A stretch of 59,624 nt of DNA from positions 1-59,624 of the forward strand of contig CAIVDS010000091.1 of the NCBI GenBank assembly GCA_903904685.1, written 5' to 3'. The DNA comes from an uncultured Verrucomicrobiota bacterium (GTDB lineage Bacteria; Verrucomicrobiota; Verrucomicrobiia; Opitutales; Opitutaceae). A program made the position numbers and the translations under genes. Below the pieces are notes generated by a model. That model made no database searches and was not told the DNA's origin. It worked only from the letters and a program-made list of their open reading frames with translations. Position 1 is the first letter of the stretch, and every line of letters starts with the position of its first letter. Positions 1-59,624 of the stretch are shown here, piece by piece.

Positions 1-1
1 G

Positions 2-130
2 GTCGAAAATTACTTCCGAAAACTCTTCGACTTCCGCCGTGTCGCCACCCGTTACGACAAACTCGCCCGCTCTTATCTCGCATTCGTTCATCTCATCGCC
101 TCCATCGTCTTATTACGCAGTTTTCGTTAA
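2..130 (+). mobile_element. IS5-family transposase, C-terminal end (cut by window edge)
   Basis: Reading from base 2 gives 42 residues and a TAA stop at 128-130. The motif ATRYDKLARSYLAFVHL matches the conserved C-terminal end of IS5-group DDE transposases, where FRRIATRYDK is followed by a hydrophobic helix. The catalytic residues and the left inverted repeat lie outside the window. I could not define the right inverted repeat with certainty. The copy lies about 115 bases upstream of the peroxiredoxin start, so it has replaced or interrupted whatever promoter region was there. Confidence 0.75.
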
Positions 131-244
131 CACTCCCTAGCCTGAAAAACGGATTGCGGCTCGGCCTTGGCGGACTCTACGCTGACGATTCTTATTGATG
201 CGCAATCCGCGTTGTCGAACGACTATAACCTTAGAAAACCTATC

Positions 245-718
245 ATGCCCATCGCTGTCGGCTCAAAAGCCCCTGATTTTACACTCAAGACCAAGACCTC
301 CGAAGGTCTTAAAGACATCAAGCTCAGTGATCATTTCGGCAAGAAGCAGACGGTGCTGCTCTTCTTCCCGCTCGCCTATACCGGCGTGTGCACGCAGGAA
401 ATGTGCGACCAGACGAGCGGTCTGGCGGAATATGAGGCGCTGGGCGCGAACGTTATCGCGATCAGTGTGGATAGTCCGTTCGCGCAGGAAGCGTGGGCTA
501 AGGCCAACAAGATCGGCGTCACGCTCGTGAGCGATCTCAATAAAACCACCACAAAAGACTACGGTGTTCTTTTTCCCATGCTCGCGGGCGTGGGCGACAC
601 AAGCGCCCGCGCCGCTTTCGTCATCGGTCTCGACGGCATCGTTAAATATGCGGAGCAGACCGCCACGCCGAAGGATCTGCCTAACTTCGCCGCGATCAAG
701 GCCGCCCTCGCGAAGTAA
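245..718 (+). CDS. Peroxiredoxin (AhpC/TSA, PrxQ-like)
   Basis: This is a 157-residue thiol peroxidase that reduces hydrogen peroxide or organic peroxides in the cytoplasm. The peroxidatic site is visible as FFPLAYTGVC, with Cys49 preceded by Thr46 and Pro42. A second cysteine, Cys54, follows after four residues. That spacing is the one used for the resolving cysteine of PrxQ/BCP-type atypical 2-Cys enzymes. I chose ATG at 245 because it gives the usual family length. A TTG at 167 would add 26 residues that look like leader and IS-flank sequence. A terminator follows at 734-765, so it appears to be its own unit. PrxQ versus AhpE-like class is an inference from the CxxxxC spacing. Confidence 0.88.
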   Translation: MPIAVGSKAPDFTLKTKTSEGLKDIKLSDHFGKKQTVLLFFPLAYTGVCTQEMCDQTSGLAEYEALGANVIAISVDSPFAQEAWAKANKIGVTLVSDLNKTTTKDYGVLFPMLAGVGDTSARAAFVIGLDGIVKYAEQTATPKDLPNFAAIKAALAK

Positions 719-733
719 TCCGCGACCACGGTC

Positions 734-765
734 AAAGCCCTGCCTGTTTGTCGGGCTTTGTTTTA
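734..765 (+). terminator. Intrinsic terminator of the peroxiredoxin gene
   Basis: AAAGCCC at 734-740 pairs with GGGCTTT at 753-759 across a 12-base loop, and GTTTTA follows. The TTG at 758 that would extend aconitase upstream falls inside this hairpin, which supports the ATG at 791 as the aconitase start. Confidence 0.7.
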
Positions 766-790
766 CACTTTAACCGACCACGCAATCTCG

Positions 791-3478
791 ATGAGCCTCC
801 CAAACCCGTTCAAAACGCTGCAATCGTTCACCGCCAATGGCGTTGAGCATAAGTTTTACTCGCTGCCCGCCCTTCAGCAGGCCGGCTTCAACGTGAAGAA
901 GTTGCCCGTTTCCATCCGTCTCGTGCTCGAGTCGCTCTTGCGCAATGCCGACGGAAAGCGCGTCTCGGAGCAGGCCATCCGCGATCTCGCCGGCTGGGCT
1001 CCGAAGGCCCCCCGCACCGAGGAGATTCCCTTCGTCGTCGCCCGCATTGTGCTGCAAGATTTCACGGGTGTGCCTCTCTTGGTGGATCTTGCCGCCATGC
1101 GCTCCGCCGTGGCCCGCATCGGGAAAAACCCCAAGATCATCGAGCCCCTCGTGCCCGTTGACCTTGTGGTTGACCACTCCGTTCAGGTGGATTTCGCCGG
1201 CTCGGCCGACGCTCTCGCGAAGAACCTCGAACTTGAGTTCTCCCGTAATCGCGAGCGTTACCAGTTTCTGAAGTGGGGCATGCAGGCCTTCGAAACTTTC
1301 AAGGTCGTTCCTCCCGGCATCGGCATCGTCCACCAGGTCAATCTCGAGTATCTGGCCAAGGGCGTGCTCAAGGACGCCAACGGTGTTTATTATCCGGATA
1401 CGCTGGTTGGCACCGATTCGCACACCACGATGATCAACGGTATCGGTATCGTCGGATGGGGCGTGGGCGGCATCGAGGCCGAGGCCGGCATGCTCGGCCA
1501 GCCGGTATATTTCCTCACTCCCGACGTGGTCGGCGTGCACCTAACCGGCGCGCTCCGCGAAGGCGTCACCGCGACCGATCTCGCGCTGACCCTCACCCAG
1601 ATGCTCCGCAAGGCCAAGGTTGTCGGCAAGTTTGTAGAATTCTACGGCCCCGGCGCCTCCGCCCTCCCGGTGGTGGACCGCGCCACTATCGCCAACATGG
1701 CCCCCGAATACGGTGCGACCATGGGCTTTTTCCCGATCGACGCCGAGTGCGGCAACTACTTGCGCGCCACCGGCCGCAACGAGGCCGACATCGCCGTTTA
1801 CGAAGCCTATTACAAGGCGCAAGGACTCTTCGGCATTCCGCAGAAAGGCGAGATCGAGTATTCCAGCGACTTCGCGCTCGATCTTGCGACCGTGGTTCCG
1901 TCCGTCGCCGGCCCGAAGCGCCCGCAGGACCGCATCGAGCTGCCCAAGATGAAGCAGGAGTTTGTCTCCGCCTTCTCGAAGCCTGTCACTGAGTCAGGCT
2001 TCGGCAAGAAGGCCGGGGATTTCTCGACCGTCTCCGCCCAGATCAATGGCACCAAGCTCGGTCACGGTAGTGTGCTCATCGCTGCCATCACGAGCTGCAC
2101 CAACACCTCTAACCCGAGCGTCATGCTTGCCGCCGGCCTCGTGGCCAAGCGTGCTGTGGAGAAAGGCCTCAAGGTTAACCCGCTGGTCAAGTCCTCTCTC
2201 GCCCCCGGCTCCCGTGTCGTCACCGACTACCTGAATAAAACCGGTCTCGCGCCCTATCTCGATCAGCTTGGTTTCCAGACCGTCGGCTACGGCTGTACCA
2301 CTTGTATTGGCAACTCCGGCCCGCTCGATCCCAAGATCGAGGAAGCCGTCGTCAAAAACGATCTGGTCGCCGCGTCGGTGCTTTCCGGCAACCGCAACTT
2401 CGAGGCCCGCGTCCACCAGAACATCAAGAGCAACTTCCTCATGTCGCCGCCGCTGGTCGTGGCCTTCGCGCTCGCCGGCCGCGTGGACATCAATCTGTCC
2501 TCCGAGCCGATCGGAACGGGCAAGGACGGCAAGCCGGTTTACCTGAAGGATATCTGGCCCTCTCTGCAGGAAGTGCGCGACCAGATGCAGGCCGCACTCA
2601 AGCCCGAGGTATTCCGCAAGCTCTACAGCAACTTCGCAGAACAGAATCCCAAGTGGAACGAGATACCCTCGACCACGGGCAACGTTTACACTTTCGACTC
2701 CTCCTCAACTTACATTCAGGAGCCGCCTTTCTTCACCAACTTCTCGCTGCAACCCGGCGCGATCAAAGAAATCAAGGGCGCCCGCGTCCTCGGACTGTTT
2801 GGCGATTCCGTCACCACCGACCACATTTCGCCTGCCGGTGCCATCAAGAAGAGCTCGCCCGCCGGGAAGTTCCTTCTCGATCACGGCGTTACCTTCGAGG
2901 ATTTCAACTCCTACGGCAGTCGCCGTGGTAACGACCGCATTATGACGCGTGGCACTTTCGCCAACGTCCGCATCAAGAACCTGATGCTCGTCGGCGAAGA
3001 GGGTGGTAATACCTTCGGGCCGGATGGTGCCAAGACTTCGATCTACGACGCCTCCATCGCCTATCAGAAGCAGGGTGTTCCCTTGATCGTGATCGCCGGT
3101 CAGGAATACGGCACCGGTTCGTCCCGCGACTGGGCCGCCAAGGGCACCAACCTGCTCGGTATCAAGGTCGTTGTCGCCCAGAGCTTCGAGCGCATCCACC
3201 GCTCCAACCTCGTCGGCATGGGCGTGCTTCCGCTCCAGTTCAAGGAAGGCGTCACTGCCCAGAGCTTGAAGCTCGACGGCACCGAGACTTACGACGTGGT
3301 CGGCCTGACCGCCGCGATCAAACCCCAGCAGGATCTCGATCTCAAGATCACCCGCAAGAATGGTTCGAGTGAACTCGTCAAAGTCCGCTGCCGCATCGAT
3401 ACGCCCATCGAGATCGATTACTATCAGCACGGCGGCATCCTGCCCTACGTGTTGCGCCAGATCATTGCAAAAACCTAA
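791..3478 (+). CDS. acnA: Aconitate hydratase AcnA
   Basis: This is an 895-residue aconitase that interconverts citrate and isocitrate in the TCA cycle using a [4Fe-4S] cluster. The three cluster ligands are visible as Cys436 in [11 protein letters not shown] and Cys502 and Cys505 in [10 protein letters not shown]. They match the E. coli AcnA ligand positions within one residue. The swivel-domain signatures YGSRRGND and [12 protein letters not shown] are present near the C-terminus. Length equals the AcnA/IRP1 family rather than AcnB. The start ATG at 791 follows the peroxiredoxin terminator. The gene appears monocistronic, with the STAS gene starting 57 bases downstream. Confidence 0.97.
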
Positions 3479-3535
3479 GTCGATTAGGTTGCGGAACGAG
3501 CCTTTTGCGAGGACCGTTCCACACCTTTATTCGCC

Positions 3536-4045
3536 ATGGCCGACGTTGTAAAACCCACCTTCCTCGTTGATGCGCAGTCCGATCCTGTCGTCATTCATAT
3601 TGACGGGCGCGCTTCGTTTCAAAACAGCGCCTGCCTGCACGATTTCTTCACGGCGCTCATTCGCCAGAAGACGCTGCGATTCGTGATGGATTTCCAGCAG
3701 TGCACGAGCATGGACAGCACCTTTCTTGGCGTGTTGGCGGGAGTAGCGTTGGAGCTGCGCAAACACATCCCGCAGGGCAGTCTTGTTTTGTGCCGGGTAG
3801 GGCCGCGTAATCTGGAACTGCTGCATAACCTTGGGCTGCATCGCCTGCTAACGGTGGACACCGGCGAGATGGCGCCGGCGCTTAACGCGAGCACCGCGCT
3901 GACGTCCCCTCCCGACCTTGATGAGCTTGAGAATGCCCGCCTTGTGTTGGCTGCGCATGAAAACCTGGTTGGCCTCAACGAGGCCAATCGCGCCAAGTTT
4001 CAGGACGTCCTTACGTTTTTGCAAAATCGCGTGAACCAAGGCTGA
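3536..4045 (+). CDS. STAS-domain protein (anti-sigma factor antagonist type)
   Basis: This is a 169-residue cytoplasmic protein with one STAS domain over about residues 15-105. The motif DFQQCTSMDSTFLG places Ser61 directly after Asp60, which is where SpoIIAA-type antagonists are phosphorylated. Family knowledge suggests partner switching with an anti-sigma kinase, but no kinase or phosphatase gene is adjacent here. The C-terminal 60 residues are helical and have no recognised domain. Function beyond partner switching, and the target sigma factor, cannot be read from context. Confidence 0.8.
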   Translation: MADVVKPTFLVDAQSDPVVIHIDGRASFQNSACLHDFFTALIRQKTLRFVMDFQQCTSMDSTFLGVLAGVALELRKHIPQGSLVLCRVGPRNLELLHNLGLHRLLTVDTGEMAPALNASTALTSPPDLDELENARLVLAAHENLVGLNEANRAKFQDVLTFLQNRVNQG

Positions 4046-4124
4046 ACGGAGTAAGTCGTGAGGGGAGACGGACTGCGCAAAAGCCGTTTGCGTCCGACCG
4101 GCTTCGCCTCTTGTTTTACCACCC

Positions 4125-5357
4125 ATGCCCGCCGTAGCCGCATCTTCTTCGTCCACCAGTCGCCATTCCTTGCCGGATCGTTCTGGCCATTTCGGCCCTT
4201 TCGGTGGCGTCTATGTGCCCGAGACGCTCATGACCGCCCTCAAGGAACTCGGCGACGCCTACGATCAGGCCAAGCAGGATCCGGTCTACCTCACGTTGTT
4301 GCGGCACCACCTCAAGGAATTCGCCGGACGGCCAACGGAGCTTTATTTCGCCGAGCGCCTCACGCAGCATTGCGGTGGAGCGAAAATCTATCTCAAGCGA
4401 GAGGATCTGCTTCACACCGGGGCGCACAAGATCAACAACGCCCTCGGTCAGGTGCTTCTCGCCCTTCGCATGGGCAAGACCCGCATCATTGCCGAGACCG
4501 GCGCGGGCCAGCACGGCGTCGCCACGGCTGCGGTGTGCGCCAAGTTTGGCCTCGCCTGCGTGATTTACATGGGCGCGGTGGACATGGAGCGCCAGGCGTT
4601 GAACGTTTTTCGCATGCGTCTCATGGGCGCCGAAGTGCGCAGCGTCGAAGCCGGCCAGAAAACCCTCAAGGACGCCGTCAACGAAGCCATGCGCGACTGG
4701 GTGACCAACGTCCGCGACACCCATTACATTCTCGGCTCCGCACTGGGCGCGCATCCCTATCCGATGATGGTGCGCGATTTTCACCGGGTCATCGGGCAGG
4801 AGACCCGCGAGCAAATCCTCGCCCGCGAAGGCCGTCTGCCCGACGAGATGATCGCCTGCGTGGGTGGCGGCTCGAACGCCATCGGTTTCTTTTTCGATTT
4901 TCTTGAGGATGCGGCCGTGCGGCTCATTGGCGTGGAGGCGGGTGGTCGCGGTATCGTGCGAGGGGAACACGCCGCTCGTTTCAAAGGAGGCAAGCTTGGC
5001 GTGCTTCAGGGCAGCAAGACCTACATCCTCCAAAACCCCGACGGGCAGATCGAGCTGACGCACTCCGTGAGCGCCGGTCTCGACTACGCCGCCATCGGTC
5101 CCGAACACGCCTACTATCGCGACACCGGTCGCATCGGTTACTCGTATGCATGCGATGACGAGGTGATGGAGGTCTTCCAGCTTTGCTCGCGTCTCGAAGG
5201 CATTTTGCCTGCGCTGGAATCCACCCACGCGCTGGTGGAGGGACTCAAGCGTGCGAAGGCGCTGCCGAAGGATAAAATCGTTCTCATCAACCTCTCTGGC
5301 CGTGGCGACAAAGACGTCAACCAAGTGGCAAAGCTGCTGGGCGTTAAACTTTTTTGA
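4125..5357 (+). CDS. trpB: Tryptophan synthase beta chain
   Basis: This is a 410-residue PLP enzyme that condenses indole with L-serine to make tryptophan. The PLP lysine is Lys102 in [13 protein letters not shown], and the phosphate-binding loop GGGSNAIG is intact. N-terminal [15 protein letters not shown] is the classic TrpB1 opening, so this is the TrpA-dependent type. The trpA gene is not in the window. The 79-base upstream gap shows no leader-peptide attenuator. The yicC-like gene starts 20 bases downstream, so the two may be cotranscribed. Confidence 0.96.
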
Positions 5358-5377
5358 GCACCGCCTGATTTTCCCCC

Positions 5378-6250
5378 ATGAACTCCATGACCGGCTATGG
5401 CCGCGCTTCCGCAGCGCTCGGCCCTCATACCCTCACCATCCAAGTCAGCTCGGTTAACCGTAAGACTCTCGATCTCACCGTCTCATTGCCTGACGAGTGG
5501 GAGAGCTTGGAGCCTTCGGTGGGGGAACTCGTCCGAAAATTCGCCGTGCGTGGAAAGATTCATGTCGATGTTGAGCTCACCGGCACTCTGGGGGCGGTGC
5601 CGGTGACGTGGGACGAAGGGGCGGCGGCCGAGACTCTCAGGCGTTTGGCGTCCTTCGCTGTCAGCCGGGGTGTTGCGTTCACGCCCACGCCCGAGCTGCT
5701 CTGGCAACTCCTGAACACCCAGCGCAAAGGAACAGACCTGCCCGATGCCGATGCTGTTCGGCCCGTGCTGGCTGAGGTGCTGGAGGAGGCGTTGCGCAGT
5801 TTTTCGGCGATGCGCGCCAGGGAGGGCGAGGCGTTGCTCGTGGATTTTATCACGCGGCTGGAAACGCTCTCGCGGCATGTCGCGGCGGTTGCCGAGCGTG
5901 CCCCGCAGGTGCCTTCGGCTTATCGCGACCAGCTTCACAAGCGTCTCCGGGACGCCGGACTGGAGCTCGACCTCAACGACGAACGTGTTCTCAAGGAGAT
6001 CGCCTTGTTCGCCGATCGATGCGACATCACGGAGGAGCTCACGCGGCTGCGCAGTCACTTTGAGCAGTTCACCGCGTTGCTGAAGTCGGGCGCGGAGGCT
6101 GGGCGCAAGTCGGAGTTTATTCTTCAGGAAATCGGCCGCGAGGTTCACACGATCGGCAGCAAGGCCAACGATCTGACCATCTCGAAAAACGTCATCGAGC
6201 TGAAGAACGAGCTTGAACGCATCCGCGAACAAATCGCCAACGTGGAGTGA
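5378..6250 (+). CDS. YicC family endoribonuclease
   Basis: This is a 290-residue protein beginning MNSMTGYGRA, the hallmark of YicC/YloC proteins. The C-terminal DUF1732 segment is recognisable from the pattern EIGREVHTIGSKAND followed by IELKNELERIREQIANVE. Members are reported endoribonucleases involved in RNA turnover and stationary-phase fitness. It sits 20 bases after trpB and is convergent with the ROK gene. In many bacteria yicC precedes gmk and rpoZ, but neither is present downstream here. Family assignment is strong; physiological targets are unknown. Confidence 0.9.
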   Translation: MNSMTGYGRASAALGPHTLTIQVSSVNRKTLDLTVSLPDEWESLEPSVGELVRKFAVRGKIHVDVELTGTLGAVPVTWDEGAAAETLRRLASFAVSRGVAFTPTPELLWQLLNTQRKGTDLPDADAVRPVLAEVLEEALRSFSAMRAREGEALLVDFITRLETLSRHVAAVAERAPQVPSAYRDQLHKRLRDAGLELDLNDERVLKEIALFADRCDITEELTRLRSHFEQFTALLKSGAEAGRKSEFILQEIGREVHTIGSKANDLTISKNVIELKNELERIREQIANVE

Positions 6251-6268
6251 ACGCGGCGGATACCGGGA

Positions 6269-7177
6269 TCAGGCGCCAGGGGCGTCACCGGCCAGACTCT
6301 GGCGTGCGGCGACGATCGTGGAAAGATCCTGGAGGCGTTCGCCCAGCGCGGAGGGAGCCAGATGGCAGCGTTCCTGTGCGTGCGGGTGAGCCTCGGCATT
6401 AAAGCGTGTCCTGACCTTGCGCAGCCAGTCGTCCCCAAGGTGGCGGGCGAGGCTGCCGAGAACGATGACGTCGGGGAAGAGGGTGTCGGCGAAGTTGGCG
6501 CAAACCTGGCCGACGGCATGGGCATTGAGATCGAGTATTTCGCGGGCGCGGGTGTCGCCTCCGCGAGCGAGGGCCACAAGGGCCTGACCATCGAGCGACC
6601 GGCCGTGTTTCCATTCGGAAAGGAGACGAAGCGCGGTGCCCGAGCACCAAGCCTCGATGCTGCCCCGCTTGCCGAACGCCTTGGGCCCTTCGTCGCAAAA
6701 CCGGGCGTGGCCGGTTTCGAGGGAATGACCGCCGGCGCCGCGATGAATGCGGCCGTTGAGAACGAGGCCGGCGCCAAAGCCGGTGCCGCAAGTGAGGTAG
6801 ACGAGGTTACGGGCGCCGGTCCAGCCACCCCACGTGTATTCGGCGAGAGCGCATGCGGCGGCGTCGTGTTCGACGAAGAAGGGCACGCCGAGCGCCTGTT
6901 CAAGCAGGGCTTTCAGGGGGATGCGGTCCCAGCCGGGAAGATGAGGCGGGGAGAGGACAATGCCGGTGAGTGTATCGAGAGGCCCTCCAATCGATACGCC
7001 CGCGGCATCGAATCCGCGATGGTTCTGCGCACGACTGGTGAAGTCGGCGATCATGGCCTGCGGGCCCCTTTCCGTGCGTGAAGGCCACTCTTCCCGGTGA
7101 AGAATCTCACCGCATTCGTTGCCAAGCAAAAGGGCGCACTTGGTGCCGCCGACATCGAAGCCGAGATAGAGTGGCAT
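6269..7177 (-). CDS. ROK family sugar kinase with degenerate zinc motif
   Basis: This is a 302-residue protein with the ROK/hexokinase-fold phosphate loop GFDVGGTKC. The expected catalytic aspartate is Asp105 in VEHDAAACALAEY, and the second phosphate-binding stretch GTGFGAGLVLNG is present. Most ROK kinases carry a CxCGxxGCxE zinc site. Here the equivalent stretch reads KAFGKRGSIE, so all three cysteines are replaced. It probably phosphorylates glucose, fructose, mannose or an N-acetyl hexosamine, but the substrate cannot be read. There is no DNA-binding domain, so it is not a NagC-type regulator. Confidence 0.85.
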   Translation of the reverse strand: MPLYLGFDVGGTKCALLLGNECGEILHREEWPSRTERGPQAMIADFTSRAQNHRGFDAAGVSIGGPLDTLTGIVLSPPHLPGWDRIPLKALLEQALGVPFFVEHDAAACALAEYTWGGWTGARNLVYLTCGTGFGAGLVLNGRIHRGAGGHSLETGHARFCDEGPKAFGKRGSIEAWCSGTALRLLSEWKHGRSLDGQALVALARGGDTRAREILDLNAHAVGQVCANFADTLFPDVIVLGSLARHLGDDWLRKVRTRFNAEAHPHAQERCHLAPSALGERLQDLSTIVAARQSLAGDAPGA

Positions 7178-7446
7178 GACGATTACGCGTGCGGAGATTG
7201 TTGTTCGACCCGTTCAGAGGGGATGAGAGAGGGCAGTTTGAGATAACCCTTCGCACGGTTCATGAATGATCCCGGTAAGACAAGGGCTTCATTGTTGTTT
7301 GCGGTGAAGTTGGCGGCTTGCAGAAGGCCCATAATCGTAAAGCAGCTTATGCACGGAGATCGTCGGGTCGCAAGGAAACTGGTCGGGGCGGCTCAGCCAA
7401 CATATCTTTCGCCTGACGATCCATGGGTATTGTGAGCGACGGTGGT
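7178..7446. other. Intergenic stretch upstream of the ROK kinase
   Basis: About 270 bases carry no credible gene on either strand. It should hold the ROK gene promoter, reading to the left, and decayed sequence belonging to the AraC-type remnant on the right. I saw no clear terminator, tRNA or repeat in it. Confidence 0.4.
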
Positions 7447-7607
7447 TGGAGTGGGCGCAGGCGGACATGGAAATCAGCCGGGCTCGCGGTCAAGCAACTG
7501 GCGTTCGGAACGGGGGGTTCACGGCGCTCCCACTTCTTCAAGAGATTTAAGCGGCACACCGGAATTTCACCGGCGGAGCATTTCGCACCGTTTCCGTCGG
7601 GCTGGGC
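7447..7607 (+). pseudogene. Remnant of an AraC-family regulator (C-terminal HTH only)
   Basis: The plus frame encodes VKQLAFGTGGSRRSHFFKRF followed by KRHTGISPAEHF. This matches the last helix-turn-helix of AraC/XylS regulators, where a GF-x3-SHF-x2-FKRHTG-x-SP pattern is typical. Only about 40 residues of similarity remain. The rest of the regulator is absent upstream, and the frame runs into the opposite-strand lspA gene. It is read as a decayed gene because family members are 250-300 residues long. It may once have regulated the neighbouring sugar kinase, which is inference from position only. Confidence 0.65.
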
Positions 7608-8144
7608 TTACTGCGGCTGGCGCAAAGATTGGATCAGATAAATGGCGACGCCCACGCAAATGCCGGAATCCGCGACGTTGAATGTAGGATAAACATAGCT
7701 GCCGAAATGCAGGTCGATAAAATCGATTACGTGGCCATGCAGGAGCCGGTCGAGGAGGTTCCCGGCGATGCCACCGCAGAGCAGGCCGAAGCCGACCTGC
7801 ACGGGAAGCTGACGCAGGCCGAGCGAATGTCTCCAGATGTAGATTGCGCCCAGTGTGACGAGGGCCATTCCGGCAAGCAGGGTGCTACGATCCTTGAACA
7901 TGCTCCAGGCGGCTCCGGTATTGCCGACATGCACAATACAGAAAAAATCGTCGATCACCGTGATCGCGCCAGGAGCCCCATAGGTGCCGAAGGGAAGGAA
8001 GGCGTCGATCCACGCCTTCGTTCCCTGGTCGAGAACGAAGACGGTTAACGCAAGAGTCCACAACCAGCGGTAGGCGAGGATACGCTCCAAACGCGAAACC
8101 GCCACCGGAGCGATGGCGGTCGGGGGTGTGGTGGAATCAGGCAC
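7608..8144 (-). CDS. lspA: Lipoprotein signal peptidase (signal peptidase II)
   Basis: This is a 178-residue inner-membrane aspartyl protease that cleaves prolipoproteins before the lipidated cysteine. The two catalytic aspartates are visible in GNLLDRLLHG and FNVADSGICVG. Four hydrophobic segments are recognisable, including the first one after ERILAYRWLW. I chose the GTG at 8144, 23 bases after the stop of the DksA-like gene. An upstream extension to 8360 would be out-of-frame sequence inside that gene. Placement behind ileS follows the widespread ileS-lspA arrangement, here with a DksA-like gene between them. Confidence 0.9.
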   Translation of the reverse strand: MPDSTTPPTAIAPVAVSRLERILAYRWLWTLALTVFVLDQGTKAWIDAFLPFGTYGAPGAITVIDDFFCIVHVGNTGAAWSMFKDRSTLLAGMALVTLGAIYIWRHSLGLRQLPVQVGFGLLCGGIAGNLLDRLLHGHVIDFIDLHFGSYVYPTFNVADSGICVGVAIYLIQSLRQPQ

Positions 8145-8167
8145 GATTGGTCGGGACGTTGCGGGGA

Positions 8168-9232
8168 TTATTCGTCGCCACCGTCGTCGCCACCGCTGGC
8201 GATGGTGCCGCCTTCTTCCCCGAGTTCGCCGAAAAGTCCTGCCTGGGTGCGTGAACGATGGCGGTTTTTCTCGATGCTTTTCTGCGCCTCGGCGGAGTAG
8301 CGCGTGAAGGGCACGGCCAGCAGACGCTCCTTGGCGATGGGTTTCTGGGTGACTTCGCACAGGCCGTAGGTGCCGGCCTTGATGCGTTGGACGGCGGCTT
8401 CGACTTCGGAGAGGGCTTCCTGTTCGGAGGCGACCATGCTGAGGGCGAAATCGCGGTCAAAGGTGTCAGTGCCGGCATCGGCCATGTGCTGGCCGTAACT
8501 GGAAAGATCGCCGGCGTCGTCCTTGGCGGAGCGTTTCAACGTCTCCTCGGAATGAGTGTCGATCTGGCCGGTCAGGTGATTGCGGAGGTCGATCAAGAGG
8601 CGGTAGAAACGGCGGAATTTCTCGGGGATTTCATCGACGTTCTCGATAACGGAATGTTTGGCCTTCTTGGGATTAAAACCGAGGATGTCGGCAAGCGATG
8701 CGGCTTTGATGTGATGGGGCTGCGCCGCTTTTGCCAGCTTGGCGGTGTTGAGGTGCTTGCCGGACTTGGCGGCGGTCTTGGCCGCAGCCGCCTTGGCCTC
8801 GGTGTCACGCCGCGATGAGGTTTTTGCGATCTCGCTAATTTCATCGAAGGAAAAAGATATCGGGCGGAGTTTCTCCTTTGTTTTGCTCTTCTCGAGAATC
8901 TTGCTGCGCAGATCGGCCCGTGCCGAGGACTTTGCGGTTGCGGCCGCTTTGGGCACGCTGATGGAGGTGACTGCCTTCTTGCCCGTGGCCTTGGCGGGTG
9001 CGATGGCCTTGTGCGATGGCTTCGCCACGGGCGCAGCTTTAGTTTTGGCAGTCGGCTTGAGGGCCGGCTTTGCCTTGGGCTTATGTTTTTGGATGACGGG
9101 TTTGGAATGCTTCACGGGTTTCTTCGGAGATTTTTTCGGAGCAGACTTCGCAGGTTTGCGAGTCGGCTTCGCGGGTTTGCGGGCAGGCTTCTTTTTCTGA
9201 GCCGGGGCGAGCTTCTTGGGTTTTTTGGACAT
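8168..9232 (-). CDS. TraR/DksA-like protein with Lys/Ala/Pro-rich histone-like N-terminal tail
   Basis: This 354-residue protein has two parts. Residues 1 to about 170 are extremely rich in Lys, Ala and Pro, with motifs such as KKPARKPAKPTRKPAKSAPK, resembling histone H1 or chlamydial Hc1 tails. The C-terminal part resembles DksA/TraR, with EVEAAVQRIKAGTYGLCE followed by KPIAKERL. The four-cysteine zinc finger is degenerate. Only Cys292 remains; the partner position reads Thr and the second pair is gone. The C-terminus is acidic. The start is ATG at 9232, 29 bases after ileS. A role at RNA polymerase or on DNA is inference. Confidence 0.8.
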   Translation of the reverse strand: MSKKPKKLAPAQKKKPARKPAKPTRKPAKSAPKKSPKKPVKHSKPVIQKHKPKAKPALKPTAKTKAAPVAKPSHKAIAPAKATGKKAVTSISVPKAAATAKSSARADLRSKILEKSKTKEKLRPISFSFDEISEIAKTSSRRDTEAKAAAAKTAAKSGKHLNTAKLAKAAQPHHIKAASLADILGFNPKKAKHSVIENVDEIPEKFRRFYRLLIDLRNHLTGQIDTHSEETLKRSAKDDAGDLSSYGQHMADAGTDTFDRDFALSMVASEQEALSEVEAAVQRIKAGTYGLCEVTQKPIAKERLLAVPFTRYSAEAQKSIEKNRHRSRTQAGLFGELGEEGGTIASGGDDGGDE

Positions 9233-9261
9233 GGGTGGTATGGGGTTTCTAAGAAAAGGGA

Positions 9262-12225
9262 TCAGGGGCGCAGCGCCTCGGCGCAGCGCGGGCAGGTTTC
9301 GCCGTGGTCGGTCACTTCGAGCGAGGGCACCCAGCGCCAGCAACGCGGACAGCGCACGTGTCCGAGTTCTTCGCAGTGACGCACGGAAACTTCGAAGGTG
9401 GGGTTAGTGCCCTCCTGAATAGTCACGTGTGAAACAATGAAAAGTTCGGGTAAAAACTTGTGGTATTTCTCTAGGATCGCGCGAAGCGGATCTATAGAAA
9501 CGACCGCAAGGATGACAGCGGCATCCAGCGATTTGCCTAGCTTGCCGGCGGCGCGTAGCGGCTCAATGGACTCGTTGACCTTAGAACGAACTTTTAGCAG
9601 AACGGCTATGTCATCCTCAATTTTCGGATTGGTCCACGCGGCGTTGGCCACGGGCCAGTCCTGAAGGTGGATAGGATCGTTGGTGAACTCGGACTTCGTC
9701 GTGGCAAAGGACCAGGCCTCGTCCGCCGTGAAGGTGAGGACGGGCGCGAGTATCTTTACGAGGACGCCGAAAATGTGGTGGATCGCGGTCTGCGATGAGC
9801 GTCGCAACGGGTTCGTCGTTCCAAGCGTGTAGAGGCGGTCTTTGAGGATGTCGTGATAGACGGCGGAAAGGGTGACGGCGCAGAAGGAACTCACGGCCTG
9901 AATGACGCGGTGATATTCGTAGGCGTCGTAGGCGGCGGTGGCCTCGGCGAGCAGTTTGGCGGTCTGGTGCAGCGCCCACCGATCCAGCGTGTCGAGCTGC
10001 GCGCAGGGCAGGGCGTCAGTCGCGGGATTGAAATCCCAGAGGGTCGAGAGCTGGTAGCGAAGGGTGTTGCGGAGGTTGCGGTAACCCTCGGCGGCGTTGT
10101 TCAGGATTTTGTCGGAGAGGGTGATGTCTTGCGTGAAATCCTGCGAGGCGATCCAGAAGCGGATGACGTCAGCGCCGTATTGGGCGATGTAGTTGTCGGA
10201 GGTAGGAGGCTTTTCGTATTGGCCGGACTTGGAGATTTTCTTGCCGTCTTCGCCGACGATGAAGCCGTGGGTGAGAACGGCTTTGTAAGGCGCGCGACCG
10301 AAGGCGATGATGCTCGTCCAGAGGGAGGATTGGAACCAACCGCGGTGCTGGTCGGAGCCTTCCAGGTAGAGGTCGGCGGGCCACTGTGTGTTGCCCTGAT
10401 GGTTCTTCAACACGGCGGCGTGGGAGGAGCCGGAGTCGATCCAGACGTCGAGGGTGTCGCGTCCGGGGGTGATCTCGGCGGCAGCCGGCCAGCCGGCGGG
10501 GAGCTTCACGCCGTCGAGGATCTCGGTGGGCGAGGCGTCATACCAGAAGTTGGTGCCGTGTGTGTCGATTTTGTCGGCCACGGCGCGGATGACTCCTGCG
10601 TCGATAAAGGCTTTTTTGTCGGCATCGTAGAAGGCGATGATCGGCACGCCCCACGAGCGCTGGCGGCTGATGCACCAGTCGGGGCGGGACATTACAGCGG
10701 CAAAGATGCGAGATTCGCCCCAACTTGGAATCCATCGCACCTTTGATATTTCTCCGGAAGCAACCCATCTTGGAGAATCGTCTTCTGGGATGTCGGTCAG
10801 ATTATTAAGTAGGGTATCTTGCTTAAACTTATCTAGTCTTACGAACCACTGATCCACGGCGCGGAAGATGATCGGGGTCTTGGAGCGCCAGCAGTGCGGG
10901 TAGCTGTGAACGTATTTCTGTTTGGCGAGCAGTGCGCCGGCACTGGCGAGTTTTTTTAGGACTGTGAGATTGGCGGGCGAAGGCTTCTTGGCGGCGATAT
11001 CCTCGACGGTTTCGAGCGTGGTGAGACCGACGAGGTCGGCGGGTACCTGGCCATCGTCGAGGTAGCGTCCGTCGGCACCGACGGGGCAGTAGATGGCGAG
11101 TTTGTAGCGGAGGCCGGTGAGATAGTCTTCCGCACCGTGGCCGGGTGCGGTGTGGACGCAGCCGGTGCCGCTGTCGGTCGTGACGTAGTCGGCGAGGACG
11201 ACGGGCGAGGCGCGGTCGATGAAGGGGTGGCGGGGAGCGAGGCCTTCGAGGGCGGCACCCTTGAAAATTGGAGATGGTTTCGACGGAGGGAGACCATCTA
11301 GCCCTAACTCATCAGCTAAGCGATTTTTGAGATCTCTTTTGGCTTGGTTGTGGGCTCCACCGACGTCGCCAATCCAGTGGTCAACCACATCTGCCAGCAA
11401 TGCCTTGGCAACTAGGATGCGTTCGGTGCCTAAGTCGGCGACAACATACTCCATCTCGGGATGCACGGCAATCGCGAGGTTGGCGGGGATCGTCCAGGGT
11501 GTGGTCGTCCAGATGACGACGAAGAGGGGCTTGTCGGTTGGGAGATTGAACTTCGCTGCCTCGGCGGCGGGGACGGCGAACTTTACCCAGATGGCGATGG
11601 AGAGGTGGTCCTTGTATTCGATCTCGGCCTCGGCGAGGGCAGTTTCGAAGGGGATGCTCCAGTAAACGGGTTTTTTACTGCGATAAACGAGGTCTTTTTC
11701 GACAAAGGCAGAGAAGGTGCGAATGATGTCGGCCTCGTAGGCGGGGGCCTTGGTCTTGTATTGGTTGGCCCAGTCGGCGAGGACGCCGAGGCGCTTGAAC
11801 TGCTTCGTCTGGGTGGCGATCCAGCCTTCGGAAAACGCGTCGCAGAGAGAGCGCATCTCGGCGGTGGAGACCTGTTTGTTTTCGGCTTGGAGGCCGCGCA
11901 TTACCTTTTGCTCGATGGGGAGGCCGTGGCAGTCCCAGCCGGGGACGTAGGGGGTGCGGTAGCCGCGGAGGGACTTGTAGCGAAGGGTGATATCCTTGAG
12001 CGTCTTGTTGAGCGCGGTGCCGATGTGGACGTCGCCGTTGGTGAAGGGGGGGCCGTCGTGGAGGACGAAGGTTTTCCCGGTGGCGGCGTTTTTGCGCTGG
12101 ATGGCGGCGTAGATATCCAGCTTCTCCCAGTGGGCGAGTCGCAAGGGCTCGCGTTTCACGAGATCCGCCCGCATGGGAAAATCTGTTTTAGGAAGCTGGA
12201 GAGTGTCTTTCAGGTCTTGCGCCAT
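9262..12225 (-). CDS. ileS: Isoleucyl-tRNA synthetase
   Basis: This is a 987-residue class Ia synthetase that charges tRNA-Ile and edits valine. The HIGH motif reads HIGT at residues 67-70 inside PPFTNGDVHIGTALNK, and KMSKS reads KISKS in GEDGKKISKSGQY. The CP1 editing domain lies between. The C-terminal zinc finger is present as CPRCWRW and CPRCAEAL, which is typical of bacterial IleRS type 1. It heads the ileS / DksA-like / lspA run. The upstream gap of about 100 bases has no T-box features. Length and order of domains are normal. Confidence 0.97.
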   Translation of the reverse strand: MAQDLKDTLQLPKTDFPMRADLVKREPLRLAHWEKLDIYAAIQRKNAATGKTFVLHDGPPFTNGDVHIGTALNKTLKDITLRYKSLRGYRTPYVPGWDCHGLPIEQKVMRGLQAENKQVSTAEMRSLCDAFSEGWIATQTKQFKRLGVLADWANQYKTKAPAYEADIIRTFSAFVEKDLVYRSKKPVYWSIPFETALAEAEIEYKDHLSIAIWVKFAVPAAEAAKFNLPTDKPLFVVIWTTTPWTIPANLAIAVHPEMEYVVADLGTERILVAKALLADVVDHWIGDVGGAHNQAKRDLKNRLADELGLDGLPPSKPSPIFKGAALEGLAPRHPFIDRASPVVLADYVTTDSGTGCVHTAPGHGAEDYLTGLRYKLAIYCPVGADGRYLDDGQVPADLVGLTTLETVEDIAAKKPSPANLTVLKKLASAGALLAKQKYVHSYPHCWRSKTPIIFRAVDQWFVRLDKFKQDTLLNNLTDIPEDDSPRWVASGEISKVRWIPSWGESRIFAAVMSRPDWCISRQRSWGVPIIAFYDADKKAFIDAGVIRAVADKIDTHGTNFWYDASPTEILDGVKLPAGWPAAAEITPGRDTLDVWIDSGSSHAAVLKNHQGNTQWPADLYLEGSDQHRGWFQSSLWTSIIAFGRAPYKAVLTHGFIVGEDGKKISKSGQYEKPPTSDNYIAQYGADVIRFWIASQDFTQDITLSDKILNNAAEGYRNLRNTLRYQLSTLWDFNPATDALPCAQLDTLDRWALHQTAKLLAEATAAYDAYEYHRVIQAVSSFCAVTLSAVYHDILKDRLYTLGTTNPLRRSSQTAIHHIFGVLVKILAPVLTFTADEAWSFATTKSEFTNDPIHLQDWPVANAAWTNPKIEDDIAVLLKVRSKVNESIEPLRAAGKLGKSLDAAVILAVVSIDPLRAILEKYHKFLPELFIVSHVTIQEGTNPTFEVSVRHCEELGHVRCPRCWRWVPSLEVTDHGETCPRCAEALRP

Positions 12226-12323
12226 GCCAAAGAAAAGCGCGAGAGGCTACCCCGCCCCCCCCCTGAGTCAAGGGAAGATACCCCGCTTAAAACCGGCCTG
12301 TTTTTACGAGGAGAAAACGGGTG

Positions 12324-13706
12324 TCAGGCGAGAGTCTTTTGGGCGAGGGCGAAGCCTGAAGAAATGCAGTTTGTCATCGAGATGCCATCGCGGACGTGTC
12401 CGCCGACATGGAGGCCGGGGTGGGCGGCTTCGGCGGTGGCGATGACGTCGAGGAAACGTTCGTAACCGAGGTTGTATTGCGGAATGGCGCGGGGCCAGAC
12501 GGTGCGACGGACGAAGACGGGATCGCCGCGCACGCCGAGGAGAGAATCGAGTTCGCGGGCGACGAGCGACAGAAGATCGGCATCGGACAGACGAGCGAGG
12601 TCGGGCGTGCGGGTGCCGCCGGTCATTACGGTGAGGGCGACGTGGTTCTCGGGGGCGCGACCGGTGAACAGCGTGGAGTTGAACAACACGCCGAGCAGCG
12701 AGCGGCGTTCGATGGGCGGGACGAGCATGCCGAAGCCGTCCAGCGGATGAGTGATCTGTTCGCGGCGGTAGCCGAGGAAGAGCGACGAAACGGGAGGATA
12801 CTCGATGTCGGCGAGGGAGGCGAGCGGGCGGATGTCGTCCGAGCCGATGGCGAGCTTGGCGAGCGCGGCGGCAGGCAATGCGAGGATCACGGCCGCACAA
12901 CTCTCGGTGCCAGTCTGGTTGTCGCGCATCCACTGAACCTGCCAAGGCTGGCCGCTGGTCGGTGGTGTGAGCAGGGTGACGCGGGCGTTAAGGCTGACGC
13001 TGTCGGCAGGCAGGCGGGCGGCGAGCGATCGAGGCAGGGCTTCGAGGCCTTCGGTAAAACTGATGATCGGCGGGGCGCCGGTGGGTTCGCCACGGGCGCG
13101 TTTGGCTTTGGCGGCGGCGATCTGGCCTCGGATGATCGAGCCGTGGGTCTGTTCGGTTTCCCAGAGCGACGGGAAGCTGTGGCGTGTGGAGAGTTTTTCC
13201 GCATCGCCCGCATAGACGCCCGAGACGAAGGGACTCAGCCCGTAATCAACGAGCTCTCGTCCAAAGTGGAACTCGCCGAAGGCGGCCAGGCTCAGGTCGG
13301 CGGTGCGGGTGCGCGGGCGAATAAAAATCTCGCCCATGAGACGCAGTTTGGCGCCGGTGGAAAAAAGTTTCGAGGTGATCAGTCCGGGCGGCGAGGTGGG
13401 GGCGGCCTGTGGTTTTCCGCCGCGCACGATGTAGCGGTTTTTAGCTTCGGGGCGTGCGATGAGTTTGACGGAATCGAGGCCGAGTTCGGTCAGAAAGGAG
13501 GCAAGCGCGGGCGTTTGCTGGAGGGAATTGGGCCCGGCTTCGATCAGCCAATCGCCGTCTCGTTCGCTGCGGATGGCGCCACCAAGTAGGGAAGAAGCCT
13601 CGAAGAGGCGGACGATGCGACCTTGTTGAACGAGGCGGTAGGCGGCGGTCAGGCCGGTGATGCCTCCGCCGATGACGGCGACGGGAAGTTGTGCGGGATT
13701 AGACAC
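12324..13706 (-). CDS. hemG: Protoporphyrinogen oxidase (HemG/HemY type, FAD)
   Basis: This is a 460-residue FAD enzyme that oxidises protoporphyrinogen IX to protoporphyrin IX, the penultimate heme step. The N-terminal dinucleotide fold is clear as VAVIGGGITGLTAAYRL, followed by LLGGAIRSERDGDWLIEAGP, typical of oxygen-dependent PPOX. The C-terminal end HVGGHVRDGISMTNCISSG is the conserved FAD-binding end. The start is a GTG at 13706, 18 bases after hemE, so it is very likely translated from a hemF-hemE-hemG message. Some naming schemes call this type hemY. Confidence 0.92.
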   Translation of the reverse strand: MSNPAQLPVAVIGGGITGLTAAYRLVQQGRIVRLFEASSLLGGAIRSERDGDWLIEAGPNSLQQTPALASFLTELGLDSVKLIARPEAKNRYIVRGGKPQAAPTSPPGLITSKLFSTGAKLRLMGEIFIRPRTRTADLSLAAFGEFHFGRELVDYGLSPFVSGVYAGDAEKLSTRHSFPSLWETEQTHGSIIRGQIAAAKAKRARGEPTGAPPIISFTEGLEALPRSLAARLPADSVSLNARVTLLTPPTSGQPWQVQWMRDNQTGTESCAAVILALPAAALAKLAIGSDDIRPLASLADIEYPPVSSLFLGYRREQITHPLDGFGMLVPPIERRSLLGVLFNSTLFTGRAPENHVALTVMTGGTRTPDLARLSDADLLSLVARELDSLLGVRGDPVFVRRTVWPRAIPQYNLGYERFLDVIATAEAAHPGLHVGGHVRDGISMTNCISSGFALAQKTLA

Positions 13707-13724
13707 GGGTGGTGAAGGCGATGA

Positions 13725-14756
13725 TCATTTCCACGCGATCACCGTATCGACGAGGGGCTGCATGCACTCGAGCTTGGCCTGCGGGGTGATGCCGTGGCCG
13801 AGGTTGAGGATGTGGCCGGTGGTGCCGCGCATGGATTCGAGCAGGCGGGTGGTTTCGCGACGCACGATTTCCGGGGTCGTCTGCATGAGCACGGGGTCGA
13901 GGTTGCCTTGCACGGCGACGTTGGCCGGCAGAGTGCGACGGACGATGGCGAGGTCGTTGGTCCAATCGACGCTGATGGCCTTCACCCCCGAGAACGCCTG
14001 ATCGACGAGATGGGGCGCGGTGCCCTTGGCGTAAAGGATGACGGGGAAGTCGGTCGGGAGGGCGGCGACGATTTTCCGGATCCACTTGAGCGAGGCGGCC
14101 TCGTAGTCGGGGCCGGCGATGATGCCGCCCCAAGAATCGAAGATCTGGATGGCGTCGGCTCCGGCAGCGATCTGCATCTGGAAGTAGGTGATGACCGCGG
14201 CGGTGATTTTTTCGAGGAGGATGTCGAAGGTGGCGCGGTCGGTGTAGAAGAGGAGTTTGACGCGCTCGAAGTCGTCGGAGCTGCCGCCCTCGACCATGTA
14301 GGTGGCGAGCGTCCACGGCGAACCGCCGAAGCCGAGGAGCATTTTTTGGCCGGCGAGTTCTTTTTTGAGGAGAACGAGAGTGTCGGCGACGTAGCCGAGG
14401 CGTTCGGGAATCGCGGCGGCCGGGGCGAGCGCGTCGATCTGGGCGCGTGTTTCGAGACGGTAGGCCATCTCGATGCCGCCGGTGTCGCGGAAGGCGTAGG
14501 CCTGGCCGAGGGCTTCGGGGATGACGAGGATGTCGGAAAACAGGATCGCGGCGTCGATGCCAGGGAAGCGGCGCAGGGGCTGCAGCGTGACTTCGGCGGC
14601 GAGCGCGGGCGTCTTGACCATGTTGAGGAAAGACGACCCGGCCTTGAGGGCGCGGTATTCCGGCAGATAGCGGCCGGCCTGGCGCATGACCCAGAGGGGC
14701 GGGCGATCAAGCGGTTGGCAGGCGAGGGCGGAAAGAAATCGTTCGCGTGAAGTCAT
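13725..14756 (-). CDS. hemE: Uroporphyrinogen decarboxylase
   Basis: This is a 343-residue cytoplasmic enzyme that decarboxylates uroporphyrinogen III to coproporphyrinogen III. The signature PPLWVMRQAGRYLPEYR near the N-terminus and GFGGSPWTLATYMVEGG are both intact. The ATG at 14756 is preceded by GGAG at good spacing, so I chose it over the upstream ATG at 14798. That upstream frame would read through a heptanucleotide repeat. It lies between hemF and hemG on the same strand. Length is normal for the family. Confidence 0.95.
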   Translation of the reverse strand: MTSRERFLSALACQPLDRPPLWVMRQAGRYLPEYRALKAGSSFLNMVKTPALAAEVTLQPLRRFPGIDAAILFSDILVIPEALGQAYAFRDTGGIEMAYRLETRAQIDALAPAAAIPERLGYVADTLVLLKKELAGQKMLLGFGGSPWTLATYMVEGGSSDDFERVKLLFYTDRATFDILLEKITAAVITYFQMQIAAGADAIQIFDSWGGIIAGPDYEAASLKWIRKIVAALPTDFPVILYAKGTAPHLVDQAFSGVKAISVDWTNDLAIVRRTLPANVAVQGNLDPVLMQTTPEIVRRETTRLLESMRGTTGHILNLGHGITPQAKLECMQPLVDTVIAWK

Positions 14757-14771
14757 AGAAGCTCCGTGAAC

Positions 14772-14806
14772 ATCCACCATCCACCGGCCAACACTCAACG
14801 CCCAAG
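14772..14806. repeat. Heptanucleotide tandem repeat in the hemE leader
   Basis: Five consecutive 7-base units on the plus strand read ATCCACC, ATCCACC, GGCCAAC, ACTCAAC and GCCCAAG. Two are identical and the others are degraded. The array sits between the hemF stop and the hemE ribosome-binding site. It resembles the short repeats at 33649 and 59073. Confidence 0.5.
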
Positions 14807-14852
14807 TTTAGCCGGTTCGAACGTTGGCAATTCGGTGGCGGGCGCCGACGTT

Positions 14853-15770
14853 TTACGGAGCGAGCCAGTCGCGGGGACGCAGGAAGACATCGTGAAGACG
14901 GGCTTCGGGGGTGCCGGGCGCGGGAGCATGATTGTATTTGAAGGAGACGAGAGGCGGCAGGCTCATGAGGATGGATTCGGTGCGGCCTCCGCTTTGCAGT
15001 CCGAAGTGCGTGCCGCGATCCCAGACGAGGTTGAACTCCACGTAGCGGCCGCGACGGTAGAGCTGCCAGTCGCGTTCGCGATCGCCGTAAGGCGTAGACT
15101 TGCGACGGGCGACGAGCGGGCGGTAGGCGGGGAGGTAGGCGTCGCCAACGGCGCGGAGGAGCGAGAAACTGAGCTCGAAGCCGAGGGCGTTGAAATCGTC
15201 GAAGAAGAGGCCGCCGATGCCGCGGGGTTCGGCGCGATGCTTGAGGTAGAAGTAGTCGTCGCACCATTTTTTCCAGCGTGGATAAATGTCATCGCCGAAG
15301 GGGGCGACGGCATCGCGAGCGATGCGGTGCCAGTGAACGCAGTCCTCCTCGAAACCGTAGTAGGGAGTCAGGTCGAAACCGCCGCCGAACCACCACACGG
15401 GCTTCGTGCCAGCGGGGTCGGCCACGAAGAAGCGGACGTTGGCGTGGCTGGCGGGGACGTAGGGGTTGCGAGGGTGGATGACGAGGGAGACGCCGAGCGC
15501 CTGCCAGGTTTTTCCGGCGAGTTCCGGGCGATGGGCGGTGGCGGAGGGAGGGAGTTGTTTGCCGTGGACGTGAGAGAAGCCGACGCCGGCTTTTTCGAAT
15601 ACGGTGCCTTCGGTCAGAATACGGGAGCGGCCTCCGCCGCCTTCGGCGTGCGTCCAGTTGTCCTCGGTGAAGCGACCGGTGCCGTCCTCGGCCGCGAATT
15701 CGCGGCAGATGCGGTCCTGCAAATCGAGCAGGTAGGCTTTGACGGTGGCGATGTCGGGTGCGGTGGACAT
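14853..15770 (-). CDS. hemF: Oxygen-dependent coproporphyrinogen III oxidase
   Basis: This is a 305-residue enzyme that converts coproporphyrinogen III to protoporphyrinogen IX using molecular oxygen. Conserved stretches include [35 protein letters not shown], and [12 protein letters not shown]. The internal motif [20 protein letters not shown] is diagnostic. Together with HemE and the FAD-type HemG this indicates the aerobic coproporphyrinogen-to-protoporphyrin route. It is the first gene of the hemF-hemE-hemG run. The anaerobic alternative HemN is not seen in the window. Confidence 0.96.
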
Positions 15771-15819
15771 GAGGCGGGAGGCGAAAGTCGGATGCTCGAC
15801 CGACGCTCGCGAACTTCAG

Positions 15820-16869
15820 CTATTTTTTTGAACCGGGAATTGAGAATTTCACCATCGGTGCGGTGGCATCAGCGGTTGCAGGTGCGGGATTCTGCGGAGT
15901 TCCTGCTGACTGGAGCGGCGAGCCGATGGGGGAGGCGGTCGGGGCTGCCGGTCCTGAAAAAGCAGGGCCGTCGGCGGGCAGCGAGGCAAAGCCGCGGTTC
16001 AAAAGCTCGATGGTTTTGCGATCACGGCATACGCCTTTGTCAATCTGGCCGCCCGGCCCGAAGGAGCCCATGATGACAACGATCACACGGTGGCCATTGC
16101 GGAGCGCGGTGGCGCTGAGGCAGTAGCCGGCACCCTTGGTGTAGCCGGTCTTTAAGCCGTCGACGCCTTCAACCCTGCCGAGGAGCTTGTTATGATTCTC
16201 CATGTGTTGCGGCCCCTTCGGGCGGTTGAGACCGAAGTCGCGGGATTTGACCGAGGTGTATTTTAGGATGTCGGTTTTTGTCAGGAGATGGCGGCAGAGG
16301 ATCGCGAAGTCGCGGGGGGTGGTGAGATCGCCATCGGCAATGCGGCGGCTGTCGGGTGGCAACCCGTGCGGGGAGCGGAAGGTGGTATGCGTCATGCCGA
16401 GTTCGCGCGCCTTGGCATTCATCAGCTCGACAAACGCATCGACCGAGCCGGCCGAAAACCGGGCGAGTGCATGAGCCGCGTCATTGGCCGACTGGATCAT
16501 CATGGCATAAATCAGATCTTCGACCGGGAAGGTTTCGCGTGGATCGAGAAAGACCTCGGTGCCGCCCATCCTGGCGTCGTCGTTGGTGACTTTGACCGGG
16601 GAGTTAAGCGAGAGGGCGCCGCTCTGAAGTTTGTCGTGGAGCACGGCGAAGGTCATGAGTTTCGTCATGCTGGCGGGAGGGGAGACCTCGTCGGCGTTCT
16701 CCTCCAGAAGGACTTTGCCGGTGGCGGCGTCGACGGTGATGAAACCCTTCCAAGCGCCGGTTTGGGCCTCCGTGCCGTGAGTCTGGCGGGAGGATTTGGC
16801 GGCTTGGGAGACCGGGACAAGCGTGGCGAGGGCGAGCAGGATGAAGGCGAAGCGGCGATGAAAAGTCAT
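15820..16869 (-). CDS. D-alanyl-D-alanine carboxypeptidase (PBP5/DacA-like)
   Basis: This is a 349-residue secreted serine peptidase that trims peptidoglycan stem peptides. A signal peptide covers about residues 1-23. Active-site motifs are SxxK as SMTK with Ser67 and Lys70, SxN in MIQSANDAAH, and KTG in DGLKTGYTKG. The PBP5 C-terminal beta domain and amphipathic anchor are not evident. The protein ends in a Pro/Ala-rich tail instead. It therefore looks like a soluble periplasmic version. It is followed closely by hemF on the same strand but is probably functionally separate. Confidence 0.9.
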   Translation of the reverse strand: MTFHRRFAFILLALATLVPVSQAAKSSRQTHGTEAQTGAWKGFITVDAATGKVLLEENADEVSPPASMTKLMTFAVLHDKLQSGALSLNSPVKVTNDDARMGGTEVFLDPRETFPVEDLIYAMMIQSANDAAHALARFSAGSVDAFVELMNAKARELGMTHTTFRSPHGLPPDSRRIADGDLTTPRDFAILCRHLLTKTDILKYTSVKSRDFGLNRPKGPQHMENHNKLLGRVEGVDGLKTGYTKGAGYCLSATALRNGHRVIVVIMGSFGPGGQIDKGVCRDRKTIELLNRGFASLPADGPAFSGPAAPTASPIGSPLQSAGTPQNPAPATADATAPMVKFSIPGSKK

Positions 16870-16934
16870 GCGCGGAAACAGAGAGGATCACCACGGGTCG
16901 CGGCGAGAAATAAAATCGAGAGCGTCGGTCCGCG

Positions 16935-17543
16935 TCACGGGACGGACTTGGTCGTGATTGCCGCCGCCGGCTTTTTAAGCGGAGGTGAAGGGGAAGGCGC
17001 CCATTTCTCAAGCAGATCGCGTAACAATGGATAATAGGGGTTCTTGCGCCGGACTTCCTCAAGGAGCGCGACGGCGGCATCGGCGGATTGTTCGTCATGG
17101 AGCTTTTGGGCCAATGCGATGATGATTTTTGCGCGATCCTCGTTGCCGTTGAGGTAATCGCTTGCCGCTCCGCGCATGGCAAGGATGTCTCCGTTGCGGA
17201 CATCGAGGGAGATTTCGAGCTGAACGAGCTCGGCCTGACGAGCCGTAAACCACTGTGGCGAGCGACGACGGGCGAGGTTGAGGTCGGAGATGATCTCGTC
17301 GTTGTTGCCGGCTTTCATATTGGCCGCGAGGCGTTCGGAAAAGGCGGCCTCGTTGTCGATGGTTTCGAGGCGACTGCGTGTGGAGGTGAGCACGTTGTCC
17401 GCGAGGGAGGCCGGCTGGCGGACCGTGTTGATAGGATCGACGGTGTCGGACGGGCGTTTTGCCATCCATTGGTGAAGTGCGGCGGCCGCCCCCCAGCAGA
17501 TCAAGCCGATGACGACGATGGCGAGAGGAACCGCCTTGCGCAT
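16935..17543 (-). CDS. Membrane-anchored helical (TPR-like) protein of unknown function
   Basis: From the ATG at 17543 this gives 202 residues. One transmembrane helix lies near the N-terminus, at about residues 4-24 in AVPLAIVVIGLICWGAAAAL. A soluble part of paired amphipathic helices follows, resembling tetratricopeptide repeats, for example AIVLL-like alternation around DAAVALLEEVRRKNP. The C-terminus is Pro/Lys-rich. An in-frame upstream extension to 17690 exists but would put the membrane helix internally. I do not recognise a named family. It precedes the carboxypeptidase gene on the same strand, so a cell-envelope role is possible. Confidence 0.6.
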   Translation of the reverse strand: MRKAVPLAIVVIGLICWGAAAALHQWMAKRPSDTVDPINTVRQPASLADNVLTSTRSRLETIDNEAAFSERLAANMKAGNNDEIISDLNLARRRSPQWFTARQAELVQLEISLDVRNGDILAMRGAASDYLNGNEDRAKIIIALAQKLHDEQSADAAVALLEEVRRKNPYYPLLRDLLEKWAPSPSPPLKKPAAAITTKSVP

Positions 17544-17821
17544 GTCAATGACGACAGTCCGTTCAATCAGGAGAGACTGGCTGTCGGCGCTGGCATGGGT
17601 TCCTATCTGGACGGTAAAGAGCCTGCCTTGGAGACGGGTTCGTGTCTTGGAACGAGGCCTCCAGAGAAATTTGAAGTAGGTGGGCGTCATATCCGAGGGC
17701 GCGAGGACGTCACAGATAGCCTTTAATTGAAGGGCATGAACAGTAAAAACCAGCTTTGGCTCAGGCCTCGGTGGCCGGCTGCTTCCGTGTGCATGGGGAG
17801 ATGGGGAGGCGCTCCGGAGCG

Positions 17822-19456
17822 TCAGCGGGTTTGCTCCAGCGGCAATTCGTGCAACTTCAAATCGGGGTTTTTCTCGATGAAGTAACGCATCGTCCAGTCG
17901 TTGGGGAAGAGCACGATGGGGTGGTCGAACTTGTCCACGCCGAAGCTGACGCCGCTGGCGACGATCAGCGATTGCGGGTTCTTGAGGCTAGGATGCGGCT
18001 CCAGCCAGCGCAGCAGGGTCCACGGGGTGGCCTCGAGGCGGGACTCTGCGTTGTATTCGGATTTGAGGCGGAACTGCACGACCTCGAACTGAAGGTTGCC
18101 GACCGCCGCGAGGAGCGTTGCGCCGGGAGGGGCGTTGCGCGGTTGGAACGATTGCACGACGCCTTCCTGCAAAAGCTGCTCCAGGCCGGCGCGGTATTTC
18201 TTCGAGTCGCCGGAGTTGGGATTGGAGATGTAGGTGAAGACTTCCGATGGGAAGCGCGGAATCTCGTCGTAGGCGATGGTGCGGTCCTCGGTGAGGGTGT
18301 CGCCGATGCCGAAAGAGTCGTGGCCGACGAGGCCGATGACGTCGCCGGGCCAGGCTTCGTCAACGGTCTCGCGTTCCTGTCCGAACAGCCGGTGCGAGGA
18401 GGAGAGGCGCACGGTGCGGCCGGTGCGCTGGTGGACGACGTTCATGTCGCGGGTGAACTTGCCCGAGCAGACGCGGACGAAGGCGATGCGGTCGCGGTGC
18501 TTCGGATCCATGTTCGCCTGGATTTTGAAAACGAAGGCGGAGAATTTTTCGCAGGTGACGGGGATCTCTCGGGCGATGGTCGGGGCGGGCGCGCCGGGCA
18601 CGGTGACGCTGACGGAGTGACGGGAGGTGGGAGGGATGGAGTTCTTGAGGAAACCCTCAAGGAGCAGTTGCACGCCGAAGTTGTTCACGGCGGAGCCGAA
18701 AAAGACGGGCGTCTGTTTGCCGGCCTGCACGGCTTCGAGGTCGAAGGGCGCGCTGGCTCCGTCGAGAATCTCGATCTGCTCGGCGACTTGTTCGTAGGTG
18801 TAGCTGTCGAGTTTTTCACGCACGACGGGATCGGCGAGGCCGGTGACGTTGACCGGTGCGCGGTAGGCGCCGTGGGGTGTGCGCTCGAAGAGATGCACTT
18901 CCTTGGAGCGGCGGTCGTAAACGCCTCGAAAGCCCGGGCCGTTGCCGAGGGGCCAGGTGACGGGACAGGGCGTGAGGCCGAGCACGCGCTCCAATTCGTC
19001 GAGCAGGTCGATCGGGTTGATGGAGGGGCGGTCGCACTTGTTCATGAACGTGAACACGGGGACGCCGCGGCGCTTGCAGACTTCGAAGAGCTTGCGCGTC
19101 TGCGGCTCGATGCCCTTGGCGGCGTCGATGACCATGAGGGCGGCGTCCACGGCGGTGAGCACGCGGTAGGTGTCTTCGGAGAAATCCTTGTGGCCGGGGG
19201 TGTCGAGCAGGTTGACCGCGTAGCCTTGGTAATCGAATTGGAGGACGGTCGAGGAGATGGAGATGCCGCGTTGTTTTTCGAGCTCCATCCAATCGGAGGT
19301 GGTGGCGCGCTGGCTCTTGCGGGCGGTGACGGTGCCGGCGAGATGGATGGCGTTGCCGTAGAGGAGGAACTTCTCGGTGAGCGTGGTTTTGCCGGCGTCG
19401 GGATGCGAGATGATCGCGAAGGTGCGGCGGCGGGCGATTTCCTGGGCGGGCGTCAT
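17822..19456 (-). CDS. prfC: Peptide chain release factor 3
   Basis: This is a 544-residue translational GTPase that recycles RF1 and RF2 from the ribosome after termination. The G motifs are SHPDAGKTT, DTPGHKDF and NKCD. The region around KSQRATTSDWMELEKQRGIS is the switch I signature of RF3 rather than EF-G. Domain II and the RF3 C-terminal domain follow and the length is standard. The start is ATG at 19456. The gene stands alone, with gaps of about 280 bases on each side. Confidence 0.96.
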   Translation of the reverse strand: MTPAQEIARRRTFAIISHPDAGKTTLTEKFLLYGNAIHLAGTVTARKSQRATTSDWMELEKQRGISISSTVLQFDYQGYAVNLLDTPGHKDFSEDTYRVLTAVDAALMVIDAAKGIEPQTRKLFEVCKRRGVPVFTFMNKCDRPSINPIDLLDELERVLGLTPCPVTWPLGNGPGFRGVYDRRSKEVHLFERTPHGAYRAPVNVTGLADPVVREKLDSYTYEQVAEQIEILDGASAPFDLEAVQAGKQTPVFFGSAVNNFGVQLLLEGFLKNSIPPTSRHSVSVTVPGAPAPTIAREIPVTCEKFSAFVFKIQANMDPKHRDRIAFVRVCSGKFTRDMNVVHQRTGRTVRLSSSHRLFGQERETVDEAWPGDVIGLVGHDSFGIGDTLTEDRTIAYDEIPRFPSEVFTYISNPNSGDSKKYRAGLEQLLQEGVVQSFQPRNAPPGATLLAAVGNLQFEVVQFRLKSEYNAESRLEATPWTLLRWLEPHPSLKNPQSLIVASGVSFGVDKFDHPIVLFPNDWTMRYFIEKNPDLKLHELPLEQTR

Positions 19457-19580
19457 GGCTGAATCGGAAAGGCAACAGGGCGCGGGCTGGGAGGGGAAGT
19501 CTTATTTGGTGTGTGCGGCGTTCCGCCTTCCGTCACATTTTCCCCCACGTCGGATGAAATCGAAAATGCCAGGGATCCTG

Positions 19581-19604
19581 CGTTTCGAGGATGCGCAATG
19601 GCGG
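19581..19604. repeat. 24-nt direct repeat, left copy
   Basis: It starts CGTTTCGAGGATGCGC and matches 21683-21706 at 23 of 24 positions in the same orientation. It lies upstream of the protease gene, whose last codons contain the other copy. Confidence 0.6.
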
Positions 19605-19748
19605 CGAGGGCGCGGTGCCCGGCGACTCCGCTGCCGCAGTCCCGGTCTAGGGTTTCATAATTAACGAGGGTGGTGGTGTTTGATATTGCCGGAATGCTAA
19701 TGGAAGCTGAAATGACGGCCGTTGTTGCTCAACCAGCAATGTCACCCC

Positions 19749-21710
19749 ATGCGTAAACGCACCTTCACAGGAGTTTTGTTTTATCTGGCGGCCCTGACCG
19801 CCGCCGTGTGGTGCCGGGCGGGCGAGGAAACCGCGGATACGGTGCTGGCGCGTTCGGAAAGCATCTATACGGGAAGCGATACGATCACCGCGCAGGCTTA
19901 TCAGCGCAGGGTGTATGTCCCCGTCCGGGAGATGCCGGGCGGCAGGGCGAATTTTGGGCCTCCTGCCTCTTATCGGGTGATGGTTCTGAAAAAGAAAAAG
20001 CCCGACGACTGGTATTTCGCCAGCTGGGGGTTCTACGGGAGCGGCGCCGGACAGGCCGGTTTCCCCGGCGCGGTGCGGCCTTCGGGGTATCTGCTTGCCA
20101 AGGCGGGGGCGACCCCTGGACGGATGATCTCATTTGGTGGCGCCAGCACCCCGAAGGGCTCGGGCAACAGCCTGACCGACGACGAATTCTCGCAAACCCT
20201 GCATCATCGCATGCTCGGCCAGCCAACGGCGCTCAGCGCGTTCATGCCGTTGATGGAGACTCCGCCGGGAGAGGCGAAAGCTCCCTTTGGTTTGCAGAAT
20301 GCCAAGCTGACGGGGGAGGAAATGTGGAACCAACGCGCGACCTACCGGATCGACGGCATCGGCGTCATGGGCGGCCCGATGGTCGCTTGGATCGACAAGG
20401 AGAGCGGCTTGATCCTGCGCACGGTGATGCAGGAGGGTTCCGGCATGGGGATGTTCCGGATGATGACCGAGACGATTTACACGACGACGCTCAATAAAAA
20501 GCTGGGTGCGTTCGACTTTGAGGCGAAGCCGCCGGTGACGGCGACTGAAGTGTTGTCCGAGGATGAGATGGGGTTCGGGGCCTCCGCGGTCCTGGCCGCG
20601 TATGCGACGGGCACGGACGGCGGGCAGGCGGGCGGCCTCAACCGCGGGTTCCCTTCGTCCCAGCCGGTCGTCCCGGCGGCGGCCCCGGTTCCGGGCGTGG
20701 CCGAGCAGCAGGCGCTCTCCATGGAGCAGATGGAGGGGATCGTCCTCATCGAGGGCGACGCGAGCACCGCGACCGGGTTCATGACCAAAATGCGCGGGGT
20801 CGATTTCGTGGTCACCAATCAGCATGTGCTCGGCGAAAACAAAAAGATCACGCTCAAGAATCTCCACGGCGAGGTGGTGCCGGTGCAGGCGATCTTCGCC
20901 GCGGTCGGCAGCGACATTGCTATCCTGCGCGTCCCCGCCGCGCAGGGCGCCTTGAAGGTGGCCGACGACGTGCTCAAGTCGGTGAAGATCGGCGACAAGA
21001 TCGTCGTGGTGGGCAACCGCCTCGGCGGCGGCGTGGCCACGCAGACCAGCGGGCAGGTGCTCGGCGTCGGGCCGACGCGCATCGAGGTGAACGCGAATTT
21101 CGAGCCGGGCAACAGCGGCAGCCCCATTTTTTCAACGACCACCCAGGAGGTCGTGGGTGTTGCCACGTATGCGGAGACCCGCAAGGTCGCGGTGGAGGAG
21201 ACCGCCGCCCCGTCGCGCTATGGCGAAGCGGGCCAGGCGCCCGTGACCAAGCTGGAAAAGCGCTGGTTCGGCTATCGCCTCGACAGCGTCACCAAGTGGG
21301 AGGCGATCGACCTCGCGAAGTGGCACGCCCAGGGGGAACGCGTCGAAAAGTTCAGGGATTTTTCCGAGGCCCTCGTGGCGGTCATCCGGTCGAATTTCAA
21401 AAAGGCCGCCGTCAACGAACGGTTGGGCCCGGTCATCGCCGATTTTCAGATGCGGGCCGCGCAAAAGGGCACCAACCGGATGGGCGTGGCGGGCGATGTG
21501 AAGTCGCTGTTCAACAATATTCGCGGCATGGCCGAGACAGGGCTCCGCGACTTCGAGGCGGCGGAGTATTACGACTACTACCGCACATGCCTCTACTGGG
21601 AGGAGAGCGTGCCGATGCAGGCCGATTACCGGAAGGCCATCATCGAGGTGCTGAAGAAATACGAGTCCAACTCGGATGCCTACGTTTCGAGGATGCGCAA
21701 CGGCGGGTGA
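19749..21710 (+). CDS. Secreted trypsin-like serine protease with novel N-terminal domain
   Basis: This is a 653-residue exported protein. A signal peptide covers about residues 1-24 (ATG at 19749; the TTG at 19722 is less likely). Residues of about 30-310 form a domain I do not recognise. The protease domain follows, with the catalytic triad visible as His in TNQHVLG, Asp in GSDIAILRV and Ser in EPGNSGSPIF, the S1C/HtrA-like arrangement. No PDZ domain is evident after it. A helical C-terminal region of about 150 residues ends in a 24-nt repeat shared with the upstream flank. A terminator follows. Substrate and role are unknown. Confidence 0.8.
   Translation: MRKRTFTGVLFYLAALTAAVWCRAGEETADTVLARSESIYTGSDTITAQAYQRRVYVPVREMPGGRANFGPPASYRVMVLKKKKPDDWYFASWGFYGSGAGQAGFPGAVRPSGYLLAKAGATPGRMISFGGASTPKGSGNSLTDDEFSQTLHHRMLGQPTALSAFMPLMETPPGEAKAPFGLQNAKLTGEEMWNQRATYRIDGIGVMGGPMVAWIDKESGLILRTVMQEGSGMGMFRMMTETIYTTTLNKKLGAFDFEAKPPVTATEVLSEDEMGFGASAVLAAYATGTDGGQAGGLNRGFPSSQPVVPAAAPVPGVAEQQALSMEQMEGIVLIEGDASTATGFMTKMRGVDFVVTNQHVLGENKKITLKNLHGEVVPVQAIFAAVGSDIAILRVPAAQGALKVADDVLKSVKIGDKIVVVGNRLGGGVATQTSGQVLGVGPTRIEVNANFEPGNSGSPIFSTTTQEVVGVATYAETRKVAVEETAAPSRYGEAGQAPVTKLEKRWFGYRLDSVTKWEAIDLAKWHAQGERVEKFRDFSEALVAVIRSNFKKAAVNERLGPVIADFQMRAAQKGTNRMGVAGDVKSLFNNIRGMAETGLRDFEAAEYYDYYRTCLYWEESVPMQADYRKAIIEVLKKYESNSDAYVSRMRNGG
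21683..21706. repeat. 24-nt direct repeat, right copy (3' end of protease gene)
   Basis: This copy encodes the last residues of the protease before its TGA at 21708-21710. It matches 19581-19604 with a single T-to-C difference. The two copies bracket 2.1 kb that contains exactly one gene. Confidence 0.6.
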
Positions 21711-21725
21711 CGGACCGTGAAGCCC

Positions 21726-21751
21726 GGCGCGAACCGCGCGCCCGCTTTTTT
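21726..21751 (+). terminator. Intrinsic terminator after the protease gene
   Basis: GGCGCG at 21726-21731 pairs with CGCGCC at 21737-21742, and six T residues follow at 21746-21751. It sits between two converging genes and fits only plus-strand transcription. Confidence 0.65.
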
Positions 21752-21752
21752 C

Positions 21753-22955
21753 CTAGGCCGTGAGGCTGAACCCGAGATGCTCCGCGAGGCGCTGGCGGCG
21801 GATGCCGTAAAACGCCGCGAACGCCCGGATGCGCCCGGCCAGCGCCGAGCCGGGATCGCGCGTGCCGCCCGGCGACGGCGTGGTTTTGATCGCCGCGAGC
21901 ATGAGGTTCTTCGCGGTGTGCTCCGTGGAGATGAACTCGATGACCTTGGTGCGATAACCCGCCCACTCCAGCAGCATGGCGCGGAGCGCGTCGGTGACGA
22001 ACTCGGCCTGGCGTTCCTGGAAAATACCGTGGCTCAACGCGTCGGCCAGCACGGCGGGCGCGGCGAGTTGCGGGCGCAGCTCCTTCTGGCAGCACGGCGA
22101 GACGACGAGCAGGCGCGCGCCCGCAACGAGACCCTTGGCGAGCGCGTCGTCGGTCGCGGTGTCGCAGGCGTGCAGGGCCACGAGCGCGCCCACGTCGGCG
22201 AGCGGAGTCGAGGCGATGTCGCCGGCGGCGAAGCGCAGGTTGGCGAGGTGGTTGTCGCCCGCGATGCGGTTGCAGAGCGCGACCAACTCGGGGCGGGCCT
22301 CGACGCCGGTCACGCTGGCGCGCGCGCCGAGGTGCGCGGCGAGCGCGAAGGTGAGGTAGCCTTTGCCGCAGCCCATGTCGGCGAGGGTGAAGGGCGCGTC
22401 GGCGTCGGCGGGGAGGAGGCCGGCTTCGACGAGGAGGTGGGCGAGGAGTTCGGTGAACTTCTGGATCTGGCGGAACTTGCCGGCCATGCCCTCGCGGGGC
22501 TGGCCGTGATCGTTGGTCACGCCGAGGGCGCGCAGCCAAGGGGCGTCGGCGGGCACGAGGTGGTCCTTGGCGCGGTCGTGGTGCTCGACGGCGGGCGCGG
22601 GGGCGTTGGCGGCCATCTTGATGGAGAGGCGCGCGGTGCCGTCGGCGCGGTTTTCGAGCTGGGCGGTCTGCGCGGGCGTGAAGAGGTGCGCGTCCAGAAA
22701 GTCGCCGCCGATGTGCGGACCGAGGAGCGCGAGCGCGGCGTCGGGGGCATGGTTCTTGATGATGTCGCGCGTGGCGTGCCGCCAGGTGAACGAGAGGTGC
22801 GGGCCGGCCTTGAGGGTGACGGGGCGCACAAAGATGTTCTCGAGCGTGGCGTCGGCCCCGCGGTGCTTGCCGAGGGTGAGCTTCACGAGCGTGCCGTCGT
22901 GGACGGCGGCGGCGAGCAGGGCGAGGAAACGGTCTCGGGAGTCGGCGGCGGACAT
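21753..22955 (-). CDS. Class I SAM-dependent methyltransferase (METTL25-like)
   Basis: This is a 400-residue cytoplasmic protein. The SAM-binding motif I is TLADMGCGKGYLTFALAAHL, at about residues 195-215. Later motifs include LVALHACDTATDD and VVSPCCQKEL, plus a C-terminal HTAKNLMLAAIK. This combination is seen in SAM methyltransferases related to the METTL25/RRNAD1 group. The substrate is not known from sequence. The start ATG at 22955 gives MSAADSRDRF. An in-frame extension to 23396 would translate the repeat array and is rejected. The region is very GC-rich, in sharp contrast to the adjacent array. Confidence 0.75.
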   Translation of the reverse strand: MSAADSRDRFLALLAAAVHDGTLVKLTLGKHRGADATLENIFVRPVTLKAGPHLSFTWRHATRDIIKNHAPDAALALLGPHIGGDFLDAHLFTPAQTAQLENRADGTARLSIKMAANAPAPAVEHHDRAKDHLVPADAPWLRALGVTNDHGQPREGMAGKFRQIQKFTELLAHLLVEAGLLPADADAPFTLADMGCGKGYLTFALAAHLGARASVTGVEARPELVALCNRIAGDNHLANLRFAAGDIASTPLADVGALVALHACDTATDDALAKGLVAGARLLVVSPCCQKELRPQLAAPAVLADALSHGIFQERQAEFVTDALRAMLLEWAGYRTKVIEFISTEHTAKNLMLAAIKTTPSPGGTRDPGSALAGRIRAFAAFYGIRRQRLAEHLGFSLTA

Positions 22956-23079
22956 GTGTCCGGCGAAGTTGAGCGGGGGATTCCGCAATGTCAGTCTTGT
23001 TCGCGGGCGGGGCGGGGAAAATATCCGGCGGGCTTGGGTAACCGTTCCGCAGCGTGGCGGGGGAGCCCGAAACTCTGGC

Positions 23080-23352
23080 GGGGTGGACAAAACGGCAGGC
23101 GCGGTGAACAAAAAACCAAGTGCGGGCGGAAGAAAAGCGAGTGCGGTGATAAGAAAAATTAGCGCGGTAGTCTTAAAACCGATTGCGGTAATAGAAAAAG
23201 TTAGCGCGGTAGTCCTAAAAGCGATTGTGGTGATAGGAAAAACTAATGCGGTGATAATAAAACCTATCGCGGTGATAGTAAAAAGTATCGCGGTAATAGT
23301 AAAACCGAGTGCGGTCGGCCAAAAAATAAGTGCGGGCGGGCCAATTTGACCC
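23080..23352. repeat. Array of about thirteen degenerate 21-nt tandem repeats
   Basis: Units of exactly 21 bases start at 23080, 23101, 23122 and so on to 23332. GCGGT occupies positions 1-5 in most units, and AAAA at positions 12-15 is invariant in the eleven units from 23101 to 23331. The pair 23143-23184 and the pair 23185-23226 form a 42-nt higher-order duplication. Weaker 21-nt periodicity around AAAACAC continues to about 23410. GC content is near 40 percent in the core, against about 70 percent in the flanks. A GTG at 23083 could open an 88-residue plus-strand frame of heptads like SAVVLKP and IAVIVKS. Opposite-strand frames are also open. Coding status is undecided. Confidence 0.85.
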
Positions 23353-23453
23353 GAAAACACGCCAAAATCGGTCAAAAACACGGGAAAACGACCCAAAACA
23401 CACCCAACCCTCTCAGAAACGCCGCAAACCCACCACGCGTTGAACTGAACGGA

Positions 23454-23503
23454 GGTCGGGGCCGCACCCGACGCAAGGCCGACCTAGCCGGTCGGGCTTT
23501 TTT
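23454..23503 (+). terminator. Plus-strand terminator with a competing upstream hairpin
   Basis: CCGACC at 23479-23484 pairs with GGTCGG at 23490-23495, and a run of six T residues ends at 23503. Upstream, GTCGGG at 23455-23460 can pair with CCCGAC at 23467-23472. GGTCGG at 23454 could also pair with the left arm of the terminator. No annotated plus-strand gene ends just before it, because the protease already has its own terminator at 21751. It therefore points to a transcript arising across the repeat array, or to control of the small gene at 23619. Confidence 0.55.
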
Positions 23504-23618
23504 GTGCCTAGCGGGAAGTCCGCACGGTCGCAAACGGAAGCGGGAGAATGTGGGAAGGGAAAGAGGCGGACGCCTTCATCTTGATCTTTCGAGGGCGATC
23601 AAACAAAGTGGGAGCGCG

Positions 23619-23822
23619 ATGTTTCACGTCCTCTTAATCTTGTGTTTTATCGGATTGGTTTTGGCCGTGTTCACGAGTTCGGGCGATGATGCGACCTATT
23701 ATACCACTCATCCCGACGGACGCATGACCGAGCAACGCGGCAAAAACGGGAAAGTCGTGGAGACCTGCGGCCCGCGCAAGCAAAGCGCCCGCTGGATCAC
23801 GGGTTCAGGCGAGGCGGAGTGA
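23619..23822 (+). CDS. Small single-pass membrane protein of unknown function
   Basis: This 67-residue frame starts at ATG 23619 with GGGAG about five bases upstream. Residues 2-17 form a hydrophobic segment (FHVLLILCFIGLVLAVF), followed by a polar part with repeated Thr, Gly, Lys and Arg. No family is recognised. It lies between the repeat array with its terminator and a convergent minus-strand gene. The good ribosome-binding site and a clean membrane segment are the only support that it is real. Confidence 0.45.
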   Translation: MFHVLLILCFIGLVLAVFTSSGDDATYYTTHPDGRMTEQRGKNGKVVETCGPRKQSARWITGSGEAE

Positions 23823-23879
23823 GCGCGGGGCTCAGGACTTGGGGCCGGTCGTCTTGGCGGCGGGGCTTATGGCCGGCGG

Positions 23880-25202
23880 TCAGTAATATTTGCTGCGGGA
23901 AATCACGACCCGGAGCGTTTCGTCCTCGGGGACGAAGGCGTCGAACGTGTCGATGAGCGTCTGCAGCCGCATCAACATATAGGGTTCCAAGGAGCCGGAG
24001 CTGTTCTTGGTGTAAACAACGTCGTCGGCGATGAAGATGGCCGAGTGGATCACGTCGCCGTTCGGCCTGACGAGTTGCACGAGATCGCCGTAGCGCGGGT
24101 CGGACAGCACGGGGAAATAATCGTTATCGATGATTTTCCGGATTTTTTCGTGGTCGGTCAGGCTGAGGTCGGGCGGGTCCCGGAAAAAATTAAGCGCGAC
24201 CCAATGGCAGTCCTTGAGCGCGTCGGCGGGATCCCGCGACGGGAAGGGGAAGGTATAAAGGCATTCCGTCGGCATCGGGGGGAACAGATGGACGATGTCA
24301 ACCCGAGCCCCGCCGGGGACCCGCGACAGCGATTCCAGCATGGGCGTGATATCCTTGCCCCATGAGGCCTTGGACCAGTAGTTCGCTAAGGAGGTGACGT
24401 TGGAGTCCGCCGTGACATGCAGCCGGAGCAGGAGGGTCGATTTACCCACGATCGTCCGGATGAACCGAACCTTGTCGTCGAAAACGGGGATTTTTCCCAA
24501 AACCCAGGGTGCGTCGCAGAAAAAAAGCAACTGCCCGTGGCGAAACGACAGGGTCTTGACCAGATCGATGATGTCGGCGGAGAGGCCGCTGTGCGCGAAG
24601 ATGTCGTCGAACTGATCGGCGCGAAAAGAGGCCATCCGTCCGCGAAGGCCGCTGGCGGGAAGCTGCCAGAGGGCGGTGTAGATCGTCTTCCGCGCACTTG
24701 GGGAAAGGGTGAAGATCAGGTTGTCGGAAGGCGTGATGGTGATCCCGTCGCCGCCTTGCTGCCATTTCGCGGTGTCTGCCAGTTCCGCCCTTTGTGCGGG
24801 GGTCAAATCCGCCTTGTTGAAGAGGGCGGTGAGCGTCTCGGGGGAATAATCGACGAAATACCACCGGCTCCCGATCTCCTCCAGCATCTTGACGGGAAGA
24901 TATTCCTCCAGGGGGGCGATGCGGATGGGGACGGCTTCAAGATGTCCCCACGGGCCCGGTTTCAGGGGCACGGCCCGGTCGGCGGTGGTAGCCAGAAGCT
25001 CGGGGGTGAGCGGGGGTTTCTTGAGGCTCCATTGCGCCCGGCCGGCGACATAACCGGCGACCAGGCAGCCAAGGGCGGCGGCGAGGACGGCGGCGGCGAC
25101 TGCGGGGCGGAGCGCCCCCGCGCAGGAGGAACCTCCGGCGGAGGGCTGCCCATGCAGGGTTTGGGTGGACTGGGGCTGCGGCTTTTCCTTTATCTTTCGC
25201 AC
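23880..25202 (-). CDS. Membrane-anchored protein with possible papain-like (NlpC/P60-type) C-terminal fold
   Basis: This is a 440-residue protein from the GTG at 25202; a TTG at 25223 is equally possible, and no ATG fits. A Pro/Gln-rich N-terminus precedes a transmembrane helix in RPAVAAAVLAAALGCLVAGY. Much of the middle is unrecognised. Near the C-terminus, DCHWVALNFF is followed about 60 residues later by YGDLVQLVRPNGDVIHSAIF. A Cys, a GDLV strand and a His-containing strand are the layout of NlpC/P60-like and permuted papain folds. This is pattern recognition, not a firm assignment. It is downstream of the pilT genes on the same strand. Confidence 0.5.
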   Translation of the reverse strand: MRKIKEKPQPQSTQTLHGQPSAGGSSCAGALRPAVAAAVLAAALGCLVAGYVAGRAQWSLKKPPLTPELLATTADRAVPLKPGPWGHLEAVPIRIAPLEEYLPVKMLEEIGSRWYFVDYSPETLTALFNKADLTPAQRAELADTAKWQQGGDGITITPSDNLIFTLSPSARKTIYTALWQLPASGLRGRMASFRADQFDDIFAHSGLSADIIDLVKTLSFRHGQLLFFCDAPWVLGKIPVFDDKVRFIRTIVGKSTLLLRLHVTADSNVTSLANYWSKASWGKDITPMLESLSRVPGGARVDIVHLFPPMPTECLYTFPFPSRDPADALKDCHWVALNFFRDPPDLSLTDHEKIRKIIDNDYFPVLSDPRYGDLVQLVRPNGDVIHSAIFIADDVVYTKNSSGSLEPYMLMRLQTLIDTFDAFVPEDETLRVVISRSKYY

Positions 25203-25285
25203 GGTTGAAAGGCGAATCCACAACCGGAATAAAACGGAAGTCGAGCCGATTGAAAACCTGCGACGAGGATGCCGGGGACGAAGGT

Positions 25286-25315
25286 GTCAGGGCAGATATT
25301 CGGTCGTCATGACCT
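25286..25315 (-). repeat. 30-nt direct repeat, left copy; resembles a substrate-binding-protein gene end
   Basis: On the minus strand this reads VMTTEYLP and a stop. The 3' end of the ABC substrate-binding gene at 29555-29584 reads VMTTDYLP and a stop. The two 30-nt stretches differ at one position and have the same orientation, 4.27 kb apart. It is either an att-like duplication or the last trace of a second binding-protein gene. Confidence 0.6.
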
Positions 25316-25370
25316 TGCGCGGCAGGCCGCGTGGTTGGCCCGCTGCAAGTGGCGTTGTCAATCCGGCCTG

Positions 25371-26447
25371 TCAGTGTCCGCCGTCGAGGTCGCCGGGCTT
25401 GAGGAGGGCGGCGAAGGGGGCCTTGTTGGCGGCTTTCATGTAGGCCTCCACCGGCGCGATGCTGCCGTCCTGCACGCGGGCGAGGAGGCTTTGGTCCATC
25501 GTGATCATGCCGTCGGCGCCGCCGCCTTCGATGATCGCGCGGATGTTGCTGATCTGGCCGCTGCGAATGGTGTTGGGCAGCGCCTCGTGCTGGACGAGAA
25601 TCTCGTGGACGGCGCAGCGGCCTTTGGGGATGCGTTTGCAGAGGAGCTGGGAAACGACGCCGGCGAGGCAGCCGGCGAGCATGACGCGCACCTGGTTCTG
25701 CTCGTCGGCGGGAAAGGCGTTGATGATGCGGTCGATGGTCTTCGGGGCGTTGTTGGTGTGGAGCGTGCCGAAGACGAGCATGCCCATGCTCGCGCAGCCG
25801 AGGGCGAGCTTGATGGTCTCGAGCTCGCGCATCTCGCCGAGGAGGAGGATGTCGGGATCGTGGCGCATGGCGCCCTTGAGCGCGTCGGCGAAGGAGCGGG
25901 TGTGATCGCCGACCTCGCGGTGGACGATGGTGCACTGTTTGTTTTGGTGAACGAACTCGATGGGGTCCTCGATGGTGATGATGTGGCGGGCGGAGGTCTC
26001 GTTGATGTAGTCTATCATCGCGGCGAGGGTGGTGGATTTGCCGCTGCCGGTGGGGCCGGTGACGACGACGAGGCCTTCCCGGAGGTTGCAGAGTTTCTTG
26101 AGGACGGGGGGGAGCTTGAGGTCGTCGAAGGAGAGGATTTTGGCGGGGATCTGCCGGAAGACGGCGGCCTGGCCCCAGTGGTTGTAGAGGTAGTTGCCGC
26201 GAAAGCGGGCGACGCCGGGAATCTCGTGGGCGAGGTCGAGGTCCTTGGTGTCGAGGAACTGCGCCCAGCGGGCGGGCGGGCAGATTTCCTGGAGGAAGAC
26301 CTCCATCTTTTCGGCGGTGAACGGGGTGTCGTTCAACGGGGTGAGCGCGCCGGAGACGCGCGTCTTGGGCGGGAGGCCGACGGTGAGGTGCAGGTCGGAG
26401 CCGCCGCGTTCGAGCATGGTTTTGAGAAGGTCGTCGATGGCGGGCAT
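25371..26447 (-). CDS. PilT-type type IV pilus retraction ATPase
   Basis: This is a 358-residue hexameric secretion-superfamily ATPase that in known systems depolymerises type IV pili. Walker A is GPTGSGKSTT, the Asp box is EDPIEFVHQNKQC, Walker B is ILLLGEMRELET, and the His box is FGTLHTNNA. The N-terminal PAS-like domain begins MPAIDDLLKTMLERGGSDLHL, which is typical of PilT. It lies 18 bases downstream of a second, longer paralog. No pilin, PilQ, PilB or PilC gene is in the window, so the partner machine is elsewhere or absent. Confidence 0.88.
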   Translation of the reverse strand: MPAIDDLLKTMLERGGSDLHLTVGLPPKTRVSGALTPLNDTPFTAEKMEVFLQEICPPARWAQFLDTKDLDLAHEIPGVARFRGNYLYNHWGQAAVFRQIPAKILSFDDLKLPPVLKKLCNLREGLVVVTGPTGSGKSTTLAAMIDYINETSARHIITIEDPIEFVHQNKQCTIVHREVGDHTRSFADALKGAMRHDPDILLLGEMRELETIKLALGCASMGMLVFGTLHTNNAPKTIDRIINAFPADEQNQVRVMLAGCLAGVVSQLLCKRIPKGRCAVHEILVQHEALPNTIRSGQISNIRAIIEGGGADGMITMDQSLLARVQDGSIAPVEAYMKAANKAPFAALLKPGDLDGGH

Positions 26448-26465
26448 GGGAGGAAGGGCGGAGAC

Positions 26466-27932
26466 TCAGGTGATCTTGGCGCGGAGCATGCGGTTGACGA
26501 TGTTGAGGCGGGCGGTCTCGGCGGTGATGGCGCGACTCTGGTAGAGATCGAAGACGGAGTTTTCCATGAGGCACATGCCGTCGCGTACGCCGGTTTCGAG
26601 GACGTTGCGCAGGCCCTGGCTTTTGCCCTCGCGGATGAGGTTGGAGACGGCGCCGTTGGCCACGAGAATCTCGCAGGCGAGCACGAGGCCGCCGCCGGTG
26701 CCGGGGAGGAGGCGCTGGCAGATGATGCCGCGCAGGCTCTCGGCGACGCTGGCACGGATCTGAGCCTGCTGCGAGGGGGGAAAGACGTCGAGGATGCGGT
26801 TGAGCGTGGTGGCGGCGTCGCTCGTGTGCATGGTGCCGATCACGAGGTGGCCGGTCTCGCTGGCGGTGATCGCCATCTCGATGGTTTCGAGATCGCGAAG
26901 CTCGCCGATGACGATGACGTCGGGGTCTTCGCGGAGGGCGCCCTTGAGGGCGGTGGCGAAGGACCGGGTATGCGGGCCGACCTGGCGCTGGGTGATGTTG
27001 CAGCCTTTGGCGGGCTGCACGATCTCGATGGGGTCCTCGACGGCGATGATGTGGTCGGTGCGCGTCTCGTTGAGCTCGGCCACGAGGGCGGCGAGGGTGG
27101 TGGTCTTGCCGGAGCCGACGGGACCGGTGACGAGGATGAGGCCGTTGTGGTAGCTGAGGAGCTTGCGGATGACGTCGAGATTGAGCAGGCCGAGGTCGGC
27201 GAGGCGGGGAATGCTGGCGGGCACCATGCGGTAGGAGCCGGCCGCGCCACCCTTGTGAAACATGAGGTTGACGCGGTAGCGGTTGGTCGCGTCGAGCGCC
27301 AGGGCGTAGTCGAAGTCCTTCTGGTCGAGGAAAAGTTTCCGCTGCGGAGGGGTGAGCAGGGCGGTGTTGAGGCGCAGGGCGTCCTCGGACGCGAGCACCT
27401 GTTCGCCGATCGGCACCAGCTTGCGGTCGTGGCGGATAAACGGGCGCGAGCCGGCGGAGAGGTGCAGGTCGCTCGCGCCGTAGCGGGCGCTGTCGCGCAA
27501 GAGCGCGCGCATGGCGGCGGCGAGCGCGGGGTCGTCCAGCGTGCCGATCATGTCGAAGGGAAGCCTGGGGGGCTTAGGCGGACCGCCGCGGCCGGCGGCG
27601 ACCATGAAAGGCGGGGCGGTGTCGCCGGGGGTGGCGCGGCCAGGCGGGGGTGCCGCCCGTGGCGGCGGCGGGGCGGCGGGAGTCTCCGGATCGTTGGCGA
27701 AGGGGTCGTCGACGGGAGGGCCGACCTTGGCCTTGTTGAGGGAGAGGCCGGCGATTTTTTCAAGGGTGGCGAGATGCTCGCCGGCCACATGGCCGTCGTC
27801 GATGAGCCTCTGGGCAAAGTCCATCGGGTCCGCGCCTTCACCCAAGGCGGCGCGGACGTCGAGGGCGTGGGCGTGGGTGAACAAACCCTGGTCGATGCCA
27901 AGACGGACGAGCCAGCGAATCTCGTTTTTCAT
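26466..27932 (-). CDS. PilT/PilU-like ATPase with extra N-terminal domain and Pro-rich linker
   Basis: This is a 488-residue paralog of the neighbouring PilT. Residues 1-70 form a small helical domain (DFAQRLIDDGHVAGEHLATL), and residues of about 75-125 are Pro/Ala-rich. The ATPase part then begins with RYGASDLHLSAGSRPFIRHD. Walker A is GPVGSGKTTT, Walker B is VIVIGELRDLET and the His box is IGTMHTSDA, all intact. The start ATG at 27932 is preferred; the longer frame to 28061 overlaps the divergent lipoprotein-like gene. By analogy with PilU it may help PilT retraction. The extra N-terminal domain is not usual in PilU. Confidence 0.82.
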   Translation of the reverse strand: MKNEIRWLVRLGIDQGLFTHAHALDVRAALGEGADPMDFAQRLIDDGHVAGEHLATLEKIAGLSLNKAKVGPPVDDPFANDPETPAAPPPPRAAPPPGRATPGDTAPPFMVAAGRGGPPKPPRLPFDMIGTLDDPALAAAMRALLRDSARYGASDLHLSAGSRPFIRHDRKLVPIGEQVLASEDALRLNTALLTPPQRKLFLDQKDFDYALALDATNRYRVNLMFHKGGAAGSYRMVPASIPRLADLGLLNLDVIRKLLSYHNGLILVTGPVGSGKTTTLAALVAELNETRTDHIIAVEDPIEIVQPAKGCNITQRQVGPHTRSFATALKGALREDPDVIVIGELRDLETIEMAITASETGHLVIGTMHTSDAATTLNRILDVFPPSQQAQIRASVAESLRGIICQRLLPGTGGGLVLACEILVANGAVSNLIREGKSQGLRNVLETGVRDGMCLMENSVFDLYQSRAITAETARLNIVNRMLRAKIT

Positions 27933-28040
27933 AAGAAGCGGCGGGAGCCGGATTGCCGGACAGTGTGCGGCTGCGGGGAACCGGAGCCAAGCGAGAAGCG
28001 GATGGAACTTCCGGATGTCGTTCCCGGTCAAAAAAAGATT

Positions 28041-28454
28041 ATGAACACTCAATCTCATCAAGGGTGGAAAAGTTTGGCGATGGCATCGGGTTTGGCCGTC
28101 TTGGCGGCTGTCCAGTCGGGTTGTGCCTTGCTGGCGGTTGGCGCCGCGGGTGCGGCGGGCGCCGGCACGGTGGCCTATGTGCGCGGAGAACTCACCGCCG
28201 AGCTGCCCAACGGCTACGAGTCGGTCGTGCGCGCCTCGAATCGGGCGATCGACGGGCTGCAGTTCAAAAAAATCAGCGAGGCGAAAGATGCGCTCAAAGC
28301 CGTCCTGATCGCGCGCAGGGCGGACGACACAAAGGTTGAAATCACGATCACCAAAGAGTCGGATGCGCTCACGAAGGTGGAGATTCGCGTGGGTGTGTTT
28401 GGCGACGAGCGCCTGTCGTTGATGATCCTCGATAAGATCAAGGGCGGTTTGTAA
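28041..28454 (+). CDS. DUF3568-like small exported protein, possible lipoprotein
   Basis: This 137-residue protein starts at ATG 28041. A hydrophobic N-terminal segment ends at Cys28 in VQSGCALLAVGAAGAAGAGT. The lipobox is imperfect because the -3 residue is Gln, so lipidation is possible but not certain. The remainder, with YVRGELTAELPNGYESVV and a late KVEIRVGVFGDERLS, resembles DUF3568 proteins, which are periplasmic and of unknown function. It is divergent from the PilT-like gene, with 108 bases between starts. It lies inside the block bracketed by the 30-nt repeat. Confidence 0.7.
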   Translation: MNTQSHQGWKSLAMASGLAVLAAVQSGCALLAVGAAGAAGAGTVAYVRGELTAELPNGYESVVRASNRAIDGLQFKKISEAKDALKAVLIARRADDTKVEITITKESDALTKVEIRVGVFGDERLSLMILDKIKGGL

Positions 28455-28598
28455 GCGGCATGAGGTTCAAGGCCGCGCCGGGTGGGGTCGTGCCTTCCAG
28501 CCCGACGCGGCTCGCGGCATTTCCGACTTGGTTTCGGAGGCCCGAAAGGTATCCGTTGACCAGCCCATCCCGTTTTTTCGCCCGCACACGATCCCCCC

Positions 28599-29540
28599 AT
28601 GATTTTGAAAACCCCCTTCGCAATCGGCCTTCTGGCATTGAGCTTCCTGACGGCGAACGGACAGGAGACCGCCTCCGCACCGATCACGCGGGGGCAGAGC
28701 ATCTACGCGTGCCACCACAGTTATTTCCTGCCCGTGCCCGCCCTCCTGACGGAGATGGCCAGGGCGGGGGGATTTCCCGACCAGATCATCGTCGGCACCC
28801 ACATGATCGGCGCTTCCAAATCCATCCAGCATTGGAACGCCCACGACGCCGCCAACCGGTCCAAGGAGGTGTTGGGCGAGGGCAAGCTGGACGTGCTCAT
28901 CCTGACGCCGTGCTATCTTCCGGACGACGGCATCGGCAACTACGCGCAACTGGGCTTCGACCATAATCCGGCCATCCGCGTGACCGTGATGGAAGCGTGG
29001 CCGGCGTACGACATCTACAATCCGACGGTCTTCGATCCCAACTACCAGCGCCATCCCGGAGAACCGGCCTTCGGGCCGAAGCTGGATCGGGTGGAGCGCA
29101 ACAAGGCGACGAAGGAGGCGTTGGAGACGATGCAGGCCTACTATTTCCGGACGATGGACGAGCACATCGCTGCTCTGAACAAAAAGCTGGGGAAGCAGGT
29201 GGTGTTCGTCGTGCCGGCGGGCCAGGCGGTGATCGCGCTGCGGGAAAAGATCATCGACGGGCAGGCGCCCGGGTTGAAAACGCAGGAAGACCTTTTCTTG
29301 GACCCGATCGGCCACCCCAAGCCGCCGCTGGCGGTGCTGGAGTCGTATTGCCACTACGCGGTGATCTACCGAAAGAGCCCGGTGGGCCTGCCCGTGCCGG
29401 CGGCTTTGGCCAAGGCTGCGATTTCGGCGGGCGATTTGGAGCCGTTGAACCGGCTGTTGCAGCAAGTGGCGTGGGACGCCGTCATCCGCCATCCGCTGAG
29501 CGGAGTGACGGAGAAGCGAGTCGCATCGGTTGCACGCTAA
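28599..29540 (+). CDS. Secreted protein, SGNH-hydrolase-like, function unknown
   Basis: This is a 313-residue protein with a signal peptide over about residues 1-21 (ILKTPFAIGLLALSFLTANG). The first strand motif ITRGQSIYACHHSYF and the late block DPIGHPKPPLAVLESYCHYA recall SGNH-like exported proteins. In these the first motif contains a Gly-x-Ser and the last block a Asp-x-x-His. Here GQS and DPIGH are candidates. I cannot confirm a catalytic triad. It converges on the substrate-binding-protein gene with only 15 bases between stops. Confidence 0.55.
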   Translation: MILKTPFAIGLLALSFLTANGQETASAPITRGQSIYACHHSYFLPVPALLTEMARAGGFPDQIIVGTHMIGASKSIQHWNAHDAANRSKEVLGEGKLDVLILTPCYLPDDGIGNYAQLGFDHNPAIRVTVMEAWPAYDIYNPTVFDPNYQRHPGEPAFGPKLDRVERNKATKEALETMQAYYFRTMDEHIAALNKKLGKQVVFVVPAGQAVIALREKIIDGQAPGLKTQEDLFLDPIGHPKPPLAVLESYCHYAVIYRKSPVGLPVPAALAKAAISAGDLEPLNRLLQQVAWDAVIRHPLSGVTEKRVASVAR

Positions 29541-29554
29541 GGCGGACCGAGGGC

Positions 29555-29584
29555 GTCAGGGCAGATAGTCGGTCGTCATGACCT
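29555..29584 (-). repeat. 30-nt direct repeat, right copy (3' end of binding-protein gene)
   Basis: It contains the stop codon and last eight codons of the ABC substrate-binding protein. It matches 25286-25315 at 29 of 30 positions in direct orientation. The block between the copies holds the two PilT-like genes, the DUF3568-like gene and the SGNH-like gene. Confidence 0.6.
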
Positions 29585-30566
29585 GGGCGGCGGCGAGCTT
29601 GCCCTTGGGGAGAATGTCGAGGTCTTCGAGCTGCCGGATCTGCGTGGCGAAGCGTGCGGCGGTGATGCGACCGACGTTGCCGAAGCCGCCGTCGGGTCCG
29701 CGGCCGGTGACGAGTTTTTCGTCGATGATCATCTGGCGCGAGAAGAGCATGAACTCATCGGTGTTGTTGGGGTTGGCCTGCTTCATGAGGGCGTGGGCGG
29801 GCGCGGGGTCGTGCTGGAGATAATCGCGCCAGCCGTGGATGTAGGCCTTCAGGAAGGCGCGGACTTGCGCGGGGTGGGCGGCGGCCCAGCGTTTGTTGGC
29901 GACGAGCACGGCATAGGCGTCGAACCCGGCGTCCCAGGCGTAGAGGAAGCGCGGCATCGCGCCGCCGGCTTTGATGATGTGGTAGGGCTCGGCGATGAAG
30001 TAGCCCTGCTGGATGAGCTTCTTGTCGGCGACGAAGTTGGCGACGGAGTAGTTTTGCGGGACGAGTTTGAAATCGATGGAGTATTTCTTCTTGAGGTAGG
30101 GGAGGAAGGCCCATTCGGGTCGGGCCATGAGGGTCTTGCCATCGAGGTCCTCGAAGCGGGTGACGGGATTGTCGGCGTGGAGCATGAGGACGGACGGATC
30201 GTTTTGGAAAACGGCGCCGATCTGGATGACGGGGATGTCTTGGGCGAGGGCGAGGAGGGTGTTGGTGCTGTCGCCCTGGCCGATGTCGGCCTGGCCGGTG
30301 GCGAGCTTCTGCATGACGAAGGCGTTGGGGCCGCCGGGGATGATTTCGACGTCGAGGCCGGCGTCCTTGAAGTAGCCCATGGCCTGCGCCTGGTAGAAAC
30401 CGCCGTGCTCGGGCTCGGCGACCCAGTCGAGCTGGACGGTGATCTTGAAGGGTGCGGCGGGAGTGCCGGGCGAAGGCGCGGCGGCGGTGGCTGCGGCTTT
30501 TTTGGCGCAGCCGGAGAAGGCGATCAGGGCGGCGAGACAGGCGACGAGGAAAACGGCGGGTTTCAT
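29556..30566 (-). CDS. ABC transporter substrate-binding lipoprotein, NMT1/THI5-like
   Basis: This is a 336-residue periplasmic binding protein. The N-terminal signal ends at Cys20 in IAFSGCAKK, so it is probably lipid-anchored. The mature protein begins KITVQLDWVAEPEHGGFYQA, the opening of NMT1/THI5-like proteins such as ThiY. Members bind pyrimidine precursors of thiamine, and related ones bind sulfonates or nitriles. It is the last gene of an operon whose first two genes are the matching ATPase and permease. Five folate and pABA genes lie between. The ligand is therefore open: a thiamine pyrimidine, or a pterin or pABA-like compound, by context. Confidence 0.85.
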   Translation of the reverse strand: MKPAVFLVACLAALIAFSGCAKKAAATAAAPSPGTPAAPFKITVQLDWVAEPEHGGFYQAQAMGYFKDAGLDVEIIPGGPNAFVMQKLATGQADIGQGDSTNTLLALAQDIPVIQIGAVFQNDPSVLMLHADNPVTRFEDLDGKTLMARPEWAFLPYLKKKYSIDFKLVPQNYSVANFVADKKLIQQGYFIAEPYHIIKAGGAMPRFLYAWDAGFDAYAVLVANKRWAAAHPAQVRAFLKAYIHGWRDYLQHDPAPAHALMKQANPNNTDEFMLFSRQMIIDEKLVTGRGPDGGFGNVGRITAARFATQIRQLEDLDILPKGKLAAAQVMTTDYLP

Positions 30567-30575
30567 GGGACGGGC

Positions 30576-31397
30576 TCAGGTGTTTTTGAGTTCGGCGGCG
30601 CGGTAATTTTTCTGAAGGGCACGCGTGAAAGGGTTTTTGGCAAGGTCGTAGTCGTGATTCTCGATGCGGCTCACGGGCATGACGCCCATGAGGGCGTTGG
30701 TGACAAACACCTCGGTGGCGTCGTGCAGAAGCGCGATGTCGACGGGAGCTTCGCGGGCGCGGTCGGGACCGAGCAGGGCGAGCACGAGGCCGCGGGCGAT
30801 GCCGGGGAGCGGACCGACGGAGAGCGGCGGGGTGAGGGCCACGCCGTCGCGGACGACGAAGAGATTGGTGCCCGCGCCCTCGACGACCTGACCGACGGCG
30901 TCGATGAAAAGCATCTCGTCGCAACCGGCGGCGATGGCGGCGCGGCGGGCGCGGATGTTTTCGAGGTAGTTGAGGGTTTTGTGGCCGCTCAGACCGTTGA
31001 TGCGCTGGCCGGTGCGACGGGTTTGCAGGCGGAAGCCGCGGGCGTAGGTCTCGGCGGAGTAAACGATCGGGCGGGTCAGGATGAGTTCGCCGGTTTCGTC
31101 TTCCTGGTTGAAGACGACGACCTTCACGCTGCCTTCGTCAAGGGAGTTGGCGTTGACGAGGGTGAGGATGCGTTCGCGGAGCGCGTCGAGCGTAAGCGCG
31201 TAGGGGAGATCGAGGGCGCGGGCGCTGGCGACGAGGCGGGCGTGGTGGGCGGGGAGAAAAACCGGACGGCCCGCGACGACCTTGATGGTTTCAAAGAGGC
31301 CGTGGCCGTAGAGAAAACCCTCGTGCAACGGCGAGATGGCGGCGGCGTGGTCGGAGCGCAGCTTGCCGTGAAGCATGACTTTGGTGTCGATGAGCAT
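30576..31397 (-). CDS. pabC: Aminodeoxychorismate lyase (class IV aminotransferase)
   Basis: This is a 273-residue PLP enzyme of aminotransferase class IV. The PLP lysine is in GLSGHKTLNYLENIRARR, and the late block VEGAGTNLFVVRDG is the class IV phosphate-binding region. D-amino acid and branched-chain aminotransferases share the fold. Its position 3 bases after pabB makes 4-amino-4-deoxychorismate lyase, giving p-aminobenzoate and pyruvate, the best call. The start is ATG at 31397. The binding-protein gene begins 9 bases downstream. Confidence 0.85.
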   Translation of the reverse strand: MLIDTKVMLHGKLRSDHAAAISPLHEGFLYGHGLFETIKVVAGRPVFLPAHHARLVASARALDLPYALTLDALRERILTLVNANSLDEGSVKVVVFNQEDETGELILTRPIVYSAETYARGFRLQTRRTGQRINGLSGHKTLNYLENIRARRAAIAAGCDEMLFIDAVGQVVEGAGTNLFVVRDGVALTPPLSVGPLPGIARGLVLALLGPDRAREAPVDIALLHDATEVFVTNALMGVMPVSRIENHDYDLAKNPFTRALQKNYRAAELKNT

Positions 31398-31400
31398 GGG

Positions 31401-32786
31401 CTAGGAGGAGGTGGTGAGAGCGTCGCGCATAGCGCGGCCTTTATCGAGCGTTTCCTGATACTCGGAGGCGGGGTCGGAATCCCAGACGATGCCGGCGCCA
31501 ACGTGGTAAAAGGCGCGGCGCCCGACGCAGGTGATGGTGCGGATGGCGATGTTGAGGTCGCAGTTACCGTCGAAGCCTAGGTAGCCGATCGCGCCGGTGT
31601 AAACATGGCGGCGGTGCGGCTCCAACTCGTCGATGATCTCCATGGCGCGGATCTTAGGCGCGCCGGTGATCGAGCCGCCGGGGAAGATGGCGCGCACGCA
31701 GTCGATCGCGTCGCAACCGGCGCGGAGCGTGCCGGAGACGTTGGCGATGAGGTGGTGGACGGTCGGGTGAGATTCGAGGCGCCAGAGATCGTCGACGTGC
31801 ACGGAGCCGTAGTCGCAGACGCGACCGAGGTCGTTGCGCTCGAGATCGACGATCATGAGGAGCTCGGCGCGGTCCTTGACGCTGGAGAGGAGTTCGCGGG
31901 CGAGGCAGGCGTCGGCGTCGGGATCGGCGTCGCGGCGACGGGTGCCCTTGATCGGGCGGGTCTCGACGTGGCGGTCGTGGATGCGCAGCAGGCGCTCGGG
32001 GGAGCTGCTCGCGATCTGCACGGGGCCGAAGTTGAGATAGGTGGCGAACGGCGACGGGCTGCGGGCGCGGAGACGTTCGTAAAGGGCGAAGGGCGCGCAG
32101 GGGAGCGGGGCCTCGAAGCGTTGCGTGAGGTTGACCTGATAGACGTCGCCCGAGGCGATGTAGGCCTTGATGCGTTCGACGGCGGCGGCGTAGGAGGCGG
32201 AGGTGAAGTTGGAGACGGGGGGATCGAGGCGGGAGCTGAACACCGAGGGTTGCGAGGCGGAGGGTCGGTCGACGGCGGCGTGGAGGCGGGCGAGGATGGT
32301 CGCGGCGGAGGCGGTTTGGATGGGGTTTGCGACGAGCCAGGTGCGGGCGGTGGCGTGTTCATGGGCGATGATCCCGTCGTAAAAGGCGAAGGCGAGGTCG
32401 GGGACTTCCGGCAGGTCGTCGGTCGAGGTGCGCGGGAGTTTCTCCAACTGGGTGCAGAGTTCGTAGCCGAAAAAACCCACGGCGCCGCCGGTGAAAGGCA
32501 CCGGGCAGCCGATAGGGTTGGCCGCTTGATGGCGGAGGAGGAGGGTTTGGAGTTCGGCGAGCGGGTCGCCGGTGTGCGTCGTGGCGCGACCGTCGCGGGT
32601 GAGGGTGATGGCGCGGCCCTTGGCACTGAAAACAAGGAAGGGATCGAACCCGACAAACGAATACGCGCCGAGGCCACCGGAAGAGAGTCCGCTGTCGAGA
32701 AAGAAGGCGCAGGGCCGGTCATGCAGGCCGGCGAAGAGTGCGGCGGGCGTGGCCGCGAGGCGGATTTCTTCGAGGACCGTGGACAT
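31401..32786 (-). CDS. pabB: Aminodeoxychorismate synthase component I
   Basis: This is a 461-residue chorismate-binding enzyme that aminates chorismate to 4-amino-4-deoxychorismate. The key motif ETRPIKGTRRR contains the PIKGT lysine that distinguishes PabB from TrpE. The downstream block DLERNDLGRVCDYGSV and the end FPGGSITGAPKIRAMEIID are intact. No glutamine amidotransferase (PabA/TrpG) is fused or adjacent, so the ammonia donor subunit must be encoded elsewhere. It overlaps folK by four bases (ATGA). Confidence 0.93.
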   Translation of the reverse strand: MSTVLEEIRLAATPAALFAGLHDRPCAFFLDSGLSSGGLGAYSFVGFDPFLVFSAKGRAITLTRDGRATTHTGDPLAELQTLLLRHQAANPIGCPVPFTGGAVGFFGYELCTQLEKLPRTSTDDLPEVPDLAFAFYDGIIAHEHATARTWLVANPIQTASAATILARLHAAVDRPSASQPSVFSSRLDPPVSNFTSASYAAAVERIKAYIASGDVYQVNLTQRFEAPLPCAPFALYERLRARSPSPFATYLNFGPVQIASSSPERLLRIHDRHVETRPIKGTRRRDADPDADACLARELLSSVKDRAELLMIVDLERNDLGRVCDYGSVHVDDLWRLESHPTVHHLIANVSGTLRAGCDAIDCVRAIFPGGSITGAPKIRAMEIIDELEPHRRHVYTGAIGYLGFDGNCDLNIAIRTITCVGRRAFYHVGAGIVWDSDPASEYQETLDKGRAMRDALTTSS

Positions 32787-33310
32787 CAGGCGGGAAGCGG
32801 CAGGTTGATGTCGGTGCGGTGCACGCCGCTGGAACCGAGGCGGGCGAGGAGATCGCGCACGGATTCGCCGCCGATGCGCAGGTCGGGCGCGAGATCGGCG
32901 AGCGGGGCGAGCACGAAGGCGCGTTCCTTCATACGCGGATGCGGGAGGGTGAGGCGCTCGTCGTGGAGCGACAGATCGCCGTGGAGAAGCACGTCGATGT
33001 CGACGGTGCGCGGGCCCCAGCGTTCGCGGCGGACGCGGCCGAGCTCCTGTTCGATCGCGAGGCAGAGCTCGAGGAGAGCCAGCGGCGGCAGATCAGTTTC
33101 CAGACGGACGACGAGGTTGAGGAAATCCGGCTGGTCGGTGACGCCGACGGCCTTGGTCTCGTAAACAGGGGAGACGCCGGTGACGCGGTTGTGCGGGGCG
33201 CGGGCGAGGGCGGCCAGGGCGTCGGTGAGAAGCCGGCTTCGGTCGCCGAGATTACCGCCCAGGGCGAGGTAGGCGGTCTGCACGTGTCTGGCTGGTTTCG
33301 ACGGCGACAT
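32786..33310 (-). CDS. folK: 2-amino-4-hydroxy-6-hydroxymethyldihydropteridine pyrophosphokinase
   Basis: This is a 174-residue enzyme that pyrophosphorylates hydroxymethyl-dihydropterin for folate synthesis. The N-terminal TAYLALGGNLGDRSRLL and the signature RERWGPRTVDIDVLLHGD with HPRMKERAFVLAPL are diagnostic. I used ATG at 33310, which overlaps the end of folB by 59 bases. A GTG at 33283 would shorten the overlap to 32 bases and start right at the conserved domain. The stop overlaps the pabB start. Translational coupling is likely. Confidence 0.93.
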   Translation of the reverse strand: MSPSKPARHVQTAYLALGGNLGDRSRLLTDALAALARAPHNRVTGVSPVYETKAVGVTDQPDFLNLVVRLETDLPPLALLELCLAIEQELGRVRRERWGPRTVDIDVLLHGDLSLHDERLTLPHPRMKERAFVLAPLADLAPDLRIGGESVRDLLARLGSSGVHRTDINLPLPA

Positions 33311-33641
33311 AATCAAGGATGCCGGCGATGGGAACGGAGGGTTTTTTTACCGTGATGTCGACGGCGTCCACGACGGGGCTGCTGGCGAACACGGAGTCGA
33401 TGATGTGGCCGGCGAGCGATTCGATGAGCTTGAAGCGGTCGGTCTCAACGCACTTGCGGCAGACGTTGTAGATACGGGTGTAATCGACGGTCCGGTTCAG
33501 GTCGTCGTTGGCGGCGGCGGCGGTGATGTCGAGGGTGAGCACCAGGTCGATGACCCAGCGTTGACCGAGCGTGCCCTCTTCAACCATGGCCCCGTGGTAG
33601 CCATAGAAAACCATATTTTTGAGATGAATGCGTCCGGTCAT
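33252..33641 (-). CDS. folB: Dihydroneopterin aldolase
   Basis: This is a 129-residue enzyme that cleaves dihydroneopterin to 6-hydroxymethyl-dihydropterin. IHLKNMVFYGYHGAMVEEGT at the N-terminus contains the conserved GYHG loop, and the active-site LIESLAGHIID region follows. The final 15 residues (TSQTRADRLPRPGR) extend past the usual end and overlap folK. The ATG at 33641 overlaps the folP stop by four bases. It sits just downstream of a heptanucleotide repeat within the end of folP. Confidence 0.93.
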   Translation of the reverse strand: MTGRIHLKNMVFYGYHGAMVEEGTLGQRWVIDLVLTLDITAAAANDDLNRTVDYTRIYNVCRKCVETDRFKLIESLAGHIIDSVFASSPVVDAVDITVKKPSVPIAGILDYVAVETSQTRADRLPRPGR

Positions 33642-34513
33642 TGCGGAAGTTGAGAGTTGAGAGCTGAGAGTTGAGAGCCGGAGGCGTTGCGGAGGGCGGC
33701 GGCCATGAGGGCGGCGCGACGGTTGGCGCGAACGTCGTGAACACGGAGGAAATCAACCCCCTGCCAGACCGCAAGCGCGGTCGTGGCCAGCGTGCCTTCG
33801 AGGCGTTCCTCGGGCGGGAGGCCGAGGACGTTGCCGACGACGGATTTTCGAGAGGCGCCGAGCAGGATCGGGCAGCCCAGCGCGTGCAGTCCGCCGAGGC
33901 GGGCGAGGATGCGCAGGTTTTGCCCGTGGGTTTTGGCGAAGCCGATGCCGGGATCGAGGATGATGCGGGCGCGGTCGATGCCGGCGCGGGCGGCGATGTC
34001 GAGGGAGCGGGCGAAGAAGGCGAGCAGCGGCGGCATCACGTCGTCGGCGGCGGGGAGATCGCGAAAGGCCTCGTCGTTGTGCATGAGGATGGCGGCGCAT
34101 CCGCTCTGGGCTATGACGGCGGCCATGTCGGGGTCGCGCTGGAGTCCGTGGATGTCGTTGACGATATGCGCGCCGGCCTCGATGGCGGCGCGGGCCACGG
34201 AAGATTTGTAGGTGTCGATGGAGATCGGCATGTCGACATGACCGGCCAGTTCGCGAATGACGGGGACGACGAGGGCGATTTCATCGGCGGGCGAAAGCTC
34301 GACGTAGCCGGGGCGGGTGGATTGGCCGCCGATGTCGAGGAGCGCAGCGCCTTCGGCGATCAACCGGCGGGCGTGGGAGACAGCGGCGGCTGGGACGTTG
34401 AAGCGGCCGCCGTCGAAGAACGAATCGTCGGTGACGTTGAGAATGCCGGCGATGAGCGGCTCGTGTCCGAGGACGAGGTGACGGTCGCGGCAAGGCAGGT
34501 TGCGGGTGTGCAT
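33638..34513 (-). CDS. folP: Dihydropteroate synthase
   Basis: This is a 291-residue enzyme that joins hydroxymethyl-dihydropterin pyrophosphate with p-aminobenzoate. It is the sulfonamide target. Motifs are GILNVTDDSFFDGGRF, LLDIGGQSTRPGYVEL and DPGIGFAKTHGQNL. The start is ATG at 34513, overlapping the permease stop (ATGA). The C-terminal residues GSQLSALNSQLPQ are encoded by a heptanucleotide tandem repeat rather than by conserved family sequence, so the exact end can vary without touching the barrel. Confidence 0.95.
   Translation of the reverse strand: MHTRNLPCRDRHLVLGHEPLIAGILNVTDDSFFDGGRFNVPAAAVSHARRLIAEGAALLDIGGQSTRPGYVELSPADEIALVVPVIRELAGHVDMPISIDTYKSSVARAAIEAGAHIVNDIHGLQRDPDMAAVIAQSGCAAILMHNDEAFRDLPAADDVMPPLLAFFARSLDIAARAGIDRARIILDPGIGFAKTHGQNLRILARLGGLHALGCPILLGASRKSVVGNVLGLPPEERLEGTLATTALAVWQGVDFLRVHDVRANRRAALMAAALRNASGSQLSALNSQLPQ
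33649..33676. repeat. Heptanucleotide tandem repeat in the folP 3' end
   Basis: Four 7-base units on the plus strand read GTTGAGA, GTTGAGA, GCTGAGA and GTTGAGA. They encode the folP tail on the minus strand and end eight bases before the folB start codon. Because seven is not a multiple of three, a change of one unit shifts the folP frame. Confidence 0.75.
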
Positions 34514-35307
34514 CAGAGATCCTTGCGTTGATAGGAGTCGTGCCACTGGCGCAAGGCGAGCCAGCTCAGCCCCACGACGGCGCCCGCGAAGACGAAGCCC
34601 AGGAGGCAGCTCACGGCGGCGGTCGCGAACAGGGCGGGGAGCTGGAACTGCGCGCTGAAGATGATGGTGAGAAACCCGAGCCCGCCCTGTCCGCCGCCGG
34701 AGTTGCCCGCATAGGCGTCGCCCACGATGGCGCCGATCGGGGCGAGGGTGGCGGCGATGCGCAGCCCGGTGAAAAAATACGGCAGCGCGGACGGCACGCG
34801 CAGGAGGAAAATCTCTTGAAGTCTCGAGGCGCGGCTCATGCGGAAAAGATCAACGAGGTTGCGGTCGGTCGAGATGAGGCCCTGTGTCGTGTTTACCACG
34901 AGGGGAAAAAAGCAGATCAGGAACGTGATGATGACGACGCTCTTCAATCCAGGGCCGACCCAGAGGATGAGAATGGGCGCGAGCACGATGACGGGGGTGA
35001 GTTGCAGCACCATCAGGTAGGGATAAAAACTGGCGCGCACGAGCGGCGACAGCGACAGGCCGAGCGCCAGCGTGAAGCTCAACGCCACCGCGCCGCCAAA
35101 TCCCAGCAGCGCCCCCGTGGCCGTGTTGAGCGTGGCCGACCAGAGCATCGGGGCCCGTTCGCCCATCGCCCGCAAAATCGCGTCCGGCGCGGGCAGGAGA
35201 AAACGTTGGTCGGCGGCGATCACTTGCAGGCGCACGACATACCAGAGGCCGATGAAAAAAGCTCCGGCCAGCACGGGAAGCAGAAAGCTGAGTGCGCGTC
35301 GGCTCAT
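34513..35307 (-). CDS. ABC transporter permease (ThiX/SsuC/TauC-like)
   Basis: This is a 264-residue inner-membrane permease with about six transmembrane helices. The EAA-loop region is visible around NLVDLFRMSRASRLQEIFLL with RVPSALPYFFTGLRIA. This belongs to the binding-protein-dependent permeases that pair with NMT1/THI5-like binding proteins and SsuB/TauB-like ATPases. The ATG at 35307 overlaps the ATPase stop, and its stop overlaps the folP start. Both overlaps are ATGA, so the transporter is translationally coupled to folate synthesis genes. The substrate is unknown. Confidence 0.88.
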   Translation of the reverse strand: MSRRALSFLLPVLAGAFFIGLWYVVRLQVIAADQRFLLPAPDAILRAMGERAPMLWSATLNTATGALLGFGGAVALSFTLALGLSLSPLVRASFYPYLMVLQLTPVIVLAPILILWVGPGLKSVVIITFLICFFPLVVNTTQGLISTDRNLVDLFRMSRASRLQEIFLLRVPSALPYFFTGLRIAATLAPIGAIVGDAYAGNSGGGQGGLGFLTIIFSAQFQLPALFATAAVSCLLGFVFAGAVVGLSWLALRQWHDSYQRKDL

Positions 35308-36089
35308 CAGGCGGCGTGCGGTGTGGAGACTTCGACGGAACGCAGGAGCAGGGAAACCTTGGCAACCAGCGTTTGGTAGGCGGGCGACAAACGGGTTTCA
35401 GGCGTGCGAGGGTAGGGCAGATCGACGGGCACCTCGTGGACGATGTGGCCGGGATTGGCGGCCAGCACGGCGATGCGAGTGGAAAGAAAAACGGCTTCCG
35501 CCACGGAGTGCGTCACGAAAAAAGCGGTCCAGCGCTGCCGTTCGCGGATAGCGAGGAGTTCTTCGTTGAGATGGTCGCGGGTCATTTCGTCGAGTGCGCC
35601 AAACGGTTCGTCGAGCAGGAGCAGTTTTGGCTCCAGCGTCAGGGCGCGGGCGATCGAGACGCGCATCTTTTGGCCGCCGGAAAGCTGGCGCGGGTAGTGC
35701 GTGGCAAGCGAGGTGAGCCGCACGAGGGAGAGCGCTTCGTCGGCCAGTGCGCGACGGCGATCGGCAGGCGTGTGGCGCAGGCGGAGCATGACCTCGATGT
35801 TCCTGCGGACCGTGAGCCAAGGCAGGAGGGTTGGCTCCTGAAAAACAAAGGCGAGATCGCTGGCCTCTTGGGCGGGGGGGCGGCCCCCCACAAGGAGTTT
35901 TCCGCCGCTTACCGGGCTGAGTCCCGCGATGAGGCGGAGCAGGGTGGATTTTCCGCAGCCGCTAGGTCCTATTAAACTTATGAATTCATTGGACTGGGCG
36001 CACAAGGTGATGCCTGAGAGCACGGGGGGGGCGTCGCCAAAGCGTTTGGCGACATCCGTAAACTCTACAACGGGGGAAGATGCGCTCAT
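35307..36089 (-). CDS. ABC transporter ATP-binding protein (SsuB/TauB/ThiZ-like)
   Basis: This is a 260-residue ATPase with Walker A GPSGCGKSTLL, Q-loop FVFQEPTLLPW, signature LSGGQKMRVSIA and Walker B LLLLDEPFGALDE, all intact. It is the first gene of an eight-gene minus-strand operon: ATPase, permease, folP, folB, folK, pabB, pabC, binding protein. The gap to the upstream thrC stop is only 30 bases and contains a palindrome. The operon may therefore be read through from thrC or start from a promoter inside thrC. No riboswitch fits in the gap. Confidence 0.9.
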   Translation of the reverse strand: MSASSPVVEFTDVAKRFGDAPPVLSGITLCAQSNEFISLIGPSGCGKSTLLRLIAGLSPVSGGKLLVGGRPPAQEASDLAFVFQEPTLLPWLTVRRNIEVMLRLRHTPADRRRALADEALSLVRLTSLATHYPRQLSGGQKMRVSIARALTLEPKLLLLDEPFGALDEMTRDHLNEELLAIRERQRWTAFFVTHSVAEAVFLSTRIAVLAANPGHIVHEVPVDLPYPRTPETRLSPAYQTLVAKVSLLLRSVEVSTPHAA

Positions 36090-36101
36090 GTCGTTTGCTT
36101 A

Positions 36102-36117
36102 CGGCATTAGAATGCCG
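36102..36117. promoter_or_regulatory. Perfect 16-bp palindrome between thrC and the ABC/folate operon
   Basis: CGGCATTAGAATGCCG has 7-base arms with an AG centre. It occupies almost all of the 30-base gap between the thrC stop and the ATPase start. It could be a short RNA hairpin, such as a processing or partial termination site, or a protein operator. No T run follows on the minus strand. Confidence 0.4.
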
Positions 36118-36119
36118 AA

Positions 36120-37481
36120 TCACACCGCGTGCTTGTCGATGAACGCTCGGATGGCGGCGGGCTCGGCCTTGATAAGATGTTTCTTCAAGGGGCGAGCCTT
36201 GAGCGCTTCCAAGCTCGGATCTTTCGGCTCAATGCCAATGGCCGAAATGATCGTGTCGGGAAACTTCGCCGGGCTGGCCGTCGCGAGTACCAGGCTCGGA
36301 CGGTCTTTCGACAAGTCGACAAACCCGCACGCGGTGTGCGGATCGACGATGTAGCCGTAGCGCCCGTAGACCGACTTGATGATGCCGGGAATCTCCGCGT
36401 CCGTGCAGCGCGAGGCGCTGAAGGTATCGCGGTTGAAGTTGGCGAATTTGTAGCCGCCGGTCGTCTTGAAGGTGTTCATGACCTCGCGGACTTTCGCGGC
36501 GTCGCGGCCCACGCTCAGGTAGAGGAAACGCTCGAAGTTGCTCGACACCTGGATGTCCATCGACGGCGCGAGGCTCGGCACGACCGACGACACGCGGTAG
36601 TCGCCCGTGGTGAACAGGCGGTGGAGAATATCGTTCTGGTTGGTGGCGACCTTGAAACTGTGGATCGGCACGCCCATTTTCTGGAGCATCCAGCCGGCGA
36701 GCACGTTGCCGAAATTGCCCGTGGGCACGACGAATTCGGTCTCGTTGCGCGTCGCCGCGGGCAGCCGCAGATAGGCGTAGAGGTAGTAAACGCACTGCGC
36801 GAGGACGCGGGCCAGATTGATGGAATTGACCGCCGAAAGCCTGTGATGAGTGCGAAAAGTCTGATCGGCGAAGATGTCCTTCAACGCGGCCTGTGCGTCG
36901 TCAAACGAACCATCGACCGCGAGGGCGTAAACGTTGTGCGCACCGGTGCAGGCCATCTGGCGTTCCTGCAGCGGCGAAGTGCGGCCGTCCGGATAAAGTA
37001 TGAAAATCGCGGTGCCGGGCTTGCCGAGGAGTCCGTGAATCGCCGCCGAACCGGTGTCGCCGGAGGTGGCGCCGAGGACGTTGATCGTTTGGTGGCGCAC
37101 GGCGCACTGGTGCTCGTAGAGATTGCCGAGGAGCTGGAGCGCAAAGTCCTTGAAGGCGAGCGTGGGCCCGTGGAAGAGCTCGAGGACGGAGGTGCGGTCG
37201 TCGAGCTTGACGATGGGCGCGATGTCGGGATGGGCGAACTTCGTGTAGCTGCGGTTGATGATCTCATGCAGCGTCACAGGCGGGATGTCGGTCGCGAAGA
37301 GTTTGAGAAATTCAAAGCACAACTCCGCGTAACCAAGCGGCGCGAAGCAGGCGAGATCGGAGGCGGTGAACTGCGGAAGCGTCTCTGGCAGGTAAAGCCC
37401 TCCGTCCGGAGCAAGGCCGGTGGCGACGGCATCGCAAAAGCCGAGGGAGGCAGTCTGTCCGCGAGTGCTTACGTATTTCAT
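36120..37481 (-). CDS. thrC: Threonine synthase
   Basis: This is a 453-residue PLP enzyme that converts O-phosphohomoserine to threonine. The N-terminal MKYVSTRGQTASLGFCDAV and the PLP lysine in PTLAFKDFALQLLG identify the E. coli-like class. The phosphate loop NVLGATSGDTGSAAIHGL is intact. The start ATG at 37481 gives the conserved N-terminus. It is last of plsY-hom-lysC-thrC. Homoserine kinase (thrB) is not in the window. Confidence 0.95.
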   Translation of the reverse strand: MKYVSTRGQTASLGFCDAVATGLAPDGGLYLPETLPQFTASDLACFAPLGYAELCFEFLKLFATDIPPVTLHEIINRSYTKFAHPDIAPIVKLDDRTSVLELFHGPTLAFKDFALQLLGNLYEHQCAVRHQTINVLGATSGDTGSAAIHGLLGKPGTAIFILYPDGRTSPLQERQMACTGAHNVYALAVDGSFDDAQAALKDIFADQTFRTHHRLSAVNSINLARVLAQCVYYLYAYLRLPAATRNETEFVVPTGNFGNVLAGWMLQKMGVPIHSFKVATNQNDILHRLFTTGDYRVSSVVPSLAPSMDIQVSSNFERFLYLSVGRDAAKVREVMNTFKTTGGYKFANFNRDTFSASRCTDAEIPGIIKSVYGRYGYIVDPHTACGFVDLSKDRPSLVLATASPAKFPDTIISAIGIEPKDPSLEALKARPLKKHLIKAEPAAIRAFIDKHAV

Positions 37482-37508
37482 CGAACGGGCTCGTCCGGCC
37501 ACGCCGCA

Positions 37509-38726
37509 TCAGAGCTTGTCCAACTCGAAGGCCGAGTGGGCGACGCGGGCGGCCTCGTCGGCTTTGGCCTTGTCGATCACCACGGAGATTTTGATCTCGG
37601 AGGTGCTGATGAGCTCGATGTTAACCCCCGCGTCGGCGAGCGCCTGGAAAAGCGTGGCGGCGACGCCGGAGTGCGTCTTCATGCCGACGCCGACGACGGA
37701 GAGCTTGGCGATGTTTTCGTGAGTCGCGACCTGGCCGCCACCGATGGCGGCAAGCACGGGTTCAAGGGTGCGCTGAACCTTGGCGATGTCGGTGAGCGGC
37801 ACGGTGAACGTGAGGTTGGCAATGCCATTGCGCCCCATGTTCTGCACGATCATATCAACGATAATGCTGGCGTCGGCGAGCGCGCGGAAAACCTTCGCGG
37901 CGGTGCCGGGCTTGTCGGGGATGTTGGAGATGATGACCTTGGCCTGATCCTTGTCGACGGCGACGCCGCGGACGACGACTTTTTCCATGTAGGCGATTTC
38001 TTGTTTCACGATGGTTCCTGGGTTGTAATTGAAAGAGGAGCGGACTTCGAAAACGACGCCGTATTTGGCGGCGAATTCCACGGAGCGGGACTGCATGACC
38101 TTCGAGCCGGACGAAGCCAGTTCGAGCATCTCGTCGTAGGAGATTTCCTGAAGCTTGCGGGCATCCTTCACGACACGCGGGTCGGCGGTGTAGACCCCAT
38201 CGACGTCGGTGTAGATCTCGCACTTGTCGGCCTTGAGGGCGGCGGCAAGTGCGATGGCGGTGAGGTCGGAACCTCCGCGTCCGAGCGTGGTGATCTGGCC
38301 GTCGTCATTGATGCCTTGGAAGCCGGCCACGATTACGACCTTGCCGGCCTTGAGGTCGTTTTCGATGGGCTTGGCGTTGATCGTTTTGATCTTGGCCTTG
38401 GTGTGGACCGTGTCGGTGAAAATGCCGGCCTGCGCGCCGGTATAGGAGATCGCGTTGACGCCGACGCCGTGGAGGGCCATGGCGGTGAGAGCGATGGTCT
38501 CCTGCTCGCCGACGGCGAGGAGCTGGTCCATCTCGCGCTCGCTGGGATTGGCGCACAAAGCCTTGGCGCGGGCGATCAGTTCGTTGGTCACGCCGGCGCG
38601 GGCGGAGACGACGATGACGAGCTCGTTGCCCTCGTCGCGGATCGCCTTGATGCGCTCGGCGACCTTGCGGATGCGTTCGACGTCACCGACCGAGGTGCCG
38701 CCGTATTTTTGAACAATTCTGGCCAT
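37509..38726 (-). CDS. lysC: Aspartate kinase
   Basis: This is a 405-residue monofunctional aspartokinase that commits aspartate to the lysine, threonine and methionine pathways. It begins IVQKYGGTSVGDVERI, and the aspartate-binding segment GRGGSDLTAIALAAALKA is intact. Two ACT domains follow at about residues 265-400, so allosteric feedback by lysine and/or threonine is expected from the family. It is located between hom and thrC with gaps of under 30 bases, consistent with one operon for threonine synthesis. Confidence 0.95.
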   Translation of the reverse strand: MARIVQKYGGTSVGDVERIRKVAERIKAIRDEGNELVIVVSARAGVTNELIARAKALCANPSEREMDQLLAVGEQETIALTAMALHGVGVNAISYTGAQAGIFTDTVHTKAKIKTINAKPIENDLKAGKVVIVAGFQGINDDGQITTLGRGGSDLTAIALAAALKADKCEIYTDVDGVYTADPRVVKDARKLQEISYDEMLELASSGSKVMQSRSVEFAAKYGVVFEVRSSFNYNPGTIVKQEIAYMEKVVVRGVAVDKDQAKVIISNIPDKPGTAAKVFRALADASIIVDMIVQNMGRNGIANLTFTVPLTDIAKVQRTLEPVLAAIGGGQVATHENIAKLSVVGVGMKTHSGVAATLFQALADAGVNIELISTSEIKISVVIDKAKADEAARVAHSAFELDKL

Positions 38727-38754
38727 GGGTTTTAGTTGAAAAACAGAGGGGAAA

Positions 38755-40059
38755 TCAGGCGAAGGTCGCGATGCGAAGGAGCACCGGTTCGCCGAGGACG
38801 CTGGAGAGTTTCTCGAGCTGGGCCACGGTGGCGCGGATCGCCTTTTCGTTGCTGTCGTGAGTCGTGAGTATGAGCGAGGCGGCGCCGGGACGTTCGCTGG
38901 GGCGCTGGAGCACGCTGGCGATGCTCACGTCGAGGCGGGCGGTGGCGCCGGCGATTTTGGCGAGCACGCCGGGTTCGTCCTTCACCTCAAGGCGCAGGTA
39001 GTAGCGGCCGGTGATGCTTTCCAGCGGGGACAGCGGGGCGCGGACCTCGGCAAGCTCGGGCAGGTGGGTGTTGCCGCGGTTCAGCAGGATGACGGCATCG
39101 GCGATATCGCTGATGACGGCGCTAGCGGTCGGGTCCTGCCCGGCGCCGCGGCCGATATAAACTGTCTCGCCCACCACGTCGCCGGTCACGGAGATGCCGT
39201 TGTAGACCTCGTTGACGTTGGCCAAAACCTTGGTGCGCGGGATGAGCGTGGGATGCACGCGGACGAAGACTTCGCCGGTGGCGTCGTCGTGCGTGATGAC
39301 GGCGAGGAGCTTGATCGCGTAGCCGTTTTCGCGGGCGAAGGAAAGGTCAGCCTGGGTGATTTTCGTGATGCCCTCGACGAGCATTTTTTCAACGGGCACC
39401 CAGGTGCCGTGCGCGAGGAAGGCGAGGATGGATGCCTTGTGGGCGGTGTCCCAGCCGTCGACGTCGAGCGACTCGTCGGCCTCGGCGTAGCCGAGTTCCT
39501 TGGCTTCCTTGAGGATGACGGAATACGGCAGGCCCTCGCGCTCCATCCGGGTGAGGATGTAGTTACAAGTGCCGTTGAGGATGCCGTAGATGAGCTTGAA
39601 GCGGTTGGCGACAAGGCCTTCGCGGAGGGCCTTGATGATCGGGATGCCGCCGGCGACGGAGGCCTCGAAGAAGAAGTGACCGCCGTGCTTGCGGGCGGCG
39701 GCGAAGAGCTCGGGGCCGTGCTTGCAAAGGAGCGCCTTGTTGGCGGAAACGACGGTCTTGCCGGCACGGAGCGCGGCGAGCGTGACCTCGCGGGCGAGCG
39801 TGGTGCCGCCGATGAGTTCGCACACGACATGAATCGCGGGATCAGTGGCGATGGCGAGCGGGTCGGTGGTGAGCTTCGCGGCGGGAACCTTGACTGAGCG
39901 CTTTTTCTTGAGGTCGCGCACGGAGGCGCGGGCAAGGTTGAGCTTCACGCCGAGACGGGACTCGAGCGCGGCGCGGTTGGCCTCGATATGCTTCCAAACG
40001 CCCTGTCCCACGGTGCCGAGGCCGCAAATGCCGATGTTGACGGTCGAGAGAGTGCTCAT
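38755..40059 (-). CDS. hom: Homoserine dehydrogenase
   Basis: This is a 434-residue NAD(P)-dependent enzyme that reduces aspartate semialdehyde to homoserine. The nucleotide fold is NIGICGLGTVGQGVW and the catalytic block LIYGILNGTCNYILTRM is intact. A C-terminal ACT domain (YYLRLEVKDEPGVLAKIAG) should give threonine feedback. The start ATG at 40059 overlaps the plsY stop as ATGA, and an upstream extension inside plsY was rejected. Fusion to aspartokinase, as in E. coli ThrA, is not present. Confidence 0.95.
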   Translation of the reverse strand: MSTLSTVNIGICGLGTVGQGVWKHIEANRAALESRLGVKLNLARASVRDLKKKRSVKVPAAKLTTDPLAIATDPAIHVVCELIGGTTLAREVTLAALRAGKTVVSANKALLCKHGPELFAAARKHGGHFFFEASVAGGIPIIKALREGLVANRFKLIYGILNGTCNYILTRMEREGLPYSVILKEAKELGYAEADESLDVDGWDTAHKASILAFLAHGTWVPVEKMLVEGITKITQADLSFARENGYAIKLLAVITHDDATGEVFVRVHPTLIPRTKVLANVNEVYNGISVTGDVVGETVYIGRGAGQDPTASAVISDIADAVILLNRGNTHLPELAEVRAPLSPLESITGRYYLRLEVKDEPGVLAKIAGATARLDVSIASVLQRPSERPGAASLILTTHDSNEKAIRATVAQLEKLSSVLGEPVLLRIATFA

Positions 40060-40706
40060 GGATTCGTGGAGGAAGGAGGTGCGCCGCCGGCGGATTTTTT
40101 CACGAAGCGGTTTTCGGTGCCGTTGAGCAGACGCTGCACGTTGGCGCGGTGGAGGAAAACAACAAAGACGCAGATCAACACGGCGAGGCCGATGAGAAGA
40201 GGCGGTTTGCCGAGAAGCACCGCGCCGACAGGAATGGCCGCGGCCGCGAGGATCGAGGCGAGCGAGACGTAGCGCGACGCGAAGAACGTTACGAGCCACA
40301 CCGCGAGGGCGATCAACGTAACGGCCGGCATGAGAACGATGAAGCCGCCGGCAGAGGTCGCCACGCCCTTGCCGCCGCGAAATTTGGTGAAGCAGGAAAA
40401 GCTGTGTCCGAGGACGGCGCAGAGCAGGCCGGTGACGGCGGCATAGAGAGTGTCAACCGAGCCAAAGGATAACAGTGGAAAGACCACTACCGGCCAGCCT
40501 GCAGCGACCGCGCCTTTGACCACGTCGAGCGCGAAGACGGTGTTACCCGCCTTTTTGCCGAGGACGCGCTTCACGTTGGTAGCGCCGGGGCTCTTGCTGC
40601 CGTGCTCGAAAATATTGATCCCATAGGCGCGGGCCACGAGGTAACCGAAGGGAATCGCGCCCAGAAAATAGCCGACGACCGCAGCGATGATGAGGGGGAT
40701 CAACAT
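40056..40706 (-). CDS. plsY: Glycerol-3-phosphate acyltransferase PlsY
   Basis: This is a 216-residue inner-membrane enzyme that acylates glycerol-3-phosphate from acyl-phosphate. The conserved loops are GSKSPGATNVKRVLGKKAG and FTKFRGGKGVATSAG. Several membrane helices surround them. The C-terminal 25 residues (NGTENRFVKKSAGGAPPSST) extend past the usual end. It overlaps hom by four bases, placing a phospholipid gene at the head of a threonine operon. PlsX is not in the window. Confidence 0.94.
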   Translation of the reverse strand: MLIPLIIAAVVGYFLGAIPFGYLVARAYGINIFEHGSKSPGATNVKRVLGKKAGNTVFALDVVKGAVAAGWPVVVFPLLSFGSVDTLYAAVTGLLCAVLGHSFSCFTKFRGGKGVATSAGGFIVLMPAVTLIALAVWLVTFFASRYVSLASILAAAAIPVGAVLLGKPPLLIGLAVLICVFVVFLHRANVQRLLNGTENRFVKKSAGGAPPSSTNP

Positions 40707-40717
40707 GGGTGGAGAAC

Positions 40718-40774
40718 GGTGGGAGCGAGTTTGCTCGCGATTGTTAAGTCATCGCCTGCACGCAGGCTCCCACC
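40718..40774. repeat. REPIN-like palindromic element between serA and plsY
   Basis: This 57-bp imperfect palindrome opens with GGTGGGAGC and closes with GCTCCCACC. Each half has its own small hairpin, GAGTTTGCTC and CTGCACGCAG, flanked inward by GCGAT and ATCGC. Two inverted REP units separated by a short spacer is the REPIN layout described in pseudomonads. The unit is strikingly similar to the GTGGGAGC-type REP there. No RAYT transposase is in the window. It lies within the 83-base gap downstream of serA. Confidence 0.75.
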
Positions 40775-40789
40775 TGAGTCCGCATCGGT

Positions 40790-42379
40790 TCAGAGCTGCA
40801 CGAACTTCGCCTGCTTGATAGCGGGGTTCTTCTTGATCTCTGTGCGGGCGGCCTCGCTGGGCTCGGTGTCGACGCGCACCACCATGTAGGCGGTGCCGCC
40901 GGGAGTCAGGCGGGAGAGCGACATGTCGGCGATGTTGACCTTGTCCTTGCCGAGGAGCGTGCCGATGGCGCCGACCATGCCGGGCTGGTCGACGTTTTCG
41001 AGGACAAGGAGCTTGCCCTCGGCGGCGACATCCACATCGCGGCCGTTGATTTCGACGATGCGGGGCTCGTTGTTCTTGCCGAGGAGTGTGCCGGAGGCGA
41101 CGAACGTCTCGCCGGTGGCGGCGATCACCTCGACAGTGATGAGTTCAGAGTAGTCGCCGGGTTCGTTGCTCGTGACCACCTCGGCCTTGATACCGAGGCG
41201 CTGGAGGACGAAGGGAGCGTTGACGGTGTTGACCTCGTTGCCGCTGATGCGACGGAGGAAACCGCGCTCGATGGAGCGGGTGATGGCGTTGGTATCGAAC
41301 TCGACGATCTTGCCAGTATAGGAGATGCGCAGGGTCGCGATTTGCTGCGGGGCGATCTGCTGGACGAGCGTCCCGAGCTTGGTGCCGAGGTCGATGTAGG
41401 GGGCGAGGAGCTTGGCCGTGGCGGCGTCGACCGACGGGAGGTTGACGGCATTGCGCACGGCGCCGCTCAAGAGTAGGTCGGCGATCTGCTCGGCGACCTC
41501 GATGCCCACCGATTCCTGCGCCTCGGCGGTCGAGGCTCCGAGGTGGGGCGTAAGGACGACATTGGGCAGCGAACGGAACTCGCTGTCCTTGGCAAGGGGC
41601 TCGTCCTCGAAGACGTCGAGGCCGGCGGCGGCGACCTTGCCGGACTTGAGGGCGGCGATGAGAGCGGTTTCCTTGATGATGCCGCCGCGTGCGCAGTTGA
41701 AGAGGCGGACGCCCTTCTTGCACTTCTCGAGGGCGGCCTCGTCGATCATGTGGTGCGTGTCGTCGGTCATCGGCATGTGGACCGTGATATAGTCCGACTG
41801 GGCGAGGAGTTGGTCGAGCGTGGCGACCTCGACCCCGAGGGCCTTGGCGCGGGCGGGAGAGAGATACGGATCGTAGGCGAGCACGCGCATGCCGAACGCG
41901 ATGGCGCGCTTGGAAACCTCGCCGCCGATGCGGCCGAGGCCGACGACGCCGAGGGTCTTCTTGAAGAGTTCGATGCCGCTGAAGCTCTTGCGATCCCACT
42001 GGCCGGCCTTCATGGAGGCGGCGGCCTGGGCGACGGGACGCGCGCCGCAGAGAATATGGGTGAAGGTAAGCTCGGCAGTGGCGACGGTGTTGCCCGCCGG
42101 GGTGTTCATGACGACGACCCCGCGCTCGGTGGCAGCATCGACATCGACGTTGTCCACGCCGACTCCGGCGCGACCCACGACTTTGAGCAGAGGAGCCGCC
42201 TCGAGCACCGCTCGGGTGATCTTTGTTTCAGAGCGCACCGCGATGGCATGCACATCCTTCACGAGTTCCAGAATCTTCTCCGGAGAAGATCCGTAGGCCT
42301 CAACGACTTCAAAGCCCGGCTGCTGACGCAGGTAGGCAACTCCCTTGGGCGAGATCTTGTCGGCGACTAGAATTTTCAT
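40790..42379 (-). CDS. serA: D-3-phosphoglycerate dehydrogenase
   Basis: This is a 529-residue NAD-dependent enzyme that starts serine synthesis from 3-phosphoglycerate. The dinucleotide fold is TLGVVGLGRIGGEVSKRA, and the catalytic His lies in LTPHLGASTAEAQ. It is the long bacterial and mammalian type, with an intervening ASB domain and a C-terminal ACT domain (LVLENVDQPGMVGAIGTLLG), where serine feedback is known for some members. The start ATG at 42379 gives MKILVADKISPKG. It is likely transcribed from the AT-rich region to its right. Confidence 0.95.
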   Translation of the reverse strand: MKILVADKISPKGVAYLRQQPGFEVVEAYGSSPEKILELVKDVHAIAVRSETKITRAVLEAAPLLKVVGRAGVGVDNVDVDAATERGVVVMNTPAGNTVATAELTFTHILCGARPVAQAAASMKAGQWDRKSFSGIELFKKTLGVVGLGRIGGEVSKRAIAFGMRVLAYDPYLSPARAKALGVEVATLDQLLAQSDYITVHMPMTDDTHHMIDEAALEKCKKGVRLFNCARGGIIKETALIAALKSGKVAAAGLDVFEDEPLAKDSEFRSLPNVVLTPHLGASTAEAQESVGIEVAEQIADLLLSGAVRNAVNLPSVDAATAKLLAPYIDLGTKLGTLVQQIAPQQIATLRISYTGKIVEFDTNAITRSIERGFLRRISGNEVNTVNAPFVLQRLGIKAEVVTSNEPGDYSELITVEVIAATGETFVASGTLLGKNNEPRIVEINGRDVDVAAEGKLLVLENVDQPGMVGAIGTLLGKDKVNIADMSLSRLTPGGTAYMVVRVDTEPSEAARTEIKKNPAIKQAKFVQL

Positions 42380-42728
42380 GGGAATGAGAGGGCAATCGAA
42401 GAGCGCGGCACCCCGGCAAGCAAGGAAAAGCTTATATTTCCTCCTTTCCAGACCTGTGCGCGCTTTGTGAGATCGCAATAAACTCCTCGGTATGCTGGAG
42501 AAACATGACCATCGCGCCGTATAAGTATTACGTCCGCCATCTCCGGCAACAAAGCGATAGCCGTAAATATACAACAAACAGAATTAGAATTGTTTGAAGG
42601 GTTCTCGCTACCCTAGCCATCCCCAGAGTCGAAGAAGCCGGGAAGGAAATCGTGTGAACTCAATCGAGTCTCATCTAATTTAAGACCTTAACCCTCCCGC
42701 TGGCGTGAATCCCGCTTATGGGAATGCT
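42380..42728. other. AT-rich divergent intergenic region between serA and the OpgC-like gene
   Basis: About 350 bases are noticeably AT-richer than the genes around. The stretch should contain promoters for serA to the left and the OpgC-like gene to the right. The only feature beyond that is one short reading frame at 42505. I saw no terminator hairpin or repeat. Confidence 0.5.
42505..42597 (+). CDS. Possible 30-residue basic peptide (weak)
   Basis: ATG at 42505 is preceded by GGAG four bases upstream, and the frame stops after 30 codons. The product is rich in Arg, Lys and Tyr (TIAPYKYYVRHLRQQ). It could be a leader peptide for the OpgC-like gene or chance. The ribosome-binding site is the only support. 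Confidence 0.2.
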   Translation: MTIAPYKYYVRHLRQQSDSRKYTTNRIRIV

Positions 42729-43922
42729 ATGGATTCCTGTGGCAATACATCGGGAGACGAACCGTCGCGGCTGCTGCATCTTGACGCACTTCGCGGACTC
42801 ATGCTGGTTTTCATGGCGGTCAACCACATCCCCAGCGACCTGCAGATCGCCACAAACCATATCTTCGGCTTTGTCAGCGCGGCCGAAGGGTTTGTGTTTT
42901 TGGCAGGTCTGCTCGCCGGAATGATCTATACGCGCAGGCTCCGGCGTGAATCGTTCGGGCAGGTCAGAGATGCCTGCGTTCGGCGCGCAGCCATTGTCTA
43001 TGGTTATCATCTGGCCGCCTATTTCACGATTTTCGCATGGGTGGTTGCTTTCACGTGGGAAACAGGAATCGCCCCTGCATGCTCGCCCGCTCTCATGCAG
43101 TACTCGCCGTGGCTCGCCCTTTTAGCCGGCCCGTTTTTTATCTATCAACCCGGTCTGCTCGACGTGCTCCCGATGTATTGCCTCTTCATGCTGGTGCTGC
43201 CGTTTTTGCTGCGCTGGCTGGAGCTGGGTTATCGCTCGCGCGTCATGTTCGTCAGTTTCGGTCTCTGGGCGCTCTCGAATGCGCTGATCCCGCGGCACCC
43301 GCTTGTTTCCGGCATCATCAACACCGGTGCGTTCAACCCCGTCTCATGGCAGCTGCTTTTCGTCATTGGAGCGGTTTTCGGGCATGCGTGGGGTCGCGGT
43401 GAAAAGCTCCTGCCGGCTCCCCGTCCCTGGCTCATCGCCCTGGTGCTCCTTCCGGCGGGTCTGCTATGGGCCACCCGGCACGCCTTTCTCGACAGCCCGT
43501 GGTCGTATGCCTGGCTCGACGCCCTCACCAACAAAAACAACCTCGCCCCGCTCCGGCTCATCAATGTCGCCTTGGTGTTTTATCTGGTTCACCTCGCGCT
43601 GGCGCGCTTTCCCTCGCTCATCCAATGGCGTCCGCTCGCCCTTCTCGGCCGTCACTCCCTGCCTGTGTTTGCCGGCCACATCGTGATCGCCAGCATGCTG
43701 CTCGCCTTCCCCGCTCTCTTTTCCGAAACCGTCGGCAGCCGCTGGATCAGCACCACGATCCTCCTCGGCGGCATGTTTGCCGTGGCGGGCCTGCATCAGG
43801 TCGCCGCCAGACGCCAACACCTGCCGCAGCCGCTGCTCCCCACTCGCCAGCCCTGGACTTTGCGAGCAATCGTGCGTCACGGGAAACACGCGTTGGGCGT
43901 GGCCAATCCGGTCCATCGTTGA
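42729..43922 (+). CDS. OpgC-like integral membrane protein
   Basis: This is a 397-residue protein with about ten hydrophobic helices. The first motif LHLDALRGLMLVFMAVNHIP and the nearby FGFVSAAEGFVFLAGLLAGM are the signature of OpgC-domain proteins. These relate to the acyltransferase 3 fold and in proteobacteria succinylate osmoregulated periplasmic glucans. No opgG or opgH gene is nearby, so glucan modification here is only inference. The ATG at 42729 is used; a GTG at 42705 would add eight residues. It converges on the antiporter gene, 11 bases between stops. Confidence 0.8.
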   Translation: MDSCGNTSGDEPSRLLHLDALRGLMLVFMAVNHIPSDLQIATNHIFGFVSAAEGFVFLAGLLAGMIYTRRLRRESFGQVRDACVRRAAIVYGYHLAAYFTIFAWVVAFTWETGIAPACSPALMQYSPWLALLAGPFFIYQPGLLDVLPMYCLFMLVLPFLLRWLELGYRSRVMFVSFGLWALSNALIPRHPLVSGIINTGAFNPVSWQLLFVIGAVFGHAWGRGEKLLPAPRPWLIALVLLPAGLLWATRHAFLDSPWSYAWLDALTNKNNLAPLRLINVALVFYLVHLALARFPSLIQWRPLALLGRHSLPVFAGHIVIASMLLAFPALFSETVGSRWISTTILLGGMFAVAGLHQVAARRQHLPQPLLPTRQPWTLRAIVRHGKHALGVANPVHR

Positions 43923-43933
43923 CCTCGCCAATC

Positions 43934-46243
43934 TCAATTGAATTTTCCGCCGGACGCCGGCGCCTCGGCAAGCCAGGCCTTGAAAGCCAGCAACTGGGCC
44001 GGCGTGCCCAGTGTAAGCAATTCATCTCCGGCACGCACGGCTTCGTCGGCGCCAGGATTAAGAATACGGAGGCCGTGGCGGTTGATCCCCGCGATCTGCA
44101 CGTGATGCGCCTGCGCCGGAGACAGCTCACGCAATGTCCGACTTGACGCCGGACTCGTGGCCGGCACGAGCAGCGATTCCATCCGCACGTCGTCGAACTC
44201 GGACGGCGTCGGCGTTAAGCCGGAGACCACGGTCAGGAAATGTTTTCCCGCCGCCACCTGCACCGCCGTGCCCATCAGGAGTATCTTGTCGCGCGGATAC
44301 AAAATGGCGTCCGGCGCGGGCAACGCGATCATGTAGCCCTGCCGCTCTATTCCCACCACCGTGCAGCCGAACTTTGAACGCAGATTGAGCTCGCTGATGC
44401 GCTTCCCCTGGCAGTCCGCCAGGTCCGGCAGCACACAGTCGCTCACGCTCAGGTTCCAGTCCTCGTGCGAACGCAGCCACGGGGTCGTGGTCGCGCTCAT
44501 GCGCTCGTCGCCGCCGGCCAGCATGCCTTGAAGCTCCACCTCCAGCTCGCTATGCAGGTAGACGATTTTTCGCTTCAACAAAAAAACCGCTCCGCCCGTC
44601 ACCAGCGCCGTGCCCAGCAACAGCCATTTCGCCGAGCCGCCGGCGGGCAGGAACGACGCCAGCCAGATGAACAGCGTCACGCCCGCGACCGTTTTAAGGC
44701 CACCTTCCATGAGTGGGGCCAGCCGGTCCGCCCGTGGATTTCCCTGGGTCGCAACCTGGGCGTAGAGCAGCGCCATCGCGGAAAGATTGCGCCAGATGGC
44801 CATCATCGGGACCAGAGCCACCAAGCTCAGTCCCAGCCAGAAAATGACCGTTGGTCCCATGGGGGGAAGCCAGTCCATCCTCAGCCATTGTTCGACCAGG
44901 GAAAACAATTGCTCCGAAAACACCAGCAGGCCCGTGACGAACAGCAGCTCGACGCCGATCTGGATCAGGCGCTTTTTGCTGAGCTGCCACAGCAAATTCC
45001 GTTTTTGCCGCGCCTGCAGACGCCCCAGCCAGTCGGAATAAAAAGCAAGCCAGGCCTCCAGCCAGCGTGGCTGCCGCGCAAACATCCAGTCGCTGATTTT
45101 CTGCGAACGTTTGGTGAGAAGCGGAGCCGTCAGAGTCGTGAGCAACGACACCCCGACAGCCAGCGGATAAAACTTCGGCGGCACCACGTTGGCCGTGATG
45201 CCCAGCTGCGCGATCACGAACGAAAACTCGCCGATGGGCGTCGCCGTCAACCCCACCCGGAAAGCGTCCTTCGCCGGGGTGCCGATCAGCGTCAGTCCCG
45301 TGCTTATCGCCAGCGTGCGCGTCACCAGCGTGAAAGCCGCCACCCCGAGGATCAGCATCCATTCCTCGCCCAGCATGCGCAGGTCGATCTGCATGCCGAT
45401 AGCCACGAAAAACACCGCACTGAAGACGTCGCGCATCCCCTCGAACGTCCGGTCGATTTGATGCCGGTGCGGCGTCTCCGCCACGATCGTGCCCAGCAGA
45501 AACGCCCCCAGCGCCAGCGAATATCCGGCGCGCTCCGCGATCATGGCGAGGCCGAAGAGCAGTCCGGCCATTCCGAGCGTTTGCAATTCCTCGTCTGCCT
45601 CCACGCTCATTTTTCGCAAAAGCCAGGGGATCAGCAGCAGCCCCGCGATGCCCGCCAGCACCACGAAGGCGCCGAACAACCCGATGGTCTTCCCGAGATG
45701 CGCGCCGCCGCCACCGCCGAATTGGACGAACGACGTCAGCACCGTCAGCATCACCACCGCGACCACATCCTCCAGCACCGACACTCCCATTGCCAGCTGG
45801 CCGGCGCGCTCATGCGTGCCGCCCACTTCATGCAGCACCTTGCCGATGATCGACGACGACGACACCATCAGCATCCCGGCCAGGAAAAGGCTCTCCGTGT
45901 TGTCAAACCCGATCACGACCCCCACCAGCCGGGTCAGGTAATAAACCAGTCCCGCGCTTGCGAACACTCCCAGCAGCAGTGACAGGCCCAGCCGGCGCAG
46001 CTTGCGGATGCTGAGCTTCAACCCGATCGAAAACATCAGGAAGACGAGCCCCACCTGCGCCGCCGTCGCGATGCGTGCCTCGTCCGTGACCAGTGAAAAC
46101 GGCGGGGTGTGCGGCCCCACCAAAATACCCGCCAGCAAAAACCCAACCACAACGGAAAGGCCGATACGTTGGCAAACCCAACCAACCAAAGCGGCCATCA
46201 CCAAAATGACCGCGAGATCTTGGATGAAATCGATGCCGTGCAT
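43934..46243 (-). CDS. CPA2-family cation:proton antiporter with two C-terminal TrkA-C domains
   Basis: This is a 769-residue membrane protein. The N-terminal Na+/H+ exchanger core (about residues 1-385) has GFLLAGILVGPHTPPFSL and GVSVLEDVVAVVMLTVL, as in KefB, KefC and YbaL. A second group of hydrophobic helices covers about residues 430-570. Two TrkA-C (RCK-C) modules follow, one around GYMIALPAPDAILYPRDKIL and one around GLRILNPGADEAVRAGDELL. The usual RCK-N Rossmann domain is not evident. Potassium efflux or pH homeostasis is the expected role. A 24-bp perfect hairpin lies upstream of the start. Confidence 0.85.
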   Translation of the reverse strand: MHGIDFIQDLAVILVMAALVGWVCQRIGLSVVVGFLLAGILVGPHTPPFSLVTDEARIATAAQVGLVFLMFSIGLKLSIRKLRRLGLSLLLGVFASAGLVYYLTRLVGVVIGFDNTESLFLAGMLMVSSSSIIGKVLHEVGGTHERAGQLAMGVSVLEDVVAVVMLTVLTSFVQFGGGGGAHLGKTIGLFGAFVVLAGIAGLLLIPWLLRKMSVEADEELQTLGMAGLLFGLAMIAERAGYSLALGAFLLGTIVAETPHRHQIDRTFEGMRDVFSAVFFVAIGMQIDLRMLGEEWMLILGVAAFTLVTRTLAISTGLTLIGTPAKDAFRVGLTATPIGEFSFVIAQLGITANVVPPKFYPLAVGVSLLTTLTAPLLTKRSQKISDWMFARQPRWLEAWLAFYSDWLGRLQARQKRNLLWQLSKKRLIQIGVELLFVTGLLVFSEQLFSLVEQWLRMDWLPPMGPTVIFWLGLSLVALVPMMAIWRNLSAMALLYAQVATQGNPRADRLAPLMEGGLKTVAGVTLFIWLASFLPAGGSAKWLLLGTALVTGGAVFLLKRKIVYLHSELEVELQGMLAGGDERMSATTTPWLRSHEDWNLSVSDCVLPDLADCQGKRISELNLRSKFGCTVVGIERQGYMIALPAPDAILYPRDKILLMGTAVQVAAGKHFLTVVSGLTPTPSEFDDVRMESLLVPATSPASSRTLRELSPAQAHHVQIAGINRHGLRILNPGADEAVRAGDELLTLGTPAQLLAFKAWLAEAPASGGKFN

Positions 46244-46369
46244 GGGACAAATCCAAGAACGGGCGCGTAATGCAGATGCGTCAAGTGTGGAGCCCGTTTG
46301 GCAGGCGCCTAATTTGCAGCCCGAAACCGCTCAGCATCATGCGCACTGCGCCCGACCTGCATACCCGGT

Positions 46370-46427
46370 GTCGCGCATACCCTGCCAACGGCTGGATATT
46401 TTGAGCCGTTGGCAGGGTATGCGCGAC
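46370..46427. repeat. Perfect 24-bp inverted repeat with 10-base loop
   Basis: The left arm at 46370-46393 starts GTCGCGCATACCCTG. The right arm at 46404-46427 is its exact reverse complement. The loop is GGATATTTTG. It lies between two minus-strand genes, 127 bases upstream of the antiporter start. No T run follows on the minus strand. It could be a mobile palindromic unit or a strong transcript end. Confidence 0.8.
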
Positions 46428-46485
46428 GGGCCTTTAACCGGCTTCGAAGGACTCCATCCGACTACGAAGCGACCGTTCGCTGATT

Positions 46486-46510
46486 CGGTTTCCCCGTTGC
46501 GAGGAAACCG
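46486..46510. terminator. Hairpin after the giant secreted-protein gene
   Basis: CGGTTTCC at 46486-46493 pairs with GGAAACCG at 46503-46510 across nine bases. It is located 17 bases past the minus-strand stop at 46527. There is no T run on the minus strand, so classical intrinsic termination is uncertain. Confidence 0.4.
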
Positions 46511-46526
46511 GACAGGAGGATGGCTG

Positions 46527-49500
46527 CTATTCCAGCGTCAGGTCGCCCCAGAGCTTCGGGGTGAGCTCGGCTTCGCCGGGGATGTCATTGACGAGGCCCG
46601 TGGATTTATTGCTCCAGTAATGGCGGGCGATGGTGATAGTGCCGCCATTATCGGCGGATAGGATGCCGAAGTCACCGCGCAATTTCAGGCCGGAGGCGGG
46701 TTTGACTCCGAGCCGTGCCCACGGGATGGCGACTTCTACCAATACGCCTGCGCCGAGGGCTGGGGCGATGGCAACTTTTACGTCGGAGGGGGTTGTCACT
46801 CGGTCAAACGTAATGGTCCGCCACGGGGAGCTGAACGGCACTTGATCCTTGGCGGGAGTGCCCGGAACGGTCTTTTCGTAAAGCACGGTGATCGGTTGGT
46901 TGGCGGTCTGGGAGAAGAGCAGTCGGAGGTTGCCCACGCCGGTCTTGTTCGGGGTTCCGCCCGGTCCGAACATGAGGTCCACAACATCGCCGGTCTTGAA
47001 GAGCAGGCGGGAGTCCTGCCCGGCATTGCGAAACTTGCTCTTCCTTATCACCAAATAGGCGAGATAGAGGTTTTCGTTGTCGTAGCGGGCGGCGATGCGT
47101 CCGAAGACGTTTCTCGGGTCATCTTGAATGTCGATGAGCTTGGCATTGGTGTCCTTCAGCTCAGGCCACTTGTCGATCTTGCCGTCGATGACGACGGGGG
47201 CGGCGGCTTTCGGGATGGTGAAGCTCTTGGGAGCGGCCTTGGCGACGGCCATCGATTCGTTGAAGGACTGCGCTTGGACATATTGCGCCGGAGAGTAGGT
47301 GAACTTGCCGGAGAAACGTTGGATTTTGTCGAGGCCGGTGATTTCGATGACGCGCGCGTCGGTGCCGCCGTTGGTCAGATAGACTTTGCCATCGGGGGTG
47401 CGGATGAAGTTGCCGCCGAAGGATTCGCCGCCCGCCGTGGTCATATCCCAAGGCATGCCTTGGACGGCTTTCTCGGGAAATTCAAACTGGCCGCGCGTGT
47501 CCTTGAAGAGAGCTTGGATGAAGAGACCGTCCCAAGTGAAAACGAAGTTCTCGCCGAGGTTGCCGTTGAGGTAGAAGACTTCGCCGATGTCGCCGCCCAT
47601 ATCCGCGACGCCGAGGAACGAGCTGGGGCCAATGAGGAGGCCGGGTTTGGAGGAAGGCGCATTGTGGGAACCATGCACGGAGACGTAGCGACTCGGGTAG
47701 GTGAAGAGCACCTTGCCGTTCTTGTCGAAGCCGGTCAGCGGACTTTGGTTCACATAAACGCGTCCGTCTTTGCCGCCTTGGATCATGTTCGGTTGGATGG
47801 GGATTTCCGAGGTCTGGATTTGCGGGTGTTCGATGTCGTAGATTGGCTCACCGCCGGGACCGAAGGAGCCGATGTGATATTTGATAAGCGAGCCTTCCGG
47901 TGTGGAGGAAACAAAGGTGAGGGTGCCTTCGTCGTCTGGCAACTGACCCCAGTAGCCGCTGCGCAAGGTGATCGGCTTGCCTTTTGCATCCGTGCCGAGC
48001 GATGCGAATTTGAGTTCATCGGCCTGGACAAGTCCATCGCCGTTGAGGTCGGCCCAAGCGTAAGTCTCTCCCTCGTGTCCTTCGAAAAGCGGGCTCCAAT
48101 GCTCTTGAAAGAAATAGTCCTTTTTGGAGACCACACCGAGGGCGGCCACGGAACGCCATTTGCCGTCTTTGTATTGGGTGCATCCACCGCGTGCGGGATA
48201 GGCGTAGGTGACGCCTTTCAGTTGGATGACGCGGCTGGTGAGTTCGTGGACTTTTGGCGGGAAAAGGTCGTCGGGGCCGGATCTTCCTCCCATCGACCAC
48301 GTGGGCTTATATGTGTTTTTTTCGAGGTCGATTTTGTAAACAGTGTTGTCGGAGAATCCCATGGTGGGATCGAACGGGTTGATGGCGCCGGCTCCGGCAT
48401 AGCTGGTCGTGCCCGCGAAGTCTTTGATCAGCTTTCCATCGGCGGTGGCCCAGAGGCTGGTCCGTTTTGGGCTGCCGGTTTCTTCGGTGACCCAGAGGCG
48501 ATCCTGGCTGTCCACGGCGATGCCGGCCGGTTTGCGCATGCCGGTTTCAATATAGGCTCCCGAAAGGGGGCGTCCTCCGCGTTTGCCTATTTCGCCGGTC
48601 AGTTTCCCCTCGGGTGAAAATATTTTTACGTTCTGCTCGGCGCCGCGCACGGAGAGATAGACGTTGCGCTTGGAGTCGATCGCCACGCCGTAGCCTTCCG
48701 GGAAAGTTTCGCCGGCGAATGGCGTGATTTTGCCGTCGAGGGTTGCTCGAACGAGTTGGCCGTCTTTGGCGAGGACGATGAGGGTGCCGTCTTGGTCGAA
48801 GGCGAGGGAACGGGGCTCCTCAATTTTGATTTCACCCTTCCCTTCGCCGCTTTCCTTGTCGATGAGTTTCACGACGCCGTCTTTGTTGAGAGCGACGGCG
48901 AGCGTTGTGGCATTAACCGCGACAGCACGCAGGTTGGGGGAATCAAGAGGCGAATAGTCCTTGGTTGGGAGCGTGGCCGGGTCGAAAATCGGCAGATCCA
49001 GGATTTTCATGTCCTTGCCTTCGGCGTCCTTGGTGAGCTTGTTCCAAGGAGCGAAATTGCCGGTGGCGATGTCCACGCGATAGACCGAACCGGCGCGATC
49101 GACGCCAACCCAGAGGAGCTTGCCGTCGGTGGCCAAGGAAATGCGGCCTGCGATGACGACGTTGTGGTCTGGCAGTCCCCAGAGGCGCTGGCCGTCGAGG
49201 TTGCAGCCGATGAGGTGCTTACCTCCTTCGCCGATGGGGCAGGCGAGGGCGACGAAGTTTCCTGCCGCAGCCGCAGCCTGGGGCGCAGAGTGGTCGCCAT
49301 AAAAACCACCCCGGTTATCGGAGGTAGGCCAAGTGGGGTTGCCGGGGTTGGCGAAGGAGGCGGTGTATGTGGTGTGCAGGCCGTGGTGGTAAAGCGCCTT
49401 GAAGGTGTAATCGCCGGGCGGCACGGGCTTGCCGTTGTCATCTAGGCCGTCCCAGTGCTCGGTATTGGTCCCCTTGCTTCGAGGCAGCGCGGGGACGAGA

Positions 49501-50393
49501 TTGCGGATACGTTTGCCGCTGGGATCGTTAATAGCCAGGGTGACGCGTGCGTCTTCGAGGAGGTTGTAGCCGATCTCGACCGGCCCTTGCGCTTCCTGAA
49601 CCTGCATCGCCTTTTGCCATGCTGGCACAGGGAGTTTTAGGTTTCCCTTGGCTTCAAGGTAAAGAGGGCCCCATGCGGGGTAATTGGTGAAGAAGAATTC
49701 GCGGCCGGTGGCGCCTTCGGCGAGGTTGTCGGCGAAACGATGGACGGGCCAATCGGCTTCGCCCCAGAGAAGTTCGACCCCGAGGTTGAACATGTCTCCG
49801 GCTTTGTATTGCTTGCTCTCGGTGATGAGTTTCCACGGCAGTTTGATTTCCTGCACGTAGCCTTTGCCGTCGTCATCCTTGCGGAACGCCGTTTCGGCGG
49901 CGCCGCTCAGTTTCCAGCCTTCCGTCTGGAAATATTGCATGTGACCGCCGCCGAAGGGGGTGGTCAGATTCTTGCCATAATCGATGAAGAGCGAAGGTTC
50001 GTTTTTCGGCGCGTAATACCAGGATTGGACGTGGCTGATTTTGTCGGTCTTGATGCGGAATTGCACGCAGTCCCCAGCCCACGCTTTGACGGCACGGTAA
50101 TGCGGGTCGTGGCTGTTGCCCATCGGAGTGAGATCGGTCCAATGCACCGAGAGGTAGAGGTTGTCGGCGTCGTACATGGCCGCGACCTTGGCCGAGTAGG
50201 TATCTTTGAGGGCTTCGACGTCGTAGCACATCAAGACCTGGCCGGAGAGGTCCCAGTCGTCGAGTTTGCCGTCGATGGTTATTTTGCTGGGCACGGGAAC
50301 GGCGTGGATTCCGTGATTTTCGGTCATTGTCGCCGAGGCGAGAGTGGCGCTTAAACAGAGTGCGAACAGGGAGAAGACCGTCGGTGTTTTCAT
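46527..50393 (-). CDS. Giant secreted protein: CBM9-like, FlgD-like, beta-propeller, CBM9-like
   Basis: This is a 1288-residue exported protein. A signal peptide covers residues 1-21. A first CBM9-like domain begins near residue 30 with KITIDGKLDDWDLSGQ. A FlgD-like Ig domain at about 269-340 contains NTEHWDGLDDNGKPVPPGDY. A long NHL-type propeller region runs to about 1050 with PAGIAVDSQDRLWVTEE. A second CBM9-like domain closes the protein from 1060 (PVVIDGKIDKWPEL). The ending GLVNDIPGEAELTPKLWGDL is nearly shared with the paralog at 52425. It probably binds or processes glycans outside the cell; no catalytic motif is recognised. Confidence 0.75.
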   Translation of the reverse strand: MKTPTVFSLFALCLSATLASATMTENHGIHAVPVPSKITIDGKLDDWDLSGQVLMCYDVEALKDTYSAKVAAMYDADNLYLSVHWTDLTPMGNSHDPHYRAVKAWAGDCVQFRIKTDKISHVQSWYYAPKNEPSLFIDYGKNLTTPFGGGHMQYFQTEGWKLSGAAETAFRKDDDGKGYVQEIKLPWKLITESKQYKAGDMFNLGVELLWGEADWPVHRFADNLAEGATGREFFFTNYPAWGPLYLEAKGNLKLPVPAWQKAMQVQEAQGPVEIGYNLLEDARVTLAINDPSGKRIRNLVPALPRSKGTNTEHWDGLDDNGKPVPPGDYTFKALYHHGLHTTYTASFANPGNPTWPTSDNRGGFYGDHSAPQAAAAAGNFVALACPIGEGGKHLIGCNLDGQRLWGLPDHNVVIAGRISLATDGKLLWVGVDRAGSVYRVDIATGNFAPWNKLTKDAEGKDMKILDLPIFDPATLPTKDYSPLDSPNLRAVAVNATTLAVALNKDGVVKLIDKESGEGKGEIKIEEPRSLAFDQDGTLIVLAKDGQLVRATLDGKITPFAGETFPEGYGVAIDSKRNVYLSVRGAEQNVKIFSPEGKLTGEIGKRGGRPLSGAYIETGMRKPAGIAVDSQDRLWVTEETGSPKRTSLWATADGKLIKDFAGTTSYAGAGAINPFDPTMGFSDNTVYKIDLEKNTYKPTWSMGGRSGPDDLFPPKVHELTSRVIQLKGVTYAYPARGGCTQYKDGKWRSVAALGVVSKKDYFFQEHWSPLFEGHEGETYAWADLNGDGLVQADELKFASLGTDAKGKPITLRSGYWGQLPDDEGTLTFVSSTPEGSLIKYHIGSFGPGGEPIYDIEHPQIQTSEIPIQPNMIQGGKDGRVYVNQSPLTGFDKNGKVLFTYPSRYVSVHGSHNAPSSKPGLLIGPSSFLGVADMGGDIGEVFYLNGNLGENFVFTWDGLFIQALFKDTRGQFEFPEKAVQGMPWDMTTAGGESFGGNFIRTPDGKVYLTNGGTDARVIEITGLDKIQRFSGKFTYSPAQYVQAQSFNESMAVAKAAPKSFTIPKAAAPVVIDGKIDKWPELKDTNAKLIDIQDDPRNVFGRIAARYDNENLYLAYLVIRKSKFRNAGQDSRLLFKTGDVVDLMFGPGGTPNKTGVGNLRLLFSQTANQPITVLYEKTVPGTPAKDQVPFSSPWRTITFDRVTTPSDVKVAIAPALGAGVLVEVAIPWARLGVKPASGLKLRGDFGILSADNGGTITIARHYWSNKSTGLVNDIPGEAELTPKLWGDLTLE

Positions 50394-50547
50394 GGGGCAG
50401 AGAGGTATGGTGGATTAAAGTGTATCCGGTTATCAAGCCACGGGTGATGTTAATTTCCGGAAAATTGTTACGCGGGGAAGGGCGTGTGCGCGGCAGAAGG
50501 CGGGAAAGTCTCTGGACATTGGCGGGGGGACGTTATCATGGGCGGTC

Positions 50548-51390
50548 ATGACTTCTCATCCTGTTCGCCGGTTTTGTCGTTTGCTTTCCAATCTAATAGC
50601 CATGGCTTCGCTGGGCGTTGTATGCGGACGTGCCGAGCCACCGTCCATTCCGCCCGCCAAGGAAAACTTCCAGCTCTTTATTCTCGCCGGTCAGTCCAAC
50701 ATGGCCGGGCGTGGTTATGTGAAAGACTTGAGCCCGGCGGACAGTGCGCCCGATCCGCGCGTGCTTGCGCTCAACGAGGCCGGAGAGTGGCAGCCGGCGG
50801 TTGATCCGCTGCATTGGGACAAGGCGGGCGCGGGCGTGGGTATCGGCAAGTTTTTCGGCAGGCTCGTGGCGGCGAAAAATCCCGGCGTGGCGGTGGGCTT
50901 GATTCCGACGGCCTGCGGTGGTTCGTCCCTCAGCGCGTGGGAACCGGGGAAATATTTCGACCAGACCAAGTCGCATCCGTGGGATGATTCCATGACGCGC
51001 GCCAAGCGGGCCATGAAGGACGGCACGCTGAAGGCGATCCTCTGGCATCAGGGCGAGAGCGATGCGAATGCGCGCAACGCCCCGCTTTACGAGGCAAAGA
51101 TGGAGGCGTTGATCATTCGCTTCCGCGCGGAACTGAATGCGCCGGACCTGCCATTCATCATGGGTCAACTCGGGCGCTTTCCCGTTCCTCCCGCCAAGCC
51201 GTTGACGGCCGAACAGATCGAGGTCGACCGCGCGCAGAAGGCCGTGGCTGCAAAAATGAAAAATGTTTATTACGTCAGCGCCGAAGGGCTCGTATCAAGG
51301 GGCGACAACCTGCACTTCAGCACGGCGTCGCAGAAAACTTTCGCGCAACGCTATTTCGAGGCCTACCAGAGCGCGTTGGCGAAGAAGTAA
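50548..51390 (+). CDS. Secreted SGNH acetylesterase (SASA/CE6, sialate O-acetylesterase-like)
   Basis: This is a 280-residue exported esterase. A signal peptide covers about the first 27 residues. The nucleophile motif FILAGQSNMAGRG, the block LWHQGESDANAR and the closing SRGDNLHFS provide the Ser, Gly/Asn-type oxyanion and Asp-x-x-His elements of the SASA family. Members remove acetyl groups from xylan or sialic acids. It is divergent from the giant CBM9-like gene and lies among other carbohydrate-related genes, which favours polysaccharide deacetylation. Confidence 0.88.
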   Translation: MTSHPVRRFCRLLSNLIAMASLGVVCGRAEPPSIPPAKENFQLFILAGQSNMAGRGYVKDLSPADSAPDPRVLALNEAGEWQPAVDPLHWDKAGAGVGIGKFFGRLVAAKNPGVAVGLIPTACGGSSLSAWEPGKYFDQTKSHPWDDSMTRAKRAMKDGTLKAILWHQGESDANARNAPLYEAKMEALIIRFRAELNAPDLPFIMGQLGRFPVPPAKPLTAEQIEVDRAQKAVAAKMKNVYYVSAEGLVSRGDNLHFSTASQKTFAQRYFEAYQSALAKK

Positions 51391-51403
51391 GGCCGGCAAG
51401 GCG

Positions 51404-51422
51404 AGCCGAGTCAGACTCGGCT
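51404..51422. terminator. Palindrome over the stop codon of the Gfo/Idh/MocA gene
   Basis: GCCGAGTC at 51405-51412 and GACTCGGC at 51414-51421 form arms around a single base, with one more A-T pair outside. It lies between the convergent esterase and oxidoreductase genes and covers the minus-strand stop at 51411. It may act as a two-way transcript end, without a clear T run. Confidence 0.4.
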
Positions 51423-52382
51423 TGCGGCTTTCGCGTCGAGGTTGGCGCGGAGAACCCAGCGGGTGGGGGAGAGTTCTTCGTCGAGCGTGACGGGGAACTT
51501 TGCCTTTGCGGATATTTCCTGAAAAAACGTGTCCAGCCAGTTGATGTCCGGACCGGATGTATCGAGCGGGCCGAGGTCGCGGTCGCCGATGACGAGGCGG
51601 GTGGATTTCCCGCCGGCGGTCGATTCGACGAAGCCCCGCGAACCGAGGATTTTGAGCGATTCGTTGCCCCACACACCGGTGCCGGGCTGGTTGAGATAAT
51701 TGGCGGAGATCGAGGCGACGCCGCCGTTTTTCAAGGTGAGGAGCATCGACGCAGCCATGCGCAGGCCACCGCTTGAGACAGGGTTGCCGAGTCTGGTTTC
51801 AACGGCGCGGATTGACGCGACGGGCGTGCCGGCGACGTGTTCGACGAAGCGCAGGGCGTGGATGGCGTTTTGGAGGATGAGGCCGCCGTCGAGCGCCTCG
51901 TCCTGAGCGCGGTCGGCGTAGTAAGGATAGGATTTTTCGGAGATGACCTGCACGATCTCGCCGAGACGACCGCTGCGCACGACCTCGCGGAGGGCGAAGT
52001 ATGGCTGGCCGAAGCCGCTGCCGGCCATCTCGTGGAAGAGTTTCCCGGTTGATCGCGAGGTGGCGACGATGGCGTCGAGTTCGGTCTCGGCGAGGGCGCA
52101 GGGCTTTTCGGCGAGGACGTGCTTGCCGGCGCGGAGTGCGCGGATGGCGTGGCCGGCTTGGTCGGCGCGTCGAGGGGAACAGAGGGAAATGAAGTCCACC
52201 GTTGGGTCGGCGATGAGCGCCTCGAAGGAATCGTGGAAGCGGATGCCGACGTCGTCGCGCTGGGCGGGCGCGAGTTTTTCACGCGGGAACGCGGCGACGG
52301 CGACGAGCTTCGCCAGCGGATTTGAAACGAGGTTGTTGTGAATCTGGTGGCCGTTGAGGCCGTAAAGTCCGACGCGGATCAT
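51411..52382 (-). CDS. Gfo/Idh/MocA family oxidoreductase
   Basis: This is a 323-residue NAD(P)-dependent dehydrogenase-like protein. The Rossmann start is MIRVGLYGLNGHQIHNN, where the usual GxGxxG is altered to GLNGHQ. The conserved lysine region appears as GKHVLAEKPCALAETELDA with the EKP motif intact. The C-terminal alpha/beta domain follows. No signal peptide is present, so it is cytoplasmic. It lies between the two giant secreted proteins and probably processes a sugar or sugar acid released there. The substrate is unknown. Confidence 0.85.
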   Translation of the reverse strand: MIRVGLYGLNGHQIHNNLVSNPLAKLVAVAAFPREKLAPAQRDDVGIRFHDSFEALIADPTVDFISLCSPRRADQAGHAIRALRAGKHVLAEKPCALAETELDAIVATSRSTGKLFHEMAGSGFGQPYFALREVVRSGRLGEIVQVISEKSYPYYADRAQDEALDGGLILQNAIHALRFVEHVAGTPVASIRAVETRLGNPVSSGGLRMAASMLLTLKNGGVASISANYLNQPGTGVWGNESLKILGSRGFVESTAGGKSTRLVIGDRDLGPLDTSGPDINWLDTFFQEISAKAKFPVTLDEELSPTRWVLRANLDAKAASRV

Positions 52383-52424
52383 AGGGTTGAAGAAGCCCTC
52401 AATCGGGCGTGGAGTCGAGCGGGG

Positions 52425-55400
52425 TTATTTTGAAATTTTCAGTTCGCCCCAGAGCGCGGGGGTGAGCTCGGCTTCGCTGGGGATGTCGCTCACGAGGCCG
52501 GAGGCCTTGTTGTTCCAGTAGACGCGCTGCAGGGTCTGTGAGACGTCGCCGCGCAGGATGCCAATGTCGAATTTGTAGCTTTCGCCGGGCTTGGGATCGA
52601 ACCCAAGGAGGGCGAGCGGGACGGACAGTTCGTAGGTGGCGATTTTGATTTTGCCGTCACGATCTTTTTTCAGGTCGGGTTCGACGTAACTGGCGAGAAC
52701 GATGTCGTCGCTCACCACATCGACACGATCAAAGCGGATTGAACGCAGTGGCGAGCCGAAGACGACAGGCTCGGACTTGGCGCCCGGCGAGACCGGTGCG
52801 TAGAGCACGGCGACGGTCTTGCCCTTCACCTGGGTGACGAGGAGGCGTTCGTCGCCCTTGACGGCGGAGCGGCGTGTGGGATCTGCCTTCGAATCGACGC
52901 CGATCATGAGATCGAGGGCGCCACCGCCCTTGAAAAGATTGGTCATGGATTCGCCGCTGTTGCGAAGGAGGGTGGGGTTGTCGGTCTGCCATGCGAGGTA
53001 GAGGTGGTCGCCGGAGATAAGTGCGCTGGCGGTGGTGGCGACTTTGGTGTGGCCCCAGTTGCCGACCTGGCGGGTGCTCTCGTCGATTTTCAACCACGTG
53101 GCGCCGATCCAGTCGTCCAGCTTGCCGTCGATCGCAGGGGCGGAGTTGCGGATTTTGACGATGAGCGGGCGAGGCGTGGAGGTTGTCGCGGCCTGGCGGG
53201 CGACTTCGGCGAGGATGTTCGACTGCTGGGCGGCGGCGAGTTGCTCGCGGGTGACGGTGAGCGTCTGGTCGGGGAGGCGGCGAACTTGGTCGAGGTGTTC
53301 GACGCGGAGGATGCTGCCCGAGCCGCCGGCCTGAAGAAGGACTTCGCCCTTGTCGGTGCGGGTCCACATCGGGCCGAAGCATTCCTGACCCAGGCTGAGA
53401 TTGGCGACGGACATGCCGGGTTTCGCCTCGGGGGCGTTCCATGAGGCGGTGCGGCTGTCCTGGAAGAGGCGGGTGACGAAGAGACCGTCGACGGTGAAGA
53501 CATAGACGGTTCCTTTGTCGGCGTTGATGGCCCAGAGCTGGCCGGCGTCGGAGCCGGGTGGTGCGTCGATGACATTGCCCACGACGCGGGTGGTGCCGAT
53601 TACTTGGCCTGGCTCGGTGGCGACCGGGGCGTTGTGCGAGGCGTGGAGGCCTGGCCAGAGGCTTGGGTAGGACCACATGGGCTCGCCGTTGCGCACGGCG
53701 CCGAGCGCTTCGCGCGGAAGCGGGGCGACGGGTGTGGTGGTGACGACCCAGCCGTCACGGGCGGATAGCGCCTGACCGCCGCCGCTGCTGGCGGGGGACT
53801 GTGCGCCGGTCGCGAGGACGAGGGGGTGCGTGAGATCGTAGACCGGAACGCCGGCGGCGTTCACCGAGACGGGTTGCAATTGAAGGAGAGAGTCGCCGAC
53901 AGTGGCGGCAGTCCACGCGAGGTTATCGTCGACGGCGATATTGGCGACGACAGGATGCGAGGTCTTCTTGGTGGAGAAGGCTTCCGGGGTGACGAACTGG
54001 ACCTCGTCGGGATCGATCTGCTGGTTGCCGTTGAGGTCGGACCAGACGAAGAAAAGCGACTTGCCGGCCTCGGGCTTAAAACCGGCGGGCATTTTTGCGA
54101 TGATCTCGGGTCGCTGGAACGCGGGCATGACCTCGTTGGCGGAGTCGATGATGTTTCCGGAGGCGGAGACGATGCGGGCGATGCCGTCGTCATCGAGACG
54201 CCAAAGGGTGGCGCTGCGACGGCCGGTGGTGGAGCCGCTGTAGGCGTTGGTGAGATACGTGTGGCCGCCGTGATGGAGCGGATAACTCGGGGCTCCGCCC
54301 ACGTAACGGCCTTCGAGGCCGGTGTGGTCCTCGGTGTCCAGGTAGAGGATGGAGACGGGCGTGGATTTGCCGGTCTTGTAATCCAGCTTGAACTCGATCG
54401 CTCCGCCGTGGTCGTCGTCGTAGAAGAAGCGGGTTGGATCCTTGGGGTCGACGGCGCCGGAGCCGCCGTAGCGCATCGGACCGTAGAAGGCGTCGGCGAG
54501 GGAGCCGTCGGAGAGATTCCAGATGCTGACGCGCTTCGGGATGTGGGTGTTTTCGGTGACCCAGAGACGGTTCCGGTCGTCGATGGCCATGCCGGCCGGG
54601 TGATTCATGTGGCGGACGTTATAGGGACCGGTGGCCGGCTTGCCGGCTTCGCCGATGGAGGCGAGGACGGTGCCGTCGGCCTTGAAGCGTTTGATTTGGT
54701 GGCTGGATCCCCAGTCGCTGACATAGACGGTGCCGGCGGTATCGACGGCGAGGTTCTGCGGATCTTCCAAGCCTTGGGCCAGAACCACGGGTGCCGGGAG
54801 TTTAAGAAGATCAGTGGAATCTATTTTGAAACGGAGAACGCAACCTTGGGAGAGCGCGTAGAGGTTGCCGGAGCGGTCGAAGGCGAGGCCGCGGGCGGCG
54901 GGGAGCGGGACCGTGCCGAGAACCTTGCCCGCGTGGGCGTCGATGACGAGGATTTGGTCGAGTTTTTCGAAGGCGGCCCAGACGATGCCATCATGCACGG
55001 CGAGGCCGCTGAGGTCGGCGACACGTTCGCCGAGGAGTTGCCGTTGGGTGCGCTCGTCGCGGGATTTGAAATCGTCGGGAAGGGGCGAGGAGAGGGCGAT
55101 GGTGTAGGTGGGCTCAAGGACCGGACGATCCTCGCCGGAACCGAAGCGCTTGTCCTTGGGGGCCGACGTCCGGTGAGCGGCATCCACGAGCTTGTGAAGA
55201 CGCAATTCGGGACGGTTGTTGTTGTATTTGTCGCCCTTCCACGAGGCGGCGGCGTAGGCGTAGACGCCTGCGACGGGCTTGGAACCCTGATCGATGGCAA
55301 GGTGCGAGGCGGCCGTCCAAACCCCGCCGAGCCAGTGCTGGCCCCAGATTTTTGTTCCGCTCAAGTCGAGCCAGGCGAGTCCGCTGCCGCCCTCGGCGAC

Positions 55401-55934
55401 ACGGCTGCAAACGAGCATCTGGCCGCCGGCGGAGGTCGGCTTGCCTTCGCGGGTGGGGGCACCGCCGGCCGGCACAAAGATCACGTCGCTGGGCGCACTG
55501 TGATTGGTGAGCCACTGGCTGGCGGGATCGGCGCTCGCCCAAGGCGGGTTGCCATGAGTGTAGGGCGTAAGCTGGTAGGTGATGTCGATGGCCGGATGAA
55601 CAAGTCCGCGCACGGTGTAGGTGCCGGGCATGACGGGCTTGCCGGGGATGTGGAAGAGGGCGTGACTGGCGGCGTCGGGATCGCGACCGAGATCGTCAAG
55701 GCCGTCCCACCCGATGGTGTTTACCCCGGCGGGGAAGGCGGTTTCGCTGACGAGGTTGCGGACGCGTTTGCCGTCGGCTCCCTCTATTACCAAGGTGACG
55801 AAGCCGGGCTCCTTGAGCGAAAAAACGATGGGAATCGGCGGCTTGGCCTCGGTGTCGGCGATGAGCCAAGGGCCGGTGGCGAGAGAGGTCAGCAGGCATG
55901 CGAGAGGAGCGAGGAAACGCAGGGGTAGATGCAT
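52425..55934 (-). CDS. Giant secreted protein, paralog: FlgD-like, beta-propeller, CBM9-like
   Basis: This is an 1169-residue exported protein related to the one at 46527-50393. A signal peptide is followed at once by a FlgD-like domain (NTIGWDGLDDLGRDPDAASH), so the N-terminal CBM9-like domain of the paralog is missing. A propeller region runs from about 135 to 900 with MAIDDRNRLWVTENTHIPKR. The CBM9-like domain begins near residue 923 (APAIDGKLDDWIGATW). The end GLVSDIPSEAELTPALWGEL matches the paralog closely. Tandem duplication and domain loss or gain are the simplest reading. No catalytic residues are recognised. Confidence 0.75.
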   Translation of the reverse strand: MHLPLRFLAPLACLLTSLATGPWLIADTEAKPPIPIVFSLKEPGFVTLVIEGADGKRVRNLVSETAFPAGVNTIGWDGLDDLGRDPDAASHALFHIPGKPVMPGTYTVRGLVHPAIDITYQLTPYTHGNPPWASADPASQWLTNHSAPSDVIFVPAGGAPTREGKPTSAGGQMLVCSRVAEGGSGLAWLDLSGTKIWGQHWLGGVWTAASHLAIDQGSKPVAGVYAYAAASWKGDKYNNNRPELRLHKLVDAAHRTSAPKDKRFGSGEDRPVLEPTYTIALSSPLPDDFKSRDERTQRQLLGERVADLSGLAVHDGIVWAAFEKLDQILVIDAHAGKVLGTVPLPAARGLAFDRSGNLYALSQGCVLRFKIDSTDLLKLPAPVVLAQGLEDPQNLAVDTAGTVYVSDWGSSHQIKRFKADGTVLASIGEAGKPATGPYNVRHMNHPAGMAIDDRNRLWVTENTHIPKRVSIWNLSDGSLADAFYGPMRYGGSGAVDPKDPTRFFYDDDHGGAIEFKLDYKTGKSTPVSILYLDTEDHTGLEGRYVGGAPSYPLHHGGHTYLTNAYSGSTTGRRSATLWRLDDDGIARIVSASGNIIDSANEVMPAFQRPEIIAKMPAGFKPEAGKSLFFVWSDLNGNQQIDPDEVQFVTPEAFSTKKTSHPVVANIAVDDNLAWTAATVGDSLLQLQPVSVNAAGVPVYDLTHPLVLATGAQSPASSGGGQALSARDGWVVTTTPVAPLPREALGAVRNGEPMWSYPSLWPGLHASHNAPVATEPGQVIGTTRVVGNVIDAPPGSDAGQLWAINADKGTVYVFTVDGLFVTRLFQDSRTASWNAPEAKPGMSVANLSLGQECFGPMWTRTDKGEVLLQAGGSGSILRVEHLDQVRRLPDQTLTVTREQLAAAQQSNILAEVARQAATTSTPRPLIVKIRNSAPAIDGKLDDWIGATWLKIDESTRQVGNWGHTKVATTASALISGDHLYLAWQTDNPTLLRNSGESMTNLFKGGGALDLMIGVDSKADPTRRSAVKGDERLLVTQVKGKTVAVLYAPVSPGAKSEPVVFGSPLRSIRFDRVDVVSDDIVLASYVEPDLKKDRDGKIKIATYELSVPLALLGFDPKPGESYKFDIGILRGDVSQTLQRVYWNNKASGLVSDIPSEAELTPALWGELKISK

Positions 55935-56000
55935 AAAGAAACAGTTTAGTGGAGATGGGTCCGCAAACAGAGGAGGAACAGATTTGATACTGAGCGAACG

Positions 56001-57404
56001 TCAGGCGCTGAAGCTCACGGTCACGGGAGTGGCGGCGGGTTCGACGCTCGCGGGTGTATCGGGCAGCCAGCCGCCTTCTTCGCGCAGGCGTCGGCGGAGA
56101 AACGCGGTGTCGACGGCGTGGACATCGATGACGGCGCTCTTGCTGGCGAGCGCGGCGGCGAGGCCGGCGGCTTCACCCATGGCGAGGCACACGGGCATGA
56201 CGCGCACGCTGCCCTGCACGGGGCGGTCGCAGGAAATGGAGCGACCGGCGACGAGGACGTTGCGGAGACCCTTCGGAGTGAGGCAGCGATAAGGGATGCC
56301 GTGGGATTCCCCGGGCTGGTAGTGCAAAGAAGGGGCGGCGAGGCCGTCGGCGCGCTTCTTCACGTTTTCGGAGGCCTGCTTGAGCGAGTGGTGGATGTCG
56401 ATGAAGTAGGAGTTGCGGCAGATCTCGTCGGAAAAGCTGCGCCGGTCGATGTAGTCGCCCAACGTGAGAACGTAATCGCCGATGATGCGGCGGGTCTCGC
56501 GGATGCCCAGCACGCTGCCGGTGGAAACCAGGAAGGCGTCGCCGAAGGCCTCGGGATAATATTCGGCGAAGGCGTCGCGGAATTGGGCGGCGAGCTTGCG
56601 GCCTTGGGCGAGAGCCTTGGACACCGACGCGGGATCGGTGTTGTCGACCTGCCAGAGATGGCCGGCGTTGAATCCGACGGTGGACGGTCCGATGATGTTG
56701 GCGCAGGCGTGGGCGTCGGTGATGAGGGGATATTTGCCGGATGCGATGATCTCGTAGAAGCGCGTCTTGGGGTGATTGCCCATGAGGCGGCGGCCGTTGT
56801 CGCAGTCGTCGCGGAAGGCTTCCTCGTTGACGTTGCTCAACGTGAAGCAATGCGTGGCGGGCATGAGTTCGCCCTGCGGATCGCCCTTCTCGAAGTCGGC
56901 GCCGGCCCACGCGCAGAGATCGGCGTCGCCGGTGCAATCGATGAAGACCTTCGCGCGAAGACGGGAGAGGCTGTTCTTGTTGGCGACGATGATGGAATGG
57001 ACGACACCGCGCTCATGCTCGACGGCGCCGAGCATGGTTTGGAAAAGGACGGACGCGCCATTCTCGGCGACGAGGTCGTCGTAGATGCGCTTTAACAGCT
57101 CGGGATCGATCGGCACCCAGTCGACCTGCTCCTTGGGAACGTGGGGCTGGTGCTCCTTGCAGCGGTTGAGTATTTTTTCGGCGAGGCCGCGGTAGATGAT
57201 TTGTTTTTTGTCCGAGAAAGGGCACCAGGCTGGAACGAGCGCGCCGGTGCCGCTGCCGCCGAGCATGGCGGTGGACTCGATGAGGAGCGTGCGCGCGCCT
57301 TCGCGGGCGGACGAGGCCGCGGCGGTGCAGCCGGTGGGGCCGCCACCGATGACGATGACATCGTAGGAGCCGGCTTCTTGGACGGGGAGGGTGACGGTGG
57401 ACAT
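56001..57404 (-). CDS. FAD-dependent oxidoreductase (PF12831-type)
   Basis: This is a 467-residue flavoprotein with the dinucleotide motif YDVIVIGGGPTGCTAAASSA, followed by LLIESTAMLGGSGTGALVPAW. The central VFIDCTGDADLCAWAGADFEKG is typical of the PF12831 family. The C-terminal block VLVAGRSISCDRPVQGSVRV is also characteristic. Members are often found with glycan-utilisation genes in Verrucomicrobia and Bacteroidetes, but the substrate is generally unknown. It has no signal peptide. It lies 66 bases upstream of the giant paralog on the same strand. Confidence 0.88.
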   Translation of the reverse strand: MSTVTLPVQEAGSYDVIVIGGGPTGCTAAASSAREGARTLLIESTAMLGGSGTGALVPAWCPFSDKKQIIYRGLAEKILNRCKEHQPHVPKEQVDWVPIDPELLKRIYDDLVAENGASVLFQTMLGAVEHERGVVHSIIVANKNSLSRLRAKVFIDCTGDADLCAWAGADFEKGDPQGELMPATHCFTLSNVNEEAFRDDCDNGRRLMGNHPKTRFYEIIASGKYPLITDAHACANIIGPSTVGFNAGHLWQVDNTDPASVSKALAQGRKLAAQFRDAFAEYYPEAFGDAFLVSTGSVLGIRETRRIIGDYVLTLGDYIDRRSFSDEICRNSYFIDIHHSLKQASENVKKRADGLAAPSLHYQPGESHGIPYRCLTPKGLRNVLVAGRSISCDRPVQGSVRVMPVCLAMGEAAGLAAALASKSAVIDVHAVDTAFLRRRLREEGGWLPDTPASVEPAATPVTVSFSA

Positions 57405-57550
57405 GGAGGGATGTGTCGGCGCGAATTTTGGATTCGCTCAAAGAGTCGGCGGAAGATGGGGGAATGGTTGGGTTGAGCCTGTCAAACATTGCATCTTCCC
57501 GTGCGGAGACGCCAGCGTAAGCGGTTGTCTGTTTTATCCTGACGACGGGT

Positions 57551-57928
57551 TCAGGGACTTGAACGACGGTAGGTCACCAGATAGCGGCGGGAATCGAGCG
57601 CGGTGGCGAAGGCGTCGGGCGTGACGCCGTCCAGTCCGTAGCAAATGCGCAGACGGTTGCCGGTGAGCTGATAAATCGAGGCGAGGATGCGTCCGTGGGT
57701 TTCACGATGCGTGCTGGTCAGGATGATGCGCCGGTGGGTTTCTTCCTCGGCGGTCGAGACGAGTTCGTAGCGCCCGTGGTCGTGGATCTCGCCGGAAAAA
57801 CGCACCTTGTAGGCTCCGGCGCTGACGGTGAACTCGGTGCGGGCGACCACCAGTTCGGGGGCGGCGACGCCGTCGAACTCGGCTTTGACGGGCAGCCAGA
57901 CACCTTCGATGGGATGGGCGGCGCTCAC
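57551..57928 (-). CDS. TIGR03067-type domain protein
   Basis: This 125-residue protein starts at GTG 57928, eight bases after the rmuC stop. The pattern IEGVWLPVKAEFDGVAAPEL, a middle EFTVSAGAYKVRFSGEIHDH and a late GNRLRICYGLDGVTPDAF follow the order of TIGR03067 domains, common in Planctomycetes and Verrucomicrobia. Function is unknown; it is a small beta-rich domain. A longer frame reaching into rmuC is out of frame with rmuC and rejected. Confidence 0.7.
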   Translation of the reverse strand: MSAAHPIEGVWLPVKAEFDGVAAPELVVARTEFTVSAGAYKVRFSGEIHDHGRYELVSTAEEETHRRIILTSTHRETHGRILASIYQLTGNRLRICYGLDGVTPDAFATALDSRRYLVTYRRSSP

Positions 57929-57936
57929 GGGCGGAA

Positions 57937-59253
57937 TCAACTTTCGTCGGTGGTGGCGGAGGCGGCGGGCAGGGCCTTCTTGGCTTTGGCTCCGAGGGTT
58001 TTTAATTCTTCGACCTGTCCGAGAAGGTTGCCGGGGCCGGTCTTCAGTTTGCCGAGTGCGTCGTCGTAGCTTTCGCGGACTTTGGCGAGATAGCGGCCGA
58101 TGTCGTCGAGGTCTTGGACGAGTCCGGCGAACTTGTCGTAGAGCAGGCCGCCGCGCCGGGCGATTTCCTGGACGTTCTTCGTCTGGCGATCCTGTTTCCA
58201 GAGATTGGCCACGGTCTTGAGCGTGACGAGCAAGGTGGGCGCGGTGCAGAGGATGACACGACGGTCGAAGGCCCATTCGTAGAGCGCGCGGTCGTTTTCC
58301 AGCGCGAGGGTGAAGGCCGGTTCGAGGGGCACGAACATGAAAACGTAGTCGGGGGTGAAGAGCTTGCCCGTGTCCTCGTAACGTTTTTCGCTGAGCTGCT
58401 CGACGTGGGTGCGGACGGCGCGGGTGTGCTCGGCGGTTGCAGCGACACGTTCGGGATCGGTGGTGGCGTTGACGGCGCGTTCGTAGGCGACCAGCGAAAC
58501 CTTCGAGTCGATGACGAGGTGGCGGGCGTCCGGCAGGCGCAGGATGACGTCGGGGCGGAGCCGGCGTCCGTCGTCGGTGGTGAGACTTTCCTGGGTGAGA
58601 TAATCCTGACCCTTGATGAGACCGGCGGATTCGAGAAGGCGGTCGAGGATGAGTTCGCCCCACGCTCCCCGGGCCTGGGACTGGCCTTTCAACGCATGGG
58701 TGAGGGCGTGGGCCTCGTCAGTGATGCGGACGTTGAGCTGGCGGAGCTGCTCGATCTGGGTTTTAAGCGCGGTGCGGTCCTCGCCATCGGTCTTGTAAAC
58801 GAGATCCACGCGCTGGCGGAAGTCGGTGAGCTGCTGGCGGAGCGGAGTGAGGAGCGCCTCGACCTGGGTTTTGTTGTGATCGGTAAACTTGGCGGACTTT
58901 TCCTCCAAGAGCTTGGAGGCGACGGCCTGGAATTCGGTTTGGAGGGTGGCTTTCAGCTTCTCGGCGTCGGCGAGGTAGCGGGCGGCGAGGGTTTCACGCT
59001 CGGCGAGACGTTGTTCCCCGGCGGCGAGTTTCGCGGCAAACGAGGCGCGCTCGGCGGCGAGGTCGGAGGAGAGTTGAGAGTTGAGATCCGAGAGTCGGGA
59101 GACGGAGGCCGCGGCGGTGGCGAGGTCGCCGACGAGGCGGGTGTTGTCGGTTTCGCGGGCGCGGAGACGCTCGCCGAGCTTGGCGTTGAGAAAAAACCAC
59201 GCGCCGATGGCGCCGACGACGGCCGAGGCGAGGGCGATGAGAAACGTGTACAC
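57937..59253 (-). CDS. rmuC: DNA recombination protein RmuC
   Basis: This is a 438-residue protein. It begins at a GTG with an N-terminal membrane helix (TFLIALASAVVGAIGAWFFL), then a long coiled coil to about residue 170. The RmuC nuclease-like domain follows with ARGAWGELILDRLLESAGL and RLRPDVILRLPDARHLVIDS. RmuC limits inversions and recombination of repeats in E. coli. The coiled coil contains SRLSDLNSQLSSDL, encoded by a degraded heptanucleotide repeat. It is followed by the TIGR03067-type gene. Confidence 0.93.
   Translation of the reverse strand: MYTFLIALASAVVGAIGAWFFLNAKLGERLRARETDNTRLVGDLATAAASVSRLSDLNSQLSSDLAAERASFAAKLAAGEQRLAERETLAARYLADAEKLKATLQTEFQAVASKLLEEKSAKFTDHNKTQVEALLTPLRQQLTDFRQRVDLVYKTDGEDRTALKTQIEQLRQLNVRITDEAHALTHALKGQSQARGAWGELILDRLLESAGLIKGQDYLTQESLTTDDGRRLRPDVILRLPDARHLVIDSKVSLVAYERAVNATTDPERVAATAEHTRAVRTHVEQLSEKRYEDTGKLFTPDYVFMFVPLEPAFTLALENDRALYEWAFDRRVILCTAPTLLVTLKTVANLWKQDRQTKNVQEIARRGGLLYDKFAGLVQDLDDIGRYLAKVRESYDDALGKLKTGPGNLLGQVEELKTLGAKAKKALPAASATTDES
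59073..59100. repeat. Degraded heptanucleotide repeat inside rmuC
   Basis: Units on the plus strand read GTTGAGA, GTTGAGA, TCCGAGA and GTCGGGA. They match the unit of the folP repeat at 33649. On the minus strand they encode coiled-coil residues of RmuC in frame. Confidence 0.55.
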
Positions 59254-59517
59254 GGTACCAGCGTGCGCGATGCGGCGGTTGCGTCAAAGTCAGAAACACG
59301 CGATCCCGCGATCATGCTTTCACCGGAAAACAAAGCGCGAGGGTGTCGCGCCGTGATCGCGGTGCGCCAAAGTTCACGCCACCAGCCATGCGCTGCTCTC
59401 CGCAGTGATTGTGCGGTTGAGCGAACGCTCAACGGTGACATCGTTTAAGACTATGATACGGTCTGCCGGATCATTGCCGACGGCTTCGTCGGTAGAGCGC
59501 CAGGGGATCAAGAGATC
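59254..59517. other. Non-coding stretch upstream of rmuC
   Basis: It carries no credible gene. It contains a TetR-like palindrome at 59417-59432 and a stem CCGACG/CGTCGG around a GCTT loop at 59477-59492. It should hold the rmuC promoter. A TATGAT at 59452-59457 could be a plus-strand -10 element, without a convincing -35. Confidence 0.4.
59417..59432. promoter_or_regulatory. TetR-type operator-like palindrome
   Basis: TTGAGCGAACGCTCAA is a perfect 7-base inverted repeat around AA. The size, spacing and outer TTGA/TCAA are typical of TetR-family operators. No TetR gene is in the window; the candidate is to the right of the window edge. It lies 164 bases upstream of the rmuC start. Confidence 0.45.
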
Positions 59518-59624
59518 ACCGTAGCAGAAAAGGGAAATACCGTAAGCGGGCAGGGAAACACCGCAGTAAGGATGGGAAACACCGCAGTAAAGCTGGGGAA
59601 TACCGAAGTAAGGCTAAGAAACAC
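59518..59624. repeat. Second 21-nt tandem array, running off the right edge
   Basis: Five units of exactly 21 bases start at 59518, 59539, 59560, 59581 and 59602, each opening with ACCG and ending GGAAAC, GGAAAT or AGAAAC. The array continues past the window. The frame beginning at 59518 reads heptads TVAEKGN, TVSGQGN, TAVRMGN, TAVKLGN and TEVRLRN, with synonymous changes at the Asn and Gly codons. It is open back to 59449 but has no standard start codon. Confidence 0.85.

Follow-up and report, generated by a model that had tools for sequence, protein, structure and literature searches.

A dispersed module of 21-bp-period repeat arrays lies 5' of two gene families and restriction operons in an Opitutaceae genome

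The 21-bp-period array examined in this report is one copy of a dispersed DNA module and not a local satellite. The window (the whole stretch of DNA analyzed, 59,624 nt) is contig C91 of a 3.23-Mb draft genome in 114 contigs from an uncultured member of the Opitutaceae, and arrays of this kind were seen at 27 loci of that genome, the window's two included; at a 28th candidate locus, C43_60k, the array position falls beyond the contig end. Arrays lie 5' of 9/9 testable copies of a gene family that we call X, of 8/8 copies of a second family, Y, and of 3/3 C5-methylase restriction operons, with one locus, C100, counted both as a Y locus and as a restriction locus. From locus to locus the arrays keep a spacing of 21 bp, i.e., two helical turns, while their letters turn over freely. 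We tentatively read them as a control module, set in helical phase, upstream of genes of a mobile or conflict type, a reading to which we give close to an even chance and in which the binding of a protein, the control of transcription, and the curvature of the DNA would each have a part. No description of these arrays was found in the open-access literature that was searched.

Results

The features of the window that are discussed here are as follows.

23080 to 23352, plus strand: 21-bp-period array, type 1; clean units at 23101 to 23331; GC content, 0.44.
23336 to 23435, plus strand: leader behind the array; eight A/T-tracts spaced in phase at 10.2 bp; predicted to be curved.
23429 to 23534, plus strand: remnant of the X 3' end (last codons and stop) and terminator-like site; 78% identity to the C24 copy.
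22957 to 29551, no strand: 6.6-kb insertion relative to 8/8 related genomes compared; array and X remnant near its left end.
59458 to 59624, plus strand: second window array, type 3 (as 5' of Y at C96), truncated where the contig ends.

The first array has 11 clean 21-nt units and two degenerate edge units, at 23080 and 23332. A sequence-only reading had counted thirteen units; the array is real, but only the 11 are good and the edge units are worn. The AAAA reported at unit positions 12 to 15 between 23101 and 23331 is present in 11/11 units. Tandem Repeats Finder gave periods of 21, 42, and 84, and identity at lags 21/42/63 is 0.63/0.65/0.57, for a combined lag identity of 0.62, compared to 0.28 in dinucleotide shuffles (z = 19.6; 0/1,000 shuffles as high). 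The core is low in GC, as first described, at 0.43 to 0.44; the GC-rich neighborhood put at 70% is found just upstream (0.68 to 0.73), but the flank just downstream is at ~0.58. The units run head to tail with no spacers, where a CRISPR would have identical repeats and unique spacers, and the array was rightly held not to be one. An A-tract in nearly every unit is the hallmark of this array type, with 0.5 to 1.0 A4/T4 tracts per unit in the seven type 1 arrays tested, compared to 0 to 0.66 in the other 20 arrays. The proposal of bent DNA has its basis in these tracts, but the stronger bend signal lies just behind the array, in the leader at 23336 to 23435 with its 10.2-bp spacing.

Two other repeats were noted in the window: a 21-bp repeat at 9133 to 9191, apparently within a lysine/alanine-rich coding sequence on the minus strand and probably an ordinary coding repeat, and a 7-bp AGTTGAG repeat at 33648 to 33677, similar in make to the simple repeat CTTGAACTTGAACT near X copies.

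One plus frame of the window array can be read as heptapeptides with no stop, and one minus frame is also stop-free, both as first noted. That the arrays are decayed heptad-repeat coding sequence, with a period of seven codons and an origin as old N-terminal repeats of X, nevertheless appears very improbable. Some stop-free frame exists in 12/22 arrays, and at C26 and C113 the 21-bp phase appears, by eye, to continue into a proline-rich X N terminus; however, 10/22 arrays have stops in every frame, the C24 array has two stops in the frame that the window array leaves open, a codon-position bias at p < 0.05 was found in only 1/18 arrays, and arrays also precede Y and restriction genes. The suggestion of a heptad-repeat protein gene is thus not supported, given the stops and codon-position variation that carries no coding signal.

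Searching the whole genome with the window array, as had been proposed, gave 11 matches on eight contigs, which make up seven loci with the window included if C49 and C108, with their overlapping units, are taken as one array split at contig ends. The order of unit variants is common to several of the copies, which indicates that whole arrays have been copied. Stretches picked blind away from known loci yielded three strong arrays over 260 kb, with a best lag of 21 or 42, and a further 271 kb yielded none; identity was 0.71 to 0.81 for the three strong arrays, compared to no more than 0.62 at other lags in these own-genome samples. Samples of three relatives held no lag-21 array in 200 kb (G010), three weak ones (0.53 to 0.61) beside strong repeats of other periods (G002), and one weak one (0.57; G016). 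It had been foreseen that absence from the same place in relatives and from the rest of the genome, along with a lack of transcription, would mark a local, neutral satellite: the array was indeed not found at the same site in relatives, but with many further loci in the genome that description does not follow, and the array and A-tracts first described are a true part of a larger system.

The window copy has lost gene X, of which only the 3' end and a terminator-like site, with a stem at 23479 to 23495, are left. Array and remnant lie near the left end of the 6.6-kb insertion, the rest of which holds two PilT-type ATPase genes, a pair that sits elsewhere in 5/5 relatives examined, and two open reading frames (ORFs) with no match among 12 further genomes of the genus. 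The methyltransferase gene to the left (21756 to 22955) was matched in 13/13 genomes of the genus, the match in G005 being a fragment, and there was no comparable array in the flanks of the 11 methyltransferase loci checked in relatives. In 8/8 relatives compared, this gene abuts the homologue of the sequence at 29551 with a gap of 0 to ~800 bp, compared to an additional 6.6 kb in the own genome, where the draft assembly breaks at arrays and a wrong join at the insertion may exist. Behind the second window array, at the contig end, a Y gene would be expected; the 160 bp before this array match the flank of the Y locus C56_142k at 80%. The stretch at 59365 to 59624 resembles a copy of the C56_142k locus that includes the tail of the neighboring gene.

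The low GC content and the terminator-like site behind the array could frame a transcript, and a repetitive small RNA had been among the first suggestions. There were, however, zero Rfam matches in the six sources scanned, and the unit sequence is conserved neither between array types nor at an orthologous site, so that no base-pairing sequence is kept. We consider it highly unlikely that the array encodes a repetitive noncoding RNA.

Gene family X was defined from the 238-aa ORF behind the C24 array; the genome carries 10 complete or almost complete copies of it, in addition to short remnants. All nine copies with upstream DNA have the array, and the tenth (C43) ends a few bases from a contig end. 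Among the remnants, C49 and C12 have an array and C4 and C42 have no strong one; locus C42 (L094) was dropped as an array, with a lag-21 identity of 0.56 over a short stretch. No Pfam match above the cutoff was found for X, nor any NCBIfam match above the cutoff for the one X protein searched; no solved structure matched convincingly (the PDB gave two matches to HslU, E = 0.017 and 0.042, which were not taken as real), matches to PHROG were weak (best E = 0.03), and X was absent from the viral contigs searched. One X member matched the defense model PDC-S02 (best E = 0.0005) and ten other proteins run did not; this member must be L063, which is outside those ten. Counting the own genome, X was found in 6/56 genomes when relatives were searched, and in 3/387 genomes of a phylum sample in which no more than seven candidates per genome were scored. 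dN/dS is 0.62 to 0.93 in five within-genome paralogue pairs with >55% identity and 0.43 in one pair with G010; these values are high for intact genes and compatible with weak constraint. In G010, G011, and G003, an X gene or fragment has an upstream 21-periodic array, each with a different unit sequence, and fragments in G008 and G033 have no array upstream. The window copy, C49, and C12 show the pattern of an internal deletion, with the array side and the 3' end of X retained and the middle missing. The C24 and C56 loci share a 111-bp flank that holds the end of a gene that we take to be uvrA, whose last codons precede the C24 array.

Several further observations concern X copies. The uvrA codons upstream of the array at C24 look as if copied from the C56 locus (L040, ~4308 to 4418; L039, ~4532 to 4642). 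The 21-bp phase of the array seems to continue into the X N terminus as proline-rich heptads at L046 (3400 to 3560) and L066 (3150 to 3420). The simple repeat CTTGAACTTGAACT recurs upstream of X (L061, L064, and L065), and a gene for a WYL-domain regulator (L060, 1852 to 3012) adjoins the copy at C94.

Y is a 106-aa winged-helix protein found behind the arrays at C114 and C99. Pfam HTH_24 matched the C99 copy above the cutoff (E = 4.5e-6) and the C114 copy below it (E = 0.00047), and two Y proteins had no NCBIfam match above the cutoff. An array lies upstream of all eight genome copies, one of which is cut by a contig end; the copies at C100 and C96, which have a common 99-bp flank at 99%, may stem from one recent duplication or represent two alleles. 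Divergence in Y is highest over 12 residues in the region of the recognition helix (0.54, compared to 0.28 in the core), with a p of 0.011 that refers to the best of any window, the place having been chosen after the peak was seen. Among 93 other genomes, Y was found at a cutoff of E = 1e-6 in G006 only, where no X was found; G010 has the reverse combination, X with an array and no Y found. The G006 gene adjoins a purN-like gene (as read from its sequence), as does the own copy C56_142k. At this orthologous site the leader is kept (73%) and the array consensus is at chance level (9/21). The G006 array itself is periodic, with 0.41 at period 21 compared to 0.32 at the next best (z = 7.1), and a coding control upstream of it gave z = 4.4 with no distinct peak.

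The genome has three C5-methylase genes, and an array lies 5' of the operon in each case.

C100: array, Y, methylase, HNH nuclease.
C21: array, X-like leader, Eco29kI-type nuclease, methylase.
C44: array, HTH_3 controller, methylase, MvaI/BcnI nuclease, Vsr.

Two of these three loci were known array neighbors before the methylase search, through which alone the C44 array was found. There are also MmeI-type genes beside C43_9k and C12, and Mrr-type nucleases adjoin C49 and lie at a distance of one gene from C56. Pfam searches covered 28 array-neighbor proteins, ten of them chosen partly for a restriction-like look, so that only the methylase count is even-handed. At C12 and C21, restriction genes follow an array and X leader.

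Three gene classes behind one kind of array raise the possibility of a recombination or landing platform, comparable to attI, at whose arrays and leaders X, Y, and restriction genes are inserted, swapped, and deleted, with regulation secondary. We regard this as rather improbable. The large deletions of X in several copies and the restriction genes placed after an array and X leader at C12 and C21 would fit it, as would the position of the window array near one edge of an insertion absent from 8/8 relatives compared; the DNA behind the C24 array, moreover, matches a G010 stretch, and that before it has no match at E = 1e-20. Yet the other edge of the window insertion has no array, the upstream DNA that loci have in common varies in extent (111, 47, or 43 bp), no integrase or attC-like site was noticed short of a model-based search, and some of the joins may be errors of an assembly that breaks at arrays. 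With respect to MITE or REP features, the units have no dyad symmetry (mean of 4.94 of 8, compared to 4.82 by chance), and the shared upstream flanks measure 43, 47, and 111 bp.

Between a Y array and the start codon is a leader of ~100 bp, which is 62 to 93% identical in all pairs of seven own copies and G006, while the arrays in front are at chance-level similarity between types. A-tracts phased at ~10.3 bp were found in 8/8 Y leaders tested (seven of the eight own copies and G006) and in 4/4 type 1 X-side leaders tested, all with p at the floor of 400 shuffles except the Y leader at C21 (0.005). The leader of the C44 restriction locus also passes (p = 0.02), for 13 phased leaders at p < 0.05 among the 22 tested; significant phasing was seen in 0/9 of the other X leaders (seven own, two from relatives). 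The first part of the window leader is common to the X-side loci C24, C49, and C56. In type 2 the leader of the Y locus is phased but that of the X locus is not, which argues that the leader tracks the gene family rather than the type of array. In 531 kb of the own genome, a fixed phasing cut that 11/12 Y and type 1 leaders reach was passed at a single site, inside array C70; in the 59.6-kb window it was passed only at 23281 to 23455, and in 380 kb from two relatives it was passed nowhere. With a background near nil, leader phasing is not a general property of the genome. From the phase of the A-tracts, we infer that these leaders are curved.

The best lag was 21, 42, or 63 in 22/22 arrays tested. 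These 22 arrays (19 from the own genome) have 352 units with 2,263 mismatches to their own consensus and five phase shifts, two of which cancel; the counts are not of independent events, as units are copied within arrays, and the shifts include a poorly phased array (C9) and leave uncounted one further shift visible by eye. Six sets of simulated neutral arrays with a 2% indel share had a mean of 20.7 detected shifts and a minimum of 17. From this constancy we infer selection on spacing. Consensus units of 30 arrays (26 own, four from relatives) fall into 17 groups at 16/21 matches, a level that may be compared to a null of 2,000 shuffled pairs that never exceeded 14/21; the G010 unit matches C94 at 14/21, the maximum of the null. 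Type 1 includes the X-side loci C24, C49, C56, and the window, with X reduced or gone at the latter three, the gene-less C43_9k, and the Y loci C114, C99, and C31. The units of C24 (X) and C114 (Y) match at 15/21 directly and are linked by steps of 16 to 19/21. Type 2 brings together the X locus C114_63k and the Y locus C39 (18/21). Within types, matching units run the same way with respect to the gene that follows; the sole match on the opposite strand, C19_2k with C21, fits, the C21 operon being on the other strand.

A 7-bp subrepeat was rejected: AT harmonics reached p < 0.05 at 7 bp in 4/27 arrays, and sequence autocorrelation showed none. Apparent secondary periods of 14, 28, and 35 share lags 42, 84, and 105 with period 21. 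Promoter-like matches inside arrays exceed those in shuffles but fall in the repeats themselves, and they were left out of the argument. In the array at L090 (4080 to 4360; G003), several units contain the palindrome ACTTAAGT or a near form of it, unlike most other types.

The arrays might instead be hitchhiking neutral minisatellites, by-products of slippage or unequal crossing-over at mobile cassettes, with a period that reflects common descent and homogenization and not function. Local homogenization is plain from units that are alike within an array and decayed at its edges; segmental duplication spreads copies, as in the 111-bp flank of C24 and C56 and the 160-bp flank, at 80%, of the window-end array and C56_142k; X may be weakly constrained; and no such array was seen at the corresponding site in relatives. 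Phase shifts are, however, about four times fewer than in the 2% indel simulations (5 compared to 20.7), arrays of unrelated sequence with period 21 occur in five genomes, the 5' position recurs before three unrelated gene classes, and the phased A-tract leader of Y is conserved although it lies outside the repeat. We judge the minisatellite explanation unlikely, if a serious one.

Discussion

In the control-module reading that we favor, the array would be the upstream half of a dispersed cis-module 5' of X, Y, and restriction operons, and the phased leader behind all the Y arrays tested, the type 1 X-side arrays tested, and one restriction operon would be the other part. A protein may dock at every second helical turn, always on one face of the DNA, and fill the array cooperatively, and the curved leader, where present, may help to set the transcription of the gene behind. 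An indel would turn bound neighbors out of line, and hence letters may change but spacing may not: the spacing would be kept while the letters drift to new types. The Y proteins are candidate array binders because their reading helix diversifies and because array types are common to Y and X; X, Y, and restriction genes that follow arrays of one type could then form a single regulatory group. Against the simple version of Y as binder stand units with no dyad, which speak against a dimeric winged-helix protein that reads each unit, and G010, which has X and an array but no detected Y. A nucleoid protein with a preference for curved, AT-rich DNA would serve equally well. A wider formulation is that the arrays are a class of cis-elements set by helical spacing and not by sequence, joined in some cases to a phased A-tract leader and swapped among unrelated selfish or defense genes (X, Y, and restriction operons), in type groups that each have their own diversified Y regulator; this is possible, but we think it distinctly less probable.

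Several known systems offer comparisons. The Omega-repressor operators of plasmid pSM19035 consist of 7-bp heptads bound by a ribbon-helix-helix protein. Like the arrays, they are series of short direct repeats upstream of genes, in that case read cooperatively by a small DNA-binding protein; unlike them, the arrays have 21-bp units of many unrelated sequences. Plasmid iterons are direct repeats of about two helical turns beside the gene for a DNA-binding protein. The arrays differ in that they are chromosomal-looking, multicopy, and not conserved in sequence, and no replication initiator was found. An iteron origin was rejected since the unit sequence is unrelated between types and at the orthologous Y site and since the recurrent linked families are only X (with no Pfam match above the cutoff) and Y (HTH_24), with no replication initiator identified among them.

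The operators of restriction-modification C proteins are a few boxes, unlike the arrays of 11 to 23 units described here, where the same array type also precedes the orphan family X. C-protein operons have a small helix-turn-helix gene and an upstream operator whose specificity sorts incompatibility groups (PMC3874152). The sharing of array types by X and Y resembles such incompatibility groups of controller proteins (PMC3874152). A layout like that of C-protein operons, with a helix-turn-helix gene, an operator position, and restriction genes, is present at C44 and C100, but most arrays precede X or Y alone, and the C44 operon has its own HTH_3 controller besides the array.

At Helicobacter pylori sabA, a promoter-proximal T-tract sets output via local DNA structure and axial alignment (PMC4081817). 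That single T-tract changes in length, whereas the arrays hold to one length and change in their letters. A-tracts at about the helical repeat mark intrinsic curvature, which has been described as a genome-wide signal with a link to nucleoid proteins (PMC3940949). Unlike that genome-wide signal, the phased tracts in this genome are in discrete leaders of ~100 bp at array loci. In Methylacidiphilum fumariolicum SolV, also of the Verrucomicrobia, the genome report gives 54 short tandem repeats with a GC content of 27.9%, far below that of its other repeats (PMC4210602). These and the arrays are both low-GC tandem repeats in Verrucomicrobia, a likeness that may or may not reflect kinship.

The arrays thus belong near the repeat operators and curved leaders known from upstream regions, and there is a fair chance that they are something more distant. 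If the control-module reading is true, evolution would here have kept the pitch of a repeat in nature and given up its sequence, and searches for conserved motifs would miss such elements. The module would link two gene families of obscure function to restriction operons in one genus, and it would make regulation by helical phase cleanly testable, since its natural types let letters vary at a fixed spacing.
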